A program made the position numbers and the translations under genes. From a virus: DNA of 58,002 nt. The stretch spans positions 1-58,002 of the IMG/VR virus record IMGVR_UViG_3300032322_001610; one strand, written 5' to 3'. Within the stretch, counting starts at the first letter, position 1, and each line of letters starts with the position of its first letter. The notes under the pieces were generated by a model, which searched no databases, had not been told where the DNA came from, and saw nothing but the letters and a program-made list of their open reading frames with translations. Below are positions 1 to 58,002 of this stretch, one piece after another.

Positions 1-109
1 CGCCCCGCTCAGGTCCGCCCCGCGCAGGTCCGCCTCGCTCAGGTCCGCCTCGCTCAGGTCCGCCCCGCGCAGGTCCGCCTCGCTCAGGTCCGCCTCGCTC
101 AGGTCCGCC
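1..109. repeat. Left copy of 109-bp terminal direct repeat
   Basis: These bases are identical to the last 109 bases of the window (57894-58002). The match lies inside the 15-bp periodic pentapeptide array, but the order of unit variants also agrees over about seven units. Collapsing one copy keeps the pentapeptide gene in frame across the join, whereas joining the ends directly breaks the frame. The best reading is an assembly overlap of a circular or circularly permuted genome. A real short terminal redundancy is possible. Confidence 0.85.
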
Positions 110-249
110 CCGCTCAGGTCCGCCCCGCGCAGGTTCGCCTCGCTCAGGTCCGCCTCGCTCAGGTCCGCCCCGCTCAGGTTCGCCCCGCTCAGCGAATCCG
201 CGTCAATCGTTTTTATCACTGATCCATCTTTTCGTTTGATTTCAATCAT
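1..249 (-). CDS. Pentapeptide-repeat protein, N-terminal part (continues at the right end)
   Basis: ATG at 249 begins a short lead ([19 protein letters not shown]) followed by uninterrupted A-(D/N)-L-(S/R)-(G/E) pentapeptides, such as [11 protein letters not shown]. The frame runs off the window and resumes at 57893 after the 109-bp overlap is removed, giving about 198 aa with roughly 20 repeats. Pentapeptide repeats fold as a right-handed quadrilateral beta-helix. Some members (Qnr, MfpA) mimic DNA and bind gyrase, but nothing here shows that function. The units are almost identical at DNA level, so the copy number may vary or be collapsed by assembly. The ATG overlaps the stop of the gene upstream (ATGA). 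Confidence 0.85.
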
Positions 250-467
250 TGAAGCTCCTCCAATATCACCTTCCCCTTCGCGATCCGCCGCTTGAGCGTC
301 TTGAGCCGCACCAGCCGTTCCCCTTCGGCCTTACTTACGTACTCCACGAACTCCCAGGTGTGGTGGATGTCCCAGAAAATCCTCGCAATCTCCACCTCCT
401 CCCACCCGCGCCGATGTGGGAGAAGAAAGCGGTCGCCGGGTTGGGGGTTCTTCATGGGGTTACGCAC
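246..467 (-). CDS. Small hypothetical protein (NPQPGD domain)
   Basis: A 73-aa protein. The GTG at 467 is chosen because AAGGAG lies 7 nt upstream; an in-frame ATG at 455 has no such site. It carries an N-terminal NPQPGDRF segment followed by aromatic-rich beta-like sequence. The protein at 1886-2101 has a similar NPKPGD segment, so the two may be distant paralogs. The stop overlaps the start of the pentapeptide gene (ATGA) and the start overlaps the gene before it. The function is unknown. Confidence 0.65.
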
Positions 468-1029
468 GGAAACGCTCCTTTCCCCGAACTTCGCTTCGGG
501 GACATGCGGTAGGCTGTTGATTCGTAAGGGCGGCGGCACGGTCGCGGATGTACCTCCACACCTCCCCCACGTCATACCGGTAAAGATCGTTTTTCACCCA
601 CCCGCTCCACAGCCCGCGCAACTCCGCTTCCGCCGCCTCGCGCTCCCGCTGGGCGAGCCAGTCGAGGGCGGGTTGGGTGTCGTCGGGAAGAATTTGCTCG
701 ATGGTTTCAAGCAAGCGATTTTGGTCACAAAAATCGCAAGTGCAATCAACGCTGTGTATGACCTCCTCCATGTCTGGCAACCAGCCTGCTTCCGCAACAC
801 CCTTCAGCGCCTCCACCGCCCTAGCCTCCCCGGCCTTCGCCGCGTCCCGCTCGGCCTCCAGTTCGGCGATGCGGGCGCGGTGCTGATCAAAGCACCGCCG
901 CAGATCCGACAGCGCCAAGCCCCAGCCGCCATCTAGCTTGTAGGTCTTCTCAGGCGTCGGGAATCCTTGACCGGACAGAAGTAGCAACACGTCGTCGAGA
1001 ATACTAAACACATGGTCTTGGTTAGTCAT
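460..1029 (-). CDS. Hypothetical protein with coiled-coil segment
   Basis: A 189-aa product starting MTNQDHVFSILDDVLL. Residues about 45-80 are a charged Ala/Glu/Arg helix of coiled-coil type, and a C-D-C-T-C-D-F-C cluster follows. I do not recognise the family. It overlaps both neighbours by a few bases within a tightly packed leftward run. An indirect role in DNA metabolism or host takeover is only guessed from position. Confidence 0.6.
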   Translation of the reverse strand: MTNQDHVFSILDDVLLLLSGQGFPTPEKTYKLDGGWGLALSDLRRCFDQHRARIAELEAERDAAKAGEARAVEALKGVAEAGWLPDMEEVIHSVDCTCDFCDQNRLLETIEQILPDDTQPALDWLAQREREAAEAELRGLWSGWVKNDLYRYDVGEVWRYIRDRAAALTNQQPTACPRSEVRGKERFRA

Positions 1030-1429
1030 TTGTCACCTCACGTTGACTCCAGCCGGATTCCATTTTCGCTGCCCACTCCAGCTCCTTCCGCAGCGCCGCC
1101 ATAGCCTCCATAAGCTTGCCAAGCAAAGACATTGCCTCCTCCCGCCCGGCCTTTAGCGCCTCCTGCTCCTTCCGCAGCGCCGCCATGTCGCGCTCCTGGG
1201 CCTCGTACATGCCCTTCCAATCGCACTCGGTCAGCAGCGATTTCCCCTCCCGCTCCCGCATCAACTGCGCGGCCTCGCGAAGAATAAAGGCGTCGGCCCC
1301 GTGCATGTTTGCCGCCTCGGGGGAGTTAAGCAAATCACCGCATAGGCTCTGAGACGCTTCGCACTCTGCGGCAAGGTATTCCAGCCGTAGTGCCATGCCG
1401 TTGTCGGTCATAATGTAGAGCGTTTCCAT
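1022..1429 (-). CDS. Hypothetical protein with LREAAQLMREREGK module
   Basis: A 135-aa product. Its first half contains a GADAFILREAAQLMREREGK segment that is repeated almost exactly at the end of the next upstream gene (1430-1609), and in weaker form in the gene at 1606-1899. The second half is an extended helix rich in Glu, Lys and Met. It looks like a paralog expanded by addition of a coiled coil. The function is unknown. Confidence 0.6.
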   Translation of the reverse strand: METLYIMTDNGMALRLEYLAAECEASQSLCGDLLNSPEAANMHGADAFILREAAQLMREREGKSLLTECDWKGMYEAQERDMAALRKEQEALKAGREEAMSLLGKLMEAMAALRKELEWAAKMESGWSQREVTND

Positions 1430-1609
1430 TTACTTCCCCTCCCGCTCCCGCATCAACTGCGCTGCCTCGCGGAGCAAAGCGGCGTCAGCGGTAAATTCAG
1501 CAACCCATGTTCCACAGTCGCTAAACACTGCTGATTTCGCATGCTCTGCGGCAAAGTCTTTTTTCGCGGCCATGCCCTCCAGGCGTGCGGCCTTCTCTTT
1601 GTTCGTCAT
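1430..1609 (-). CDS. Small paralog with LREAAQLMREREGK C-terminus
   Basis: A 59-aa product. The start at 1609 (MTNKEKAARLEGMAAK) is chosen over an upstream ATG because GGAGGGG lies just before it. The C-terminus is shared with the product of 1022-1429 and the N-terminus with that of 1606-1899, so this is the middle member of a three-gene tandem family. The stop directly abuts the next start. Confidence 0.6.
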   Translation of the reverse strand: MTNKEKAARLEGMAAKKDFAAEHAKSAVFSDCGTWVAEFTADAALLREAAQLMREREGK

Positions 1610-1899
1610 TTCCCCTCCAGCCGCGCCAGGGCAGCGCTGTCTTTGGCGTCTAAAATGCAATGAATCGTGTAGGCAAAACCAGCCAACACGGGCGATCCGT
1701 CTGCCGTTAGTTTTTCCGCCAGCCGTCGCATATCATCGCATTTCTCTAGGGCCTCGGCCCCGGCGAGCAGGGCGGCGGCGTCGGCCCTGCAAGTCGCAAT
1801 TAGGCCTGAGCTGTACATAGGCGTCAACGTCTTTGCCATGTCCAGTTGCTCTTGTGCCATCTCCCGCAGCCGTGCGGCGTGTTCGTTATTCGGCGACAT
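1606..1899 (-). CDS. Hypothetical small helical protein
   Basis: A 97-aa helical protein starting MSPNNEHAARLREMAQEQLD, with RADAAALLAGAEALEK near residue 40. That pattern matches the ADAALLREAAQLM segment of the two downstream genes, marking it as the most divergent member of the tandem family. It overlaps both neighbours. The function is unknown. Confidence 0.6.
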   Translation of the reverse strand: MSPNNEHAARLREMAQEQLDMAKTLTPMYSSGLIATCRADAAALLAGAEALEKCDDMRRLAEKLTADGSPVLAGFAYTIHCILDAKDSAALARLEGK

Positions 1900-2101
1900 G
1901 GATAACCTCGATGGTCGGCAGCTGGCACACTATTCTCCAGCCGTCCAATGTAGCCGTGCAAGAATACTTCCCGTTACTGTTCTGACTGTCAAAGATAACG
2001 ACACCGTCAGATACGCTCCGCACCCATCGACGCCAATTTGATTCGATGTCGATAATGTCCCCCGGCTTCGGATTTGTCAGCACGTCAGATGCTGTTCTCA
2101 T
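1886..2101 (-). CDS. Small hypothetical protein (NPKPGD domain)
   Basis: A 71-aa product. The start at 2101 is preceded by GGAGGGG. It opens MRTASDVLTNPKPGDIIDIE and then alternates hydrophobic and polar residues with tryptophans, like a small beta-barrel. It resembles the product of 246-467 in the NPxPGD segment. The function is unknown. Confidence 0.55.
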   Translation of the reverse strand: MRTASDVLTNPKPGDIIDIESNWRRWVRSVSDGVVIFDSQNSNGKYSCTATLDGWRIVCQLPTIEVIHVAE

Positions 2102-2361
2102 TCGCCCCTCCGCTCCACCACAATCGTCACCCCATCCGCCGAGGCCTCGGCCTCGACCATCTCCCACTCCGGCACCACATATCCCCGCGACCGGCAATAA
2201 GCCGCCAGCCGCTCCCATGCCTCGTCGGCCACCGTCGCGCACTTAGCCACGAGCGCCATGGCCTCGGCCGGCGTCAGCGGCATGGCAAGGCGCACCTGCT
2301 CCGGCTCCCGCTGGTAGGCCGGATGATCCGCACCGGGTACGACCATTCGATTCTCCATCAT
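2098..2361 (-). CDS. Small hypothetical protein
   Basis: An 87-aa product. The start at 2361 (MMENRMVVPGADHPAY) overlaps the upstream stop as ATGA and has GGAGGG before it. The C-terminal half, ending DGVTIVVERRGE, is well formed. I do not recognise the family. Confidence 0.55.
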   Translation of the reverse strand: MMENRMVVPGADHPAYQREPEQVRLAMPLTPAEAMALVAKCATVADEAWERLAAYCRSRGYVVPEWEMVEAEASADGVTIVVERRGE

Positions 2362-2600
2362 CTCGATTCCCTCCATGCCTTCCCCATCTCCACTCTTCCG
2401 GCCACCGCTGCGGCGTCGAGTCCTTCGCGGAATCGAGCCTCGGCAGCGGCAAGTGCCATCAACAAACGCGAGAGCAACTTTGCCCCATTGGAAAGCAGGA
2501 CAAGTGTGTAACAGACTCCATCGCATCCGGTTTCTCGGTGGCGAACGAAGAACAGCATCATCAGGCCGGCCAGGGCCAGGATCACAAAGGTAGTGATCAT
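2358..2600 (-). CDS. Small membrane protein
   Basis: An 80-aa protein that begins with an N-terminal membrane segment (ITTFVILALAGLMMLFFV, residues 2-19) followed by a basic, soluble helical tail. It is probably anchored in the host inner membrane with the tail in the cytoplasm. It overlaps both neighbours by a few bases. The function is unknown. Confidence 0.6.
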   Translation of the reverse strand: MITTFVILALAGLMMLFFVRHRETGCDGVCYTLVLLSNGAKLLSRLLMALAAAEARFREGLDAAAVAGRVEMGKAWRESR

Positions 2601-2782
2601 GCGATAGTCGCCCCCAATCGCTCGGCTACTTGTTCGAGAGTGCCATTCACAAGGAACGTAGTGCCCAAGGACTCCAAGTCATGGGCAAAACATAGACAGC
2701 AATGGCCCTCCTGCATGGTTTGTTGTACCGCGATGACGTATTGCGGGTTGACCAAAACATTTCCAAACTTTACTAACTTCAT
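2597..2782 (-). CDS. Small VKFxxxxVNPxYV-domain protein
   Basis: A 61-aa product. The start at 2782 follows AGGAGGAG. The pattern VKFGNVLVNPQYVIAV, then a beta region, then EQVAERLGA matches the N-terminal halves of the proteins at 51175-51666 and 51650-51898 (VKFEQV, INPDYV, EEVAEKL). The layout recalls the FlbD-like fold, but that is an inference. It is one of three copies of this small domain in the genome. Confidence 0.6.
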   Translation of the reverse strand: MKLVKFGNVLVNPQYVIAVQQTMQEGHCCLCFAHDLESLGTTFLVNGTLEQVAERLGATIA

Positions 2783-2801
2783 GTTCTCCTCCTCTCTCAA
2801 C

Positions 2802-3203
2802 TTAAAACGGAACGCCCTCATCGCCCACCACATCAAACGGCGACGGCGAAGAGCCAACTTCTTCAATCTGTGGACCTTGATTCGGCGCGTACAGCGCCGC
2901 CAGACGAACTCCGTACTTCCCGTTGTCCTCGGCAATGGCGACTGCCGGCCTATTACTCAAGGCCTGGTTGATCTTCCGCAGCCAGTCGCTGCCCGTTAGA
3001 TCGCTCTCGCTGCAACCGAGACCGATCAGGCTCTTCCGGGTGCTCTCCATTGCCTTCGGCGTAAGAAATTTCGTTACCGAGTCCTGTTTCCCATCCTCCA
3101 TGCGGAGGGCAACCTCAAGGCCCTGGGTCTGGTTCTGCCCGATCTTTACGTGCCTCACGCCAAGGATCGAGCATTCGTAACGCTTCTTGTCTTCGTAGGT
3201 CAT
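2802..3203 (-). CDS. Putative single-stranded DNA-binding protein
   Basis: A 133-aa product encoded directly after the RecT-like gene. The body is a likely small beta domain, and the last residues (VVGDEGVPF) resemble the acidic, Phe-terminated tip that SSB proteins use to recruit partners. RecT, exonuclease and SSB form a common phage recombination module, and the position supports this role. Overall similarity to known SSB families is not evident by eye. Alternatives are a DUF669-like protein or a recombination accessory factor. Confidence 0.5.
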   Translation of the reverse strand: MTYEDKKRYECSILGVRHVKIGQNQTQGLEVALRMEDGKQDSVTKFLTPKAMESTRKSLIGLGCSESDLTGSDWLRKINQALSNRPAVAIAEDNGKYGVRLAALYAPNQGPQIEEVGSSPSPFDVVGDEGVPF

Positions 3204-3892
3204 TATTCAGCCTCCTTCAGGCTTTCCATCTTCTCACGCAGCGCGGTGGCTGCTGAGATACGGTCTTCCGTTGCGGTCACCACCTCTTCAATCGGCACCT
3301 CGCCGGGGGCCAGGACGGAAATGTACTCGGTCGCTTCGGGGACGTAGAACTTCTGCAAGCGGCCGAGGGCCCGCCAAAAGAACATCGACTCGGGGTCCTG
3401 CTTGTAGGTGTCCTTGTCGGAGAGCTTCATCCGCTTGGCGTCTTCCTCGCTGAACGAAGCCACCGCGCCATCAACCGCCTCTCCTCCCTTTACGAGCTGG
3501 AGCTTGCACCCCTTCACGTCCCGCTGAAGGAACTTCCAGCCGTAGCCGTGCCGCCGCATGAGCAGTTCAAGCACGGTGCCCATCATCGCGGGGATCCCGT
3601 TGACGAAATAGAGTCCCCGCGCCGACTGAAACGCCGAGAGGCCGAGTTCGCGGCCGAAGCGAATCCGCATCGCGATATCCGCCGGATCAACCTTCTTGGT
3701 CGCCGTGACGCCCCGCGAGAAAAGCAGCCCCTCGGCATAATCGCTCTTCATCTGGAGCGCGGTGCTACGTGCCGCGGAACCAACCTCACTAGCCGAGATG
3801 ATGTCGTCGAGGATGGTCGAGATCGACTGCACCTGTGGTTGTGGCTGCGGTGCTTCCGCCGCCTTCTGAATCTGATCTGTCAGTGTTGCCAT
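3203..3892 (-). CDS. recT: RecT-family single-strand annealing protein
   Basis: A 229-aa product. Residues 72-125 (IAMRIRFGRELGL, then FVNGIPAMMGTVLELLMRRHG) and 150-190 (a DA-x-R-x-x-L-S segment, then a W-R-A-x-G-R-L-x-K-F stretch) follow the RecT pattern of a helix, an enzyme-like beta core and a conserved RA-rich helix. Such proteins anneal complementary strands during phage replication and repair. It sits between an exonuclease gene and an SSB-like gene, the usual order for a two-component recombination system. The N-terminal 25 residues are Gln/Pro-rich and probably disordered. Confidence 0.75.
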   Translation of the reverse strand: MATLTDQIQKAAEAPQPQPQVQSISTILDDIISASEVGSAARSTALQMKSDYAEGLLFSRGVTATKKVDPADIAMRIRFGRELGLSAFQSARGLYFVNGIPAMMGTVLELLMRRHGYGWKFLQRDVKGCKLQLVKGGEAVDGAVASFSEEDAKRMKLSDKDTYKQDPESMFFWRALGRLQKFYVPEATEYISVLAPGEVPIEEVVTATEDRISAATALREKMESLKEAE

Positions 3893-3911
3893 ATCATTTT
3901 TCCTTCCCCCG

Positions 3912-4832
3912 TTACGCCGGGAGCACGCGGAATGGTCTGGACACGGAAGGCTTCAGAACGCTCTGATAGACCTCCGGGTGTTTTGATTTCAGCGCGTTCG
4001 TATCGACGCGCTGAGAGACTTGCGGCTTGGCGACGATGCGGTAGCCGGGAGCGGTGGCTGAAGCCGCATCGCCCAAGAGACGAAGGGCTTCTTCCTTGAC
4101 CTGATCCATGGCCGCCTCGGCATCATCGCGGACATCGCGAAGGGAGAGGTACTCAGCGGCCAGCGCCGCAATGCCGGGGATCTCCGACGCTTCCGCGTCC
4201 GGGTCGACGCTTCCCAGCAGCGCCTCGCCCTGACACGAGAACCGATACTCGCACTTCGAGCAGCGCGAGTCGCTGGCCGGCAGGCGGTCTGGTTCGCCAT
4301 CGCCCTGGACCATCGCCCAGAATCGGTCGACGTATTCCCGCATCAGGGCGAACGCCGCGGGGTCGAAGTCTACCTCGAAGGTCTCGAAGCGCCAATTGGA
4401 CGGCTCAAGAATCGCGAACGCCCCCCACCGATACTCAGAAAGACCCATATACCACTGGATCTGAAGCTGGTACCCGAGCGGGATGCCGCTCTTCTGCATC
4501 TCGCGGAACGCCCGCTCGTTGGCCGACTTGCACTCGAGGACCCCCGGCCCCCGCGCATCGCCGAGGATCACGCGGTCCATCGCGCCGATCTCGTGTTCGG
4601 CAATTCCCTTGCTGGCCTTGCGGCGCCGCACCTTGTTCTCTGTCTTGGCAACGTACTCCTCGACGATCAGCGGCTCCAGCTTGACGCCGCGGAGCAGATG
4701 CCCGCGAAACGGTACCTCGTAGTCAGGCTCGATGGCCCGCTTCTGATACCACAACTTCCGAGCGCAGCCGTAGGGCGGCGCGTTGACGATGGATCCGAGA
4801 TCGGAGCCACCGATAAACCCTGTTCTCTTCAT
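3912..4832 (-). CDS. YqaJ/Cas4-like PD-(D/E)XK exonuclease with Fe-S cysteines
   Basis: A 306-aa nuclease, partner of the RecT-like protein. The N-terminal GGSDLGSIV is typical of YqaJ recombinases. R48-G-x-x-x-E53, D86, E100-C-K102 and Y121 with Q124 and Q126 supply the lambda-exonuclease-type metal-binding and catalytic set. Four cysteines (C23, and C191-x2-C194-x5-C200) match the arrangement that holds a 4Fe-4S cluster in Cas4 and AddB nucleases. It probably resects double-strand ends to expose 3 prime tails for annealing. A helical C-terminal extension follows residue 215. Confidence 0.8.
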   Translation of the reverse strand: MKRTGFIGGSDLGSIVNAPPYGCARKLWYQKRAIEPDYEVPFRGHLLRGVKLEPLIVEEYVAKTENKVRRRKASKGIAEHEIGAMDRVILGDARGPGVLECKSANERAFREMQKSGIPLGYQLQIQWYMGLSEYRWGAFAILEPSNWRFETFEVDFDPAAFALMREYVDRFWAMVQGDGEPDRLPASDSRCSKCEYRFSCQGEALLGSVDPDAEASEIPGIAALAAEYLSLRDVRDDAEAAMDQVKEEALRLLGDAASATAPGYRIVAKPQVSQRVDTNALKSKHPEVYQSVLKPSVSRPFRVLPA

Positions 4833-5023
4833 GCTCTCTCCTCTTAATGATGCCCCCGGCTTTGGTAGTGTCGGGTAACCGGGGGCGCTGTTAACCGTTC
4901 GCTGTTTTTATTACCCTCCTGGTAAAAAAGATACCGCCCATGAGACGGCTGGCTTGCGCCAGGTGATCGGCCAGGATGCTTTCCACAGCGCCCGTAAATG
5001 GGATGGCCGACCACCAAGCGCAA
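4833..5023. other. Gap with stem-loop upstream of the exonuclease gene
   Basis: No convincing gene is seen here. GCCCCCGG at 4852-4859 pairs perfectly with CCGGGGGC at 4879-4886, forming a hairpin in the leftward transcript before the ribosome site of the exonuclease gene. No U-run follows, so it is more likely an mRNA stabiliser or attenuator than a terminator. A protein-like frame of about 45 codons lies between it and 5023 but has no good start. Confidence 0.5.
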
Positions 5024-5173
5024 TCAGCACTCTCTCCCCCCGACGATCCTCCCGAGGGCCATCAGGAACGCACCAGCAGACCCAAGGACCACGCGATCCT
5101 GGCACTCGAATATGGCATAAGCGATAGTCGCTGCCCCGGCTGCCATGATGGTTACCGCGATTGCGATCTTCAT
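5024..5173 (-). CDS. Small membrane protein (49 aa)
   Basis: The protein starts MKIAIAVTIMAAGAATIAYA, a clear hydrophobic segment, and a second weaker one (LGSAGAFLMALGRIV) follows. The start overlaps the stop of the ribbon-helix-helix gene as ATGA, so the two are translationally coupled. It is probably a two-pass inner-membrane microprotein. The function is unknown. Confidence 0.6.
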   Translation of the reverse strand: MKIAIAVTIMAAGAATIAYAIFECQDRVVLGSAGAFLMALGRIVGGREC

Positions 5174-5298
5174 TGGATCGCACCCTCAAGGAGCTTCTCA
5201 ATTAGGGCACGCAGCGAAACTTTTTTAACCGCAGCGACCACCTTTAATTTTGCGTGAAGCGCCTCTGGCAACCTCACTTGGAGCATTTTTGTTTCCAT
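5170..5298 (-). CDS. Ribbon-helix-helix (Arc/CopG-type) regulator, 42 aa
   Basis: The product METKMLQVRLPEALHAKLKV followed by VAAVKKVSLRALIEKLLEGAIQ has the short beta strand, helix A (PEALHAKLKVVA), turn and helix B (SLRALIEKLLEGAI) of the Arc/CopG fold. Such proteins dimerise and insert the paired strands into the DNA major groove. It is the first gene of the leftward operon, next to the divergent control region with a perfect palindrome at 5330-5345, so autoregulation and control of the early/late decision are likely. No ribosome site precedes it, and a candidate -10 ends 7 nt before the ATG, so the message may be leaderless. Confidence 0.75.
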   Translation of the reverse strand: METKMLQVRLPEALHAKLKVVAAVKKVSLRALIEKLLEGAIQ

Positions 5299-5398
5299 GA
5301 GTCAATCATCGCCCAGCGGAATAATAAAGTCAATAGTTTTATTGAAACTAGTTTTTCTATTACTTTATGTTTTTCACCAGTGCTGAAATAATGGGGAC
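5299..5398. promoter_or_regulatory. Divergent promoter/operator region
   Basis: This AT-rich spacer separates the leftward and rightward operons. Leftward: TTGACT (complement of 5328-5333), 17-nt spacer, GATGAT (complement of 5305-5310). Rightward: TTGAAA at 5342-5347 with TATGTT at 5366-5371. The palindrome TCAATA-GTTT-TATTGA (5330-5345) overlaps both -35 boxes, and ATAAAGT (5324-5330) has an inverted copy, ACTTTAT, at 5362-5368. The layout suits a switch operated by the adjacent ribbon-helix-helix protein. Promoter calls rest on sequence only. Confidence 0.55.
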
Positions 5399-7102
5399 GT
5401 GAGAAGAGGAAAGAAGGAAGTCCCCCTGACGGTGCATCAGGCCGCAGAGAAGCGGCTGTCGTCGATTCGGGATCTCGTCGCGAAGATTAACGCAGCCATC
5501 CGCGATCCGACTGGCGAGATCAGCCAGCGATTCCGCGCCTTACCGGAGGACAAGCGAGCGAACATCCTCCGGCAACTGGAGGAACTGAGGGCCCAGTATA
5601 AGCGTGACCAGGCAGTGACGGACTTCAACACGTTCGTGCGGCAGGTCAGCCCCAACTTCGTCGAAGGCCCGCACCTTCGCCAACTTTCCGAGGTATTCCA
5701 CCGCATCGACTCCGGCGAGTCCGTCCGGGTGATCGTGAACATCGCGCCTCGGCACGGCAAGTCCGAACACATCTCGGTACGATTCCCGGCCTGGTTTTTG
5801 GGCAAGAATCCAACCAAGCAAATCATCCAGGCATCGTGCAACATGACGCTGGTCGAGAAGCTCGGCCAATCCGTCAAGGACATCATTGCCAAGCCGGAGT
5901 ACAACGAAATCTTCCCGGACTTCCGGCTATCGACCGACACCAAGGCGAAGACAAAATTCAAGACGCAGTCTGGCGGCTACTACTTCGCGACCTCGACTAC
6001 AGCCACCGCTGTAGGCTTCGGCGCGGACGTACTGATCCTGGACGACCCGCACGGGGAGCAGTCCTCCATTGGATCAGAGAAGGCCAGCGTCATGCCGTCG
6101 AAGGAAAACTTCGACCAAGTGTGGAACTGGTTCACGCAGGTCCGCGCCCGACTCCAGCCGGGTGGATCCATCCTCATCGTGATGCAGCGGTGGTCGCCGT
6201 TCGATATGACCGGACGGATCATCGAACGCATGCGGACGGACCCGAACGCCGAACAGTATGAGGTGATTGAGTTCCCCGCGCTGCTGATGGAGGAGGACGA
6301 GGTCGGCGACCCGCTCGTTGATGAAAACGGCGACCCAGTCTGGAAGTCGCTCTGGCCGGAGTTTTGGAAGGTCGAAGAACTCCTGAAGATCAAGAACACC
6401 ATGATCAAGTGGCGCTGGAATGCCCAATACATGCAGAATCCGCTCATGGAGACGAGTTCGATTGTCTCGCGGGAGCGATGGAAGTGCTGGGGCATGGACA
6501 AGGACGGCGAGATCGACTACGACCTCAAGCCGCCCATCTGCTCATACGTCATCCAGACGTGGGACACAGCATTCAGCGCCGACACCCGCTCCGACTACTC
6601 TGCCGTGACGACCTGGGGCGTGTTCGATACGACCGATGAGCACGGCAACCGGCGCAACGGGATCATCCTCCTCGACGCATGGCGAGGCCAGGTTGATTTC
6701 CCGGCGCTCAAGAAGCGGGCCAAGGAGAAGTACCAGCAGTGGAAGCCCGACGCCTGCATCATCGAGGCGAAGGCGACAGGAACGCCGCTGATTCATGAAC
6801 TCCGGCAGATGGGCATGAGCATTCAGTCCTACACGCCGACCTGGCAGACCGGAGACAAGATGGTCCGGTTGAACTCGGTGAGTCCCATCTTCGAGCAGGG
6901 CTTCGTCTACTACCCTCCCCGCGAATGGGCTGACGCTGTCATCGACGAAGTCGCGCTGTTCCCCGCCGCCGATCACGACGACTACGTTGACACCGTCATC
7001 ATGGCGATGATGCGCTTCCGCTCCGGCAGGTTCATGAGTCTGCATGACGATCTCCAGGAAGAGGAAGACCGCCCCTATCGGAAGGTGAAATCCTACTATT
7101 AG
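5399..7102 (+). CDS. terL: Terminase large subunit
   Basis: A 567-aa ATPase-nuclease that packages DNA into the prohead. The Walker A variant APRHGKS lies at 116-122, Walker B VLILDDP at 211-217, and the coupling motif QRWSPFDMTG at 263-272. The RNase H-like nuclease domain shows D389 (TWDTAF), E456 (IIEAKATG) and a late Asp pair near 527-531 (HDDYVD). The GTG at 5399 is the only reasonable start; the upstream ATG at 5391 stops at once. It opens the late operon. The small subunit is not adjacent; a candidate lies at 43339-43938. Confidence 0.93.
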   Translation: MRRGKKEVPLTVHQAAEKRLSSIRDLVAKINAAIRDPTGEISQRFRALPEDKRANILRQLEELRAQYKRDQAVTDFNTFVRQVSPNFVEGPHLRQLSEVFHRIDSGESVRVIVNIAPRHGKSEHISVRFPAWFLGKNPTKQIIQASCNMTLVEKLGQSVKDIIAKPEYNEIFPDFRLSTDTKAKTKFKTQSGGYYFATSTTATAVGFGADVLILDDPHGEQSSIGSEKASVMPSKENFDQVWNWFTQVRARLQPGGSILIVMQRWSPFDMTGRIIERMRTDPNAEQYEVIEFPALLMEEDEVGDPLVDENGDPVWKSLWPEFWKVEELLKIKNTMIKWRWNAQYMQNPLMETSSIVSRERWKCWGMDKDGEIDYDLKPPICSYVIQTWDTAFSADTRSDYSAVTTWGVFDTTDEHGNRRNGIILLDAWRGQVDFPALKKRAKEKYQQWKPDACIIEAKATGTPLIHELRQMGMSIQSYTPTWQTGDKMVRLNSVSPIFEQGFVYYPPREWADAVIDEVALFPAADHDDYVDTVIMAMMRFRSGRFMSLHDDLQEEEDRPYRKVKSYY

Positions 7103-7125
7103 CTGATGTGATACTGTAAGAGAAA

Positions 7126-9579
7126 ATGATCGAGCGAGTGAATGCCGACGAAATTCCTCTGGTCGAGGTCCAGGAGACGGTAATCGAGATTCCCGAAGGG
7201 AAGGAGACCACCGTTGAACTGGAGGACGGCAGCATCGAGATCACCATTGAGGACCCGGAAGAGTCCTTGAGCATTCTGGACGCTCCATTTGATTCCAACC
7301 TTGCCGAATTCCTTGAGCGAGACAGGCTCAACTCTATCGGCTACGATCTCATCGACTTGGTCAAAGCCGATGAGCAGTCGCGAGAGGACTGGCTCGAAGG
7401 ATTCCGCGATGGCATGAAGCTGCTCGGCTTCAAGCCGGAAGACCGGACGGAGCCCTGGGCCGGCGCGTGCGGCATCGTTTCGACCATGATCCCCGAGGCG
7501 GTGGTTCGCTTCCAGTCGAACGCGATGACAGAGATCTTCCCGGCGGATGGCCCGGTGAAGGTGAAGATCATGGGGCGGGTGACGAAGGAAGTCATCGAGC
7601 AGAGTGAGCGTGTTCGCGACCGGATGAACTATACGCTGACCGAGGAGATGCCCGACTACCGCACCGAGACCGAGAAGCTGCTCTTCGGGCTGGCGTTCAT
7701 CGGGTCAGCGTTTCGCAAGGTCTGCCCGGATACCCAAACCGGAAAACCTGCGGCGACCTACGTCCGCGCCCAGGATATGATCATCCCCTACGGCGCGTCA
7801 TCGCTTCAGACGGCGCCCCGCTACACCGAGGTCCTCCGGCTATTCCCGTCCGACGTGCAGCGGCTCCAGGTGACGGGACAGTGGCTGGACGTTCCCGTTG
7901 ACGACACGCCTGACGTTTCCGACCTCCAGGAGGCTATCGACGAGGCCACCGAGCGGACTCCCTCCTCGATGGAATCCGACCCTGGGACGTACTATGAATG
8001 CCATACCCTGCTGGATCTCGAGGAAGACCCTCTCCGCAACGAAGACGGCCTCCCGCTTCCGTATGTGGTGACGTTCGACCGCAACGGCGTTGTTGTGGCG
8101 ATCCGGCGCAACTGGGACGAGCCCGACCCGAGGAAGCAGAAGCTGGTGTGGTATGCGGCATACAGCTACATCCCCGCCGAAGGCCCGTATGGCTATGGCG
8201 TCCTGCATCTCGTTGGCGGCAGCGCGAAGGCGGCCACCTCCATTGAGCGGCAACTCATCGACGCCGGCACTCTCGCGAATCTCCCCGGCGGGTTCAAGAC
8301 CAAGGACGCCCGCGTGGCCGGATCCGACGACCCGGTTCCTCCCGGTGAGTGGCGAGACGTGGACCTCGGAGCGAACACCCTGCGCGAGTCCTTCTTTCCG
8401 TTGCCCTACAAGGAGCCGTCCGGCACCCTGCTCACGCTGCTGAACCGCATCGAGGAGAACGGTCGCCGACTCGCCTCCATCTCCGACATCCAGGTTGGCG
8501 ACATGAGCGGCAACGCCCCCGTGGGCAGCGTGCTCGCCGTGATGGAGCGGGAGATGAAGGTGATGTCCGCGGTGCAGGCGCGGCTCCACGCAAGCCTCCG
8601 CGACGAGTTTCGCATCCTGGCGCGGGTCATGCGGGACATGGCGCCGGATGAGTACGAGTACGACGTCGAGGGCGGCAGCCGCCTGATTCGGAAGGCCGAC
8701 TTCGACTCCCGCATCGACGTGATCCCAGTGTCCGATCCGAACGCCGCGACTTTGTCTCAGAGGATTACGCTGTACCAAGTTGCGGTCCAGTTGGCGCAGC
8801 AGGCTCCGCAACTCTACGATCTCGCGGCGCTGCATCGGCAGATGCTGACCATCGCGGGGATCAAGGACGTTGAACTAATCATTCCCGACAAGACGGACAT
8901 CAAGCCCGCCGATCCGGTTGTTGAGAATATGGCTATCGCCACAGGGAAGCCGGTGAAGGCTTTCGAGTGGCAGGACCACGAGGCGCACATCGCGTCCCAT
9001 ACGGCCTTCGTCCAGGACCCGGCAACGGCAGCGGCGCTCGGGCAGAATCCACAAGCGCAGGCGATCTTCGCCGCGGCGCAGGCCCACATCGCCGAACATT
9101 TTGCCTACCAGTACCGGGCGAATATCGAGCGAGAGCTCGGCGTACCGCTCCCCGGCCTCGACCAGAAGCTTCCCGGCGATATCGAATCGCAGTTGGCGGT
9201 CGCGGTGGCGCAGGCAAGCCGGCAACTCCTCCAGAGGAATCAGCAGGCTGCGGCACAGCAGGAGGCGCAGGCCAAAGCGCAGGACCCGGTGCTACAGATG
9301 CAGCAGATGGAGTTGCAACTGAAGCAGGCCGAGATCCAGCGCAAAGCGCAGGCCGATGCCGCCAAAGCGCAACTGACCGTGGTGACATCGCAGCAGCGTA
9401 ACCAGGTCGAACTCGAAAGAATCCGGTCACAGGAACGTATGGCGCAGGAGGCGGCGCTTGACCGCAACCAGCAGTTCCTGGCCGAAACGAAGGTGAACGC
9501 CCCCATGGCGAGCATCGAAATCGAGAAGATGAAGGCGCAGATCGCCGAGATTCTTGCTCGAATTGACCAGATGATGTGA
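7126..9579 (+). CDS. Portal protein
   Basis: An 817-aa protein directly after terL. The acidic N-terminus is followed by a portal core recognisable from the W-L-x-G-F-x-D-G-M segment, the PWAGAC loop and the conserved helical region around residues 110-230. The length suits P22-type portals of podoviruses. The last 130 residues are Gln/Ala-rich helix, like the barrel or crown extension that enters the capsid in such portals. It forms the dodecameric ring for DNA entry and exit. Confidence 0.88.
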   Translation: MIERVNADEIPLVEVQETVIEIPEGKETTVELEDGSIEITIEDPEESLSILDAPFDSNLAEFLERDRLNSIGYDLIDLVKADEQSREDWLEGFRDGMKLLGFKPEDRTEPWAGACGIVSTMIPEAVVRFQSNAMTEIFPADGPVKVKIMGRVTKEVIEQSERVRDRMNYTLTEEMPDYRTETEKLLFGLAFIGSAFRKVCPDTQTGKPAATYVRAQDMIIPYGASSLQTAPRYTEVLRLFPSDVQRLQVTGQWLDVPVDDTPDVSDLQEAIDEATERTPSSMESDPGTYYECHTLLDLEEDPLRNEDGLPLPYVVTFDRNGVVVAIRRNWDEPDPRKQKLVWYAAYSYIPAEGPYGYGVLHLVGGSAKAATSIERQLIDAGTLANLPGGFKTKDARVAGSDDPVPPGEWRDVDLGANTLRESFFPLPYKEPSGTLLTLLNRIEENGRRLASISDIQVGDMSGNAPVGSVLAVMEREMKVMSAVQARLHASLRDEFRILARVMRDMAPDEYEYDVEGGSRLIRKADFDSRIDVIPVSDPNAATLSQRITLYQVAVQLAQQAPQLYDLAALHRQMLTIAGIKDVELIIPDKTDIKPADPVVENMAIATGKPVKAFEWQDHEAHIASHTAFVQDPATAAALGQNPQAQAIFAAAQAHIAEHFAYQYRANIERELGVPLPGLDQKLPGDIESQLAVAVAQASRQLLQRNQQAAAQQEAQAKAQDPVLQMQQMELQLKQAEIQRKAQADAAKAQLTVVTSQQRNQVELERIRSQERMAQEAALDRNQQFLAETKVNAPMASIEIEKMKAQIAEILARIDQMM

Positions 9580-9580
9580 C

Positions 9581-9754
9581 GTGATAAAGCAAATCGAAGC
9601 ACTCATCCAGCAACTGACGGATCAACTCGCTCAAGGCGCAGCCAAGAGTTTTGATGACTACCGTTTCATCGTCGGGCAGCTAGCCGCCTACCGACGCACG
9701 ATCCACATGATCCGCGAATCCGAAAGGAATCGCGAGCACGAAGAGGAACTGTGA
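9581..9754 (+). CDS. Small helical virion-associated protein
   Basis: A 57-aa helical protein (GTG start; VIKQIEALIQQLTDQLAQGA to NREHEEEL). Its stop overlaps the next GTG start (GTGA). Short helical proteins at this place are common between portal and scaffold in podophages. The family and role are not identified. Confidence 0.6.
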   Translation: MIKQIEALIQQLTDQLAQGAAKSFDDYRFIVGQLAAYRRTIHMIRESERNREHEEEL

Positions 9755-10116
9755 CCGAAAAAACACCCGCTGAGATTATTCAGCCGACTAGGTATCACCT
9801 TCTCGTTGAGATTGTGAAAGCCCCCCGCGAGATCCGCGGCATTGCCATTCCTGACGAACGCGCCCGCCTCGAAGACCAGGCCTCCCAGATGGGGAAGGTG
9901 CTGTCGATGGGCCCGGATTGCTTCATGAACTTCGACGTTCACCCCCCGGTGCGCCGAGGAACCCCCGCCTGCAAGGTAGGCGATGTGGTGATGTTCCGTT
10001 CGTATACCGGAACCAAAGTCGCCCTGAGGTTTACGGATGGCGACTTCCGATTGATTGTGGACGATGCCATCGAAGGCGTCATTACGGACCCGGATCTGGT
10101 ACGGAGGGGTGAATAA
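9751..10116 (+). CDS. GroES-like co-chaperonin domain protein
   Basis: A 121-aa product with the Cpn10 layout: an N-terminal strand (TRYHLLVEIVKAP), a mobile-loop region (residues 28-45), G-K-V-L-S-M-G-P, then KVGDVVMFRSYTGTKV and a final FRLIVDDAIEGVI strand. Phage GroES analogs (T4 gp31 and others) work with host GroEL to fold the major capsid protein. The position between portal and scaffold fits that. The start is GTG, overlapping the upstream stop, and the gene ends within the next start. Confidence 0.7.
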   Translation: MTEKTPAEIIQPTRYHLLVEIVKAPREIRGIAIPDERARLEDQASQMGKVLSMGPDCFMNFDVHPPVRRGTPACKVGDVVMFRSYTGTKVALRFTDGDFRLIVDDAIEGVITDPDLVRRGE

Positions 10117-11066
10117 TGGACGAAGAGATACTCCTGGATGAAAACCTTGGCGAGGAAACCCCGCAAGAGGAAGTCGAGATTGAGATCGTTGACGAGACCC
10201 CGGAGGACCTGAAGCAGCCGGCCAAGGAGCGGACCAATAAGAGAGTCCCGGAGATGTCCTCCGAAGAGGAAGTCTCCCTCAGCGAGAAGGTACAGAAGCG
10301 AATCGCCCGGATGACCTACGAGGTCAACGAGCAGAAACGCAAGGCGGCCGAAGCAGACCGCCAACGGTTCGCCGCGATGAGGCTGGCGCAGTCGGCCATC
10401 GCCCACCAGAACGAACTCGCCAACCGCCTGAACTCACTTCAAACAGGGTTCAAGCAGGAAGCCATCGACCACCGCGTTGCGCGGCAGCAGGCAGTCCGCA
10501 ACGAGATCGCGAAGGCGAAAGAGACCGGCGACACCGAGAAAGAATCGCTTCTGATTCAGCAGATGGCCGAACTCGCCGCAGCGAAGACGGCGGTCGAGAA
10601 CTGGAACCCGCAGCAGCTCCAGCAGGTCGACGTTCCGATGGTGGCCGAGCCGCAGCCTGAGCAGCCAGAGCAACCGGAGATCGACGAAGAGGCGCTCTCG
10701 TGGGCGCAGCGAAACGCCGAGTGGCTGAACAAGGCACGCTCCTCGCCCGAGGCCGCAGCTTGCATGCAGTACGCCGTGAACTACCAGGCGGCGCTTGGCC
10801 GAGTGGGTCACGATGTGAACTCCCGTTTGTGTTACGATAAAATCGACGAAGAAATTCGTCGAAGATTCCCGGATGTCGTCGGCGCCGAAGCCCGAACATC
10901 CGCAACCAGCCCGAGGGTCTCTGCGGTGACCAACGCCTCTCGCGTAAATACCGCTGCACACGGCAAGCGTGTGATTCGACTGTCCCGCGATGAAGTGGCG
11001 GTCGCTGACGGATTGGGCATCTCCCACAAAGACTATTGGGAAATGCTGCAAAAGGGGAATCAATAA
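10116..11066 (+). CDS. Scaffolding-like protein
   Basis: A 316-aa, highly charged and helical protein, with an acidic N-terminus (EETPQEEVEIEIVDETPE), coiled-coil segments over residues 60-160, and a compact C-terminal helix pair (LSRDEVAVADGLGISHKDYW). Composition, length and place between portal and capsid are those of a capsid assembly scaffold. No protease domain is visible. The assignment rests mainly on context. Confidence 0.65.
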   Translation: MDEEILLDENLGEETPQEEVEIEIVDETPEDLKQPAKERTNKRVPEMSSEEEVSLSEKVQKRIARMTYEVNEQKRKAAEADRQRFAAMRLAQSAIAHQNELANRLNSLQTGFKQEAIDHRVARQQAVRNEIAKAKETGDTEKESLLIQQMAELAAAKTAVENWNPQQLQQVDVPMVAEPQPEQPEQPEIDEEALSWAQRNAEWLNKARSSPEAAACMQYAVNYQAALGRVGHDVNSRLCYDKIDEEIRRRFPDVVGAEARTSATSPRVSAVTNASRVNTAAHGKRVIRLSRDEVAVADGLGISHKDYWEMLQKGNQ

Positions 11067-11542
11067 TGGAAACACCACGTCGCACACGCGCCGAAGAGAC
11101 CCGCGATTTCAAGTCGCGCACAGCGCAATGGGAACCTCCGTCCCACTTGCCGGAACCTGCTCACCGCGAGGGCTGGGTACACCGTTGGTGCGCTCACGCC
11201 GTCCAGGGTGAAACCCACGTCGTCAATATGAATAAGCGCCTCCAGGAGGGCTGGGTGCCAGTCCCCGCTGAAGAGTATCCCGAGGTTACCTCGCGGATCT
11301 TCGGCCATACCGGGAAGGGCAATATTGACTTCGGCGGTCAGACGCTGTGCCGGATGTCGTCGGAAATGATGGCGAGCCGCACGGCGTACTTCGAGCAGAA
11401 GAACCGGATCGAGTTGGCGGGGGTGAGAAATGATATCGCCGCCGCGAAGACAGATCCAAGATATGGACGGTTCACCGAAAATCGCATCGAGCAGACGGCC
11501 ACGAAAGGCCGGCAGGCTCTCGACTTCGGGACCGGCGAATAG
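11066..11542 (+). CDS. Capsid-region hypothetical protein
   Basis: A 158-aa product (METPRRTRAEETRDF start, TAATG overlap with the scaffold stop). It is rich in Arg, Trp and His in the first half and helical later. Genes like this between scaffold and capsid often encode head accessory proteins. I do not recognise a family. Confidence 0.6.
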   Translation: METPRRTRAEETRDFKSRTAQWEPPSHLPEPAHREGWVHRWCAHAVQGETHVVNMNKRLQEGWVPVPAEEYPEVTSRIFGHTGKGNIDFGGQTLCRMSSEMMASRTAYFEQKNRIELAGVRNDIAAAKTDPRYGRFTENRIEQTATKGRQALDFGTGE

Positions 11543-11588
11543 TTGGATTCGTTTTCCTGAGCGGTGACCAACCACCAGGAGAATATCA

Positions 11589-12191
11589 ATGTCCGCTACT
11601 TCTACGCCCTACGGCCTGGAGCCGACTGTCCTGGCTGGCGGGAGCCCGAGTGGAGTTATCCGCTCGATCGTCCTGACCGCCAATGTCGCCACCGGCTTCT
11701 TCAACGGCGACATCGTCAACGTCGGGGCGGGGGTTGCCACCCCCGTCACCGCCACGCCGACGACCACCCGAAACAGCAGCACCCCTACCGGAATCTTCGT
11801 CGGGTGTACGTACTTCAACGACCAGAAGCAGTTCGTCACCGCGCAGTACTTCCCGGCGAACGGATACACCAGCTTCAACGCCAACGGCCCGATCACCCTG
11901 CTCATCGTGGATAGCCCCGATGTCCAGTTCAAGATTCAGGCCTCTGGCGCGGTGGCGTATACCGCCGTCGGCAAGAATGCCGCGCTGACCAACTTCTCGG
12001 CCGGGTCCACCGTGACCGGGAACAGCAAGGTACAGCTCGACCACTCTTCGGTTGCCACCACGAACACGCTCGGCGTGAAAATCATCGACATCGCTCCCCT
12101 CGTCGGCAATGCCGCGGGCGATGCCTTCACCGACGTCATCTGCGTGTGGAACCAGAACGTCCACTCGTATCGCAACATCCTGGGGGTCTAA
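11589..12191 (+). CDS. Putative head decoration protein
   Basis: A 200-aa, Thr/Ala/Gly/Val-rich beta protein (SATSTPYGLEPTVLAGG to HSYRNILGV) encoded just before the capsid gene behind AGGAGAATATC. Composition and place suit a minor capsid or decoration protein that binds the outer shell. There is no catalytic motif. The specific family is not certain. Confidence 0.65.
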   Translation: MSATSTPYGLEPTVLAGGSPSGVIRSIVLTANVATGFFNGDIVNVGAGVATPVTATPTTTRNSSTPTGIFVGCTYFNDQKQFVTAQYFPANGYTSFNANGPITLLIVDSPDVQFKIQASGAVAYTAVGKNAALTNFSAGSTVTGNSKVQLDHSSVATTNTLGVKIIDIAPLVGNAAGDAFTDVICVWNQNVHSYRNILGV

Positions 12192-12194
12192 GTC

Positions 12195-13103
12195 ATGGCT
12201 ATCACACGCGCACAACAACAGAAACAGCTTTTGCCTGGCCTGCACAAGGTCTGGGGCGACGAGTACAAGCAGTACCCGCCGCAGTGGTCCGAGATCTTCC
12301 AGCGGCAGACCTCCAAGCGCAGCTTCGAGGAAGAGCAGAAGATCTCGATGTTCGGCCTCGCCGCAGTGAAGAACGAAGGCGCGGGCATCACCTACGACAC
12401 CGCGCAGGAAGCGTTCACTGCCCGGTACACGCACACCACCTACGCCCTCGGGTTTGCGATTACCGAAGAAGCGATCGAGGACAATCTGTACATCCCGGTG
12501 GCCGGTCGCTACACCAAGGCCTTGGCTCGCTCCATGGCGCACACCCAGGAGATCGTGGCCGCTTCGATCCTGAACAACGGCTTCACCTCCGGCCTCGGTG
12601 GCGACGGCGTGGTTCTGTTCTCGACGTCTCACCCGCTGGTCAACGGCGGCACGAACCCCAACCGTCCCACGACCCCGGTGGATCTGAACGAAACTGCGCT
12701 TGACGCAGCCCGTATTCAGATCGCCAAGTGGACGGACGAGCGCGGTCTACTCATCCAGGCCCAGCCGACGAAGATGATCATCCCCGTCGAGTACGCTTGG
12801 ACTGCGGAGCGGTTGCTGAAGACGGTCCTCCGTCCCGGCACCTCGAACAACGACATCAACAGCATCGTCTCGACGAGCTTCCTCCCCGGTGGCTACGTCG
12901 TAAACAACCGTTTGACAGACCCGAATGCGTGGTTCCTGAAGACGGACGTTCCCGATGGCCTGAAGATGTTCGAGCGCGTCCCGGTGAAGTTCTCCGACGA
13001 CGGCGACTGGGAAACGGGCAACATGCGGTACAAGTCGCGCATGCGGTTCTCGGTCGGCTGGAGCGATCCCCTCGGTATCTGGGGCAGTTCCGGCGTCAAC
13101 TAA
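12195..13103 (+). CDS. Major capsid protein (HK97 fold, Mu gpT-like)
   Basis: A 302-aa protein with the features of gpT-like coat proteins: N-terminal helix, TYALGFAITEEAIEDN region, LFSTSHPLVNGG loop at about residues 136-147, and a C-terminal FSVGWSDPLGIWGS strand. It forms the shell. A strong hairpin follows the stop, as is common after highly expressed coat genes. There is no N-terminal delta domain, which fits a separate scaffold gene upstream. Confidence 0.85.
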   Translation: MAITRAQQQKQLLPGLHKVWGDEYKQYPPQWSEIFQRQTSKRSFEEEQKISMFGLAAVKNEGAGITYDTAQEAFTARYTHTTYALGFAITEEAIEDNLYIPVAGRYTKALARSMAHTQEIVAASILNNGFTSGLGGDGVVLFSTSHPLVNGGTNPNRPTTPVDLNETALDAARIQIAKWTDERGLLIQAQPTKMIIPVEYAWTAERLLKTVLRPGTSNNDINSIVSTSFLPGGYVVNNRLTDPNAWFLKTDVPDGLKMFERVPVKFSDDGDWETGNMRYKSRMRFSVGWSDPLGIWGSSGVN

Positions 13104-13110
13104 CCCACTC

Positions 13111-13134
13111 GCGGGGAGTCGCAAGGCTCCCCGC
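13111..13134 (+). promoter_or_regulatory. Stem-loop after the capsid gene
   Basis: GCGGGGAG at 13111-13118 pairs with CTCCCCGC at 13127-13134 around an 8-base loop. No U-run follows. It probably protects the 3 prime end of the abundant capsid message or causes partial termination. Confidence 0.6.
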
Positions 13135-13151
13135 ATTATAAGGAGAATCAT

Positions 13152-13652
13152 ATGGCAATTTCCAATTGGAGTGGTCCGATTGCGACCGAAACTGGGGTGA
13201 TCGCGGAAGTCGAGAATGTAGCGAACGTCTCGTTGCCGTTGTCCGCGAAGGGCACTGGCGTCGTCGTGAATACGCAATCACTTCCGTATTTCAAGCTAGC
13301 GGTGGCGACGTTGGATACTGCGGCGGCGGTCACCTACACGGCGGCTCAGATCAAAGGCGGGCTGATCCTGCGCGACCCGAACGGCGCGGGGCGTGCCGAC
13401 TTGTTCCCGACTGCGGCAGACATCGTGGCGGAGCTTCCGAGTGCGTTCGTCGATCAGGCGTTCGTGGTCACGATCCGCAACACGGCTGATGCCGCCGAGA
13501 CGATCACCATGACCACGAACACCGGCCTCACCCTCAGCGGCACGATGACGATTACACAGAACCACCAGAAGTCGTTCCTGGTTCGCCTAACCAACGTCAC
13601 CGCGGGCTCTGAGGCGGTGACGATCTACTCGATGGGGACTGTGGTGTTCTAG
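13152..13652 (+). CDS. Structural protein (beta-rich)
   Basis: A 166-aa product starting MAISNWSGPIATETGVIAEV behind AAGGAGAATCAT. It is rich in Thr, Val and Ala with an Ig-like run of strands in the C-terminal half (TITMTTNTGLTLSGTMTI). A head or neck surface role is likely from context. The family is not recognised. Confidence 0.6.
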   Translation: MAISNWSGPIATETGVIAEVENVANVSLPLSAKGTGVVVNTQSLPYFKLAVATLDTAAAVTYTAAQIKGGLILRDPNGAGRADLFPTAADIVAELPSAFVDQAFVVTIRNTADAAETITMTTNTGLTLSGTMTITQNHQKSFLVRLTNVTAGSEAVTIYSMGTVVF

Positions 13653-13654
13653 CC

Positions 13655-13975
13655 ATGGCACGGCCCATCGTCCTTACCACGACGGGGGTATCCGCTTCGA
13701 GCGTATGCCCCCTCTGCTTCTACACAGAGAAATTCAACGTCAGCGTGAACACGGTCGTCACCGGTTCGGCAACGTACACTTTGCAGTTCACCGCGGATGA
13801 CCCGTTCGCGTCGACCTTCACGCCGGCATCAGCGAACTGGAAATCGCACCCGTCGATGACCGACGCAACTACGGGCGACATCGTGGAGTTCACTGCTCCC
13901 GTTCGGGCAGTGCGGATCAACCAGACGGTTGGCGCGGGCAGCGTCCGGGCGACCGTGATTCAAATGGATGTGTAG
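13655..13975 (+). CDS. Small structural beta protein
   Basis: A 106-aa beta-type protein (MARPIVLTTTGVSASS to RATVIQMDV), with a single C-P-L-C pair near residue 18. It is packed between two structural genes with almost no spacing. The function is unknown; a virion component is likely. Confidence 0.55.
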   Translation: MARPIVLTTTGVSASSVCPLCFYTEKFNVSVNTVVTGSATYTLQFTADDPFASTFTPASANWKSHPSMTDATTGDIVEFTAPVRAVRINQTVGAGSVRATVIQMDV

Positions 13976-13976
13976 C

Positions 13977-15242
13977 ATGATGAGATACCTGCTTTTGCTT
14001 GCGGTCGCGGTAGCGGCCCACGGTCAGTTCGGCGCGGCTACGTCGGTGGTAAGTGGCAACGGAGCCCCCATCGCAGCCCAATGCACGAATGCGAACAACG
14101 TCGGGCGGGTCTGGGCGCGGAAGGACGGCGGGGCGGCCAGCACCACGTTTTACATCTGCGCGGCCACCGGGGCGGGAACGTATGGCTGGCAGTTGAATGA
14201 CGGTGCTATCGGCGGGGCGGGGAACATCGCCTCCGGCCAGGTCCTCTACGGCACTGCGGCGGGGGTGGCGGGGTCGGAGGCGGCGTTTACATATACCGGC
14301 ACGACGGCCAAGACCACGACGATTACCGGATCGGCATCGTCGAAGATTTTGGCAGTCGGCGGCAACCGAACTCTAGAGTTAAGTGCTTTCAATGGCGATG
14401 CTGCTTACGTCAACGCGCTTGGCGGAGCGATGAATCTTGGGACAGCAAATGCGTTTCCGGTCAATTTCGTAGTCGGGAATTCTGCTGTCGCCCGCTTCGC
14501 CGCCACCACCGGCAACCTCCTCCTCGGCACCACCACCGATGACGGGACGAATCGGTTGCAGGTGGCGGGGAGTGTGGCGGTAGGTGGGGCTGTTGCCAAC
14601 AACACCATCACAGTCACTCGAACTGGCCCGAACCCTTCGTCTCTCCAAGTAGGTGCTTTCACGGATAAGCCTACCTTCACGTTTAGCGGATCAGTTGCGC
14701 TTGCATTCGAGGTAAGTGGAGGTTCTAGGCTGGCATCTTTGAGCACGGCTGGAACTTTCCAGGTCTACAACGAAACCCCCACCACCGGCGTAACCCAGCT
14801 CATCGTCCGCGCCGGGGCGGGGCAGAGTACGACGAATTTGACGACGTGGCAGAATGCGGCGGGGACGGAGATTGCCAGCTTATCGAGCGCTGGCACGTTT
14901 AGTACCGCAGCATCTGTATCATCGACCAATGCGTGGTGGTTGTTAGACGCAAATGGATTAGTCCAACGCAGTGCTGGGCTTTTGCGATGGTCTAGCACGA
15001 CGTCCTTCAGCGGCGCTTCCGACCTCTCCCTCTCCCGCGCCGGAATAAATGTGTTGCAGGTGGGGGACGGGGGCGCGAATGCGAACGGAATCGTGAGCGC
15101 CGCTGGTTACCGCATGGCGCTGACCACGCCCGCCTCCGCGTCCGCGACCGGGACCACCGGAACGATTGTGTGGGACGCGGATTACGTCTACGTTTGCACC
15201 GCTACGAACACTTGGAAGCGGGTGGCAATCGCCACTTGGTAG
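13977..15242 (+). CDS. Tail-fibre-like protein with an N-terminal signal-like peptide
   Basis: A 421-aa product. It begins MMRYLLLLAVAVAAHGQFGA, which reads as a secretion signal with possible cleavage after A-x-A, a feature not expected of a cytoplasmically assembled virion protein. The body is Gly/Ala/Thr/Ser repeats typical of trimeric fibres, and the C-terminus (GTIVWDADYVYVCTATNTWK) is a fibre-tip motif. An in-frame ATG at 13968 lies before the upstream stop and is less likely. It may be a host-derived or secreted fibre-like protein. Confidence 0.65.
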   Translation: MMRYLLLLAVAVAAHGQFGAATSVVSGNGAPIAAQCTNANNVGRVWARKDGGAASTTFYICAATGAGTYGWQLNDGAIGGAGNIASGQVLYGTAAGVAGSEAAFTYTGTTAKTTTITGSASSKILAVGGNRTLELSAFNGDAAYVNALGGAMNLGTANAFPVNFVVGNSAVARFAATTGNLLLGTTTDDGTNRLQVAGSVAVGGAVANNTITVTRTGPNPSSLQVGAFTDKPTFTFSGSVALAFEVSGGSRLASLSTAGTFQVYNETPTTGVTQLIVRAGAGQSTTNLTTWQNAAGTEIASLSSAGTFSTAASVSSTNAWWLLDANGLVQRSAGLLRWSSTTSFSGASDLSLSRAGINVLQVGDGGANANGIVSAAGYRMALTTPASASATGTTGTIVWDADYVYVCTATNTWKRVAIATW

Positions 15243-15243
15243 C

Positions 15244-15399
15244 ATGGTGGCATGGACCCGATCATCATCATCATCATTGAGTTCTGCGCGTTTTTCGGCG
15301 TCGAACTCTAACCGCAACCAAGCCCCGGTCATCGCTCGTGTCTGCCGGGGCAACCCGGAGTTAGCCGACCTGAGAAAAATCCTAGATAGGTCGCACTAG
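15244..15399 (+). CDS. Possible 51-aa ORF
   Basis: This ORF starts MVAWTRSSSSSLSSARFSAS and ends NPELADLRKILDRSH two bases after the fibre-like gene. A 19-codon frame (MDPIIIIIIEFCAFFGVEL) starts at 15252 in the same region. Neither has a clear ribosome site. Either could be a real microprotein or spacer. Confidence 0.25.
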   Translation: MVAWTRSSSSSLSSARFSASNSNRNQAPVIARVCRGNPELADLRKILDRSH

Positions 15400-15411
15400 A
15401 GAGGAATGGAC

Positions 15412-15951
15412 ATGAAACTCACCTTACAACGCGGAGATCTCCCCGCCTACGAAATCTCGATTCCCTCGGCGACCGTCGGCGTAGCTGACCACTACGCGCA
15501 GAGCATCGGCCTAGCGAACACGGAGCATCTCATGATGCGGATGCTGCTCGACAACCTGCTGGTTAGTGTGATCCTGCCTCGTGCGGAGTATGCCCCCGAA
15601 GTCGCCGCGCAGATCGCCGCGATGGAAGCGGATCTGGCGACGAAGAAGAAGCAGCTGGACGGGGCGCGGATCTCGCCGTTGCTGCCGACTCTTACGGTGG
15701 GCGGCAGTCCGATTACCCTGACGCAGATCGAAGCCGCTCTCGCAGCCGCACGGGCAGCAGCGCAGAATCCTCCCGCCCCGGTCCCCGCTCCCGCTCCCGA
15801 ACCGGAGCCCACGCCGGAGCCCACGCCCGCTCCCGAACCGGAACCGGAGCCCACGCCCACGCCCACGCCGGAGCCTGAGCCCACGCCTACGCCGGAGCCT
15901 GAGCCCACGCCGGAGCCTGAGCCGGAACCCACTCCCACCCCGGAACCCTAA
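15412..15951 (+). CDS. Structural protein with Pro-Glu-Thr repeat tail
   Basis: A 179-aa product. The start at 15412 is preferred over 15406 because AGAGAGG sits at proper spacing. Residues 1-125 form a normal domain starting MKLTLQRGDLPAYEISIPSA. The last 55 residues are only Pro, Glu, Thr and Ala (EPEPTPTPEP type), encoded by near-identical 6-12 bp DNA units. The tail is an extended, acidic, rigid spacer. The array may vary in length between isolates. Confidence 0.6.
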   Translation: MKLTLQRGDLPAYEISIPSATVGVADHYAQSIGLANTEHLMMRMLLDNLLVSVILPRAEYAPEVAAQIAAMEADLATKKKQLDGARISPLLPTLTVGGSPITLTQIEAALAAARAAAQNPPAPVPAPAPEPEPTPEPTPAPEPEPEPTPTPTPEPEPTPTPEPEPTPEPEPEPTPTPEP

Positions 15952-16253
15952 TGTCCATCGAGTATCGTGGCCGCACCTTCCCCGGATACAACAAACCGAT
16001 CCAGTCGGATAACCCGGAGAAGAAAAAAATGGTCCTCGCCAAGGAGGGCGATCAGGTCAAGCTGATCCACTTCGGCGATGCGAGCATGGGCCACAACTAC
16101 AGCGCCGCAGCACGGAAGTCCTACCTCGCCCGCAGCGCGGGGATCAAGGGGAAGGACTCCAAGCTGTCGGCGAACTACTGGAGCCGCAAGGTCCTCTGGG
16201 CCGGCCCCGGAGGGAGCAAGAAGTCACCGCCAGGTGGCAGGGGGAAATACTGA
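15951..16253 (+). CDS. Conserved phage protein, YRGRTFPGYNKP type
   Basis: A 100-aa, very basic protein. YRGRTFPGYNKP at the N-terminus, VLAKEGDQVKLIHFGD in the middle and LSANYWSRKVLWAGP at the end recur together in podophage structural blocks as I know them. Basic charge suggests nucleic-acid contact within the virion. No precise function is known. Confidence 0.65.
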   Translation: MSIEYRGRTFPGYNKPIQSDNPEKKKMVLAKEGDQVKLIHFGDASMGHNYSAAARKSYLARSAGIKGKDSKLSANYWSRKVLWAGPGGSKKSPPGGRGKY

Positions 16254-16254
16254 C

Positions 16255-16404
16255 GTGAAAAAGGAAACGAAGGTCCGCAAGGTCATGCGCGAGTTCAAGG
16301 CAGGCAAGCTGAATTCCTCCTCCGGCTCGAAGGTCAAGAACCCCAAGCAGGCCATCGCCATCGCCCTGAGCGAGGCCGACCGGATGAAGAAGAAATCGAG
16401 GTAG
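16255..16404 (+). CDS. DUF6496-like small basic protein
   Basis: A 49-aa product with GTG start right after the upstream stop. KVMREFKAGKLNSSSGSKV then KQAIAIALSEADRMKK matches the short basic family I know as DUF6496. It is one of three consecutive Lys-rich proteins. The function is unknown; a DNA-associated virion part is plausible. Confidence 0.6.
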   Translation: MKKETKVRKVMREFKAGKLNSSSGSKVKNPKQAIAIALSEADRMKKKSR

Positions 16405-16409
16405 TCGCC

Positions 16410-16784
16410 ATGGCGTACACCAACACCTCCCTTCGCGAACGTATCAAGGACGAAGTCATGGCGTCCAACAAGGGCGGCAAGCCGGGGCAGTGGAGCGCCC
16501 GCAAGGCGCAACTCTTGGCGCAGCGGTACCAGAACGCGGGAGGGGGATATCGCGCCGGAAAAACCTCCGCGCAAAAGAGCCTCAGCAAGTGGACGAAAGA
16601 AGACTGGGGAACCAAGAGCGGCAAGCCGTCCACGCAAGGCCCTGAGGCCACCGGAGAACGATACCTGCCGCGCCGCAAGCGCGAGGCCATGCCCGATAAG
16701 GAGTACGCAGCCACCACCCGCAAGAAGCGTGAGGATCTCGCCAAGGGGAAGCAGTTCTCGAAGCAGCCAGTCAAGAGGAAATAG
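16410..16784 (+). CDS. DUF5872-like basic protein
   Basis: A 124-aa product with the GGKPGQWSARKAQLLAQRY and GGGYRAGK segment of the DUF5872 type (residues 20-50), then a Lys/Arg-rich tail. It belongs to the cluster of small basic proteins between fibre and connector genes. The function is unknown. Confidence 0.65.
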   Translation: MAYTNTSLRERIKDEVMASNKGGKPGQWSARKAQLLAQRYQNAGGGYRAGKTSAQKSLSKWTKEDWGTKSGKPSTQGPEATGERYLPRRKREAMPDKEYAATTRKKREDLAKGKQFSKQPVKRK

Positions 16785-16787
16785 CCC

Positions 16788-17477
16788 ATGCCCACATCTG
16801 GAGTCACCAGCTACAACCCGTCCATCGCCGAGATCATCGACGAGGCCTACGAACGCGCCGGCATCCAGACGATGACGGGCCACGAGTACATCACCGCCCG
16901 ACGGAGCCTCAACCTGCTCACGCTGGAGTGGGCCAACCGCGGTATCAACCTCTGGACGCTCGATGAGGAAACGCTCCCCCTTACCGCCGGGGTGTCCTCG
17001 TATACCCTGCCGACCGATACTGTGGACGTTCTGAGTGGCGAACTGCGCCTCTTCGCCGGAAACACGACGTTGCAGAGCGATTCCTCTATTGATCGGATCT
17101 CGTTCAACCAGTACGCCTCCCTGCCGAACAAGCTGGCCCCCGGCAGGCCGACGCAGTTCATGATCCATCGGGGCGTCGTGCAGCCGACGATCTACTTCTG
17201 GCTGGTGCCGGATCAGAGCAGCACCTATACGTTCTACTACTGGCGCATGCGGCGCATTCAGGACCCCGGCAGCGCGGTGAATACGGCAGACGTGCCCTTC
17301 CGCTTCGTCCCGGCGCTGATCTCCGGCCTTGCGTATCATCTCGCCGCCAAGCGCAAGGAGTCTATGGCGCTCGTCCCGACGCTGAAGGAACGCTACGACC
17401 AGGACTGGGACCTGGCAGCCGACGAAGACCGCGACCGCTCGCCGCTGCGAATCGTGCCGTACCGGAGCTACCGGTGA
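16788..17477 (+). CDS. Head-tail connector/adaptor-like protein
   Basis: A 229-aa product. The N-terminal helices (PSIAEIIDEAYERAGI and ARRSLNLLTLEWANRGINLW), a central beta domain and a C-terminal helix with KERYDQDWDLAADEDRDR follow the layout of podophage adaptor proteins (P22 gp4 class and relatives) that sit below the portal. Assignment is by pattern and gene order. Confidence 0.65.
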   Translation: MPTSGVTSYNPSIAEIIDEAYERAGIQTMTGHEYITARRSLNLLTLEWANRGINLWTLDEETLPLTAGVSSYTLPTDTVDVLSGELRLFAGNTTLQSDSSIDRISFNQYASLPNKLAPGRPTQFMIHRGVVQPTIYFWLVPDQSSTYTFYYWRMRRIQDPGSAVNTADVPFRFVPALISGLAYHLAAKRKESMALVPTLKERYDQDWDLAADEDRDRSPLRIVPYRSYR

Positions 17478-17788
17478 GCGGATACTCCAGCGGCCAGAAC
17501 TCGAATGCCTACTGCGATATCTGTGGGCGGCCGATAAAGTATCGCGAACTGCGCGATCACATATATAATCAAAAAAGGGATGGCCTCAAGGTCTGCTCCC
17601 AGTGCGATGACGAGGATAACCCACAACTCCAAGTCGGTCGCTTCTTCCGAGCAGAACCACAGGCCCTCTGGCAACCGAGACCGGACACGCCAGAACTCGC
17701 AACGTCCCGCGCATTTGCCCGCTGGAATCCAATTCTGAACCTGGTGATGGAAGTCACGCTGGGTCAGGTAGATGCGAGGTTGACATGA
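17474..17788 (+). CDS. Zinc-ribbon virion-region protein
   Basis: A 104-aa product with GTG start overlapping the upstream stop. CDICGRPIKYRELRDHIYNQ with a later CSQC gives a four-cysteine zinc site at residues 14-44. The C-terminal half has no clear motif. It is likely a small structural or assembly protein of the neck region. Confidence 0.6.
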   Translation: MSGYSSGQNSNAYCDICGRPIKYRELRDHIYNQKRDGLKVCSQCDDEDNPQLQVGRFFRAEPQALWQPRPDTPELATSRAFARWNPILNLVMEVTLGQVDARLT

Positions 17789-18285
17789 AGTTTCAAGGCA
17801 AAGTAGTCCGTAAACAACTCGGGGGCACGCTCCCGGCCAACGCCGCCGCCGATAGCGCGGCGCGGATCATGGGCGGTGTTCGATTCCCGAACGCGCCGAG
17901 TCTGGCCGGCATCCCCGGCGTCCCAATGAATACGCCCGCCCCCGGCATGTCGCAGAGCGCGGCGATCCCCGCTGCTCCTGCTACCGGAAGGCGTCGGCAA
18001 TCAACACAGGATCTGCTTCAGTCTGCCGTGATGGGCGGACTCGCTGGACTCGGCGGCAACGCTGGCATCACTGCCGGTCTTGCGATGCAGATCATACCGA
18101 TCTTGGCGGACCTGATGAAAAAAGGGTCCGCAAGTCCAAAGAAAAAAGGAGGTGGTCCAGTGAAAGGTCGAATGAAGAACGAGGTCGGGAAGAACGCAAT
18201 GCCCAAGCCTGCAAAGAAGGTCGCCGCGGCGAAGAAAGGCTACGCCAAAGGCGGCATGATGAAGATGAAGGGCAAGGCTTGCTAG
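17785..18285 (+). CDS. Hypothetical protein with basic Lys-rich tail
   Basis: A 166-aa product. The Gly/Ala/Pro-rich N-terminal part contains a hydrophobic stretch (AGLAMQIIPILADLM, residues 96-110). The last 55 residues are Lys/Gly/Met-rich (KGRMKNEVGKNAMPKPAKK). It could contact DNA in the head or neck. No family is recognised. Confidence 0.55.
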   Translation: MKFQGKVVRKQLGGTLPANAAADSAARIMGGVRFPNAPSLAGIPGVPMNTPAPGMSQSAAIPAAPATGRRRQSTQDLLQSAVMGGLAGLGGNAGITAGLAMQIIPILADLMKKGSASPKKKGGGPVKGRMKNEVGKNAMPKPAKKVAAAKKGYAKGGMMKMKGKAC

Positions 18286-18286
18286 G

Positions 18287-18940
18287 GTGACTTACGCTAC
18301 CCTGGTGCAGTTGATGAAGGACTACCTGGAAAACCAGGAAGCGTCCTTTGTCAGCAACATCCCGGACATCGTCAGACTGGTCGAGGAGCGGATCTATAAC
18401 ACGGTTCGCACCCCAGACCAGCGGCAGAGCGTGACGGGGACGACGGCAACGGCCACAATTACCACACCGGGTTCGTTCGTCGAACCACTGGGCCTGTACG
18501 TCAACTCCGTCCCGCTGCTGCCGAAAGCAGTCAGCTATATTCGCACAGCCTATAGTGGAATCACTGGGCCGCCTGAGGCATACGCGATGCTGAATGCCAT
18601 CGCCGACTCCCCCAATGCGAATGCCCCGGCAACGATCCTGATCGGGCCATCCCCCAGCACCACCTACTCCTACACGCTCGACTACGTTGGCGCTCCCACT
18701 TCGATCACCGTGGCTGCCAGCCCATCGCGGACAACGTGGCTTTCGGCGAACTTCTCGTCAGTGCTTCTGTACGGGTGCCTGGTCGAGGGCTACATCTACA
18801 ACAAGGGGCAGGCTGACATGATGGCCGAATACAAAGCGCAATACGAGGCAGGAATGAGGGAACTCAAGCGCAGCGCCGAGGGCCTGCTGCAACAGGACGA
18901 GTACCGGGATCGTCCGCTCGGCAGGGAGGTCACGCAGTAA
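18287..18940 (+). CDS. SU10-type adaptor protein
   Basis: A 217-aa product (GTG start). The opening TYATLVQLMKDYLENQEASF then IPDIVRLVEERIYNTVR, the central strands and the C-terminal helix with a YKAQYEAGMRELKRSAEG segment match the adaptor family of phage SU10 and relatives as I know it. It would form the ring linking portal and tail nozzle. Confidence 0.7.
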   Translation: MTYATLVQLMKDYLENQEASFVSNIPDIVRLVEERIYNTVRTPDQRQSVTGTTATATITTPGSFVEPLGLYVNSVPLLPKAVSYIRTAYSGITGPPEAYAMLNAIADSPNANAPATILIGPSPSTTYSYTLDYVGAPTSITVAASPSRTTWLSANFSSVLLYGCLVEGYIYNKGQADMMAEYKAQYEAGMRELKRSAEGLLQQDEYRDRPLGREVTQ

Positions 18941-19398
18941 TGCCATTCACTGGCTCCTACGTCTGCACGTCGTTCTATACGGACCTGCTGAACGGCACAA
19001 TCAACTTCGGGATCAATCAGATCAAGCTAGCCCTGTACACCAACTCGGCTACGCTGAACGCCTCGACCACCGGGTACACCAGTTCTGGAGAAGTGGCTTC
19101 GGGTGGAGGCTACTCCACGAAAGGCGAGATCGTCACCGCCGCCGTGACGACGACCAACACGACGAATGGTCCGGTCGTCATCCTCGACTTCTCCGATGCG
19201 GTCTGGACCACGCCGACGTTCACGGCGCGGGGAGGGCTCCTCTACGATGAGACCGCGAGCGGCGACCCCGCTATCGCTGTCATCGACTTCGGGCTGGATA
19301 TCACCGGAAACGGCGTCAATAACTTAACCGTGTCCTTCCCGCCTCCAACGGCGAACGCGGGATACCTTGTCATTAAAACTGTCCTGAATAACCCATAA
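18940..19398 (+). CDS. Conserved virion structural protein
   Basis: A 152-aa beta protein with pattern [30 protein letters not shown], then [10 protein letters not shown] and [10 protein letters not shown]. This sequence pattern is widespread in tailed phages as a small tail- or fibre-associated protein. It overlaps both neighbours by one base (TAATG). Confidence 0.65.
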
Positions 19399-21014
19399 TG
19401 CCGAGTACATATACAGCGAATAACGCCCTCACGTTGCAAGCGTTCAACGAGAACCCCTCGACCTGGGGAACGATTGCCAACACTGTATTCAGCCTGATCG
19501 ACGCCTCTCTCGACGGAGTGGAGGCGATTGACGCCTCCGGTTCCGGGGCGACCGCCACGCTGACGATTACGGACGGAGCGGATGCGCCGGCGCGGGCTCG
19601 GGTGCTGAATTTCACGGGAGCCAGAACCGTCACCGATATCACGGTTACGATTGGCCCGAATACGGCTGAGAAGATCTACTGGGTGAAGAACTCCACGACG
19701 GGCGGATTCAGCGTGATCCTGGCCCAGGGGAGCGGAAGCACCGTCACCATCGCTCCGGGCGCGTGGGCCCTTGTGTTTCTGAACGGAGCCGGGAGCGGGG
19801 CCAGCGTGACTACGCTGACCAGCCTATCCTTGGCGGGGTCTGCGTCTGGCATGACCACCGTCCAGCCGTCCGCTGCCGCGTCTGGCACCCTTACGCTCCC
19901 TGCTGCGACCGACACGCTGGTAGGCAGGGCGACTACGGACACGCTGACCAACAAGACGCTGACCTCTCCGACGCTGGTTACTCCGATTCTGGGCACGCCG
20001 ACTTCGGGGACTCTGACGAGCTGTACGGGGCTGCCGATTTCGACGGGGGTTTCCGGTCTGGCGACGGGTGTTGCCGCTTTCCTGGCGACGCCGACCTCGG
20101 CGAACCTGGCGGCGGCGCTGACGGACGAAACGGGTAGCGGCGCCAACGTGTTTGCGACCTCTCCGACTATCGCCACGCCGACAATTACCACCAGCGCCAC
20201 GGCTCCTCTCGTCATTGGCGGGACTGGGACGACATCGACATTGGCCCTGCGTTCGACATCGGGTGTTGGTACAACGGGAGCGGACATCATTTTCCAGACC
20301 GGGAACAATGGCGCGACAGAAGCCATGCGGATCCTGAATGGGGGCAACGTTGGCATAGCGAATTCAAGTCCAGCGCACACATTAGACGTGACCGGGACGA
20401 GCAGATGCACCGGAAGGTCATTAGCGTCCTTCGGCGTGTTTTCTGGTACCCTATCGACCTATGACGCCTCCGCTGGAGCGGTATATGTTGGCTTCGCCAG
20501 TGGAGGATACATCCGGTCGGTCAGTAACAATGCTGGCGCGGCCTCAAGCCTTGGGTTCCAAATCGACAACGCTGGCACCAATAGAATCTTCATTGACACC
20601 GCCGGGAACGTCGGGGTTGGGTTGACCTCCATAAGCTATCAATTTCAGGTAGGCACCGATTCTGCCGCCAAGCCATCGACAAATACTTGGACCATCGCCT
20701 CGGACGCTCGACTGAAAACCGTTAAGGGCGAATACACGAAAGGGCTTACGGAGATCTGCCAAATTCGTCCGGTGCGATATGAGTACAACGGCAAGGGCGG
20801 CTTCGATGCTGACGGGAAAGAACAGATTTCAATTCTAGCGCAAGAATTGATGCAGGTGTTTCCTGAATGCGTTGGCACATTCAGGGGCAAGCTAACCGAG
20901 AAAGGCCCCGAAACCGATCTCTACAACTACAACGGACACGCGATCACCTTCGCCCTCATTAACGCAATCAAAGAGTTAAAGGCTGAGATTGATCTACTGA
21001 AAGCGGCACAATAA
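19398..21014 (+). CDS. Tail fibre/spike with S74 autoprotease chaperone domain
   Basis: A 538-aa product. The Thr/Ala/Gly-rich shaft is followed by a C-terminal intramolecular chaperone of the peptidase S74 type. The catalytic dyad is S435 and K440 in SDARLK, then [16 protein letters not shown] and the [15 protein letters not shown] segment, and a final coiled coil ([18 protein letters not shown]). The domain helps the fibre trimerise and then cuts itself off. It probably recognises the host surface. Confidence 0.85.
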
Positions 21015-21030
21015 ACAACAGGAGACCAAT

Positions 21031-21462
21031 ATGTTTCTAGACGCAGTTAAAGCAAGTTTCATTGCCCAAGGCCATGCGATGGCGAATCACTTCAATACGG
21101 AGAACGAGAAGCAGTTTCTCGAAGCCGCGAAGAACTGGGCACTCAACGGCGGCGGCGAGAACCAGCCGAGGCCAGCCGAAGCCGTCGAGGCGCAGTTCGA
21201 TTTCGAGGGGCTGTGGAGCATGACCCTAGAGCCCGCCGGCCGCCCCGTGTCGACGCTGGACCCGAAGACGCTCCTGCCAACCCACGGCACCGATGAGAAT
21301 GCTATCGGCGGCCCGGTCGGTGGCCCGATTCCTGGGCAGCCTGGGCGCTTCTACGCCGCCTCGAATGCGACCCCCTGGCTGGGGCAGATCGTGATCATCG
21401 ACGGCAAGCGGTACCTGTACACCGCGATCACGCCGTTCAACCGCGCCTGGGAGGTGCTGTAA
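21031..21462 (+). CDS. Hypothetical protein after the tail fibre
   Basis: A 143-aa product starting MFLDAVKASFIAQGHAMANH behind CAGGAGACC. Helical N-terminal 50 residues are followed by a Pro/Gly-rich domain ending RYLYTAITPFNRAWEVL. It could be a fibre accessory protein. I see no muramidase or amidase motif. Confidence 0.55.
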   Translation: MFLDAVKASFIAQGHAMANHFNTENEKQFLEAAKNWALNGGGENQPRPAEAVEAQFDFEGLWSMTLEPAGRPVSTLDPKTLLPTHGTDENAIGGPVGGPIPGQPGRFYAASNATPWLGQIVIIDGKRYLYTAITPFNRAWEVL

Positions 21463-21776
21463 TGTGGAGCTGGCTGAAAAAAGTCGTGAACTACGGCGTG
21501 CCGATTGCCGTGCAACTGGTCCCCGGAGCGTTTCGCCCGGTGGCTGACGTCGTCTACAACGGCGTGCGGAACGCAGAAATGGCGGGAGGCACGGGGCCTG
21601 AAAAGCTGTCGTGCGCCATGCGGTATATCACCATGGCGATCCCCGCCGTCGCGTTGCTGCTGCGGCGAATAACTGGCAAGGAGGTCGTGAACGAACAGGC
21701 TCTGGTCGAGGCGCTTGCACACCTTGCTGAGTTCTTCGTTCTGATCGAGAAGGCGGTTGGGGTTAAGCCGTCGTGA
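21462..21776 (+). CDS. Small membrane-associated protein of the lysis region
   Basis: A 104-aa product. It starts MWSWLKKVVNYGVPIAVQLV, an amphipathic or membrane-dipping helix, with one better hydrophobic segment (ITMAIPAVALLLRRITG, residues 55-70). It lies immediately before the holin. It may be a second holin or an antiholin-like regulator; the evidence is context and hydrophobicity. Confidence 0.5.
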   Translation: MWSWLKKVVNYGVPIAVQLVPGAFRPVADVVYNGVRNAEMAGGTGPEKLSCAMRYITMAIPAVALLLRRITGKEVVNEQALVEALAHLAEFFVLIEKAVGVKPS

Positions 21777-22150
21777 AGAAGGCAATCGCGGCCATTCCTG
21801 GCCTGATTCTGGGGGCAATCTATTCGATGCCGACGTTGTTATGGGGGCTCCTTGGCCTCCAGGTCGTCGACTTCGCAACCGGATTTCTCGTTGCGTGGTC
21901 CACGGGCGCGGTGTCGTCCGATGTCAGCCGCAAGGGCTTCGTCAAGAAGACCGTTGCGCTGCTGCTGATCGTAGCATTGCAGATCGCCGAGTCGGTTCAC
22001 CCGATGCCGTTCGAGTTATCGGCGTATGTGGCCGGCTGGTTCTGCTTGACGGAACTGATTTCCATCATGGAAAACTGCGGAAAGGCTGGCCTGCCCCTTC
22101 CGCAAAAACTAACGAACGTACTGGCGCAACTTCAGGACGAAAAAAAGTGA
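21773..22150 (+). CDS. Holin, phage holin family 4 type
   Basis: A 125-aa product with GTG start and three hydrophobic segments (about residues 8-45, 58-75 and 83-95). The pattern VVDFATGFLVAW, SSDVSRKGFVKKT and TELISIMENCGKAGLPLP is that of the TcdE/phi29-like holin family. It would permeabilise the inner membrane at the end of infection. Its stop overlaps the next GTG. Confidence 0.8.
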   Translation: MKKAIAAIPGLILGAIYSMPTLLWGLLGLQVVDFATGFLVAWSTGAVSSDVSRKGFVKKTVALLLIVALQIAESVHPMPFELSAYVAGWFCLTELISIMENCGKAGLPLPQKLTNVLAQLQDEKK

Positions 22151-23004
22151 ACTGGACGATAACCCGCACCGACAAACAGTGCGTGGATATCGACTTTGAC
22201 TGCTCTCAGTCCAAGAACGTATCGGTGTTGCTACTCGCCGATGAACACGCTGACAATGCCCATTCCGATCTCGCGCTGATCCGCAAGCACCACGCGGAAG
22301 CCGTTGCGCTCGGCGCGCCGATATTGAAGTTCGGGGACACCTTTTGCGCAATGGAAGGCAAGTGGGACCGGCGCGCCAGTGATTCTGCCTTGCGGCCGGA
22401 GATGCGTGGCGGAAACTATTTAGACAAGCTGGTTTCGTTTCACACCGACCTGTACCTACCCTACGCAAAAAACATCGCCGTCCTCAGTGACGGCAACCAC
22501 GAAAGCTCGATCTTGAAGCACCACCAGACGGATCTGCTGGAGCGCCTGACGCAAAACCTACGCACGTTTGGCGCCCCTTGCGAGCATATGCCATTTACCG
22601 GCTTCGTCCGGTTCAAGTTCGACTTGGGGAATCGGCATCGCGACTCGAAGACGCTTCACTACCACCACGGCTACGGCGGCGGCGGCGAGATCACGAGGGG
22701 GATGATCGACAACTCGCGCACGCGAGGCCAGTACTCGGCCGACATCTACATCAGCGGCCACATCCACAGGCGCAACAGCGACGAGAACGTCATGCTCGGC
22801 GTCAATTCGAGGGGGCACGTGGTGCAGCAACCCCAGCTATTTCTTCGCGCCGGGACGTACAAGCGCGAGGAGATGGGTGGGTCAGGGTATCACGCGGAGA
22901 AGGGCCGCTCAGCCAGGCCAGTGGGTGGTTGGTGGTTGGACTTCGAGCTATCCAGAGACCGAAACAATACGTTCGTTGATGTCAATTACCGATCCGCAAA
23001 ATGA
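22147..23004 (+). CDS. Calcineurin-like metallophosphoesterase
   Basis: A 285-aa product. GTG at 22147 overlaps the holin stop (GTGA). All metal-binding motifs are present: D32-E-H34, GD at 63-64, G-N-H-E at 116-119, HH at 173-174 and G-H-I-H at 204-207. The substrate cannot be told. It takes the place between holin and a spanin-like gene where an endolysin would normally be. It may act on nucleic acid, cell-wall precursors or signalling nucleotides. Confidence 0.8.
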   Translation: MNWTITRTDKQCVDIDFDCSQSKNVSVLLLADEHADNAHSDLALIRKHHAEAVALGAPILKFGDTFCAMEGKWDRRASDSALRPEMRGGNYLDKLVSFHTDLYLPYAKNIAVLSDGNHESSILKHHQTDLLERLTQNLRTFGAPCEHMPFTGFVRFKFDLGNRHRDSKTLHYHHGYGGGGEITRGMIDNSRTRGQYSADIYISGHIHRRNSDENVMLGVNSRGHVVQQPQLFLRAGTYKREEMGGSGYHAEKGRSARPVGGWWLDFELSRDRNNTFVDVNYRSAK

Positions 23005-23261
23005 AAACTCTACTATTCCTTATCGTTGCCCTGCCGCTTGTTGCTGAAGAGAAACTCTCGAAGCAAGAGCAGCTCGAGATCGAACTCGCTAGCGTCAAGC
23101 TGGAGAACATCGCCCTGCGTTCGCAGATCATGAGGACGCAGGAGGCGGAACTTCAGAAGTCCGTCCAAGCCATCTTTGAGGCCGCCTGCAAACGCGCCGG
23201 CCTCGAAGTCACCGCCTGCCAGTACGACCCCAAGACGCAGAGCGTAACCGCCAAAAAATAA
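23001..23261 (+). CDS. Secreted coiled-coil protein, spanin-like candidate
   Basis: An 86-aa product. A signal peptide (MKTLLFLIVALPLVAE) is followed by a Glu/Lys/Leu coiled coil (residues 20-60) and a short tail with two cysteines (C55 and C65 approximately). The position after the holin and the exported coiled-coil design fit a periplasmic lysis protein. There is no lipobox. ATG overlaps the upstream stop. Confidence 0.55.
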   Translation: MKTLLFLIVALPLVAEEKLSKQEQLEIELASVKLENIALRSQIMRTQEAELQKSVQAIFEAACKRAGLEVTACQYDPKTQSVTAKK

Positions 23262-25165
23262 TGCCCTTCAAGAAAATCCAGCTTCGCCCAGGAATCGTTC
23301 GGGACGTAACCAACTTCTCAAACGAGGGCGGCTGGTACGACTGCGATAAGGTCCGCTTTCGTATGGGCATGCCGGAGTCGATTGGGGGGTGGATTGAACT
23401 CCTTAACGGGGGATCGACCAATAATCCGCTGCAAACGACCTATGGCGTCTGCCGGTGCCTACACCAGTGGACAACCCTCGCCGGCCAGCAGTTCACCGCA
23501 ATCGGGACAGACAAGAAGCTGCTGCTGCTGAATCAGGCCACGGTCTCCAACATCACCCCGGTGGGGTCGCCAATAGCATTGACGAGCAATCCGCTCAGGA
23601 TGCTCCAGGCACCAGGGATAGGACCGCCCGCCTCGAACTCCCTCCGCGTTGATCACATCGGACATGGCAGGGTCAGCGGAGATTCCGTTATCCTCTCTGG
23701 ATCTACTTCGTTTGGCGGTTTCTCTGCTGGCGATATCAACAAGGAATTCCAGATCGAGGTCATCGATGCCGACAAATACGCAATCTATCTGTCCACTACA
23801 GTTCCCTATATCAAGGGAAGCGGCGGCGGATCGTCAGTAGTCGCGACGTATGAGATACCTATCGGTTCGGCGAGTAACTCTTTCGTCTCCGGCGGATGGG
23901 GTGTCGGAACATGGGGACAGGGAACGTGGGGCACCCCCCGGAGTGGCCTGGAGTCCGGTATTCGCATCTGGTCTATCGACAACTTCGGCGAGGATCTCGT
24001 GGCCGCCATCATCGGCGGGAAGATCTACTACTGGGATGCGTCGGCTGGAGTTGGGTCGCGTGCGGTTGAACTTTCGAGCATCGCGGGAAGCAACCAGTGC
24101 CCGACCATCAACTCCGCCGGCATTGCGGTTTCCGAAGGCGACCGCCATCTCCTCGTGTTCGGCTCGAATGAGGTCGGGTCCGCTACCGCTGACCCTCTTT
24201 TGATCCGATGGGGGAACCAGGAAAGCCTCGTCGAGTGGGAGCCGCGACGCGATACCACGGCAGGCGGCTTGCGGGTTTCTGCTGGGTCGAGGATCATCGC
24301 ACAGACCAGAGGGCGACAGGAGACCGTCATCTGGACCGACATCGGCATCAACGCGCTGACGTTCGTCGGGCCTCCGTATACGTTCGGGCTAAATACCACC
24401 GCGCAGAGCGTCTCCATCGTGGGCCCCAACGCCGTCATTGAGGCGCGGAATCAGCTGTACTGGATGGACCTGAACGCCTTCCGGTTCTACAACGGCAGTG
24501 TCAACTCCCTCCCTTGCACGGTCCAGTCCTACGTCTTCGATAACTTCAACTGGTTCCAACGGGCGAAGGTCTGCGCCGGCCACAACTCGCGATTCAACGA
24601 GGTGTGGTGGTGGTACCCGTCAGCAGACTCAATCGAGAACAACCGATACGTCGCGTACAACTATGTCGACAACTACTGGATCATTGGGTCCATGTCTAGA
24701 ACGGCGTGGCTTGACTCCTCGTTCAACGGATATCCCATCGCGTGGGGGGTGGAGATCAACCAGTACAGATTATTCCAGCACGAAATCGGAGTCAATCGGG
24801 TACTCAGGACTCTATCGGGAAATCTCCAGGCATATTCCCTTGATTCGCATGTCGAAGGATCGGACCTCACGCTTCTGGACGGAGAATCGTTCGCGTTCAT
24901 CAGCCGGATCGCTCCCGACTTCAGCAAAACCGGGGTATCAAGCAACGGGCCCGTGGTCTTCGAGATCAAGGAGCGCAACTTTCCGCAGAACGCCTCGGCA
25001 ACCGGATTCAGCGGGGCACTCGTCTCCACCTCAGACCCGAAAGAACTTTTCGTCCGGGTCCGCACCAGGCAGTTTGCCCTTCGAGTATCCTCGAACACGG
25101 TCGATCTGGGCTGGCGTCTCGGCACGACGCGCTTTGACATCCGCGAGGATGGGCGCAAGCAGTGA
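23261..25165 (+). CDS. Tail nozzle-like protein
   Basis: A 634-aa product. The N-terminus MPFKKIQLRPGIVRDVTNFS with GGWYDCDKVRFRMGMPE is the known start of the podophage stabilisation or nozzle family (P22 gp10 / SU10 nozzle class). The rest is beta-propeller-like, Trp/Tyr/Gly-rich (GWGVGTWGQGTWGTP). It would close the short tail below the adaptor. Confidence 0.75.
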   Translation: MPFKKIQLRPGIVRDVTNFSNEGGWYDCDKVRFRMGMPESIGGWIELLNGGSTNNPLQTTYGVCRCLHQWTTLAGQQFTAIGTDKKLLLLNQATVSNITPVGSPIALTSNPLRMLQAPGIGPPASNSLRVDHIGHGRVSGDSVILSGSTSFGGFSAGDINKEFQIEVIDADKYAIYLSTTVPYIKGSGGGSSVVATYEIPIGSASNSFVSGGWGVGTWGQGTWGTPRSGLESGIRIWSIDNFGEDLVAAIIGGKIYYWDASAGVGSRAVELSSIAGSNQCPTINSAGIAVSEGDRHLLVFGSNEVGSATADPLLIRWGNQESLVEWEPRRDTTAGGLRVSAGSRIIAQTRGRQETVIWTDIGINALTFVGPPYTFGLNTTAQSVSIVGPNAVIEARNQLYWMDLNAFRFYNGSVNSLPCTVQSYVFDNFNWFQRAKVCAGHNSRFNEVWWWYPSADSIENNRYVAYNYVDNYWIIGSMSRTAWLDSSFNGYPIAWGVEINQYRLFQHEIGVNRVLRTLSGNLQAYSLDSHVEGSDLTLLDGESFAFISRIAPDFSKTGVSSNGPVVFEIKERNFPQNASATGFSGALVSTSDPKELFVRVRTRQFALRVSSNTVDLGWRLGTTRFDIREDGRKQ

Positions 25166-25458
25166 ACCGTCACTACCGAATCAAGCCGGTTGACATCCCG
25201 CCAAAGGATTGGTCCGACCAGGACATCTCGAAGGCATTTCAGATCGTCAATCAGATTATAATCAATTTATACAACCCCGGCGACGTAGTCGCTGCATCCC
25301 TGCGGTTCATTGGCGCCGCGGAATCTGGATATGGACTCGACATCGGTCAGGTCTACGTCGATGCGAATGGGTTCCTGAAGATTGTGCGCGAGGGAGAGGC
25401 GTTTGCTCCGTCCTTCTCCATGGTCGTCACGATAGGAACCGTGACCGTCACCAGTTAA
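25162..25458 (+). CDS. Small tail-associated protein
   Basis: A 98-aa product with GTG start overlapping the nozzle stop. It starts MNRHYRIKPVDIPPKDWSDQ, then a helix and C-terminal strands. No family is recognised. The tight coupling to the nozzle gene suggests a tail component. Confidence 0.55.
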   Translation: MNRHYRIKPVDIPPKDWSDQDISKAFQIVNQIIINLYNPGDVVAASLRFIGAAESGYGLDIGQVYVDANGFLKIVREGEAFAPSFSMVVTIGTVTVTS

Positions 25459-25468
25459 AGGGGAATCC

Positions 25469-26251
25469 ATGCCAATACCGTTCTTAATTCCGCTCCTGAC
25501 TACGCTTGCGTCCTCGTTGGGGGCCAAGGTCATTGCCGACAAGATCTCCAGCGGCAAGAAAAAAGACTCCGACGTCCCAGCCTCTGAGGCCCGTAAGTAC
25601 GTCGATGCCCTCTATGCTCGACGTAAGCAGCAAGCCGACGAGCGCGGGTTCCCGATCATCAACCTGGAGAGCATGGCTCCGCCCCCGAATCTCCTGGGCG
25701 TCGAGCAGCAGCAGTTCTCCCCCGTGGGCGTTGCCCCGATGGGCATCGGCGCACTCTCGCAGCGACTGGCCCAGGGTGGCATCCCCGGCATACCCGGCAT
25801 CCCCAGCGCCCCCGGCATGGAGCCGGAAGAGGATCAGCGGGATTCCGTGTTCTCGAACGCAATTGACGCGCTGCGCGGCGACAGCGACGACCCTCAAAAG
25901 GCGTTCAACGAGTTTACCCGCATGTATGGCGTCGAGGCATTGCGCTCTCTTAGCGAGGACGCCGGCACGCCGGAAGCACCGCTCCAGAAAATGCTGGGCG
26001 GTGGCAAGATCATGGGGCCTGGCGCGGGGATGGACGACATGATCACCGGATCCATCGGCGGCAACCAGAAGGTCCTGCTGTCCGATGGCGAGTTCGTCGT
26101 CCCCGCTGACGTGGTCAGTGGCCTGGGCGATGGCAGCAGCGAGGCTGGATCGCGGGAACTCTACGCCATGATGGACCGGGTTCGCAAGCGGCGCACCGGA
26201 ACCACGCGGCAGCCGAAGAAATTGAAGAAGGGGGCGGCACTGCCGGCTTAA
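25469..26251 (+). CDS. Putative internal virion protein
   Basis: A 260-aa product. A hydrophobic start (MPIPFLIPLLTTLASSLGAK), a Pro/Gly-rich middle (GIPGIPGIPSAPGMEPEED) and a globular part with SDGEFVVPADVVSGLGDGS. The last motif is shared by podophage proteins near the internal virion genes as I know them. The basic tail suggests DNA contact. Role inferred from place. Confidence 0.55.
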   Translation: MPIPFLIPLLTTLASSLGAKVIADKISSGKKKDSDVPASEARKYVDALYARRKQQADERGFPIINLESMAPPPNLLGVEQQQFSPVGVAPMGIGALSQRLAQGGIPGIPGIPSAPGMEPEEDQRDSVFSNAIDALRGDSDDPQKAFNEFTRMYGVEALRSLSEDAGTPEAPLQKMLGGGKIMGPGAGMDDMITGSIGGNQKVLLSDGEFVVPADVVSGLGDGSSEAGSRELYAMMDRVRKRRTGTTRQPKKLKKGAALPA

Positions 26252-26252
26252 T

Positions 26253-29200
26253 ATGCCTGAACAGACCAGTCAGATCGTCATCAACGAACCATCCGCAGAC
26301 GTAAAGCCGTACCTCGAACTGCTGCGAAACGCGGCGTTCGGCCTCGTGTTCACTCCGCAGGCTATTCGGAATTCGCAGCTTCCCGGCGCGGCAAACCTGT
26401 GGGGGAATATCACGGCGCCTACGACGAACACCGTCCAGACGCCGACATCGTTGCCGTCGACCATCCAGGCCCCGATTGACGTGCCGTACAACGTCATCGA
26501 CCGTGATTCCAGCAGTGGCAGCCGCCTCGCGCAATCCGCAGCGGCGCTGGAGCGTGCATTTATGGATGCCGTCGGAAGACCGGCAAGCGGGACCGGGCGG
26601 TTCGCAGACGGCGGTCGCCTCTCGCAGTCGGCGAGTGACATCGAGCGAGGCATCGCGCAGTTCCTCTCTGACGTGAATCTCGGCGCTGGCGGATCTCCCA
26701 TCGGCGGGATGTATCCCGCGCTTCCCGTCTCTCCTCCTGCGCGGGTTCCCGTTCGCATCGGGACCGGGACGCAGGCCCCTCCTCCTCCGACTCCTCCCTC
26801 GGTAACGCCTCCCCCGACTTCGGTGGGCGGGGTGATCACGACCCCGCCGAGCGGGCCTCCGCTTGTTGTCGGGAACCCCAACCCCGTGATGCAGCCCCCG
26901 CAGGCGATTCCGGCCCCAGGGCCTCGCCCCAGCCAGCCCCAGCCACAGCCTCAGCCACAGCCCCAGCCTAGCTTCGGCGGCGCGGCTGCGGCCAACCAGA
27001 GCGCCTATGATCTGATGTTCAGCCGCAACCAGCCGGAGAACTTCGCCGGGGCAGCCGCCGCGCAGGCTGCTGGCTACAATCCGACCCAGTACGCCGACCG
27101 CAGCGTGGCCGATCAATTGGCGGCGCGTCTCGGCGGCGGCTTGACGTTCACAAATACCGGCGGTCCTATCGGACCTCCATCGCAGGCTACGTTGGATTTC
27201 GGTGGCGGGGCGCAACTGAACGCCGGATTGGTCCAGGACAGGATTCGGCGGGGCGAGATCGACGCCATCCGAGCGGAGATCCGCAATCTCGGCGGCACCG
27301 TCAACTTCGCCAAGGGCGGGACGGTGCGGGCGCAGCAGGGGCTCTTCGCGCCGACGAATAATCCGTTCGGGGGGCAGCGTGATAACCAATCCTCGCCCAC
27401 GCGCCTCTCGTCTTTGGGGACTACGACCGCCCCGGCCAATCCGTGGAGCGCATTCCCGGAGAGCCTGGTGCAGGCCACGGCGAGTCCAGCGACCACCCCG
27501 AATACGCAGGGACTTCCTCCCGGAACGAACACCTCGTTCTCCGTCCTGAATCCGTATCAGCGGTACGAACAGCAGAGGGTCCTCGGCATGGGAGGTGACT
27601 TCGGGCAGGTCGGCGCGAACAACCAGATCCAGGTATCGAACCTCACTCGCGCTGGTCTAGGCGGCCTTGGGCGGCTCCCCAGCTACTTCAACGAGTACGG
27701 TGACATACAGGCCGGTCGCGCCCCCAACGGGCAGGCGACCACCAACTTCGGCATCGCGAACGATGTGTTCGACGTGGCGGGGAATCAGGCCCTCTCGGCG
27801 GCGCAGAATGCCGACACGCTCTTCGGCAGGAACGACATCACCTCGACCTTCCAGGACACGATGCGGTACCTCCAGCAGAACCCGACGCAGTTTCAGGCGG
27901 GGGACATCACGCTGGGACAGCTTGAAGCGCCGCAGCTAAACGCGCCGACCGGGATCTCTCCCTCGCAACTGACCAGCTACCAGATGGCAGGGCCGCGGTT
28001 GGTTGATACGTCCGTATCCAACATAAACCCCCTCGCAGTCCAGGGCGAGAGCATCACCGGGCTACCGCAGCTAACCAGCTACCAGATGGCGGGACCGGAG
28101 CGAATCGGTACATCGGACCTCTCCATCAACCCGATGGCGGTCACCGGGCAGCGCATCCGCGACATCAATGCCACGAACGCCGGGATGCAGGTCCAGGGCG
28201 AGGGGTATCAGGCAAGTACGATGAGTGGCCCCAGCCGCTTCATCGACGCAAACAATCCGCAGTCGTACATGAGCCCCTACCAGCGTGCGGTCATCGACAC
28301 GCAGCTCCAAGAGGCTCAACGTGGCTTCGAGGAGGATCGCGCCTCACGCAATGCCCGTGCCATCCAAGCCGGTGCGTTCGGCGGCTCCCGGCAGGCGGTG
28401 GCTGAATCCGCCGCGGCGCGGGACCTCGCGAACCAGCGCAACGCTATCGTTGCCAGCGGCATGCAGAGCGCGTTCGAGAACGCGCAGCAGCAGTTCGAGC
28501 GGGATCGCGCCGCCCAGATGCAGGCGCAGGCGCGGAATCAGGAGGCCATCAACCAGGCGTCTCAGTTCTCCGCTGCCAACCGGCAGGGCGCAGGGCTCGC
28601 CAACCAGGCCAACGCCCAAGCCTTCGGCCTCGCCAATCTCCAGGCGCTGCTCCAGACGCAGGAACTCGGAGCGCAACTCGGGCAGCAAGCCAACCTCGCC
28701 AACCAGCAGGCCATGATCGAAGCCGGTCGCGCCAACCAAGGGGTAACGCTCCAGGCCCGTCTCGCCAATCAGCAAGCCCAGCAGCAGGCAAACGAAAGGA
28801 ACCTAGCGGCTGCTCTCGGGGTCCAGGAACTCGGGGCCGGTCAGCAGTTCAACGCGCAGCAGTTGCGGGCGCAGTTCGGGCAACAGGCGAATCTTGCGAA
28901 TCAGCAGGCGTTCCTCGATGCCGCTCGGTCCAACCAGGGCGTCAACCTGCAATCGCAACTTGCGAACCAGCAGGCGCTCCAGCAGGCGAACGAGCGGAAT
29001 CTTGCGGCTGCCCTTGGCGTCCAGGAACTCGGGGCGCAGCAGCAGCTCGCCTCCCAGCAGGCCAACCAGCAGGCAGGTCTCACGGCGGGCCAGTCAAATC
29101 TGCAAGCCGCTCTCGCCACCCAGCAACTCGGGCGCACGTCGGGGCTCTCCGCGGCGCAGGCGAACCAGCAGACCCGGCTCGCGCAGAACCAAGCCCTCCT

Positions 29201-29624
29201 CGACGCCATGGCGCGGGCCGATCAGTTGCAGCAGCAGGCCGCCCAAGGCAACGTCGGGAATCGTCTCGCCGCCCTCGGCCAGCAGACGCAATCTGCGCTC
29301 GCCGCGAACCAGATTGGACAGTCGCGGGCAGACCTGCAACGGCTGGCGCAAGCGATGGAGCTCCAGAACCTCCAGGCGCTGCAAGCTGCGGGCGCAGGCG
29401 TCGACGCTCGGACCCAGCAGGCTCTCGACCTCGGCTACCAGGACTTCATCAACCAGCGGAACTTCCCGTACCAGCAACTCAACTGGCTCACGGGCCTCGT
29501 CAACAACATGCCGCAGTCGTTCAACCAGGAGCAGGTCCTGTTCAACCGGACGAACCCGCTCTCGCAGATCGCCGGCTTGGCGACGGCAGGACTCGGCGCT
29601 TTCAACGCATCGCGGCAGGGGTAA
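26253..29624 (+). CDS. Large internal virion protein, Gln/Ala/Asn-rich
   Basis: A 1123-aa product. Residues about 170-250 are Pro/Gln-rich and disordered. Residues about 690-1060 form long Ala/Gln helices with an internal repeat of about 70 residues (NERNLAAALGVQELGA occurs twice, ANQQA many times). A basic central domain carries LGGTVNFAKGGTVRAQQGLF. Such proteins are packaged in the head and ejected to build a DNA channel across the envelope. No lytic domain is recognisable. Confidence 0.65.
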   Translation: MPEQTSQIVINEPSADVKPYLELLRNAAFGLVFTPQAIRNSQLPGAANLWGNITAPTTNTVQTPTSLPSTIQAPIDVPYNVIDRDSSSGSRLAQSAAALERAFMDAVGRPASGTGRFADGGRLSQSASDIERGIAQFLSDVNLGAGGSPIGGMYPALPVSPPARVPVRIGTGTQAPPPPTPPSVTPPPTSVGGVITTPPSGPPLVVGNPNPVMQPPQAIPAPGPRPSQPQPQPQPQPQPSFGGAAAANQSAYDLMFSRNQPENFAGAAAAQAAGYNPTQYADRSVADQLAARLGGGLTFTNTGGPIGPPSQATLDFGGGAQLNAGLVQDRIRRGEIDAIRAEIRNLGGTVNFAKGGTVRAQQGLFAPTNNPFGGQRDNQSSPTRLSSLGTTTAPANPWSAFPESLVQATASPATTPNTQGLPPGTNTSFSVLNPYQRYEQQRVLGMGGDFGQVGANNQIQVSNLTRAGLGGLGRLPSYFNEYGDIQAGRAPNGQATTNFGIANDVFDVAGNQALSAAQNADTLFGRNDITSTFQDTMRYLQQNPTQFQAGDITLGQLEAPQLNAPTGISPSQLTSYQMAGPRLVDTSVSNINPLAVQGESITGLPQLTSYQMAGPERIGTSDLSINPMAVTGQRIRDINATNAGMQVQGEGYQASTMSGPSRFIDANNPQSYMSPYQRAVIDTQLQEAQRGFEEDRASRNARAIQAGAFGGSRQAVAESAAARDLANQRNAIVASGMQSAFENAQQQFERDRAAQMQAQARNQEAINQASQFSAANRQGAGLANQANAQAFGLANLQALLQTQELGAQLGQQANLANQQAMIEAGRANQGVTLQARLANQQAQQQANERNLAAALGVQELGAGQQFNAQQLRAQFGQQANLANQQAFLDAARSNQGVNLQSQLANQQALQQANERNLAAALGVQELGAQQQLASQQANQQAGLTAGQSNLQAALATQQLGRTSGLSAAQANQQTRLAQNQALLDAMARADQLQQQAAQGNVGNRLAALGQQTQSALAANQIGQSRADLQRLAQAMELQNLQALQAAGAGVDARTQQALDLGYQDFINQRNFPYQQLNWLTGLVNNMPQSFNQEQVLFNRTNPLSQIAGLATAGLGAFNASRQG

Positions 29625-29630
29625 TAATCC

Positions 29631-31121
29631 ATGAATCTCATCGAGCAGGCCGAACGGCTTAAGACGCTACCGGATCAGGAACTGGTCCAGATGCAGCAGC
29701 GCCCGACGATGATCGCTCCGTTCCTCGTCCTCGCCGAGATGCAGCGGCGGGAGACGATGCGGAAGGCGGCTACCTCAGGCCAGGACCCCGTTCAGCAGAC
29801 GACCGTCGCACAGGAGATGTCCTCACGGTTGGCTCAGATGCAACCGCAACAGCAACCGCAGCAGACGCAGCAGATGCGTACGGGCGGGGCAGTGCGGGCG
29901 GCGAATGGGCTGCCTGATGACGTGTCGAAGTTCTTCGATTACACCGGCGCGGCCTCAATTCCCGCACCTCCTACCGCCGGAATGACTCGTGCGCCCGGCC
30001 TGTCTCGGATTACCAGCCCCATGCCGGCGTTTGATCTCTCCGAGATCGAAGCCCTCGCCGGACCCGCCCGCGGCACGGGCGCAATACTTTCTGAGATCCG
30101 GGGGGTCCGGGGCGAATCCCCCCTCGTCGCACTCGGCGAGCAACTCAAGCAGCGCGAAGAGCAGGTCCGCGATCAGCGGCAGAGCCTCGGGGAGACGTTG
30201 ATGCGCCTCGGCCTCGGGATGGCGGCCTCGCGCCGGCCAGACTTCCTCGGGGCAGTTGGCGAGGGCGGGCTATCGGCGCTCCAGGGATACGTCCAGAATC
30301 GCGATTTCACGCGCAAGGAGGCCGCCGATCTCCTCCGGCAGCGTATGGCGGTCGAGGCCCAGCGGCAGCAGAGCGATGACGTTCTCTTCCGCGAGGCGGG
30401 GGAGCTTGCTCGCTCCGAGCAGTACGGCAGGGTGTCGACGATACAGGCGATTCAGGCGGCGCGAAATGCGGCGCTGACGGCGAATACTGCGGCGGAGAGG
30501 GAGGAGGCGAGGAACCGGGCGAACGCCCTGCTTGCGGAGTATGAAGCCGGTCGGAGACGTGCCGCGGCAAACGCCGAGAACATATTCAAGGCTGGCGAAA
30601 ACGAGAAGGATCGCGAGTCCAGTAAGGCGATTGCCAGGATTAGGTCGAGCGGTGCGGGCACGGGCACGGGAGGCGGCATTGGGCTAGACGACCAGGTAAA
30701 GCTCATGAACTCGACCATCAGCCAGAACAACTCGATGCTGGAGTCCCTCTATAAGCGACTGCTGACAGCAACAGGGGCCCAGAAAGAGGCCATCGAGTCC
30801 CAGATCGCTGAATACGAAACGAGGGGCAGGCAGTTGGGATCGGCATCGGCAATGCTTCTAAGCCAAGTGGGCGTGCCTATACCAAGGATTCCGTATAAAG
30901 ACCCGTTGCCGCCGCCACGAACAGAGCAGCCCAAGCCGCAGGGGACAGGGGCCGGGGTCACGCAAGGGCCGACTAGCCTTCAAAGGTTGACGTCTGCCCT
31001 TCAAAATGCAACGCCTGCTGAAATTTCCGCTCTTTCGACAATGAACCCTGCCGTGGCTGCAATCTTGAACCTTGGCAGGATTAAAAGTCAGATCGGTAAA
31101 ATAAATCCACCGGAGAATTGA
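29631..31121 (+). CDS. Internal virion protein
   Basis: A 496-aa product starting MNLIEQAERLKTLPDQELVQ. It is Gln/Met-rich in the first 90 residues, then has long Ala/Arg/Glu helices (about 190-330) and a Pro-rich C-terminal part. It lies between two larger ejection-type proteins with minimal spacing. Function is inferred from position and composition. Confidence 0.6.
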   Translation: MNLIEQAERLKTLPDQELVQMQQRPTMIAPFLVLAEMQRRETMRKAATSGQDPVQQTTVAQEMSSRLAQMQPQQQPQQTQQMRTGGAVRAANGLPDDVSKFFDYTGAASIPAPPTAGMTRAPGLSRITSPMPAFDLSEIEALAGPARGTGAILSEIRGVRGESPLVALGEQLKQREEQVRDQRQSLGETLMRLGLGMAASRRPDFLGAVGEGGLSALQGYVQNRDFTRKEAADLLRQRMAVEAQRQQSDDVLFREAGELARSEQYGRVSTIQAIQAARNAALTANTAAEREEARNRANALLAEYEAGRRRAAANAENIFKAGENEKDRESSKAIARIRSSGAGTGTGGGIGLDDQVKLMNSTISQNNSMLESLYKRLLTATGAQKEAIESQIAEYETRGRQLGSASAMLLSQVGVPIPRIPYKDPLPPPRTEQPKPQGTGAGVTQGPTSLQRLTSALQNATPAEISALSTMNPAVAAILNLGRIKSQIGKINPPEN

Positions 31122-31124
31122 TAG

Positions 31125-34100
31125 ATGGCCGACGCCTACGAAGAGTACGTCCCCGAACTCGGCGCCATTGTCGCGTTCCCGAGAGACGTTAGCCTAGAGA
31201 AGAAGCGGGAGTTCATCCAGCGAACCCTCGCCTCGCGCAACCCGGCGACCGCTGCTGCTCCCGCTCCTCCCCCCCCCTCCTCCACCGCCGAAGATATCCT
31301 CCGCAACGTGGGGGGATTCGCCCTCGGCGTCCCTCGGGGGATCATCGAAGGCGTTGCGGCGGTCCCAGAGGGGATCGGCGGAATCACGGGCAGCGAACTC
31401 GCGAAAGCAACAGGGCAGGCCATCCGAGACAACCCGCTCGCGAATCTCTTCGCGGGAGAGGCCAGCACTGGCCGCATGGCTGGCGAACTCGTCGGGAATC
31501 TTGCCACATACCTCGCCCCAGGATCGGTTGCGAAGCTGGCTGGGGCTCCGCGCTTGGCGACCACGCTGGCGGCAGTCATGGGCGGTGCCTCCGGTGCGGC
31601 CGAACAGGTCCGCGAAGCCGCTGCGAATCGTCAGGCCGGCATGACTGTCAGTCCTGGGCAGGAGCAGCTTGCGGCATTGGCGGGTAGCGCGGTCGGCCTA
31701 GCAGACCTGATTCCGTTTGGGAGGCTAACCCGCACGTTCGCCCCTGGATTGGCTGGCGCGGCGCAAATCGCGGGGGAGGGCATTGGCGCACAGGCGGCCC
31801 GCATCGCGGGGAGTGCCGCAATTGGCGGGGCCACCGAGGGAGCGCAGCGCGGACTTCAGAACCTGGTTGAGCAGCAGATCTACAACCCACAGCAGGACGC
31901 GCTCGAAGGCGTTGTGCAGGAGGCTGGCATCGGGGCGGTCGCCGAAGGCGGTCTCGAAGGACTAATCGGGTTCCTGACCAAGCGCGTGGCCGCAAAGGGT
32001 CTCCGTGCGAAGCAGCGGCGGGTCCAGGAGGGGCCAAGCCCGACCGTAGGGCAGGGACAGGAGAACGCCATCGGCATCGAGACCACAGCCGAGGGCCTGC
32101 CGAGCGTCCGGTTCGTGGAGCGACAGAGGCCGGCGTTTACAACACGCGGGACATTTGCCGATGAGGGGGTGCGGGGATCCGTTCCTCCTGATACCAGCCA
32201 GCCAGCGACCGCTTACCCCGGCTACGTCCCGCTGCCGTCCTCTTCGACGTATACTGCGGCTGGCCGGGTTTCGCCCACACTCTCCCCGGAAGATCTGGCC
32301 TTCGCGCAGGATCTCGCCGGTCTCAACCAACAGCAGCCCACCGCGCCCTTCCCCCCGGAAGTCTCCCCCATCGCCAACCTCCCCATGGAAAACCTCGGCG
32401 GCGCAGGCGAGTTCACGACGTCCGGGCGATTCGTTCCCGCCGTTGATCCGCTTGCGCCCGGTCTATTCCGCGACAGGCCGCGGGAGATGCGGGGGACGGG
32501 GGCGCCGTTATCCGCATCCCCGGAGATTCCACAGGCCCCCCTCGCCTCGATAGCCGAGATGATGCAGCAGCCGTACCTCCAAGATGCGCTCGCACAGCAG
32601 CGGGTCGAATCCCAGCGGCTTGCCGAGAGTCAGTCGATGGTGGATCAGTTGCTGGCGGCGCAACGCGCCCCGGTGCCTGAGCCGTCCCCGGCCCCCAGCC
32701 GCATCGCAGAGCCGCTCCCGCCCATCCGCCCCGCAGTGCAGCCACCGTCCCGCGTTGCCAATCTCCTCGCCGAAGAGCAGGCAGCGGTCCAGCCGGTGAG
32801 GGCTCGCGTAGCCGAACAGCAGGCGATGGAGCAACGAGCAGAAGCCGCTCGCGTGCAGGCAGAGGCCGACCGCGCTGCCGCCCGTACCCAAGCCGAAGCC
32901 GACCGCATCACCGCCCGCACCGAGGCCGAAGCTACCCGCGCCGCCCGACGCACCCAGGCCCCCGTCGTCCCCGAGACGGGAGTCCCTAACGAGATCGCGC
33001 TTGATGCCCAGCAGCGCCTCTCCCGCGAGGAGTTCGGCAAGAACCTCACCGAACTCAACCCGGACGAACTCGCCATCGTGCAGGCGAAGCAGGAATCCGG
33101 CCTCGGCTCTGCCGTCCGACCGCAGGAACTCGCCGATGTCCAGGAGTTCGCCGACCTCCCCTTCACGCGGGATCAGTATCGGCAGGCCCTTGAGATCGGG
33201 AAGCCCGGCGGGACAGCGACGTTGCCATCGGGACTCACCACCCCGACACGGATCGCCCAGACTCTCGACGTTCCCATTGGCACCGCGGAGCGCATGGTCG
33301 AGACGATGATCCGGCGCGGAGACGCAGATGCCAACGCCGACCAATTCAGTCCGCAGCCCGCTGGCCCGAGCGCAGTTCGCGTGAGAGAGGAGGCTACTGG
33401 CCCCCGCTTCAGCGTGGAGCCCCCGGCGACCGAGACCCCAACGCCGATCACGGTTGACGCCTTCCGGCAACGTATCGCCCGCGGCGAGGTCCCCGAGGTC
33501 CCCCTCCAGATCCATGCCGAACTCAAGAATCTCGGCGTCGATGATCTCGTCTCGGCGAGACTCGTGGATTCCCTCGGACGCCCGGATGTCGCCGGTCAGT
33601 ACGCCGACCGCATCGTCTCCCTTGCGCTCGCCGGCAGGTCCCCGGACCAACTGCGCTCGACCCTGAACCACGAGGTTGTTCATGCCTTGCAAAGCCTGGG
33701 GATTTTCAGTAAGGCTGAATGGAACCTGCTTCAGAATACCCTGACCCCGAGTGCCGTATTCAGCGACGACGAGCGGAAATTTTACACTGACCTCTACAAG
33801 AACGACCCCGAGGCTCTCGCCGAAGAGGCGGTCGCCAGAGGGATGCAGAAGTATATCGACGGGCGCATGGATCTCCCTCGGCCAGCCGCTGCCGCCGTCG
33901 AGAAGACTACGTCCGTATTCTCGAAGTTGGGCGACCTCTTCCGGGAGCGCGGCCTTGAGACGCCCGAGCAGGTCATCGGCGCATTCCGGGCTGGGGAGAT
34001 CGGGAGGCGGCAGGTACCGGGAACTAGCCCTGTAGGTAGTACGCGAACTCCCGGTACTCCATCGAACACGGCTGACGCCACGAACCTGCGCGACCTCGAG

Positions 34101-36644
34101 GACCTCCTCGGGAAGACAGATTCCGAGGGGTATGCGATTCCATCCGAAGGAACCACCCCCCGTCTCTCCATCGAGCAGGAGCCGGTGCCCAACCCCTTCT
34201 TCGCGCCGCCCGCACCCGGCAAATCCATCGCGCAGACCGCGGCAGAGAAGCTTCAGTTGCGCCCCAGTTTACCCAGCGAAGCGCGAACGGCGGCAATCGA
34301 CCGTCGCGCCCCCTTCGCCAAACTGGCTCGCGCTGCGGGGACCATGGGCAAGGCCGAGATCTCCAGCGAAGAGGCCGTGCGCCGGCTTGACGTAGCCAAC
34401 GATCAGGCCATCGCGAACCTGAAATTCGGGCCCCTGAAACTCGAAGGCAAGGCCGGAAATGGCTACTTCATCGCGAGCGAAGGACCACATCCGCTCGGCT
34501 CCGATGGCTACATGACCCGGATGGCCGAGGCTGGGAAGCTGGACAAGTTCTTTCACTACCTGGCTGGCCTTCGCTCCACCGCCCTCGGCGAACGTGAGAA
34601 GGAACTCACCCCGGCGCGGATCCGGCAGTACCTGAGCTACGGGAATGAACCAGGCGTCAAGCAGGCCGCCGCCGAACACAAACAGTTCAACGATGGCATG
34701 GTCGATGCAGTCGTCGCCTCGGGGCGGTTCTCTAAAGAAGAGGGCGAACGGCTGAAGCGGGACATGTATATCCCCTACCTGCGGATCAGCGAGACCCCCG
34801 AGGGCGAGGTTCGCTTCACTGCCGGCGGGGCGAGCCTCGCCTCTGCCCCCAAGCTGAAGGCGCTCAAGGGCGAACTCGGGCAAGCACGAGACCCACTCGC
34901 GACCTACGTTGAGAACGTCCAGATGCTGACCACCATGGCCCTGAAGAACGAGGCCATGAACCGCGTCAGCCGCGACGGCATCCAGACCGGCTACATGCGT
35001 CCTGCGCGGAAAGGCGATGAGAAAACCGTCCAGGTCTGGGTGAACGGCCAGAAGAAACGCATGGCCGTCCTCGATCCAGAACTCTACGAGAGCGTCACCT
35101 ATGCCCCGCAGCCGCTCAGTGACCTGATCAAGGTGATGGCGATCCCTGCCAACGCGCTCCGCACCTCAGTCGTCTTCTCGCCCATATATCCCATCCGCAA
35201 CCTCATCCGCGACTCGCAGCAGGTCTTCGCGCAGGGCTATACCGACATGCCGATCATCTCGGCGCTCGACGGCGTCCGCAAGGCACTCACCCGGTCGGAG
35301 TCGTTCCGCGATCTCGAACGGTTCGGCGTGGTGTCCAGCAACATCCGCGGCGAGGGCGGGGGCGAGGGCACGGCGCGGGAGGCCCGTGCGATGTTCGACA
35401 CTTCGCTCCTTGGAGCCGTGTCGAAGGGCATCCGCGCCTTTGAGGACTTCAACCAGAGATTCGAGTCCGCCAACCGCATCGTCGTCTACGAAAACCTGCT
35501 CAAAAAAGGATACACGAAGGCGCAGGCGGCATCGGAAGCCCGCGAACTAATCAACTTCAACAGGCACGGCGCGAACGTCATCATGCGGTCGCTGTCGGCG
35601 CTCATCCCCTTCCAGAACGCCCGCATCCAGGGCGCTGACGTGCTGTACCGGGGCGTCAGAACGAAAGATAACCCCGCGATGCGCCGGCAACTCTATACCC
35701 GTAGCGTGATGCTCGCTGTTCTGTCGGGGACCTACGCGGCCGCCATCCAGAACAACCCGGCCTATCGGTCGGCGTCCGAGGAAGAGCAAGAAAACAATTG
35801 GTTCGTTCCTCTGCCGGATGGCGGGGCCATCCGCGTGCCGATCCCGTTCGAGCTGGGCTGGTTCGTCAAGGTGGTGCCCGAAAAACTGGCGCAACTCATG
35901 AACGGCACCGCCGATGGCAAAGCGTTCCTTGATAGCTTCCTGCGCTTCATGAATGCGACGATGAAGGTCGATGTGGTCCCCCAGGCGGTGAAGCCGTTCG
36001 TGGAGGCCAAGATCACGAACTACGATAGCTTCCGCGGCAAGAAGGTCGAGGGGGACTGGATGAAACGACTCGAGGTCGCCGACCGCTACGACGAGCGCAC
36101 CACCGACGTCGCCAAAGCGATCTCCGAGTACTCCGATGGCGTGCTGTCGCCGATTCAGGCAGATCATATGCTGCGCGGCTACAGCGGCACGACGATGAAT
36201 TACCTATGGCAGATGATTGATTTCCTCGCTAACCCGCAGGCTTCGCCCTCGCTCGAGAGCAGGCAGGCGGCCGAGATGCCCGTCGTGGGTACGTTGTTCG
36301 CACGCAAGGACGGGGGGCGCAAGCTAGCCGAGGCCTACGAGATCCGCGATCTCGCCGATCAGGCCGCGGCGTCTCTGCGGATGCGGCTGCGCGAGGGCAC
36401 GGCGATGGAGGCCCCAGAGAGGGAGCGGTTGACCCGCGAGGCCGGCTTCGATCAGGCCATCGAGCCGATCAATCAGGCGCTGACCGCACTCAACCAACGG
36501 GAGCGGGCGCTCCGGCGTGATGTCCGCATGGGGCGCGTTACCGGCACGCAAGCGAAGCCGGAGCTCGACAACATCCGGGCGAGAAAGATCGAACTCTCCG
36601 AGCGGGTCCTGGAAATTCGGAAGCGGATGGTGCCAGGCGGGTAG
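31125..36644 (+). CDS. Giant polyvalent internal virion protein with HEXXH zincin motif
   Basis: An 1839-aa product, the last of the late operon. A Gly/Ala-rich, membrane-prone N-terminal region (about 60-290) is followed by disordered Pro/Gln-rich linkers and a coiled coil near 560-620. A zinc-metallopeptidase-like segment N-H849-E850-V-V-H853-A-L with a following SKAEWNLL helix comes next. The C-terminal 700 residues resemble the large polyvalent protein-associated domain (LPD38 type; SPIYPIRNLIRDSQQVFAQG). It is probably injected with the DNA and may act on the envelope or host proteins. Confidence 0.7.
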   Translation: MADAYEEYVPELGAIVAFPRDVSLEKKREFIQRTLASRNPATAAAPAPPPPSSTAEDILRNVGGFALGVPRGIIEGVAAVPEGIGGITGSELAKATGQAIRDNPLANLFAGEASTGRMAGELVGNLATYLAPGSVAKLAGAPRLATTLAAVMGGASGAAEQVREAAANRQAGMTVSPGQEQLAALAGSAVGLADLIPFGRLTRTFAPGLAGAAQIAGEGIGAQAARIAGSAAIGGATEGAQRGLQNLVEQQIYNPQQDALEGVVQEAGIGAVAEGGLEGLIGFLTKRVAAKGLRAKQRRVQEGPSPTVGQGQENAIGIETTAEGLPSVRFVERQRPAFTTRGTFADEGVRGSVPPDTSQPATAYPGYVPLPSSSTYTAAGRVSPTLSPEDLAFAQDLAGLNQQQPTAPFPPEVSPIANLPMENLGGAGEFTTSGRFVPAVDPLAPGLFRDRPREMRGTGAPLSASPEIPQAPLASIAEMMQQPYLQDALAQQRVESQRLAESQSMVDQLLAAQRAPVPEPSPAPSRIAEPLPPIRPAVQPPSRVANLLAEEQAAVQPVRARVAEQQAMEQRAEAARVQAEADRAAARTQAEADRITARTEAEATRAARRTQAPVVPETGVPNEIALDAQQRLSREEFGKNLTELNPDELAIVQAKQESGLGSAVRPQELADVQEFADLPFTRDQYRQALEIGKPGGTATLPSGLTTPTRIAQTLDVPIGTAERMVETMIRRGDADANADQFSPQPAGPSAVRVREEATGPRFSVEPPATETPTPITVDAFRQRIARGEVPEVPLQIHAELKNLGVDDLVSARLVDSLGRPDVAGQYADRIVSLALAGRSPDQLRSTLNHEVVHALQSLGIFSKAEWNLLQNTLTPSAVFSDDERKFYTDLYKNDPEALAEEAVARGMQKYIDGRMDLPRPAAAAVEKTTSVFSKLGDLFRERGLETPEQVIGAFRAGEIGRRQVPGTSPVGSTRTPGTPSNTADATNLRDLEDLLGKTDSEGYAIPSEGTTPRLSIEQEPVPNPFFAPPAPGKSIAQTAAEKLQLRPSLPSEARTAAIDRRAPFAKLARAAGTMGKAEISSEEAVRRLDVANDQAIANLKFGPLKLEGKAGNGYFIASEGPHPLGSDGYMTRMAEAGKLDKFFHYLAGLRSTALGEREKELTPARIRQYLSYGNEPGVKQAAAEHKQFNDGMVDAVVASGRFSKEEGERLKRDMYIPYLRISETPEGEVRFTAGGASLASAPKLKALKGELGQARDPLATYVENVQMLTTMALKNEAMNRVSRDGIQTGYMRPARKGDEKTVQVWVNGQKKRMAVLDPELYESVTYAPQPLSDLIKVMAIPANALRTSVVFSPIYPIRNLIRDSQQVFAQGYTDMPIISALDGVRKALTRSESFRDLERFGVVSSNIRGEGGGEGTAREARAMFDTSLLGAVSKGIRAFEDFNQRFESANRIVVYENLLKKGYTKAQAASEARELINFNRHGANVIMRSLSALIPFQNARIQGADVLYRGVRTKDNPAMRRQLYTRSVMLAVLSGTYAAAIQNNPAYRSASEEEQENNWFVPLPDGGAIRVPIPFELGWFVKVVPEKLAQLMNGTADGKAFLDSFLRFMNATMKVDVVPQAVKPFVEAKITNYDSFRGKKVEGDWMKRLEVADRYDERTTDVAKAISEYSDGVLSPIQADHMLRGYSGTTMNYLWQMIDFLANPQASPSLESRQAAEMPVVGTLFARKDGGRKLAEAYEIRDLADQAAASLRMRLREGTAMEAPERERLTREAGFDQAIEPINQALTALNQRERALRRDVRMGRVTGTQAKPELDNIRARKIELSERVLEIRKRMVPGG

Positions 36645-36674
36645 TCTGTGGTACGATGGGGTATCTCCTCCAAG

Positions 36675-36702
36675 GCGGGGAGGTGCTTCCTCCCGCACCT
36701 CC
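36675..36702 (+). promoter_or_regulatory. Alternative stem-loops before the late terminator
   Basis: GGAGGTGC (36679-36686) pairs with GCACCTCC (36695-36702). GCGGGGAGG (36675-36683) can instead pair with CCTCCCGC (36689-36696). The two structures exclude each other. They lie just before the main terminator and may assist termination or protect the RNA end. Confidence 0.45.
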
Positions 36703-36713
36703 TTGTACGTTAA

Positions 36714-36748
36714 CCCCCGCGGCGATGCTCACGCCACGGGGGTTTTTT
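36714..36748 (+). terminator. Rho-independent terminator of the late operon
   Basis: CCCCCG (36714-36719) and CGGGGG (36737-36742), extended by inner pairs, are followed by TTTTTT (36743-36748). It ends rightward transcription. The opposite strand carries no long U-run, although the leftward integrase gene also ends close by. Confidence 0.85.
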
Positions 36749-36752
36749 CTTG

Positions 36753-37553
36753 CTACTTCAGCAGCCCCGCCATCCGCTCGGTGGCGTTGCGGGTATATTC
36801 CGGGTCGTACTTGACATACACCCTCTGCGTGATCGCTACGTTCGAGTGGCCGAGCATGCGCGACACCTCGATCAGCGGCACCCCGGACGAGATCAGCGCC
36901 GTTGCTACCCCGTGCCGGATGCAGTGCGGCGTGGCCCCGACTACGCCAGCCACCTTGCATACCCGCCGCCACTCGGCGAGGTAGACGTGATACCGGACGC
37001 CGATCACCTGGTCGCTGTTTCGCGGACACCGGGCGAGGACCTCCGAGATTGCGGGGATTACCGGGATCACCCCCCGGCGCTTCTGCCGAGGACCCGCCCC
37101 CAGCGTGAAGTCGAGGATCCCGCTGTGGATCTGATCCCAACGCAACGTCAGGACGGCGTCGATACGTTGGCCGGAGGCCATCGCGAGACGGGTCGCCGCA
37201 TCGAACCACCACGGCGCCGGGACGGCGAGAATCGCCCGCATCTCCTCCGGGGACAGGAACCGGGAGCGCGGAGGCGGGGCAGCGGGAACCTCCCAGAGCG
37301 GGATGGCCGGGAGATGGCCGGCGCGGACGAGCCACGTCGCGAACACGCGCAGGCAGGCGAGGTCCCGGCGGATGGTGCCGGGGCTCAGGTCCAGCTTCTG
37401 CGTCACCCTGTCCGTCTCCTGGTGCGTCCACTTCGCGGGGGTGAGGCGCATCAGGGGTTCGTAGTGCGTGGCCGCCAGCTCGAACCGCTTCCAGTCAAGG
37501 ATCGGTCCCGCCCTCTCGGAGCGGAACCGGGTCCAGTAGTGCGCAAGAGTCAT
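36753..37553 (-). CDS. int: Tyrosine recombinase (integrase)
   Basis: A 266-aa product. The catalytic domain shows R130 (GQRIDAVLTLRW), H210-x-x-R213 (PHCIRHG), H236 (LGHSNV) and Y246 (QRVYVKY); spacing matches a known subgroup. The N-terminal SAM-like DNA-binding domain lies at 1-90. The protein is shorter than lambda Int and lacks an obvious arm-binding domain. It ends next to the late terminator and lies at the end of a leftward operon. It suggests integration or dimer resolution. Confidence 0.85.
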   Translation of the reverse strand: MTLAHYWTRFRSERAGPILDWKRFELAATHYEPLMRLTPAKWTHQETDRVTQKLDLSPGTIRRDLACLRVFATWLVRAGHLPAIPLWEVPAAPPPRSRFLSPEEMRAILAVPAPWWFDAATRLAMASGQRIDAVLTLRWDQIHSGILDFTLGAGPRQKRRGVIPVIPAISEVLARCPRNSDQVIGVRYHVYLAEWRRVCKVAGVVGATPHCIRHGVATALISSGVPLIEVSRMLGHSNVAITQRVYVKYDPEYTRNATERMAGLLK

Positions 37554-37645
37554 CAGTTTGGCCTCATGTGGGTCAGCAGGTACAGCAGGATCAGCAGGAC
37601 CCCGACGATAACGTCGGTGCCGCTGTTTCTCCGTCGCCGCCTCAT
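37553..37645 (-). CDS. 30-aa membrane microprotein
   Basis: MRRRRRNSGTDVIVGVLLIL then LYLLTHMRPN: an Arg-rich start and one membrane helix. The start overlaps the upstream stop as ATGA and the stop overlaps the integrase start as TGATG, which strongly suggests a translated gene. The function is unknown. Confidence 0.6.
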   Translation of the reverse strand: MRRRRRNSGTDVIVGVLLILLYLLTHMRPN

Positions 37646-37896
37646 CGAACCCCCCTCCCGGCGCGGTTCGCCTGGTTTACCTTCGCGTTGTGCATCAGCT
37701 TCCGCTCGGTCGGCGTGAGCGCGGCGAGACGGGCCTCGAGGACCTGGGTTACGCCTTTGCTGATCTCCAGCGCCAGCATCCGCTGGACCTCCCGCTCAAC
37801 GATGCCGGCGAACATCGCGATCTCGTGCTCCCGCGGCACGTCGCCGAATAGCTTCGTCAGGCAGGCCGCGATTTCCTGACGGAAGGACGGATGCGC
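37642..37896 (-). pseudogene. C-terminal half of a frameshifted gene
   Basis: This 84-codon frame (AHPSFRQEIAACLTKLFGDV onwards, ending RAGRGVR) has no start codon of its own near its beginning. It continues naturally the product of 37857-38381 if the frame changes by -1 at the CCC run 37897-37899. One extra C would fuse both into about 245 aa. It could be a sequencing or assembly indel, or a real mutation. No canonical -1 slippery heptamer is present. Confidence 0.6.
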
Positions 37897-38381
37897 GGGT
37901 TCAGGACGGAGTATATCCGCTTGCCCTTCGCAAGCCGGCGCGTCTGCTCCAGGGTCACTCGGGCGTCCTCCGCTCGCTCCCGCTCCATCGCGAGCCTCTC
38001 CTGCTCTTCCTTCATGGCCCTGCGCTGCTCCCGCAGTTCCTGAAGCTCCTTCGATGCCTTCGCCCGTGCGCGGGCGCGGTCCTTCTGCTTCGCCGACAAA
38101 ATCATATTCGGATCGATATCCCATTCCGGTCTTCCTCCTGGTGGTATGTGTTTCGTTTCGCAGCTATACCGTAACTGCGCGGCGCGGATGAACCGCCGGC
38201 ACTTGCCGCAGACCGTCCACTGCTCTTCCTTGCCCCGGATCAGGACCTCTCGGCGCTCCAACTCCCAGATGAGGAAGTCGGTGTGAACATCGGAAAGATC
38301 CGGGGGGAATGTAAAGTTATTCGCGAGGACGGGGTCGCTGAGTTTGGGTTCCGGGAGTCGAACCCGGTACCGAGGCCTCAT
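37857..38381 (-). CDS. N-terminal half of a frameshifted zinc/coiled-coil protein
   Basis: A 174-aa frame. Residues 58-77 hold C-G-K-C and a later Cys/His pair (YSCETKH), a likely zinc site. A strongly charged coiled coil (about 95-150) follows. The final 12 residues (RIRPSVRKSRPA) look like read-through in a wrong frame. The natural continuation is in the frame of 37642-37896. The ATG overlaps the stop of the upstream microprotein. The DNA for the first codons resembles a tRNA T-arm (38351-38367). Confidence 0.6.
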   Translation of the reverse strand: MRPRYRVRLPEPKLSDPVLANNFTFPPDLSDVHTDFLIWELERREVLIRGKEEQWTVCGKCRRFIRAAQLRYSCETKHIPPGGRPEWDIDPNMILSAKQKDRARARAKASKELQELREQRRAMKEEQERLAMERERAEDARVTLEQTRRLAKGKRIYSVLNPRIRPSVRKSRPA

Positions 38382-38391
38382 CGCAACCCCA
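38344..38391 (-). other. tRNA 3 prime-end-like sequence (T-arm plus acceptor-like stem)
   Basis: On the minus strand CCGGG-TTCGACT-CCCGG (complement of 38351-38367) is a perfect T-arm with the universal GTTCRANYC core. AACCCAA (38344-38350) follows where the acceptor strand would be and pairs in six of seven positions with TGGGGTT at 38385-38391. D-arm and anticodon arm are absent. It may be an attP core matching a host tRNA gene, since an integrase gene lies about 800 bp away, or chance within coding sequence. Confidence 0.4.
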
Positions 38392-38473
38392 GAGCGAATA
38401 GCGCGCCGAGGATGATGAGCGCGAAGAGCGCGGAGTCGATCAGAAACACTATGAGGGGGCGGTATTTATTCAT
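38378..38473 (-). CDS. 31-aa membrane microprotein
   Basis: MNKYRPLIVFLIDSALFALI then ILGALFALGLR: one long hydrophobic helix with a short polar N-terminus. It overlaps the upstream stop by 8 nt and its own stop overlaps the next ATG (ATGA). The function is unknown. Confidence 0.6.
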   Translation of the reverse strand: MNKYRPLIVFLIDSALFALIILGALFALGLR

Positions 38474-38795
38474 GGCCCACCAGCACAAACGTATACCCGT
38501 CACCGTTGTATCCCACGGCGTGCTCCCCAAACGGACGGATCTTCCGCATGGCCTGCCAGTGGCTGCTGTCGTCTTTATACACCGCCCAGGCGGTCTCCTG
38601 CGGGGTCCAGGCCTTCACGCGGGCGGGCAGGTTCCGCGTGCGGGGGAAGTACTTGGTGTGAATGGCATAGGCCGGCTTCTCATGCGCGGCGATGAGGCCG
38701 GCGGCGAGTTCAAGTTCAGTCATTTGTATCTCTTCGCGACGGCAGGATTGCTGCCATCGGCGCCAAAGGGCGCCGGCGAGTTCAAGTTCAGTCAT
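38466..38795 (-). CDS. Hypothetical protein with a duplicated start region
   Basis: A 109-aa frame. The first seven codons (MTELELA) occur twice, at 38795 and again in frame at 38723, each behind its own GAGAGAT-type ribosome site. The upstream site (AGGAG) is stronger. The shared domain is the last 85 residues (LIAAHEKPAYAIHTKY to GDGYTFVLVGHE). Two protein forms may be made. The function is unknown. Confidence 0.6.
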   Translation of the reverse strand: MTELELAGALWRRWQQSCRREEIQMTELELAAGLIAAHEKPAYAIHTKYFPRTRNLPARVKAWTPQETAWAVYKDDSSHWQAMRKIRPFGEHAVGYNGDGYTFVLVGHE

Positions 38796-38804
38796 ATATC
38801 TCTC

Positions 38805-38954
38805 CTAGAACACAACGATGTAAACAATCAGCATCGCCACCCAGGCAGCAGCGATGAAAGCTTCCTCGAGAACTTCTCGCCGGTCGATCAGCCACACGGC
38901 GGCTTGGCCGGCGGCGTCGTGCAGCGCCCAGAGGGCGCGGATTAGGGCGGTCAT
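38805..38954 (-). CDS. Small membrane protein (49 aa)
   Basis: MTALIRALWALHDAAGQAAV then a charged middle and a C-terminal membrane helix (AFIAAAWVAMLIVYIVVF). The start at 38954 follows GGAGGAAGC. It shares the first six codons with the gene at 39693-39905. Probably tail-anchored in the inner membrane. Confidence 0.6.
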   Translation of the reverse strand: MTALIRALWALHDAAGQAAVWLIDRREVLEEAFIAAAWVAMLIVYIVVF

Positions 38955-39499
38955 GCTTCCTCCGGTAGCGGACACTCGGGCCAGCGGTTGCGGATGAGGC
39001 GGCACATGGTAGCGTTGGCAGCGGCGCAGGCAGCAGCGTAGTCAGCAGCGCAGGCAGCAGCGTAGACAGCACTGCGGGCAGCCTCTTCGGCGGCGGCAGC
39101 GGCGGAGATGGCGGCGTAGGGAGCGGGGGTAGCGTACGCGGTGAGGGCGGCGTAGCTAGCAGCGTAGCCAGCATAAATGTAGGCGGAGATGGCGGCAACG
39201 CGGGCGGCGTCTACCTCCTCGATGGTTGCCTCTCCCTTGGCCCATCGCCGCGTTGTCTCGATTGCGAGCCGGGGCCGGTCTTCGCCCCCCGACACGAACC
39301 GCAGCGCCGTCTCGGCACAGTCGCACGCCGCCAGCACCAGCTCCTGGCGGGATACGGCCTGTCCCGCCCACCAGAGCAGCCAGTCCGGGCGTTCGCACTC
39401 CGCCCACATCTGGGCGGAGTCGCGGTCGCCGAGCCAGTCTATGGCTGATTGGCAGGCGTCTCGGGACGTCAGGAATTGTCTGAGCTCTTCGTTTTTCAT
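38951..39499 (-). CDS. Ala-rich Imm5-like (putative immunity family) protein
   Basis: A 182-aa product. RPDWLLWWAGQAVSRQELVL, ACDCAETALRFVSGGEDRPR and AIETTRRWAKGEATIEEVDA match a family often annotated as putative immunity protein (Imm5-like), also frequent in phages. The second half is a low-complexity Ala/Tyr run (AYAASYAALTAYA). The start at 39499 has AGGAGGAAGC. The role in phages is unknown. Confidence 0.6.
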   Translation of the reverse strand: MKNEELRQFLTSRDACQSAIDWLGDRDSAQMWAECERPDWLLWWAGQAVSRQELVLAACDCAETALRFVSGGEDRPRLAIETTRRWAKGEATIEEVDAARVAAISAYIYAGYAASYAALTAYATPAPYAAISAAAAAEEAARSAVYAAACAADYAAACAAANATMCRLIRNRWPECPLPEEA

Positions 39500-39696
39500 G
39501 CTTCCTCCTGAAGCGCCGCCCGCTCCAAGAGCAGACGGCGGAAGTCGGTACCGCGCCGGGGGCGCGGTCCTACGTTGGCGGATTGCGCCGCGCTGATTAG
39601 GCGGACGGGGAATAGAGCGTAGAGCGGCCACGCGGCGGGCGTGTGCTTGGTGGCGGCCACTAGGATTCGGAGGGCGCGGAATTCTCTTGGGGTCAT
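39496..39696 (-). CDS. Small hypothetical protein
   Basis: A 66-aa product starting MTPREFRALRILVAATKHTP (ATG at 39696, overlapping neighbours on both sides). It is basic and helical. No family is recognised. Confidence 0.5.
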   Translation of the reverse strand: MTPREFRALRILVAATKHTPAAWPLYALFPVRLISAAQSANVGPRPRRGTDFRRLLLERAALQEEA

Positions 39697-39905
39697 GCCT
39701 CCCCCCTCATCTGCCGCTTGATCGCCTCCTCGGCGATTTCTAGGGTTGCATACGGGCCCGTGGTGTGCCGAAAGAATATTTGTCTCGGCTCGAGCTTGAT
39801 CACCATTTGGATACGCCAGCCGTGTTGATCCGGCTCCGCCCACATGGTAATCACTGCGGGTCCTGCGGTGTGGAAGTGGGGGCGGTCGCGGATTAGGGCG
39901 GTCAT
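39693..39905 (-). CDS. Small hypothetical protein
   Basis: A 70-aa product starting MTALIRDRPHFHTAGPAVIT. It has a beta-rich middle (GWRIQMVIKLEPRQIFF) and a C-terminal helix. The first codons and upstream bases are the same as those of the membrane protein at 38805-38954. The function is unknown. Confidence 0.5.
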   Translation of the reverse strand: MTALIRDRPHFHTAGPAVITMWAEPDQHGWRIQMVIKLEPRQIFFRHTTGPYATLEIAEEAIKRQMRGEA

Positions 39906-40123
39906 GCTCGCTCCACCCAGCGCCGCAGCAGCGGAAACGCTTCGCTCCAGCGGTGCCGAGCATCGGCAGTCTGGTACGGGGTGCATATCCAGTCGCCTTC
40001 GCCCGTCTGCGAGTAGATGGGCGCGGCGGCCTGGGTGAGATCGGCCGCCAGCGATAGGGATCCCCATTTGTACTTGCGCGTGCGGAACTGGTATCGCCCG
40101 CGGCGGAGTAGGTCGGTGGTCAT
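39902..40123 (-). CDS. Small hypothetical protein
   Basis: A 73-aa product, MTTDLLRRGRYQFRTRKYKW at the N-terminus, with several Trp and Tyr residues. It overlaps both neighbours by 4 nt. No family is recognised. Confidence 0.5.
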   Translation of the reverse strand: MTTDLLRRGRYQFRTRKYKWGSLSLAADLTQAAAPIYSQTGEGDWICTPYQTADARHRWSEAFPLLRRWVERA

Positions 40124-40476
40124 GCCGCCACCTCCTCGTCTACGTTGAAGACATCGTTTTCGTCCTCCTCCTCCTCATCATCGAGCGCATCCAGATCCAC
40201 ATCCACCGCCCACGGTCCGTAGCCGTCGGCGATCACTACCCACCGGTACACGTCCCAGGCCACTACGAACTCGCCGCGCTCGTCGAGTTCCTGGATCTTG
40301 GTCATGCCGGCGGCCTCGGCCCCCTCGTAGGGCGTCATATCCTCGATCACATCCTCGGCCAGATCCTCGTCTTCGTAGTCGAGGTCGTAGCCCTCGCCGC
40401 GGTATCTGCCGCGGTACCAGGCGTCGATCAGGTCTTGGGTGGGCACGGTGTGCCCGTTTAGTTCTATGGTCTTCAT
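40120..40476 (-). CDS. Acidic hypothetical protein
   Basis: A 118-aa product. The start at 40476 follows GAGGAGAACACC. It is strongly acidic (LDYEDEDLAEDVIEDM; DLDALDDEEEEDENDVF), with a W-D-V-Y-R-W-V-V core. Strong negative charge allows DNA mimicry as an idea, but there is no family evidence. Confidence 0.55.
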   Translation of the reverse strand: MKTIELNGHTVPTQDLIDAWYRGRYRGEGYDLDYEDEDLAEDVIEDMTPYEGAEAAGMTKIQELDERGEFVVAWDVYRWVVIADGYGPWAVDVDLDALDDEEEEDENDVFNVDEEVAA

Positions 40477-40486
40477 GGTGTTCTCC

Positions 40487-40738
40487 TCAGAATTCATAGG
40501 GCCAGAATCTGGCGTCGTGCTTCATTTTGAATTGATACTCCTCCCTGAACTGCCACGGCATCCGCGCCGGAAGCAGTCTAAACCGGACATCCTTCTCTGC
40601 CTTCCACGTCTCGCGGACAGTGTCATAGGCGACTTCGGCGCCCGACGCGCAGTCGTCATTCTCTAGGTCTACAGCGGCGCAGTCGAGCGCATATGCGACG
40701 GCCTGGCGCAGGACGTCGGCGGGTATCGTTTTGGTCAT
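40487..40738 (-). CDS. Small hypothetical protein
   Basis: An 83-aa product, start at 40738 (MTKTIPADVLRQAVAYALDC) behind GAGGAGAACACT. Helical N-terminus with two cysteines, Arg/Lys/Phe-rich C-terminus. No family is recognised. It shares the same upstream leader bases as the gene at 40120-40476. Confidence 0.5.
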   Translation of the reverse strand: MTKTIPADVLRQAVAYALDCAAVDLENDDCASGAEVAYDTVRETWKAEKDVRFRLLPARMPWQFREEYQFKMKHDARFWPYEF

Positions 40739-40760
40739 AGTGTTCTCCTCATCGTTATCG

Positions 40761-40785
40761 AACCATCCGGGATTCCCGGATGGTT
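40761..40785 (-). promoter_or_regulatory. Perfect intercistronic stem-loop
   Basis: AACCATCCGGG and CCCGGATGGTT pair over 11 bases around a 3-base loop between the stop of one gene (40792) and the ribosome site of the next. No U-run follows. It probably acts as an mRNA processing or stability element. Confidence 0.6.
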
Positions 40786-40791
40786 GGCGGT

Positions 40792-41043
40792 TTATGCGGT
40801 GTGCTTCCAGCAGAACCTGATGATTCGATCCAAGGGGAGTGATTCGAGCTTTTCTCGATTCTCCGGGCTCACCGCCCCCATGACTAGCGCAATGGCCCGC
40901 GCCGTAACTCCGTCGAGGATCACCCACCCTCGATTATTCCCCCCGCCCCATGGCTTCGCATCGTATCCGCCGCCCTTCCGCGGGCGGATCATGTGTGCCT
41001 GGTGTGTCTCGAGCACTCGGCTGGCTGTTTCCGTGATCGTCAT
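40792..41043 (-). CDS. Small hypothetical protein
   Basis: An 83-aa product, start at 41043 (MTITETASRVLETHQAHMIR) behind AGAAGAGGAC. A Gly-rich loop (RKGGGYDAKPWGGGNNRGW) is flanked by helices, and the C-terminus is LPLDRIIRFCWKHTA. No family is recognised. Confidence 0.5.
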   Translation of the reverse strand: MTITETASRVLETHQAHMIRPRKGGGYDAKPWGGGNNRGWVILDGVTARAIALVMGAVSPENREKLESLPLDRIIRFCWKHTA

Positions 41044-41071
41044 AATGTCCTCTTCTCCTGTAATCACTTGC

Positions 41072-41185
41072 TCAGGGCCCGTCGGCGGTGGCGACCACTA
41101 CGGCGCCGCCGGCCGACAGGTGCGCCTCCATTGAGGCGACCAGGCGGCGGTTCTGGTGCCAGTGGAGATATCTATTCGCCTTCAC
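41072..41185 (-). CDS. Possible 37-aa ORF
   Basis: GTG at 41185 overlaps the end of the upstream gene; the product VKANRYLHWHQNRRLVASME then AHLSAGGAVVVATADGP looks protein-like and fills an otherwise empty 130-bp gap. The ribosome site is weak. Plausible but unproven. Confidence 0.4.
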   Translation of the reverse strand: MKANRYLHWHQNRRLVASMEAHLSAGGAVVVATADGP

Positions 41186-41459
41186 TCGACACCCCCCCCA
41201 ACATCACCGCCAAATCATCACCGCCAGCCGCGACCAGGCGGCGGTACGTCTGCTCTTGCAGGATGCGGCCCCGGCGAGCGGGTTCCTCCCGCACCCCCGC
41301 CGTCACCACCTCGACAGGGAGTCCCGTGCGGGCGGCGATGCGGCGGGCGATCATTCTTGACGGCGTGACCGGACGGTCAGACCGTACGTCTACTTCCATC
41401 CATGCGTCCCTCACCGCTTGCCGATAGCGGCGGCGGGCTGATTTTACTGTGTCTTTCAT
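41172..41459 (-). CDS. Small basic hypothetical protein
   Basis: A 95-aa product starting MKDTVKSARRRYRQAVRDAW. Arg-rich with a helix-turn-like middle (TPSRMIARRIAARTGLPVEV) that could bind nucleic acid. No family is recognised. Confidence 0.5.
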   Translation of the reverse strand: MKDTVKSARRRYRQAVRDAWMEVDVRSDRPVTPSRMIARRIAARTGLPVEVVTAGVREEPARRGRILQEQTYRRLVAAGGDDLAVMLGGVSSEGE

Positions 41460-41460
41460 T

Positions 41461-41793
41461 TTAGAGCCACTCCTGTTTCAGTAATCTTCCATCGCCGAAC
41501 AACCTGCCAGACAATTCGTACACTACATGCCACCCCATGTCCATCCCGCACCCGGACACCCTCAGGCATTCTTTCTTATCGTCGTACTGAAATCCGCACA
41601 CGGCGGCCACGCGTGGCGAGAGCCACTGGCGGCGGACCTGCCCGTCCTCGACGTAGAATCGGTATACGTCAATGTGACGCGACATTCCTGACTTCGCCAC
41701 CCCGCGTAACACGGTGATGATGGTATCTCCGGGGCGGATGTCCGCCCGGAGTTCGTCGAGCCATGCGGCTGTAGTTTTCTTATCGAATCTCAT
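41461..41793 (-). CDS. Conserved phage protein, SGMSRHIDVY type
   Basis: A 110-aa product with GVAKSGMSRHIDVYRF, LSPRVAAVCGFQYD and VSGCGMDMGWHVVYELS. This set of motifs is widely seen in phages and prophages as an uncharacterised small protein, often near replication genes. The function is unknown. Confidence 0.65.
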   Translation of the reverse strand: MRFDKKTTAAWLDELRADIRPGDTIITVLRGVAKSGMSRHIDVYRFYVEDGQVRRQWLSPRVAAVCGFQYDDKKECLRVSGCGMDMGWHVVYELSGRLFGDGRLLKQEWL

Positions 41794-42330
41794 CTAGTAC
41801 CTCCCTACCTTCTCCGCCCGCATCGGCATGAGAAGGGATTGCATATCCTGAGTCCCGCCCGTTGTCTCGAGGACGATGGCGCTGCCGTCCTTCATGTACA
41901 TGGTTACGGCAGGGCCGCCCGCCGCGTGCAAGTCTAGTATCTCTTTCATCAGCTTGGGGTCGAACGTGATACGTTGCCAGGTGTCATCTACCCGGGGGAT
42001 GACGCGCTGATAGTCCGGGAAAGAGCCAACCGGTTTATCTGCCGTCAGGGTAACGGCGCCGGCCTGAACCGTGACGTGTCCGTTGCTATGGGTGTCCGGC
42101 GCGAATGTAGCAGTACCCTTTCCGGCGTGCTTCGCCGCATCAATAGCTTGGGCGGCCGACATCAGGAAGGGCGGGAAGTCGGCGCCGCGTTCGGCGGCCT
42201 TTACGCGGGTTAACCGCTTCCCGTCCGTTGCCACCGTCTCTACAGGCGTGATGTAGATGCCTGCCAGGGTGAAACGGGATGCTTCTTTCGCCGCCAATTT
42301 GGCAATCTGAAAATTAGTCTTGGTATACAT
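41794..42330 (-). CDS. Compact DNA polymerase III beta sliding-clamp-like protein
   Basis: A 178-aa product, start at 42330 behind GGAGGAGAT. Segments align by eye with DnaN: FTLAGIYITP then VATDGKRLTRV (DnaN VATDGHRL, domain II), SFPDYQRVIPR (DnaN FPDYRRVLP, start of domain III) and the C-terminal QSLLMPMRAE (DnaN VVMPMRL). The order is that of domains II and III, with domain I missing and loops shortened. It probably forms a processivity ring, perhaps of three subunits, loaded on phage DNA with host polymerase. No phage polymerase is seen. Confidence 0.75.
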   Translation of the reverse strand: MYTKTNFQIAKLAAKEASRFTLAGIYITPVETVATDGKRLTRVKAAERGADFPPFLMSAAQAIDAAKHAGKGTATFAPDTHSNGHVTVQAGAVTLTADKPVGSFPDYQRVIPRVDDTWQRITFDPKLMKEILDLHAAGGPAVTMYMKDGSAIVLETTGGTQDMQSLLMPMRAEKVGRY

Positions 42331-42366
42331 ATATATATCTCCTCCAGAGCTAAACCGCTCTCCCCG

Positions 42367-42382
42367 GCCCGCCACGGCGGGC
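42367..42382 (-). promoter_or_regulatory. Intercistronic stem-loop
   Basis: GCCCGCC and GGCGGGC pair around a 2-base loop just before the ribosome site of the clamp-like gene. Like the hairpins at 40761-40785 and 42783-42801 it lacks a U-run and lies between a stop and the next start. Confidence 0.5.
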
Positions 42383-42395
42383 TAGGGACAGGGGT

Positions 42396-42734
42396 CTAGG
42401 CTGCCTTGCGCTCCTCCCACTCATAGACCATCATGCCCAGGTACTCCGCCCGACCGGAGTCGCGCCAGTCTATCTGGCTTGCGTTGTATGAGTCGAAGTA
42501 CTCGCTATCGGTATCCCCTTGCCGTAGTGAGAAGAACCCAAGAAGAGCGTACGCGCAATCAAGCGAGTCTATCGGTGTCAATGCCCCACAGTCGAAGTCT
42601 GTACCGGAGAAGATGACCTTTCGGCCGTCCTTAAACTCGTACCGGAGTACCGACTTCCCCATGCGGTCTCGCTTGAAGGTGTCCCATATCCTTAGGGTGA
42701 ATCCTTCTTTCCGCCATACTCTAATCAATTCCAT
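42396..42734 (-). CDS. Conserved hypothetical protein
   Basis: A 112-aa product (MELIRVWRKEGFTLRIWDTF start). A mixed alpha/beta sequence with FKDGRKVIFSGTDFDCGAL and a C-terminal EYLGMMVYEWEERKAA. The pattern is of a kind common in phage early regions. The function is unknown. Confidence 0.55.
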   Translation of the reverse strand: MELIRVWRKEGFTLRIWDTFKRDRMGKSVLRYEFKDGRKVIFSGTDFDCGALTPIDSLDCAYALLGFFSLRQGDTDSEYFDSYNASQIDWRDSGRAEYLGMMVYEWEERKAA

Positions 42735-42782
42735 AGCTCAATGTCTCCTCTAGCCTGTCTCATCAGCGCGGGGAGGCTATCC

Positions 42783-42801
42783 CCCACGGACGGCCCGTGG
42801 G
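42783..42801 (-). promoter_or_regulatory. Intercistronic stem-loop
   Basis: CCCACGG and CCGTGGG pair around a 5-base loop, between the stop at 42811 and the next gene. No U-run. One of three similar hairpins in this operon. Confidence 0.5.
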
Positions 42802-42810
42802 CCGTTTCGA

Positions 42811-43077
42811 CTATTCGCTGCTGCCGTGAAGTATTCGCTGCATGATCCGGGCGGCATGCTCCATTAATTCTTCTGCACCCAAGCAATGCCATGCAGCCAT
42901 CATGCTTAGACCATACTGATCGCGCGTTTCCTGATCAGGGAACGTCTCATCCGTATATCCGTACTGGTCGCAACATGGGTCAAACCCGATGCCGATAGCG
43001 GAAAACCAGTGCTCTAAAACCTGAATCGCTTCCTCAGGTTCGATGTCGGTCCATGGCTGTTCAAACTTCCTCATCAT
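42811..43077 (-). CDS. Small hypothetical protein
   Basis: An 88-aa product, start at 43077 (MMRKFEQPWTDIEPEEAIQV) behind GGAGGGAG and overlapping the upstream stop (TAATG). Helical, with cysteines at a C-C pair near residue 39. No family is recognised. Confidence 0.55.
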   Translation of the reverse strand: MMRKFEQPWTDIEPEEAIQVLEHWFSAIGIGFDPCCDQYGYTDETFPDQETRDQYGLSMMAAWHCLGAEELMEHAARIMQRILHGSSE

Positions 43078-43232
43078 TAGTTTTCTCCCTCCATTTCCCG
43101 AATCATCTCCAAAGCTTCCTCTAGCGTTAGCGGTTCGATACCCTCCGCTATGCAATCCTCATCCGACCAGGTCCCATTTGGATCGATGGACTTCAGGATT
43201 GATATTGCTCCTTGGCGTGTTGTCATTACCAT
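43077..43232 (-). CDS. First gene of the second leftward operon (51 aa)
   Basis: MVMTTRQGAISILKSIDPNG followed by an acidic helix ending LEEALEMIREMEGEN. The start at 43232 follows GGAGGC. It is the first gene behind a good promoter. Early-operon leader proteins of this size may act on the host, but the function is unknown. Confidence 0.6.
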   Translation of the reverse strand: MVMTTRQGAISILKSIDPNGTWSDEDCIAEGIEPLTLEEALEMIREMEGEN

Positions 43233-43338
43233 GCTGCCTCCATTCTCGTCACGCTAACTCGTTTAGAACCACTCAGTGACAAACCCAGAATAACCCATTT
43301 TCCCAGGTTTGCAAGCATTTTCTTATTAAAATAATTCA
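43233..43338. promoter_or_regulatory. Divergent promoter region
   Basis: Leftward: TTGCAA (43309-43314, same on both strands), 16-nt spacer, TATTCT (complement of 43287-43292). Rightward: the same TTGCAA with TAAAAT or TAATTC before the ATG at 43339. It separates the integrase/clamp operon from the terminase-like gene. Calls rest on sequence only. Confidence 0.5.
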
Positions 43339-43938
43339 ATGAATGACCTGATCCGACAGCTAAAACAGGACACGATTGTCCAGTATCCACGGGAGGTTTC
43401 CCGCGCACTAGAGGATATACCCGTACGCCACAGGCGATTCATCATTCTCACTGCCTGTGGGGTTAGCAGATTAGATGCATACAGGGAAGCATATAATCAT
43501 ACACTCGAAACACCCGATAATGTGATATCGGCAAGCGCAAGTAGGTTGATAGCGATAGACTCAAATAAACGTGCGCTAGAGGCTGTTACCCGATGGATTG
43601 AATCTAGGACTATTGGGACGGATAGTACTACGGCATCTCAGTACTGTTACGATAGATGGCTGGAGCTCTCGCGTCATGAGCAACCGGGGATTGCGCTCAG
43701 GGCGACAGAGTTGATTGCGAGAGCAGCGGGTATGTTTGTTTCCAGAAGCGAGATCAGGCATATCCATGCACTCGATACAGAATCGACTGAGGCGATGCTC
43801 CGAAATATCTTAGGCGATTTGGGCATAGGCGATACCATTGATGCTGCTTTCACGGCTGAACCCCAATCTTTTCAACAATTTACAACGCCTAGCTTGGGCG
43901 ATTCGTCGTGTCCCAAATGTGGGCAGGCAATCAAATAA
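43339..43938 (+). CDS. Putative terminase small subunit
   Basis: A 199-aa product. The helical N-terminal region with VRHRRFIILTACGVSRLDAY then REAYNHTLE resembles the DNA-binding part of TerS proteins, followed by a helical oligomerisation region and a C-terminal CPKC zinc-like pair. The gene is alone on its strand, more AT-rich than its neighbours, and far from terL. Alternatively it is a DNA-binding regulator. No other TerS candidate was seen. Confidence 0.5.
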   Translation: MNDLIRQLKQDTIVQYPREVSRALEDIPVRHRRFIILTACGVSRLDAYREAYNHTLETPDNVISASASRLIAIDSNKRALEAVTRWIESRTIGTDSTTASQYCYDRWLELSRHEQPGIALRATELIARAAGMFVSRSEIRHIHALDTESTEAMLRNILGDLGIGDTIDAAFTAEPQSFQQFTTPSLGDSSCPKCGQAIK

Positions 43939-44670
43939 CGCGCCCGCGCGAGGACCCACCCCACCGCCACCCCCCTCAGCCTGGCGAGCGGCCGCCCGCG
44001 TATAAACATACGTCCCCACGCTCCCGATTTCGGATTCTTTCGCTTCCCCCTGCTCCATTTTCGCTCCCCCCCCCTGCTCCATTTTCGCTCCCCCACACTC
44101 CCGATCTCCCCGTTTTTCGCTTTTCGCGCTCTAACGCCCCGCCACGCAATCGCTACCCACGTTCAGCCTCCAACTACCAGACAGACTCCTCCGATGCGCT
44201 GGCGCCCGGTTTCCTCTTGATTGCTGGCGTAAATTATTCCAGGACCCCCACCCGGTTTTGATTTTCTGCCGGCTTTACGACCCCCACCCTCGGAACGCCG
44301 GAACGCGGGGAACGCCACCCCCCTATTTAGCTATATCTTTTCTCTCTTTGTACCCTATATATACTATACCCTATACCCTATAGCTTATATATATATATCC
44401 TGTTCCATATGTTCCAATATATATAAGTATATATAGAATGATAGAGATAGCTGGAAAAGAGGGGGCGAAAAAAGGTCTTCCGGCAAGCGTTCCGGGTGGG
44501 TTTTGGGTTCCAGGTTGGGAGAAGAGAAGGCGAAGGTGGTGAGTTGGGTAGGGTATGAGGGCTGGCGGGGGGGAGGAGGAGAATGCGAACGAGAGGGGGG
44601 CTAACGTACCCCCCCCGTGCTCAGACCAGCCGCAGCCGACTCCGGCTACACTAGTCGCAACCCGCTCCGG
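43939..44670. other. Noncoding region with AT-rich iterons; candidate replication origin
   Basis: No credible gene over about 730 bp. It holds a 24-bp direct repeat (44047-44070 and 44071-44094), three GGAACGC (44292, 44300, 44309) with an inverted copy at 44487, three TACCCTATA (44351, 44367, 44374), and an AT-rich stretch (44330-44445) within GC-rich DNA, plus two GTTCCA copies. It lies beside the primase gene between converging genes. This fits an origin or another control site. Confidence 0.5.
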
Positions 44671-44690
44671 CTACACCAGCCGCAGCCCCA
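44610..44690 (-). repeat. Degenerate repeats of the primase 3 prime end
   Basis: CGGCTGGTGTAG (the true end), CGACTAGTGTAG and CGGCTGGTCTGAG recur at about 24-bp steps with CCGGAG between them. They look like tandem duplication of the last codons. Low coding value beyond the first stop. Confidence 0.5.
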
Positions 44691-46800
44691 CGACCGCTCT
44701 CCCCTTCTTCAGGTTGATCCAGACCGGGTTCGGGGTGATCTCGAAGCCGGCGGACTTCAGGCATCCAACGAAGAACTTGGGCGAGACTGCCTTGCCTGCC
44801 CAGCGGCAGTACTGCTCCCGGAGAGTGGTGACGAACGTGCGCGCTTCCGGGTCGCGCTCGCAGGCCTCGTTGATCCACTCGAGGACGGGGTTCTGCTCGT
44901 TGCGGTACTCCTCGATCTCGGTGGCGCCGGCTGACGTAAATCTGCCATCGCGCTGGTAGAGACGTTGCGCTCCCTCGAGGGCCCAGAGGAGGATTCCCTC
45001 GATCTCGTTTCGCAGCTCGTCCCAGACTTTTTTGTTCTGCTCGGACTCCGGGATGACGTGGTTGAACTGGATGAGCAGCAGCCGGTTGAAGGTGCCGCGG
45101 GATCGGTCGTTGATGGCCGGCAGGTTGTTGGTGACGATGACGTGTTTGGCAATCGGGATGTCCATGATCGCCGGGAGGAACTTCTCGTCGAACTGGATTG
45201 GCTCCTCGGTGGAGACGAGGGTTTTGAAGCCGCCGTCCGCGATCATGGCGTCGGTGGGGAGTTCGGTTAAAGCGTTGATAAGTTTGCCCCTTAGGGGTGC
45301 GCGTTTGCGCGGGTCGTCCATGTCCTGAACGGAGACGGCGCACATATTTTCCGCCCCGACGAGTTCGCGGAGCAGGAAGGGGATGGTGCTCTTGCCGCAG
45401 TTGGATTCGCCGTAGCAGAGGAGTGCTTTCTTGTATCTGGCGTGGGACATCAGGCAGTAGCCGAAGAACTCCTGGAGGGCGAGTTTCTTGGCCTCCCCGT
45501 CGTCGTCCCCGCCGAAGTAGGTGTCGAGGCAGCGCATGAGGCAGTCGGCGGTGGCGTCGGGCTGGAGGGGGACGGGGACGCAGGCCTGGAGGTAGTCCTC
45601 GGGGTCGTGCGGCCGGAGTGTGAGGGTATCGCTACGGAGGTCGACGACGCCGTTGCCCACGGCGACCTCCCAGGGCTGGAGGAGACGCCACTGCTGCGTT
45701 CGGCGGTAGGTGGTGGCCCGGATGAAGTCGGCGACCTCGGCGCGGCGGCGCTGGGTTGTCCAGGCGTTGCCGTCGCGCTCCGCGGCGAGGGATTTTAGGC
45801 GCTCGGTGGTGATCTGCTTCCAGTGATTGACGCCGTATTCGTAGAGGAGCCCGTCCACGTTGATGACGCGGTGGTCGGCGAGGATGCCGGCGCCGATGGC
45901 GTTGGGCTTGATTTTCGGGTTGCCGGATCCGTCGTCGTCGTCTGTGTTATCAGGAAATGTGAGTGCGTTTTTATCAGGAAATGTGAGTGCGTTTGTATTG
46001 GGAAATGTGAGTGCGTTGCTATCAGATTTTCTGAGTGTGATGTTCGGCGAATACCTGCTGATAACCCACTCGACGATCCGCCTGACGTTCTGGTCGGGTG
46101 GGACCTCCTCGCACGTCTGGGCGGCGCGGAGGACCCGGTTGAGGATCTCATCTTCGGGGATGCCGCGGGCGCGGAGGGAGGAGGCGTACTTGAACAGCGT
46201 GGTGTGCTGGGTGCCCTTGCGGATGGAGGGAGGAAGGCTGAAGCGGCTCTGCGGGGAGGGCTGGCGGCGCTCGGAGGTGGCGACGAGGGCGACGAGCCAG
46301 TCGGGGGCGGTGGTGAGCAGAGACCGGGAGGGGGCCTCGTCGAGGTCGAGCCACTGGTAGATGTGCCCGCTGGGGTGAACGGACGGCGGCGCGACGACGT
46401 AGCCCCCGGTACCGCGGATGTCGACGCCGGGGTAGACCTGGCCGGCGCTGTTGCGGACGCTCGTGTTCGGCGGGAGGGCGTAGAACAGGTGGCGGCCCTT
46501 CGCGGTGATGGCGGTGAGCGAGTCGGGGAGTTCGTTGGCGTCGGCCCACAGCGCGGCGGCAGGACCGTCGAGGTCGACGACGAAGAAACCGTGGCCGGTG
46601 GCGATGCCGATGTTGGCGTCGGGGATCTGCTCCCACCACTCGCGGATGCGGTCGGCGTCGAAGGTGGCGTCCTTGCAGCCGTGCGGGGACGCGGGGATTT
46701 TGTCCCTCCGCTTGAGCGGGTGGACGGGCCAGCCGGCGCGGGCGTAGGAGATGGCGGCGTCGGCAAGGGACATGTTGGTGGGCGCGTTGGATAGGCTCAC
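44671..46800 (-). CDS. PrimPol-SF3 helicase (primase-helicase)
   Basis: A 709-aa product. The N-terminal primase-polymerase has FFVVDLDG (D76, D78), H104 (KGRHLFY) and a VDIRGTGGYVVAPPS segment. Residues 262-285 are three copies of a NALTFPD-type linker. The C-terminal SF3/D5 domain has Walker A GESNCGKS (464-471), sensor IVTNNLP and R573. It primes and unwinds at the origin. The GTG start at 46800 overlaps a tiny upstream ORF. Confidence 0.88.
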   Translation of the reverse strand: MSLSNAPTNMSLADAAISYARAGWPVHPLKRRDKIPASPHGCKDATFDADRIREWWEQIPDANIGIATGHGFFVVDLDGPAAALWADANELPDSLTAITAKGRHLFYALPPNTSVRNSAGQVYPGVDIRGTGGYVVAPPSVHPSGHIYQWLDLDEAPSRSLLTTAPDWLVALVATSERRQPSPQSRFSLPPSIRKGTQHTTLFKYASSLRARGIPEDEILNRVLRAAQTCEEVPPDQNVRRIVEWVISRYSPNITLRKSDSNALTFPNTNALTFPDKNALTFPDNTDDDDGSGNPKIKPNAIGAGILADHRVINVDGLLYEYGVNHWKQITTERLKSLAAERDGNAWTTQRRRAEVADFIRATTYRRTQQWRLLQPWEVAVGNGVVDLRSDTLTLRPHDPEDYLQACVPVPLQPDATADCLMRCLDTYFGGDDDGEAKKLALQEFFGYCLMSHARYKKALLCYGESNCGKSTIPFLLRELVGAENMCAVSVQDMDDPRKRAPLRGKLINALTELPTDAMIADGGFKTLVSTEEPIQFDEKFLPAIMDIPIAKHVIVTNNLPAINDRSRGTFNRLLLIQFNHVIPESEQNKKVWDELRNEIEGILLWALEGAQRLYQRDGRFTSAGATEIEEYRNEQNPVLEWINEACERDPEARTFVTTLREQYCRWAGKAVSPKFFVGCLKSAGFEITPNPVWINLKKGRAVVGLRLV
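45946..46020 (-). repeat. 24-bp tandem repeat in the primase linker
   Basis: GGAAATGTGAGTGCGTT (plus-strand reading) occurs three times at 24-bp spacing. It encodes three NALTFP-type octapeptides joining primase and helicase domains. Copy number changes would alter linker length without frameshift. Confidence 0.7.
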
Positions 46801-46931
46801 GAGATTTTCCTGAGTAGCGGGAGTGTGGAGGTAAGTAGGAGTAAAGGGGTCACGAGATTTTCCTGAGTAAAAGGGTCACGATGTTTTCCTGAGTAAAAGG
46901 GTCACGATGTTTTCCTGAGTAAAAGGGTCAC
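46797..46931 (-). CDS. Chain of four overlapping micro-ORFs between helicase and primase
   Basis: Micro-ORFs at 46902-46931, 46876-46905 and 46850-46879 each encode MTLLLRKTS or MTLLLRKIS, and one at 46797-46853 encodes an 18-aa version. Each GTG overlaps the TGA before it (GTGA), and CAGGAAAA lies upstream of every GTG. The first starts at the helicase stop and the last ends at the primase start. All reading frames are intact, so the chain may transmit ribosomes from helicase to primase. Confidence 0.55.
46850..46931 (-). repeat. 26-bp tandem repeat at the helicase-primase junction
   Basis: Three nearly identical 26-bp units with GTGACCCTTTTACTCAGGAA, and a fourth, expanded unit toward the primase. 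The units resemble the end of the helicase gene (CTCAGGAAGAAAACATCGTGA). A stop/start junction seems to have been duplicated in tandem. Confidence 0.8.
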
Positions 46932-49387
46932 GATGTTTTCTTCCTGAGGTTCTTGATTTCCCATGCGATTTTCCAGCGGTAGGGCGGCTTGGTTTTGTAC
47001 TTGTTGACGAACTTCGCGAAGGCGTACCCTCTAGAATACGGGGTACCGTCGGACTTCGTCCGCGTGTGCTGCTGGTGCATCCACCAGTCGTAGTCCCGCT
47101 GGGCCTCGGGCGGCAGGGATTGCACAGCGATAGTGGGGTCGATGATCTGAAGTTCGCCGGGGCGTGATGCCGGCAACTGCTTGCGGACAGAGAAAACGTA
47201 CCCGCAAGCGCACGCGAGTTCGCTCGGGGGGCAGACCCGGAAGCACTCGGGGCAGACCTTGACGGTCTCCTCCTTGGGGAGGGCCTCGAATTTCTTCTTG
47301 GGCTTGTCGTCGGACAGCTCCCACTCCCGCGGGGTATCGACGAGGAGGTGGCGCTGCCAGCAGTTCCCGTGGTCGAGGATCAGGCAGTCGGTTTTGCCGG
47401 GGTGGGAGCGCAGGGCCCGTCCCGCCATCTGGAGGTAGAGGGAGAGGGACATCGTGGGGCGGGCGATGACGCAGCACGACACGCTCGGGCAGTCCCATCC
47501 CTCGGTGAGGACGGCGCAGTTGACGACGACCTGGGTCCTGCCGGAGGCCAGACGGGCGAGGATGCCCTCGCGAGTGGGGCGGGCAGTGGTGCCATCGAGG
47601 TGCTCGGCGGCGACTCCGGCCTTGCGAAACTGCTCGGTGATCGCCTGCGAGTGCTTGACGCTGACCGCGAAGACGACGGTGACCCGGTCGGAGGCGTGCT
47701 TGCGCCACTGCTCGACGACGTCGCCGACGAGTTGGGCAGTGTTCATGCGGGACTCGAGTTCGTCGGTCTTGTAGTCGCCCGCGGATTTCCCGATGCCCGC
47801 AAGGTCCACGCCGACGCAGCCGTAGGTGATGGGCGGGACGAGGTAGCCGAGCTGGATGAGGTCCCCGATCTGCGGGCACTGGACCATCGTGTGAAAGAGA
47901 TTCCCGCCGAGGCCCCGGCCATCGGTACGGACTGGGGTAGCGGTGAGCCCGATGACGACCGGGTTGCCGCACTGCCGGAGGACCTCTTGGTACGACTCGC
48001 CGCGGGCGCGGTGGCACTCGTCGATGATGACGATATTTGGGGTCCAGGGGAGATCGCGCCGGATGATGGTCTGGACGGATCCGACCTGCACGGGGAGGCG
48101 AGGCCGGTCGCGCCAGTGGTTCGCCATGATGACCCCATGGGGAACGCCGGCTCCGTCGAGGCGGGCGCTGGCCTGGTCGATGAGTTCCTTGCGGTGAGCG
48201 AGGAAGAGGATGCGGTTACCCTTGGCGATGGCGGATTCGATGAGGGCGGCGGCGATAGTGGTGTTATGGGTGACAGTAAAATCGCCCAGCATGAATAGGC
48301 GATCTGGACCGCTAAGCGTGAATCCAAAGTACTCTCCTATGCCGATATCCTCAACTGAAAAACCTACATTTAGGGCATCCTTTATTTGACCCCTAGCTTT
48401 GGCTTGCTTGCGCGGAACGATGCAGGGGATGTCCTGTAAGTGCCCTGAAATTGTAATCCGATAAGCCAGGGAGTACTTATTGACGGCCTTGGCGGCGTAG
48501 GCAGCCATCCCAAGTGATCGACATAGATACAGAATGTCGTCGCAGAGCCTTTTCGATACCGTCGATATTTCGTAGTAGTTTTTCGTTAGATGTCCGTCAG
48601 TGTCAAGCAACCCGGCCAATAAAGATAGCCTTGTCGCTCGGTCGTTCTGCAGGTACTCTTGCGGAATGTGTTTATTATTTAGAACGCCAAGGTGGTCTAG
48701 CTTTCGATGGATGGATTTGTTGTTTACCTGATCTCCCCCGCGCTTTCCTGTGATACTGTGAATGACCGCCTTGCTTCTGGTGTCCTGGTAAAGCTTGCAC
48801 GTGCACCCGTTGATCTCAGCGAAGGCTTTAAGGTATTCAGTTAGCTCTGGCTCTATGTTAGTGATACGGGCACTGGCCGAATGCCCATCACCTAGCCAGA
48901 CGCCTAGGAAGTACGGGTCAATTGGAACCTCTCGCGCCTGGAAACTAACCCCTCGCCTGTAAAGCTTAAGGATGTGCTTCTTTGTGCGATTTAATGCAAG
49001 GTATTCACGAACGGACATGTTGTAGACGCCACCCTTCACTAGGCCGCAGTCTGTATGGTTAGAGATTAATGACAGGACATGCGATTCGTTGCAGGTCCAC
49101 GCTTCCCCCTTCTTTGGGCTTACTCGGTACATTCGTTCCGTGCCATTGCAAATAGACGTTACACGCCTTGGAAGTGAGTCTGGTCCCATCACTGCGTCGC
49201 CAATGGTCACGCCCTCTACTGGCTTTGTAGATCCATCTGCCATGAGTACTGGTGTGCCTTTCCCGAGACACTTCCCGGCGCCCGTGGGGGCGACGAGCAG
49301 GATGCGCCGGATTCCGTCCCGGATGGCCTGCCGGATCTGGTCGAGGGCGATGGCCTGGAAGGGCCGGAGGATGATGGGGGAGTTCAC
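46928..49387 (-). CDS. SF2 DEAD/DEAH-type helicase split by an intein
   Basis: An 819-aa precursor. GTG at 49387 overlaps the upstream stop. The first extein (39 aa) ends in the P-loop APTGAGK, the intein runs from C40 to N375, and the second extein begins TTIAAALIES. Mature helicase is about 483 aa with IIDECHRA (motif II), LTATPVRTDGRG (motif III) and a C-terminal RecA domain with QMAGRALRS (motif VI). A four-cysteine zinc site (CPECFRVCPP to CACG) lies near the end. It likely aids replication or recombination. Confidence 0.85.
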   Translation of the reverse strand: MNSPIILRPFQAIALDQIRQAIRDGIRRILLVAPTGAGKCLGKGTPVLMADGSTKPVEGVTIGDAVMGPDSLPRRVTSICNGTERMYRVSPKKGEAWTCNESHVLSLISNHTDCGLVKGGVYNMSVREYLALNRTKKHILKLYRRGVSFQAREVPIDPYFLGVWLGDGHSASARITNIEPELTEYLKAFAEINGCTCKLYQDTRSKAVIHSITGKRGGDQVNNKSIHRKLDHLGVLNNKHIPQEYLQNDRATRLSLLAGLLDTDGHLTKNYYEISTVSKRLCDDILYLCRSLGMAAYAAKAVNKYSLAYRITISGHLQDIPCIVPRKQAKARGQIKDALNVGFSVEDIGIGEYFGFTLSGPDRLFMLGDFTVTHNTTIAAALIESAIAKGNRILFLAHRKELIDQASARLDGAGVPHGVIMANHWRDRPRLPVQVGSVQTIIRRDLPWTPNIVIIDECHRARGESYQEVLRQCGNPVVIGLTATPVRTDGRGLGGNLFHTMVQCPQIGDLIQLGYLVPPITYGCVGVDLAGIGKSAGDYKTDELESRMNTAQLVGDVVEQWRKHASDRVTVVFAVSVKHSQAITEQFRKAGVAAEHLDGTTARPTREGILARLASGRTQVVVNCAVLTEGWDCPSVSCCVIARPTMSLSLYLQMAGRALRSHPGKTDCLILDHGNCWQRHLLVDTPREWELSDDKPKKKFEALPKEETVKVCPECFRVCPPSELACACGYVFSVRKQLPASRPGELQIIDPTIAVQSLPPEAQRDYDWWMHQQHTRTKSDGTPYSRGYAFAKFVNKYKTKPPYRWKIAWEIKNLRKKTS
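48263..49270 (-). mobile_element. Intein with LAGLIDADG homing endonuclease, in the P-loop
   Basis: A 336-residue element. Splice N-block CLGKGTPVLMADGSTK, B-block NESHVLSL, endonuclease motifs LGVWLGDGHS and LLAGLLDTDGHL, and C-block FTVTHN followed by Thr. It interrupts the Walker A sequence between GAGK and TT, so no ATP binding is possible until it is excised. DNA is visibly more AT-rich than the flanks, as expected of a mobile insert. Confidence 0.92.
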
Positions 49388-49815
49388 GAGAGCAGCCCCC
49401 ACTCCGCGAACTTGCGTTCGAGTTCCTCCACTGAAGAGACCCAGCAGACACGGAACCCGCGGTGCTGGAGCACGGCCATGTACTCGCGCTGGATCTTCCG
49501 GGGGCGCTCGCGGGGCCGCTTGACCTCGACCCAGACCGGTGGATGCTCCGGGTGGAGGAACAGCCAGTCGGGCATGCCTGGGTCGTTGATGCGCTGCGGC
49601 CGGCCGTCGCGGGTGTAGTAGACCCCAACGTGATTCCGGTGGCACCGCCACCCCCGGTCGATGGCCCACCGTAGGATGTAACGGGTGACCTCGGCTTCGG
49701 AGGGGAGGTGGGTAGTGGGAGGGTCGGGGGAAGCCGGCTCAGACGCCGGCTCAGAAGAAGGCTCAGAAGAAGGCTCAGAAGAAGGCCCAGAAGAAGGCCC
49801 AGAAGAAGGCTTCAT
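49384..49815 (-). CDS. VRR-NUC family nuclease
   Basis: A 143-aa product. After a low-complexity start (SSGPSSEP repeats, residues 4-28) comes a small PD-(D/E)XK nuclease: E40 in the first helix, D78-P-G-M-P-D83-W-L, V-E97-V-K99 and a C-terminal GFRVCWVSSVEEL. VRR-NUC proteins are structure-specific nucleases. It is coupled to the helicase gene, so it may cut branched intermediates. The Ser/Pro repeats come from a 12-bp tandem repeat. Confidence 0.8.
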   Translation of the reverse strand: MKPSSGPSSGPSSEPSSEPSSEPASEPASPDPPTTHLPSEAEVTRYILRWAIDRGWRCHRNHVGVYYTRDGRPQRINDPGMPDWLFLHPEHPPVWVEVKRPRERPRKIQREYMAVLQHRGFRVCWVSSVEELERKFAEWGLLS

Positions 49816-49991
49816 ATCTCCCTCGCGAGCGTGGCTGCCGCGACAGCGATGAGGATCAACTCCACGGTTGCCAGGAAGACGAAGACACAGACCTCGAGGG
49901 AGCTGAGTTCCTTGGTAATCAGGATGTAGACGTGACTCGCGCCGGCAACGGCGGAGAGGACGCAGAGGAGGAGTAGGTAGATCATTTTCAT
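49812..49991 (-). CDS. Two-pass membrane microprotein (59 aa)
   Basis: MKMIYLLLLCVLSAVAGASH forms the first membrane helix, and VFVFLATVELILIAVAAATL the second. The stop overlaps the nuclease start (ATGA). The function is unknown; a holin-like or superinfection role would be speculation. Confidence 0.6.
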   Translation of the reverse strand: MKMIYLLLLCVLSAVAGASHVYILITKELSSLEVCVFVFLATVELILIAVAAATLAREI

Positions 49992-49995
49992 GGGG

Positions 49996-50301
49996 TTACA
50001 CGTCAGCTTCTTCGAGGATCTTCATGAGTTCGGCGTGGGTGGCGGAATCGTTGACATTGATGATTGTCTCTGACAACAGAATTGCATTCTCAGGATCAAT
50101 TTCTGGGTCAATGACGCGAAGTATTTTTTTACGTGCTTCTTTCTTTTCTTCAAAGTCCGGGTAGCACTTCTCTATCCCTCCTGCAATGCACCAGCAGATT
50201 GCTTGCTCGTCCCTGGGATGTATTTGATAGCCCCATTTATCTCTGGAAAAACTTCGTTTTGTCCATCGCGCCGGATCAGCCAGCAACTCTTTCACTTTCA
50301 T
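49996..50301 (-). CDS. Hypothetical protein (DUF6197-like)
   Basis: A 101-aa product, start at 50301 (MKVKELLADPARWTKRSFSR) behind GGAGAAATT. A W-C-I-A-G-G-I segment in the middle resembles a DUF6197 pattern (helices with WC and GA). Acidic C-terminus. Function unknown. Confidence 0.5.
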   Translation of the reverse strand: MKVKELLADPARWTKRSFSRDKWGYQIHPRDEQAICWCIAGGIEKCYPDFEEKKEARKKILRVIDPEIDPENAILLSETIINVNDSATHAELMKILEEADV

Positions 50302-50528
50302 AATTTCTCCTTCAGAACTGCGGTTATCTTGATTCCTCGATTGCCTGATGGCTGCTGAAACGGCTCTGCTTTTATATGGCAGTCGTCCCAGGATCCCCAC
50401 CATTCGTTCACGCTCAACCTGAAATCGCCTTTGATTTTTTTGAGGATTGCGCCAGGATGCTCTATTTCTTGCGCCAATAGATTGAGCATGGAAGACTCAT
50501 TCAGCGAGATGTGGAGGATGCGTTGCAT
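50298..50528 (-). CDS. Small hypothetical protein
   Basis: A 76-aa product, start at 50528 (MQRILHISLNESSMLNLLAQ) behind GGGAGGAGG. Short alpha/beta sequence ending GIKITAVLKEKL. It overlaps the upstream gene by 32 nt. No family is recognised. Confidence 0.5.
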   Translation of the reverse strand: MQRILHISLNESSMLNLLAQEIEHPGAILKKIKGDFRLSVNEWWGSWDDCHIKAEPFQQPSGNRGIKITAVLKEKL

Positions 50529-50760
50529 CGGCCTCCTCCCAGGTTGGGCAGTTGGTGTCATCGCTATACGCAGGGACAGAAGGCTGTGACAGCAAGAAAG
50601 CATCCTCGAATAGACTAATCACCGCCAATGGCAGGGCGGGAATAGGGAATTCGCAAATTCCAGCGCCACCATCCCTCGTAACTCGATACCTATCGAACCA
50701 CTTGCACGTCCCGCACTTCTTCTCAGGTGCTTCAGAAACCTCCATGCAATCAGCTTTCAT
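50497..50760 (-). CDS. CGTCKWF zinc-type small protein
   Basis: An 87-aa product. CGTCKWFDRYRVTRDGGAGI then CEFPIPALPL and NCPTWEEAD supply four cysteines and a family signature shared with the C-terminal half of the protein at 51175-51666. Likely a small zinc-binding domain. Function unknown. Confidence 0.6.
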   Translation of the reverse strand: MKADCMEVSEAPEKKCGTCKWFDRYRVTRDGGAGICEFPIPALPLAVISLFEDAFLLSQPSVPAYSDDTNCPTWEEADATHPPHLAE

Positions 50761-51182
50761 CTCATCCCCCGTGAGCAGCGAAGTGCCGTCAGCGCCCTTC
50801 GATATTCATTCTCTTCGACTGAGATCTCGGCTTTGGCATCTGCGTAGGCCAAGGCGGCACCAAGGAACTGACGCTCGGCTTTCGCCGCCTCGACGTAATC
50901 GTGCGGCTCGACGGCCAACGCCTGATCTATATTCTCAAGAGCAAGGAGCGAGTTGTACCGCACACAACCATCCGATTGGGGAAGTTCTTTCCCGTCGCCA
51001 ACAAGGTTGAACCGGATAGTCTTTAGAGCCGCTCGCAGCCGAAGTACCTCGCCAGCAAGGCCATCCCGGTGGGCAGACAGTTCGTGGATGGCCTCACGCG
51101 CTTGGATAAGCCGGTTCAGGTAGATCTCAACCTTGTTTTCATCGGCTCCCGCAATCCCAGCATCGCATCTCTTCTCACACAT
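50757..51182 (-). CDS. Hypothetical helical protein
   Basis: A 141-aa product. The start at 51182 (MCEKRCDAGIAGADENKVEI) has GGAG before it and overlaps the upstream stop; an ATG at 51209 is a weaker choice. Mostly helix with a coiled-coil-like stretch. No family is recognised. Confidence 0.5.
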   Translation of the reverse strand: MCEKRCDAGIAGADENKVEIYLNRLIQAREAIHELSAHRDGLAGEVLRLRAALKTIRFNLVGDGKELPQSDGCVRYNSLLALENIDQALAVEPHDYVEAAKAERQFLGAALAYADAKAEISVEENEYRRALTALRCSRGMR

Positions 51183-51666
51183 GAGGCGACTCCACGGAGA
51201 CAAATTCATCCTTCTCCTCCCAGGTCGGGCAGTTGGTTGCTGCTAGATCAGGAGTCCATAGATAGACAAGCTGATCCGTGATTACCAACGGCAGCGGAGG
51301 CAGGGGGAATTTGCAATTCGCCCAAGGGACTTCGGGACCCTCGTACCACTTGCACGTCAGGCATGTTCTCTGGGGATTTACCTGTACCTCATCTTTTAGT
51401 GATTCGGTAATTGCGGCCGGCCGCTCTTTCGTCGCCTGGGCTCGCGTCTTTGGAAACAACTTTTCAGCAACCTCTTCGGGGGTGCCGAGAACGATGTAGC
51501 CTCGAGAGCTGTCCCCAGCCATGCCAATCTCAACCCATCCAGCGACAACCTGCGAAACAAACTGACCGGCGTCAATGTCCACTTCCATTCGATATCCCAC
51601 CGAATCAACATAGTCCGGGTTGATCCAGATCGGTGGGCGGTCAACCTGCTCAAATTTCACTGGCAT
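51175..51666 (-). CDS. Fusion of VKFEQV domain and CxxCKW zinc domain
   Basis: A 163-aa product. Residues 1-75 are the VKFEQV/INPDYV/EEVAEKLFP domain also found at 2597-2782 and 51650-51898. Residues 100-160 are the CLTCKWY/NCKFPLPPLPL/NCPTWEEKD domain also found alone at 50497-50760. The start at 51666 follows GGAG. It shows domain shuffling among the small genes of the operon. Function unknown. Confidence 0.65.
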   Translation of the reverse strand: MPVKFEQVDRPPIWINPDYVDSVGYRMEVDIDAGQFVSQVVAGWVEIGMAGDSSRGYIVLGTPEEVAEKLFPKTRAQATKERPAAITESLKDEVQVNPQRTCLTCKWYEGPEVPWANCKFPLPPLPLVITDQLVYLWTPDLAATNCPTWEEKDEFVSVESPHV

Positions 51667-51898
51667 TGCGTTTCTCCTTTTCTTCTCTCTTCTTCTTCCG
51701 CGTCTTTGGAAACAACTTTTCAGCAACCTCTTCGGGGGGATTAGTTACAGTAATCCCTACGCCACTCACCATTATTACGGTCTTGCAAGCTGAAACAGCC
51801 TCACCGTTCATGTACTCCGTAAGGCGGCGCACTACCAAAACGTGGTCCGGGTTTATCCAAATCTCTTGACCATCAACCTGCTCAAATTTCACTAGCAT
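51650..51898 (-). CDS. VKFEQV-domain small protein
   Basis: An 82-aa product, start at 51898 (MLVKFEQVDGQEIWINPDHV) behind GGGAGGG. It ends in a Lys/Arg/Glu-rich tail (KTRKKKREEKEKRNASEI). It shares a stretch of about 41 identical bases with the downstream paralog (near 51441 and 51699), a sign of recent duplication or gene conversion. Function unknown. Confidence 0.6.
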   Translation of the reverse strand: MLVKFEQVDGQEIWINPDHVLVVRRLTEYMNGEAVSACKTVIMVSGVGITVTNPPEEVAEKLFPKTRKKKREEKEKRNASEI

Positions 51899-52167
51899 CA
51901 CTTCCCTCCCCGCAGCGATTCCTTCACCCGAAACAGCTCGTATTCCCGCCCCAGTTGGAAGGCGTAGACGAACATGCTGGCGCATTTGGTGAGATCGTCA
52001 AAGCGATCATCCTCGGCGAGCCCCTGGACGATCTCGCAGACGGCGTCATTATCGTTCGCCGCATTGGCGATCAGCTCGGCCTGGTCCTGCCCGTACAACT
52101 TCTCGGCGGCCAGCGGAGCCTGAGCGAAGAAGCGCTCCAGTTCATCTTTCGTGACGCTTTTAATCAT
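51898..52167 (-). CDS. Small hypothetical protein
   Basis: An 89-aa product, start at 52167 (MIKSVTKDELERFFAQAPLA) behind AAGGAG, with stop overlapping the next ATG (ATGA). Helical and acidic. No family is recognised. Its start region is duplicated upstream as a 15-codon ORF (52160-52207). Confidence 0.55.
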   Translation of the reverse strand: MIKSVTKDELERFFAQAPLAAEKLYGQDQAELIANAANDNDAVCEIVQGLAEDDRFDDLTKCASMFVYAFQLGREYELFRVKESLRGGK

Positions 52168-52207
52168 GCAATCTCCTTGGTTCATCTTTCGTTACTTCGT
52201 TAATCAT
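52160..52207 (-). CDS. 15-aa hybrid micro-ORF from a duplicated gene junction
   Basis: MINEVTKDEPRRLHD. The first half copies the start of the downstream gene (MIKSVTKDE) and the end copies the end of the upstream gene (LRRLHD). A ribosome site (GAGGAGA) precedes it, and its TAA overlaps the ATG of the downstream gene. It results from a 40-bp tandem duplication of the stop/start junction and may couple the genes. Confidence 0.45.
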   Translation of the reverse strand: MINEVTKDEPRRLHD

Positions 52208-52460
52208 GTAATCTCCTCAGTTTTGTCTGTAGTTCGATTAGGATTTCTGCTCGCATATCCACGTCCCGGACATCCTCGCGGAGCCGGTTCAGGGCCTGTG
52301 GCGACCAATCGATTTTCCAACGCTGGATCCGCACCATGCCGGCGATGATTTCGCGTTGCTGTTCGGCGATCCGGCGCTCGAGATACGGACGGGTGATCTC
52401 GTGCTCGGCTTGTGCTGTCTGGGCATCCTCGGGTGTCTTGCGGCGCACGTAAATGCTCAT
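52200..52460 (-). CDS. Small hypothetical protein
   Basis: An 86-aa product starting MSIYVRRKTPEDAQTAQAEH, Arg/Glu-rich and almost wholly helical. It overlaps the genes on both sides. No family is recognised. Confidence 0.55.
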   Translation of the reverse strand: MSIYVRRKTPEDAQTAQAEHEITRPYLERRIAEQQREIIAGMVRIQRWKIDWSPQALNRLREDVRDVDMRAEILIELQTKLRRLHD

Positions 52461-52777
52461 TTCACCACCCCCCGCGCCTTGTCAATGGCGGTGTTGCGGT
52501 CGGGGTCCGGGACATGCCGCTTATAGGCTTCCTCGTACCAGATTACGTCCCACTTCTGAGTCAGCGTGCACCACGACACCGCAGCGTACATCTCCTCGCA
52601 CCACCGCGCTCGCTCGGAGTCGGCGTTGGCCGGTGCCATGTGGTGATCCACATACGCCCGCACGCTGTGCTGGTCGACGCCAGCCCGCGCTAGGTGGTGG
52701 TGTCCTTCGAGCGCCTCGGCGATCAGCCAGGTCAAACGGGCAGAGTCGCGCTTCAAGTCTTCGATTTCGTTAGTCAC
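52457..52777 (-). CDS. Hypothetical protein
   Basis: A 106-aa product. GTG at 52777 overlaps the methyltransferase end and follows GAGGAGG. Rich in His, Trp and Glu (EGHHHLARAGVDQHSVRAYV). No family is recognised. Confidence 0.5.
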   Translation of the reverse strand: MTNEIEDLKRDSARLTWLIAEALEGHHHLARAGVDQHSVRAYVDHHMAPANADSERARWCEEMYAAVSWCTLTQKWDVIWYEEAYKRHVPDPDRNTAIDKARGVVK

Positions 52778-53759
52778 TATCGACCTCCTCGAACATGTCA
52801 ATCTGACGATCGTCATCGTCGAAGTCGATGCCAACCTTCGCCGACGCTAGGTTTTTAATCGCTTGCCGGTAGTAGCTGTCCTTCAGTTCCGCGCCGATAG
52901 CCTTGCGACCATTAATCAGCGCTCCGTAGCACTCACTGCCGACTCCCATAAACGGAGTCAGCACGACTTCGCCAGGATTGGTCCTAAGAACTACCGTACG
53001 TTCAATCACGTCCAGTTGCAGCGGGTGCATGTGGCGCTCGTCCTCGCTTTCGCGTGCTTCGCGGTATGGCAGTACTCGCTCTAGTCGAACGTCATCCCAA
53101 AATGCTGATGCGTATTGTCGCCAAATCCAATGACTAAACCTGTTTTCGATCTGATTACCTTTCCACCCACGGTACTGAATCAATTCGGACGGTATCGGCC
53201 GCGATCCGGCGTATCGCATGAGACCTTGAGCATGAGTGACAGGGATAGGGTTCTCTCCCTTCTTGCGAAACAACAAAACGTAGTCGGCCCCGGCTGCGTC
53301 GCAAAGAGTGGAATCCTCGACCATTTGCCGATGCGCCAGCCCCTTCGCCATGGTACGGTTGCGAACCTCCAGCGGCTCCTTCCAGACGTGGTATCTGGCG
53401 GCATATGACCATCCGTGCTTTTTGTGGGCACGAATAATGTCGCCGGTAAAGTCAATAAGGTCCCCTCCGACATTGGCCCCATTGTCTGGCACGTCCATGC
53501 AGTGGACAGCCGTGCATCGGCCAGGTATGGTCAACCGTCCGATCTCATCAATAACGTGGTCGTAATGAGCAAAAAACTCCTCATAACTCCGACAGTTGGA
53601 CAAGTCCCTGTCGCTCGATGAGTAGTGGTAGAGTCCGCAAAAAGGCGGCGAGTACACTGAAAGATGGATCGACTGAGGCTTTAGCCCTCCCATTACCTCA
53701 ATGCAATCGCCATTGTATGCGGCGTAGTTCTGCGTTATTACCTGATCGTTTACAGCCAT
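52770..53759 (-). CDS. N4/N6-type DNA methyltransferase (beta class)
   Basis: A 329-aa product. Catalytic motif IV SPPF at 37-40, then HPLQ (245-248) and the SAM-binding motif I in TPFMGVGSECYGALI (268-282). Motif IV before motif I defines the beta class, and SPPF suggests cytosine-N4 or adenine-N6 methylation. It overlaps the SNF2 helicase gene by 10 nt. It may protect phage DNA from host restriction. Confidence 0.85.
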   Translation of the reverse strand: MAVNDQVITQNYAAYNGDCIEVMGGLKPQSIHLSVYSPPFCGLYHYSSSDRDLSNCRSYEEFFAHYDHVIDEIGRLTIPGRCTAVHCMDVPDNGANVGGDLIDFTGDIIRAHKKHGWSYAARYHVWKEPLEVRNRTMAKGLAHRQMVEDSTLCDAAGADYVLLFRKKGENPIPVTHAQGLMRYAGSRPIPSELIQYRGWKGNQIENRFSHWIWRQYASAFWDDVRLERVLPYREARESEDERHMHPLQLDVIERTVVLRTNPGEVVLTPFMGVGSECYGALINGRKAIGAELKDSYYRQAIKNLASAKVGIDFDDDDRQIDMFEEVDSD

Positions 53760-55222
53760 TCTGGCACCTCCTGCTCCTTTTTGAATGTGGTGGATCTGTC
53801 GATTTTAAGTTCGTTGTTCATCAACTCGACCATATTGGCGAACATCTTTTCGGCCTGCGCGGCCTTGCGATTGAGATTAGCCAGCACTCCGGCCTCGCCT
53901 TCGCTTGATACCATGTCGATCACTACATCGCGCTTTTGTCCGAACCGCCAGCAACGCCGAACGCCTTGGTAAAACTGCTCAAACGAGTGAGATGGGAATG
54001 TCGCCTGGTGAGCGCATCGCTGCCAATTCAATCCATACCCTGCAATCTGGGGTTTTGTAATCAGGCGAGACAATTGCCCGCTTGAAAACGCAGTCAATAG
54101 CTCTTCCTTCTTTTCGTCGTCGTCAGCGCCTGAAATCTGCTCCGCGCCCTTGACCAGCTTTTTGAGAAGATCTCCCTCTGGGTTGAGATGGCACCACATT
54201 ACAGACGAGTCGTGCTCGCATACCAGTTCTGCGACCTTCTCGCATCGCTCTTTAATTGTGCGCCTACGCTCCTCTTTTTGCTCCGGCAAAGTCCTGGCCG
54301 GCGTATCGAACAATTGCCCCTCGCGGGCCCTTGAGGCGCGGATGACGTGCTCGCGCATTGTTAAGGCGGGGAGGTCAAACCCATCATCAGTAAACCCAAC
54401 GTCCGATGGACGGCGAACCGCCCGCGAAAACGAGACTACCCATCGCCAAAAGTCACGCTCTGCATAAGACCTAAGCCGGTACGTGTCGCGTCCCCAGGCC
54501 ACTCCTCCGGTGCCATTTTCGCGCTTGAAGAATTTTGAGAGCATATCGTAGTAGCCCATGTAGCCAAGCGCTTCAGCCGAGGTCCCCAACTCCATATAGT
54601 CATTTGGCGCGGCCGTTGCCGTGCATAGCAGCCGATACGGAACAGTTCGCATGAACTGAGTTACAGCCGCTTTTGTCGCTCCGTCGAAGTTTTTCAGGAT
54701 CGACGACTCATCGCAGATTACCGCCCCAAAGTCATCTGGATCGAACTTCTCCAGCCTCTGGTAGTTTGTTACCACTACCGATGCCGTGCCTGGCAACTCG
54801 CCTTGTTTTGATCGAAAAGCTTCAATTCCAAACTTTTCGGATTCGGTGATTGTTTGCCCCGCAACGGCAAGCGGAGTCAACACGAGCGAATGCTTTCCGG
54901 TATGCCTACATGCGTTGTCGGCAAACGTCAGCTGCATCAACGTCTTTCCCAACCCGCAATCCGCAAACAGCGCGGCCCTCCCTTTTCGACATGACCACTC
55001 AATTAGTGATCGCTGAAAGCCAAACGCCATCGACGGAATAAATCTTGCGGCGAATCCGTCAGAACATCCCAAATCGGCTTTTGTTGCCAAAAAATGCTTG
55101 TAATCTCCCATCTCCATCAAATACTCCTCTGCGAACCAATCATTCATCCCCAGACGCGCCCCCGCGTCCTCGTAATTCGCCGCGCAGCGCAGTTGCTCGG
55201 CGCGGCAGTGGGCAATCGTCAT
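53750..55222 (-). CDS. SNF2-like SF2 helicase
   Basis: A 490-aa product. Walker A FADCGLGKT (K93), VICDESS (D170, E171), LLCTATAAPND (motif III) and a C-terminal Q-F-Y-Q-G-V-R-R-C-W-R-F-G-Q motif VI identify a SNF2-type ATPase. Start at 55222 overlaps the C5 methyltransferase stop. Its adjacency to two methyltransferases suggests a modification or anti-restriction role, possibly DNA translocation that exposes sites. Confidence 0.8.
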   Translation of the reverse strand: MTIAHCRAEQLRCAANYEDAGARLGMNDWFAEEYLMEMGDYKHFLATKADLGCSDGFAARFIPSMAFGFQRSLIEWSCRKGRAALFADCGLGKTLMQLTFADNACRHTGKHSLVLTPLAVAGQTITESEKFGIEAFRSKQGELPGTASVVVTNYQRLEKFDPDDFGAVICDESSILKNFDGATKAAVTQFMRTVPYRLLCTATAAPNDYMELGTSAEALGYMGYYDMLSKFFKRENGTGGVAWGRDTYRLRSYAERDFWRWVVSFSRAVRRPSDVGFTDDGFDLPALTMREHVIRASRAREGQLFDTPARTLPEQKEERRRTIKERCEKVAELVCEHDSSVMWCHLNPEGDLLKKLVKGAEQISGADDDEKKEELLTAFSSGQLSRLITKPQIAGYGLNWQRCAHQATFPSHSFEQFYQGVRRCWRFGQKRDVVIDMVSSEGEAGVLANLNRKAAQAEKMFANMVELMNNELKIDRSTTFKKEQEVPEWL

Positions 55223-56217
55223 GCAACATCCATATACGCCCTGATAAATTCAGCGGCCACTTGGGGCACTATGGCGTTACCGAATCCGCGGAGCGTTCCC
55301 GTCCGCGAGTACCAGTGCTCTTGACCGGCGCGGCGAATAGCCACTCGACCGGATACCCCATGAGCCAACGGGAAAAGTCCGGATTGAGTGCGCCGCGCTT
55401 TTCCGTCGAGGCAGTGGAGGATGTCGAAGTCGGACCATGCGCAGTGACCTGCCGCGACAAGTTCGGCGTCTTGTCGTAGGTGTTGTTCTCGCTGCCCGTC
55501 TCGCTCTTCCAGTCGCGAGCGTTGGGCGTAGTCCAGCCGGAGAGGTAAGCCTGATTTACCAAACTGCCATTTCGATTCGCCTGCGCCGGTGAAAGCGTTG
55601 CGTGCGCCGCATCCTGCTTTGTTGGGGAAAGCCAGCCCACCAGCCGCGCCACCGCCGTCAGCGTATCCGCTACGCCTCGACTGATCCGCGCCCCACTGCT
55701 CTCCGCATGCTCGCTCCGGGCAGTCGGCCACCCAGAACAATCGCTGTCGGATATGGGGCGCCCCGACGCCCGCAGCGCAAAGCTCCGCAAACCCCAGCCG
55801 GTACGAATCTTCCTCCACGTCAGCTTGTACTCCAGAGAGCCATCGCAATCCAGCCGCTCCCGCAACCTGCTCACCAAAGACGACGTTAGGGCGGCACTGG
55901 GCGATGAGTTTCCGAAACGCAGGCCAGAGGTGGCGCGGGTCGTCTTCGCCGAGGCCCTTCCCGGCAACGGAGAATGGCTGGCAGGGGCAACTGCCGGTCC
56001 AGACTGGCTCATCGTCGGGCCATTCGGCGAGACGCAGGGCAAGCGGCCATCCGCCGATTCCGGCGAAGAAATGGCATTGGGTGTATCGAATAAGGTCGTC
56101 TGCATTCAGGTTCTCGATGGGGGTTTCGTTCACGTCGCCGGGCGGGATTTCCCCGGCATTGATCAGGCCGCGGAGCCACTGCGCGGCGTAGGGGTCGATT
56201 TCGTTGTAGAGGTTCAC
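55219..56217 (-). CDS. DNA cytosine C5 methyltransferase
   Basis: A 332-aa product. GTG at 56217 overlaps the upstream stop. Motif I HFFAGIGGWPLAL (49-61), motif IV GSCPCQPFS with C79 as nucleophile, motif VI-like FGEQVAG (E116), QRLFW near 158-162 (motif VIII), and the terminal GFGNAIVPQVAAEFI (motifs IX-X). The short central part is the likely target-recognition region. A 278-codon frame is nested on the same strand in another reading frame. Confidence 0.88.
   Translation of the reverse strand: MNLYNEIDPYAAQWLRGLINAGEIPPGDVNETPIENLNADDLIRYTQCHFFAGIGGWPLALRLAEWPDDEPVWTGSCPCQPFSVAGKGLGEDDPRHLWPAFRKLIAQCRPNVVFGEQVAGAAGLRWLSGVQADVEEDSYRLGFAELCAAGVGAPHIRQRLFWVADCPERACGEQWGADQSRRSGYADGGGAAGGLAFPNKAGCGARNAFTGAGESKWQFGKSGLPLRLDYAQRSRLEERDGQREQHLRQDAELVAAGHCAWSDFDILHCLDGKARRTQSGLFPLAHGVSGRVAIRRAGQEHWYSRTGTLRGFGNAIVPQVAAEFIRAYMDVA
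55269..56105 (-). CDS. Nested ORF in another frame inside the C5 methyltransferase gene
   Basis: A 278-aa frame. It reads like a genuine protein: residues starting MQTTLFDTPNAISSPE, a SLEYKLTWRKIRTGWGLRSF segment, GWTTPNARDWKSETG, and LNPDFSRWLMGYPVEWL near the C-terminus. Such GW-T-P-x-A-R-D-W and LNP-F-x-x-WLMG-P-x-x-W motifs are recurrent in phage proteins near C5 methyltransferases as I know them. The start has only a weak ribosome site. Both frames carry conserved-looking motifs over the same DNA, so real overprinting is plausible. Confidence 0.5.
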   Translation of the reverse strand: MQTTLFDTPNAISSPESADGRLPCVSPNGPTMSQSGPAVAPASHSPLPGRASAKTTRATSGLRFGNSSPSAALTSSLVSRLRERLDCDGSLEYKLTWRKIRTGWGLRSFALRASGRPISDSDCSGWPTARSEHAESSGARISRGVADTLTAVARLVGWLSPTKQDAAHATLSPAQANRNGSLVNQAYLSGWTTPNARDWKSETGSENNTYDKTPNLSRQVTAHGPTSTSSTASTEKRGALNPDFSRWLMGYPVEWLFAAPVKSTGTRGRERSADSVTP

Positions 56218-56930
56218 CGCCCCCACTCCCCCGCCGCCGGAACCCGCGTGACCTTGTGCCCGCGGATGTCCACCGGTTTGGGCCGCTCGAAGGCTTCGGG
56301 GCCAATCACGATGTCGACGACCGCCACCGGCTTCTGCACGGCCTCGGTCAGGCCCTTGCCGGGGAACGCCGTATTCCACCGGTGGGCCGGAGGGGCCGAC
56401 TCTGCAACGCACTGCCTCTGCTTCTTCTTCGCTGCCTTGGCCGCCCTGCGCTGTTCGGAGCACCCAACGCACAACTTGCCAGTCGCCGTCGCCAGTGGAC
56501 CAGCGGACCCGCAGATTCGGCAGACCTTCGGCTTCGCCGCAGCCCTCGGCGCAATGCCCATCTCGCGGCGCTTCGCTTCCTTCGCCGCCCGGTCACAGGC
56601 AAGGCAGAGCGAGCCATATTGCGTGCGCGGCTCGTCGCACCGGGTGCATTTCTCCGGGTCGAAGTACTGACGCGGCGGAATGCCCTTGGCGCGAGCCCGC
56701 TGTGCGAGCATCTCGCGGTAGTGCTCCGCGCAAAGGGCGTACTGGATGCCTTCCCGGCGCGGCTCGTCGCAATGCTTGCACTTCGGTTGATATTTTCCTC
56801 CGCGCCGCTTGGCCGGCCCACGTCGCCGCTTGTCTTGCGCTCTTCGGTATTCGTTGAGATGCGCGTGACACAGCGGCATGGATGATTTCTCGTGGCGCGG
56901 TTGGTCGCAGAGGCGACAGGTGCGGGTCAT
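56214..56930 (-). CDS. Protein with four zinc knuckles
   Basis: A 238-aa, very basic product. Four CxxC...C..H/C units: CRLCDQPRHEKSSMPLCHAH, CKHCDEPRREGIQYALCAEH, CTRCDEPRTQYGSLCLACDR and CRICGSAGPLATATGKLCVG. The start at 56930 (GAAGGG) overlaps the upstream stop. It probably binds nucleic acid. Its end is coupled to the C5 methyltransferase start. Family not recognised. Confidence 0.65.
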   Translation of the reverse strand: MTRTCRLCDQPRHEKSSMPLCHAHLNEYRRAQDKRRRGPAKRRGGKYQPKCKHCDEPRREGIQYALCAEHYREMLAQRARAKGIPPRQYFDPEKCTRCDEPRTQYGSLCLACDRAAKEAKRREMGIAPRAAAKPKVCRICGSAGPLATATGKLCVGCSEQRRAAKAAKKKQRQCVAESAPPAHRWNTAFPGKGLTEAVQKPVAVVDIVIGPEAFERPKPVDIRGHKVTRVPAAGEWGR

Positions 56931-57088
56931 CCCTTCACCGCCTTTCGCCATTCCTCCGGCGATGCCAGTTTCATGTACGCCGCAGGCCACGCCCAATCGG
57001 CCACGTTGCGGTAGATCAGGTCGATGATCTCGGCCTTGACCAAGGGGTCGGCGAGGGCGGCTTCTAGGTGCATCTGATTGATCGTCAT
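56927..57088 (-). CDS. Small hypothetical protein (53 aa)
   Basis: MTINQMHLEAALADPLVKAE then IIDLIYRNVADWAWPAAYMK and LASPEEWRKAVKG. ATG at 57088 and an ATGA overlap with the next gene. Good protein character for its size. No family is recognised. Confidence 0.6.
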   Translation of the reverse strand: MTINQMHLEAALADPLVKAEIIDLIYRNVADWAWPAAYMKLASPEEWRKAVKG

Positions 57089-57091
57089 TTC

Positions 57092-57565
57092 TCACTCCTG
57101 CCCCCTCGCCGCCGGTGGCTCCGGCATCCCCGGCAGCGGCAGGGCGTGGGTGGGGGTGCCCAGCAAATTTTGCCAACCCAGATCCCACGCCTCATGACGC
57201 CACCGCGCCTTGAACCAGTGCTCGAATCCGGGCTCCCACACCAGCCACCAATTCCAGTCCCGATGTTTCTCGCTGATCGGTTCCGGCGTAGTCAGCCGGC
57301 GCAATTCGCGGAGTTCGGCGAGCAGGGCGGGGAGGGCGTTGTGGGCGAGGGCGATGAGACGAGAGTCGGCAGCGCTGATAAACCCGGTGAGCCGAAACCC
57401 TCTATTTGTGCCGTCGTAGTATCCTTGGCCTGCTTCGATGGCCCAGTATCTTTCGTCCGGTTCATCGTCAATGCCAGCGTTCGGAACCAGCGTTATCTCT
57501 CCCGGCGTGGCCTTCGCTAGCGCCGCCTCCAGCGCGTCGAGTTCGTTATCTGTTAGTCGTTTCAT
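57092..57565 (-). CDS. Conserved hypothetical protein
   Basis: A 157-aa product starting [20 protein letters not shown]. An N-terminal helix, a central [17 protein letters not shown] segment, then [17 protein letters not shown]. The first part has the look of early-phage proteins that bind ribosomal or host partners, but that is a guess. It overlaps the stop of the pentapeptide gene. Confidence 0.6.
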
Positions 57566-58002
57566 TGTTCCTCACCTCCAGCACGTCCCGGATCGCCCTC
57601 AAATAAACGCCGTACTCCGCAATCTGCTGCTCGGTGTAGCCAGCTTTGCGCCCCACAGCCTCGAATCGCTCCAGCCACTCGGCCAACGTCATGCGCTGGC
57701 AGCCTATGCGAATGTCGTCGTCAATGGCAACGATGCTGTCAAGGGATGCTTGAATGACGGCAACGTACTGCTTACATTGGCTCAGGTCCGCCCCGCGCAG
57801 GTTCGCCCCGCGCAGGTTCGCCCCGCGCAGGTCCGCCCCGCGCAGGTTCGCCCCGCGCAGGTTCGCCCCGCGCAGGTCCGCCTCGCTCAGGTCCGCCCCG
57901 CTCAGGTCCGCCCCGCGCAGGTCCGCCTCGCTCAGGTCCGCCTCGCTCAGGTCCGCCCCGCGCAGGTCCGCCTCGCTCAGGTCCGCCTCGCTCAGGTCCG
58001 CC
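57546..58002 (-). CDS. Pentapeptide-repeat protein, C-terminal part
   Basis: The 3 prime part of the gene that begins at 249. After the repeats (A-D-L-S/R-G/E) comes a distinct C-terminal domain of about 75 aa ([20 protein letters not shown] onwards), helical with a stop TAA at 57548-57546. Removing the 109-bp overlap keeps the frame across the join; the total is 198 aa. The stop overlaps the downstream ATG. Confidence 0.85.
57894..58002. repeat. Right copy of 109-bp terminal direct repeat
   Basis: Identical to bases 1-109. The order of unit variants (CTC, CGC, CTC, CTC, CGC, CTC, CTC) agrees. It should be removed when the genome is treated as circular. Confidence 0.85.

Follow-up and report, generated by a model that had tools for sequence, protein, structure and literature searches.

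Does the long open reading frame nested in a second frame of a phage C5-methyltransferase gene encode a protein of its own and, if it does, what might that protein contribute? The locus lies in a viral DNA of 58,002 nucleotides (IMG/VR record IMGVR_UViG_3300032322_001610), which in its whole length is referred to here as the window. The methyltransferase chain is called alpha and the product of the nested frame beta. A first-pass annotation had claimed a 278-codon nested frame, and its coordinates, strand and length were all exact; every motif quoted in that annotation was also located in the sequence, with PLAHGVS and GFGNAIVP in the alpha frame and LNPDFSRWLMGYPVEW and GWTTPNARDW in the beta frame. 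The alpha open reading frame extends in full over 55219-56472, with the GTG at 56217 as the likely start; the GTGA at this position overlaps the stop of the upstream reading frame and is preceded by the Shine-Dalgarno-like sequence GGGGGAG. The features of both chains are collected in Table 1.

Table 1. Positions of the alpha and beta reading frames and of their conserved segments in the window
Feature	Position	Strand	Remarks
alpha, C5-methyltransferase	55219..56217	-	332 aa; GTG 56217; stop 55219-55221
beta, nested ORF	55269..56105	-	ATG 56105; 278 codons, stop-free; +1 frame of alpha, wholly inside
alpha motif I, HFFAGIGGW	56047..56073	-	residues invariant or nearly invariant in alignment A2
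alpha motif IV, GSCPCQPFS	55969..55995	-	catalytic Cys; P78, C79, Q80 and S83 invariant in A2
alpha motif VI-like, VFGEQV	55864..55881	-	GEQV invariant in A2
alpha motif VIII, RQRLFWVA	55726..55749	-	R157 and R159 invariant in A2; just before first beta module
alpha motif X, GFGNAIVPQVA	55255..55287	-	GNAI invariant in A2
beta conserved helix/hairpin segment, SLEYKLTWRKIRTGWGLRSFALRAS	55764..55838	-	G89 and W97 invariant in alignment A1
beta module 1, WPTARSEHAESSG	55635..55730	-	residues 126-157; common to L001
beta module 2, WLSPTKQDAAHATLS	55536..55634	-	residues 158-190; other type in L001
beta module 3, WTTPNARDWKSETGS	55434..55535	-	residues 191-224; other type in L001; two further modules come after it in L002
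beta motif IX, LNPDFSRWLMGYPVEW	55341..55388	-	opposite alpha FPLAHGVSGR; P242, W247-P252 (WLMGYP) and W255 invariant in A1

Several neighbouring genes were noted. An SNF2-like helicase lies directly 3′ of alpha, its ATG adjoining the alpha stop, together with an amino-methyltransferase (window 52770-55222), and the same methyltransferase-helicase order was observed in phage K1ind2. Directly upstream, and overlapping the alpha start, is a Cys-rich protein with repeated C-x2-C (window 56214-57188), for which no Pfam match was found. A pentapeptide-repeat protein (PF00805, E 5e-33) at window 57546-58001 runs off the window edge, and the DNA repeats of its gene leave several frames open.

The length of the nested frame was compared with shuffled versions of the alpha gene. 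Synonymous shuffling of alpha's own codons produced +1 runs of at least 278 codons in 3.0% of shuffles, and with the codon usage of the neighbouring genes this proportion was 0.23%. In a gene as GC-rich as this one, the length of the beta frame taken alone therefore carries only moderate significance, and it is the comparative evidence that decides.

To avoid bias from selecting loci by beta, viral loci were collected in a search with alpha only, yielding 80 loci. A nested +1 frame with WLMG.P was found in 69 of these and variants such as WLQGLP, WLMALP and WLLGLP in 10, the remaining contig being cut off, so that beta is present in all complete members; in the relatives found with beta, the frame is open in the same +1 register within alpha. 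As a control, 29 single-chain bacterial C5-methyltransferase genes were analysed, in which the +1 open run averages 23% of the span, WLMG occurs in none of the other frames, and motif IX can be recognised in frame 0 for most. Conservation of beta was then measured by holding the alpha protein of each relative fixed, shuffling its codons among synonyms and scoring the +1 frame against the window beta. The observed beta similarity exceeded every alpha-fixed shuffle for 32 relatives (z 5.6-18.8, median 8). For the beta N-domain only, which lies over the best conserved part of alpha, the median z was 3.1 across 145 relatives, with 79 of them above all 100 shuffles. In the converse test, which held beta constant, each module region would be expected to contain 4.0 stops in the alpha frame, and alpha is open in the 154 genes tested.

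Within the lineage of the window, changes that affect both proteins at once are fewer than expected. Across motifs I-VIII, only 2 of 25 differences between the window and relative L001 change both proteins, as against 45% expected (P=7e-5), and for relative L002 the figure is 7 of 37 (P=8e-4); with the more distant L004, depletion of changes to both proteins was not significant (P 0.08). In this region identity is 0.61 for alpha and 0.43 for beta, with changes concentrated at alpha codon position 3. Over the beta modules the pattern is reversed, with differences clustering at beta codon position 3 and an identity of 0.67 for beta versus 0.36 for the alpha frame among module pairs that were picked by beta similarity, the reverse choice giving 302 alpha-similar pairs versus 1313 beta-similar pairs. 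Both frames are under purifying selection and form an overprinted same-strand gene pair, in which constraint falls mostly on alpha over motifs I-VIII and mostly on beta over the modules. The extensive same-strand overprinting that the first-pass annotation had suspected is thus borne out by conservation of beta beyond the alpha-fixed shuffles and by constraint on both frames, and its caveat that second-frame matches might all be mistranslated methyltransferases under no constraint is answered by a constraint on beta that does not derive from alpha. The idea that the frame is open by chance in a GC-rich gene, with mistranslated methyltransferases as its homologues, is refuted by the comparative data and retains a negligible probability, for although runs of this length appear in up to 3% of alpha codon shuffles, beta is conserved beyond those shuffles, the modules carry a codon-position pattern of their own, double-nonsynonymous changes are depleted, and the frame is absent from single-chain methyltransferase genes.

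Beta could in principle be made as a frameshift fusion with the alpha N-terminus and not as a separate protein. A search for single-frame fusions found only L064 and L154, in which parts of alpha and beta share a frame; these loci favour such a fusion, but both look decayed or frameshifted. Upstream of the first beta ATG, a Shine-Dalgarno match of at least 4 nt occurs in 63% of cases versus 19% at random positions, an enrichment that supports a separate internal start for beta, even though the match at the window's own beta start is weak (GAG). In addition, the beta N-domain that precedes motif VIII is conserved beyond what alpha requires and would be needless for a late fusion. Given the start-site enrichment and the conservation of this domain, the frameshift fusion was rejected as very improbable.

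Both frames were searched against protein databases, as the first-pass annotation had suggested. Alpha matches PF00145 with 49.2 bits (cut-off 22) and phrog_363 with E 4e-75, and a search with its profile picked up M.HhaI (E down to 3e-20) and M.HaeIII. Motifs I, IV, VI, VIII and X of the PF00145 family are all present in alpha. Neither motif IX nor a target-recognition domain (TRD) was found in the alpha chain, the motif IX pattern being confined to beta. Over the module region alpha is poorly conserved and rich in Gly, Arg, Ala and Asp with few hydrophobic residues, a composition suggesting that this stretch of alpha serves as a linker.

Beta matches phrog_1008 (E 2e-22) and also phrog_31772, both of which are labelled DNA methyltransferase, and phrog_1008 is matched by 40 of 40 short betas. 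It is not recognised by Pfam or NCBIfam, and neither single-sequence nor profile searches against solved structures (PDB) gave a match. Its C-terminus agrees with motif IX in spacing and in the key residues (LxPxxxxxLMGYP), and the counterpart of this pattern in single-chain enzymes of bacterial genomes lies in frame 0 (LTPRECARLMGYP). When the beta profile was compared with a profile of single-chain C5-methyltransferases, the best local match fell on motif IX (20 columns, score 20.7), a score reached by 1 of 100 column shuffles, and against one single-chain enzyme the best match was again on motif IX (P 0.046); a local comparison of the smaller A3 profile with single-chain enzymes did not recover motif IX (P 0.22). 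From the 20-column match and the conserved pattern, the beta C-terminus most likely corresponds to motif IX. AlphaFold predictions of beta alone were poor, with a pLDDT of 49 for the window alignment and 64.7 for a one-module relative, in which the helix/hairpin segment was the best-predicted part (pLDDT 92-94). Foldseek with this low-pLDDT model of the one-module relative returned no match at E<=0.001.

The stretch of beta between the hairpin segment and motif IX is made up of tandem modules with a median length of 31 aa that start with W-P-T-P-x-A-x-D. The 157 unique betas have 1-7 modules each, apart from one in which none was detected, and these modules sit between alpha motif VIII and beta motif IX. 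In locus L140 (2101-3276), beta was observed to contain a long, unrelated-looking insertion between modules that is possibly helix-turn-helix-like. Among genes with alpha identity below 75%, 1313 similar module pairs were found, 813 of them at different ordinal positions, compared with 0 in shuffled modules. Module similarity reaches 0.9 where the alphas are about 53% identical and 0.81 where they are 40% identical, and the share of gene pairs with a module in common is roughly flat, at 8-14%, across alpha identities from 50% to 80%. Individual comparisons show the exchange of modules in the DNA itself. Between the window and L001, identity is 92-100% over most of motifs I-VIII, drops to 40-58% in modules 2-3 and returns to 93-98% at motif IX. 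L002 carries the modules of the window and, in addition, a 174-nt insertion holding two more, and L005 and L006 differ in one module. Modules are thus exchanged, gained and lost by phages as cassettes, with both frames staying open.

Our preferred reading, to which we assign a probability of about 0.78, is that of a split phage C5-methyltransferase, dual-coded at this locus, whose target-recognition modules lie in the overprinted frame. In this enzyme, alpha would supply the SAM-binding and catalytic part (motifs I-VIII) as well as motif X, and beta, started at its own ATG inside alpha, would supply an N-terminal domain, three exchangeable modules of about 32 aa and motif IX. The two chains would be co-translated and, as reported for M.EcoHK31I, come together to form the active enzyme. 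A role of beta as the target-recognition subunit is suggested by the position of its modules at the TRD place of single-chain enzymes and by the tandem TRDs of Bacillus phage enzymes. Judging from their position, repetition and exchange, each module probably reads one DNA sequence, in which case the phage would methylate several sites and evade several restriction enzymes, with module exchange changing which ones. The co-linear order of the motifs suggests that the arrangement may go back to a single-chain ancestor in which the frame changed. The two-protein reading of the first-pass annotation stands, but it missed that beta most likely completes the same enzyme by supplying motif IX and the variable target-recognition region, with a precedent in M.EcoHK31I.

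Two other readings also accept beta as a real protein. In one, beta is a selected, overprinted protein with a separate function, such as an inhibitor, a decoy or a DNA-binding partner, as might be expected of a protein that has no solved homologue and no confident fold and that Pfam and NCBIfam do not recognise as a methyltransferase. We regard this as unlikely, because the beta C-terminus has the very motif IX pattern that alpha is without, the modules lie exactly at the TRD place between alpha VIII and beta IX, beta accompanies alpha in all complete alpha-selected loci, and the PHROGs label is DNA methyltransferase. In the other, beta is the specificity subunit, but its array forms one composite recognition surface or a linker of variable length. 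This is a somewhat better candidate, though still an improbable one: a module number ranging from 1 to 7 and a beta that alone is not predicted to fold would both suit it, but module types recur at other ordinal positions and in divergent genes with up to 90% similarity, as would be expected of autonomous units.

The beta family is widespread, and a beta relative is encoded in 165 INPHARED records. In the K1ind2 and PhiXhv-28 records, two of the annotated records examined, both frames are annotated as DNA methyltransferase, and in the N15 and epsilon15 GenBank records alpha alone is annotated. The statement in the first-pass annotation that the second-frame motifs recur in phage proteins near C5-methyltransferases agrees with these records and with phrog_1008 and phrog_31772. 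Across loci in which motifs IV and IX were recognised, counts that include repeat fetches of the same contig, 265 have the nested +1 arrangement, 9 have an alpha that stops before motif X and 2 are single-frame. A beta profile match was found in 14 of 200 genomes of the phylum of Tropicimonas, and the nested beta also occurs with at least two further alpha types (L136/L137/L140 and L334/L337). Contig C20 of a Tropicimonas genome (G001) was observed to carry several nested alpha/beta loci (L334, L337 and L343), and at least two of these, L334 and L337, have a different alpha type and LNPLFVEALMGWPTGW or LNPRFVEALMGWPTGW as motif IX. In a further clade, consisting of L138 (2256-3533) and L321-L325, the enzyme is in three pieces, with motifs I-VIII in alpha, the modules and motif IX in beta, and motif X in a third reading frame directly after beta, so that the beta modules and motif IX are free of alpha overlap. 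The end of alpha after motif VIII in this clade is a hint that the overlapped stretch of alpha may be dispensable.

It is rare for a long same-strand overlap to be conserved in both frames and to have hundreds of relatives, and such overlaps are usually difficult to demonstrate. At this locus, the selection acting on one frame can be quantified apart from that on the other, and the two frames share out the work along the gene. From the cassette swaps it is clear that DNA under dual coding is still able to evolve through the exchange of modules, a surprising outcome given that no cassette may close either frame. If the modules read DNA, the methylation specificities of many phages could be predicted from them directly and put to the test. 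Annotation pipelines that allow one gene per stretch lose half of the enzyme. With less confidence than for the locus itself, we lean towards the broader view that there is a large, phage-wide class of C5-methyltransferases in which an overprinted second gene holds the DNA-recognition modules, and that evasion of restriction is diversified by recombining short dual-frame cassettes. In the literature searched, no description was found of the frame overlap in phages, of the module arrays, of module exchange or of the breadth of the arrangement.

Compared with known systems, the catalytic part of alpha is like that of the single-chain C5-methyltransferases (M.HhaI and M.HaeIII; PF00145), in which, in contrast, the TRD and motif IX share a frame with motifs I-VIII and X. 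The PHROG database lists the alpha family (PHROG 363) and the beta families (PHROG 1008 and 31772) separately, their overlapping frames being unstated there. M.AquI is a two-subunit C5-methyltransferase whose smaller chain carries motif IX (PMC3404938). In this it resembles the proposed split enzyme of the window, where motif IX is in beta, but its small subunit holds IX and X together, whereas motif X of the window is in alpha. To our knowledge, M.AquI has no such nested overlap.

The closest likeness in motif arrangement is to M.EcoHK31I, which, along with M.EaeI, was reportedly described as a two-polypeptide C5-methyltransferase by Lee, Kam and Shaw in 1995. The gene for the small subunit of M.EcoHK31I lies within that for the large one but is read in a different frame, just as beta of the window is read in a second frame of the alpha gene, and overprinting in a split C5-methyltransferase would thus have a precedent. 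With regard to motifs, the window too has motif IX in the small chain and I-VIII and X in the large one. In M.EcoHK31I, the large subunit carries motifs I-VIII and X and the small subunit motif IX, with the TRD assigned to the large subunit, itself a prediction (PMC3404938). The window differs in having its variable tandem modules in beta and in the lack of a recognised cognate restriction gene among the neighbouring genes, and cassette exchange is unreported for M.EcoHK31I in the sources consulted. The split of motif IX is therefore already known from M.EcoHK31I, and what appears to be new is the presence of exchangeable tandem modules in an overprinted frame. The modules themselves find their nearest parallel in the C5-methyltransferases of the Bacillus phages SPR, SPbeta, phi3T, rho11s and H2, in which tandem TRDs in one polypeptide confer several specificities and guard against several restriction systems (PMC12707154, PMC8936443). 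These enzymes are likewise phage-borne and have tandem recognition units between motifs VIII and IX, the place at which the tandem modules of the window lie; DNA recognition by the window modules would extend the likeness, but theirs is a single polypeptide in one frame, whereas the units of the window are in a second protein encoded by an overlapping frame.
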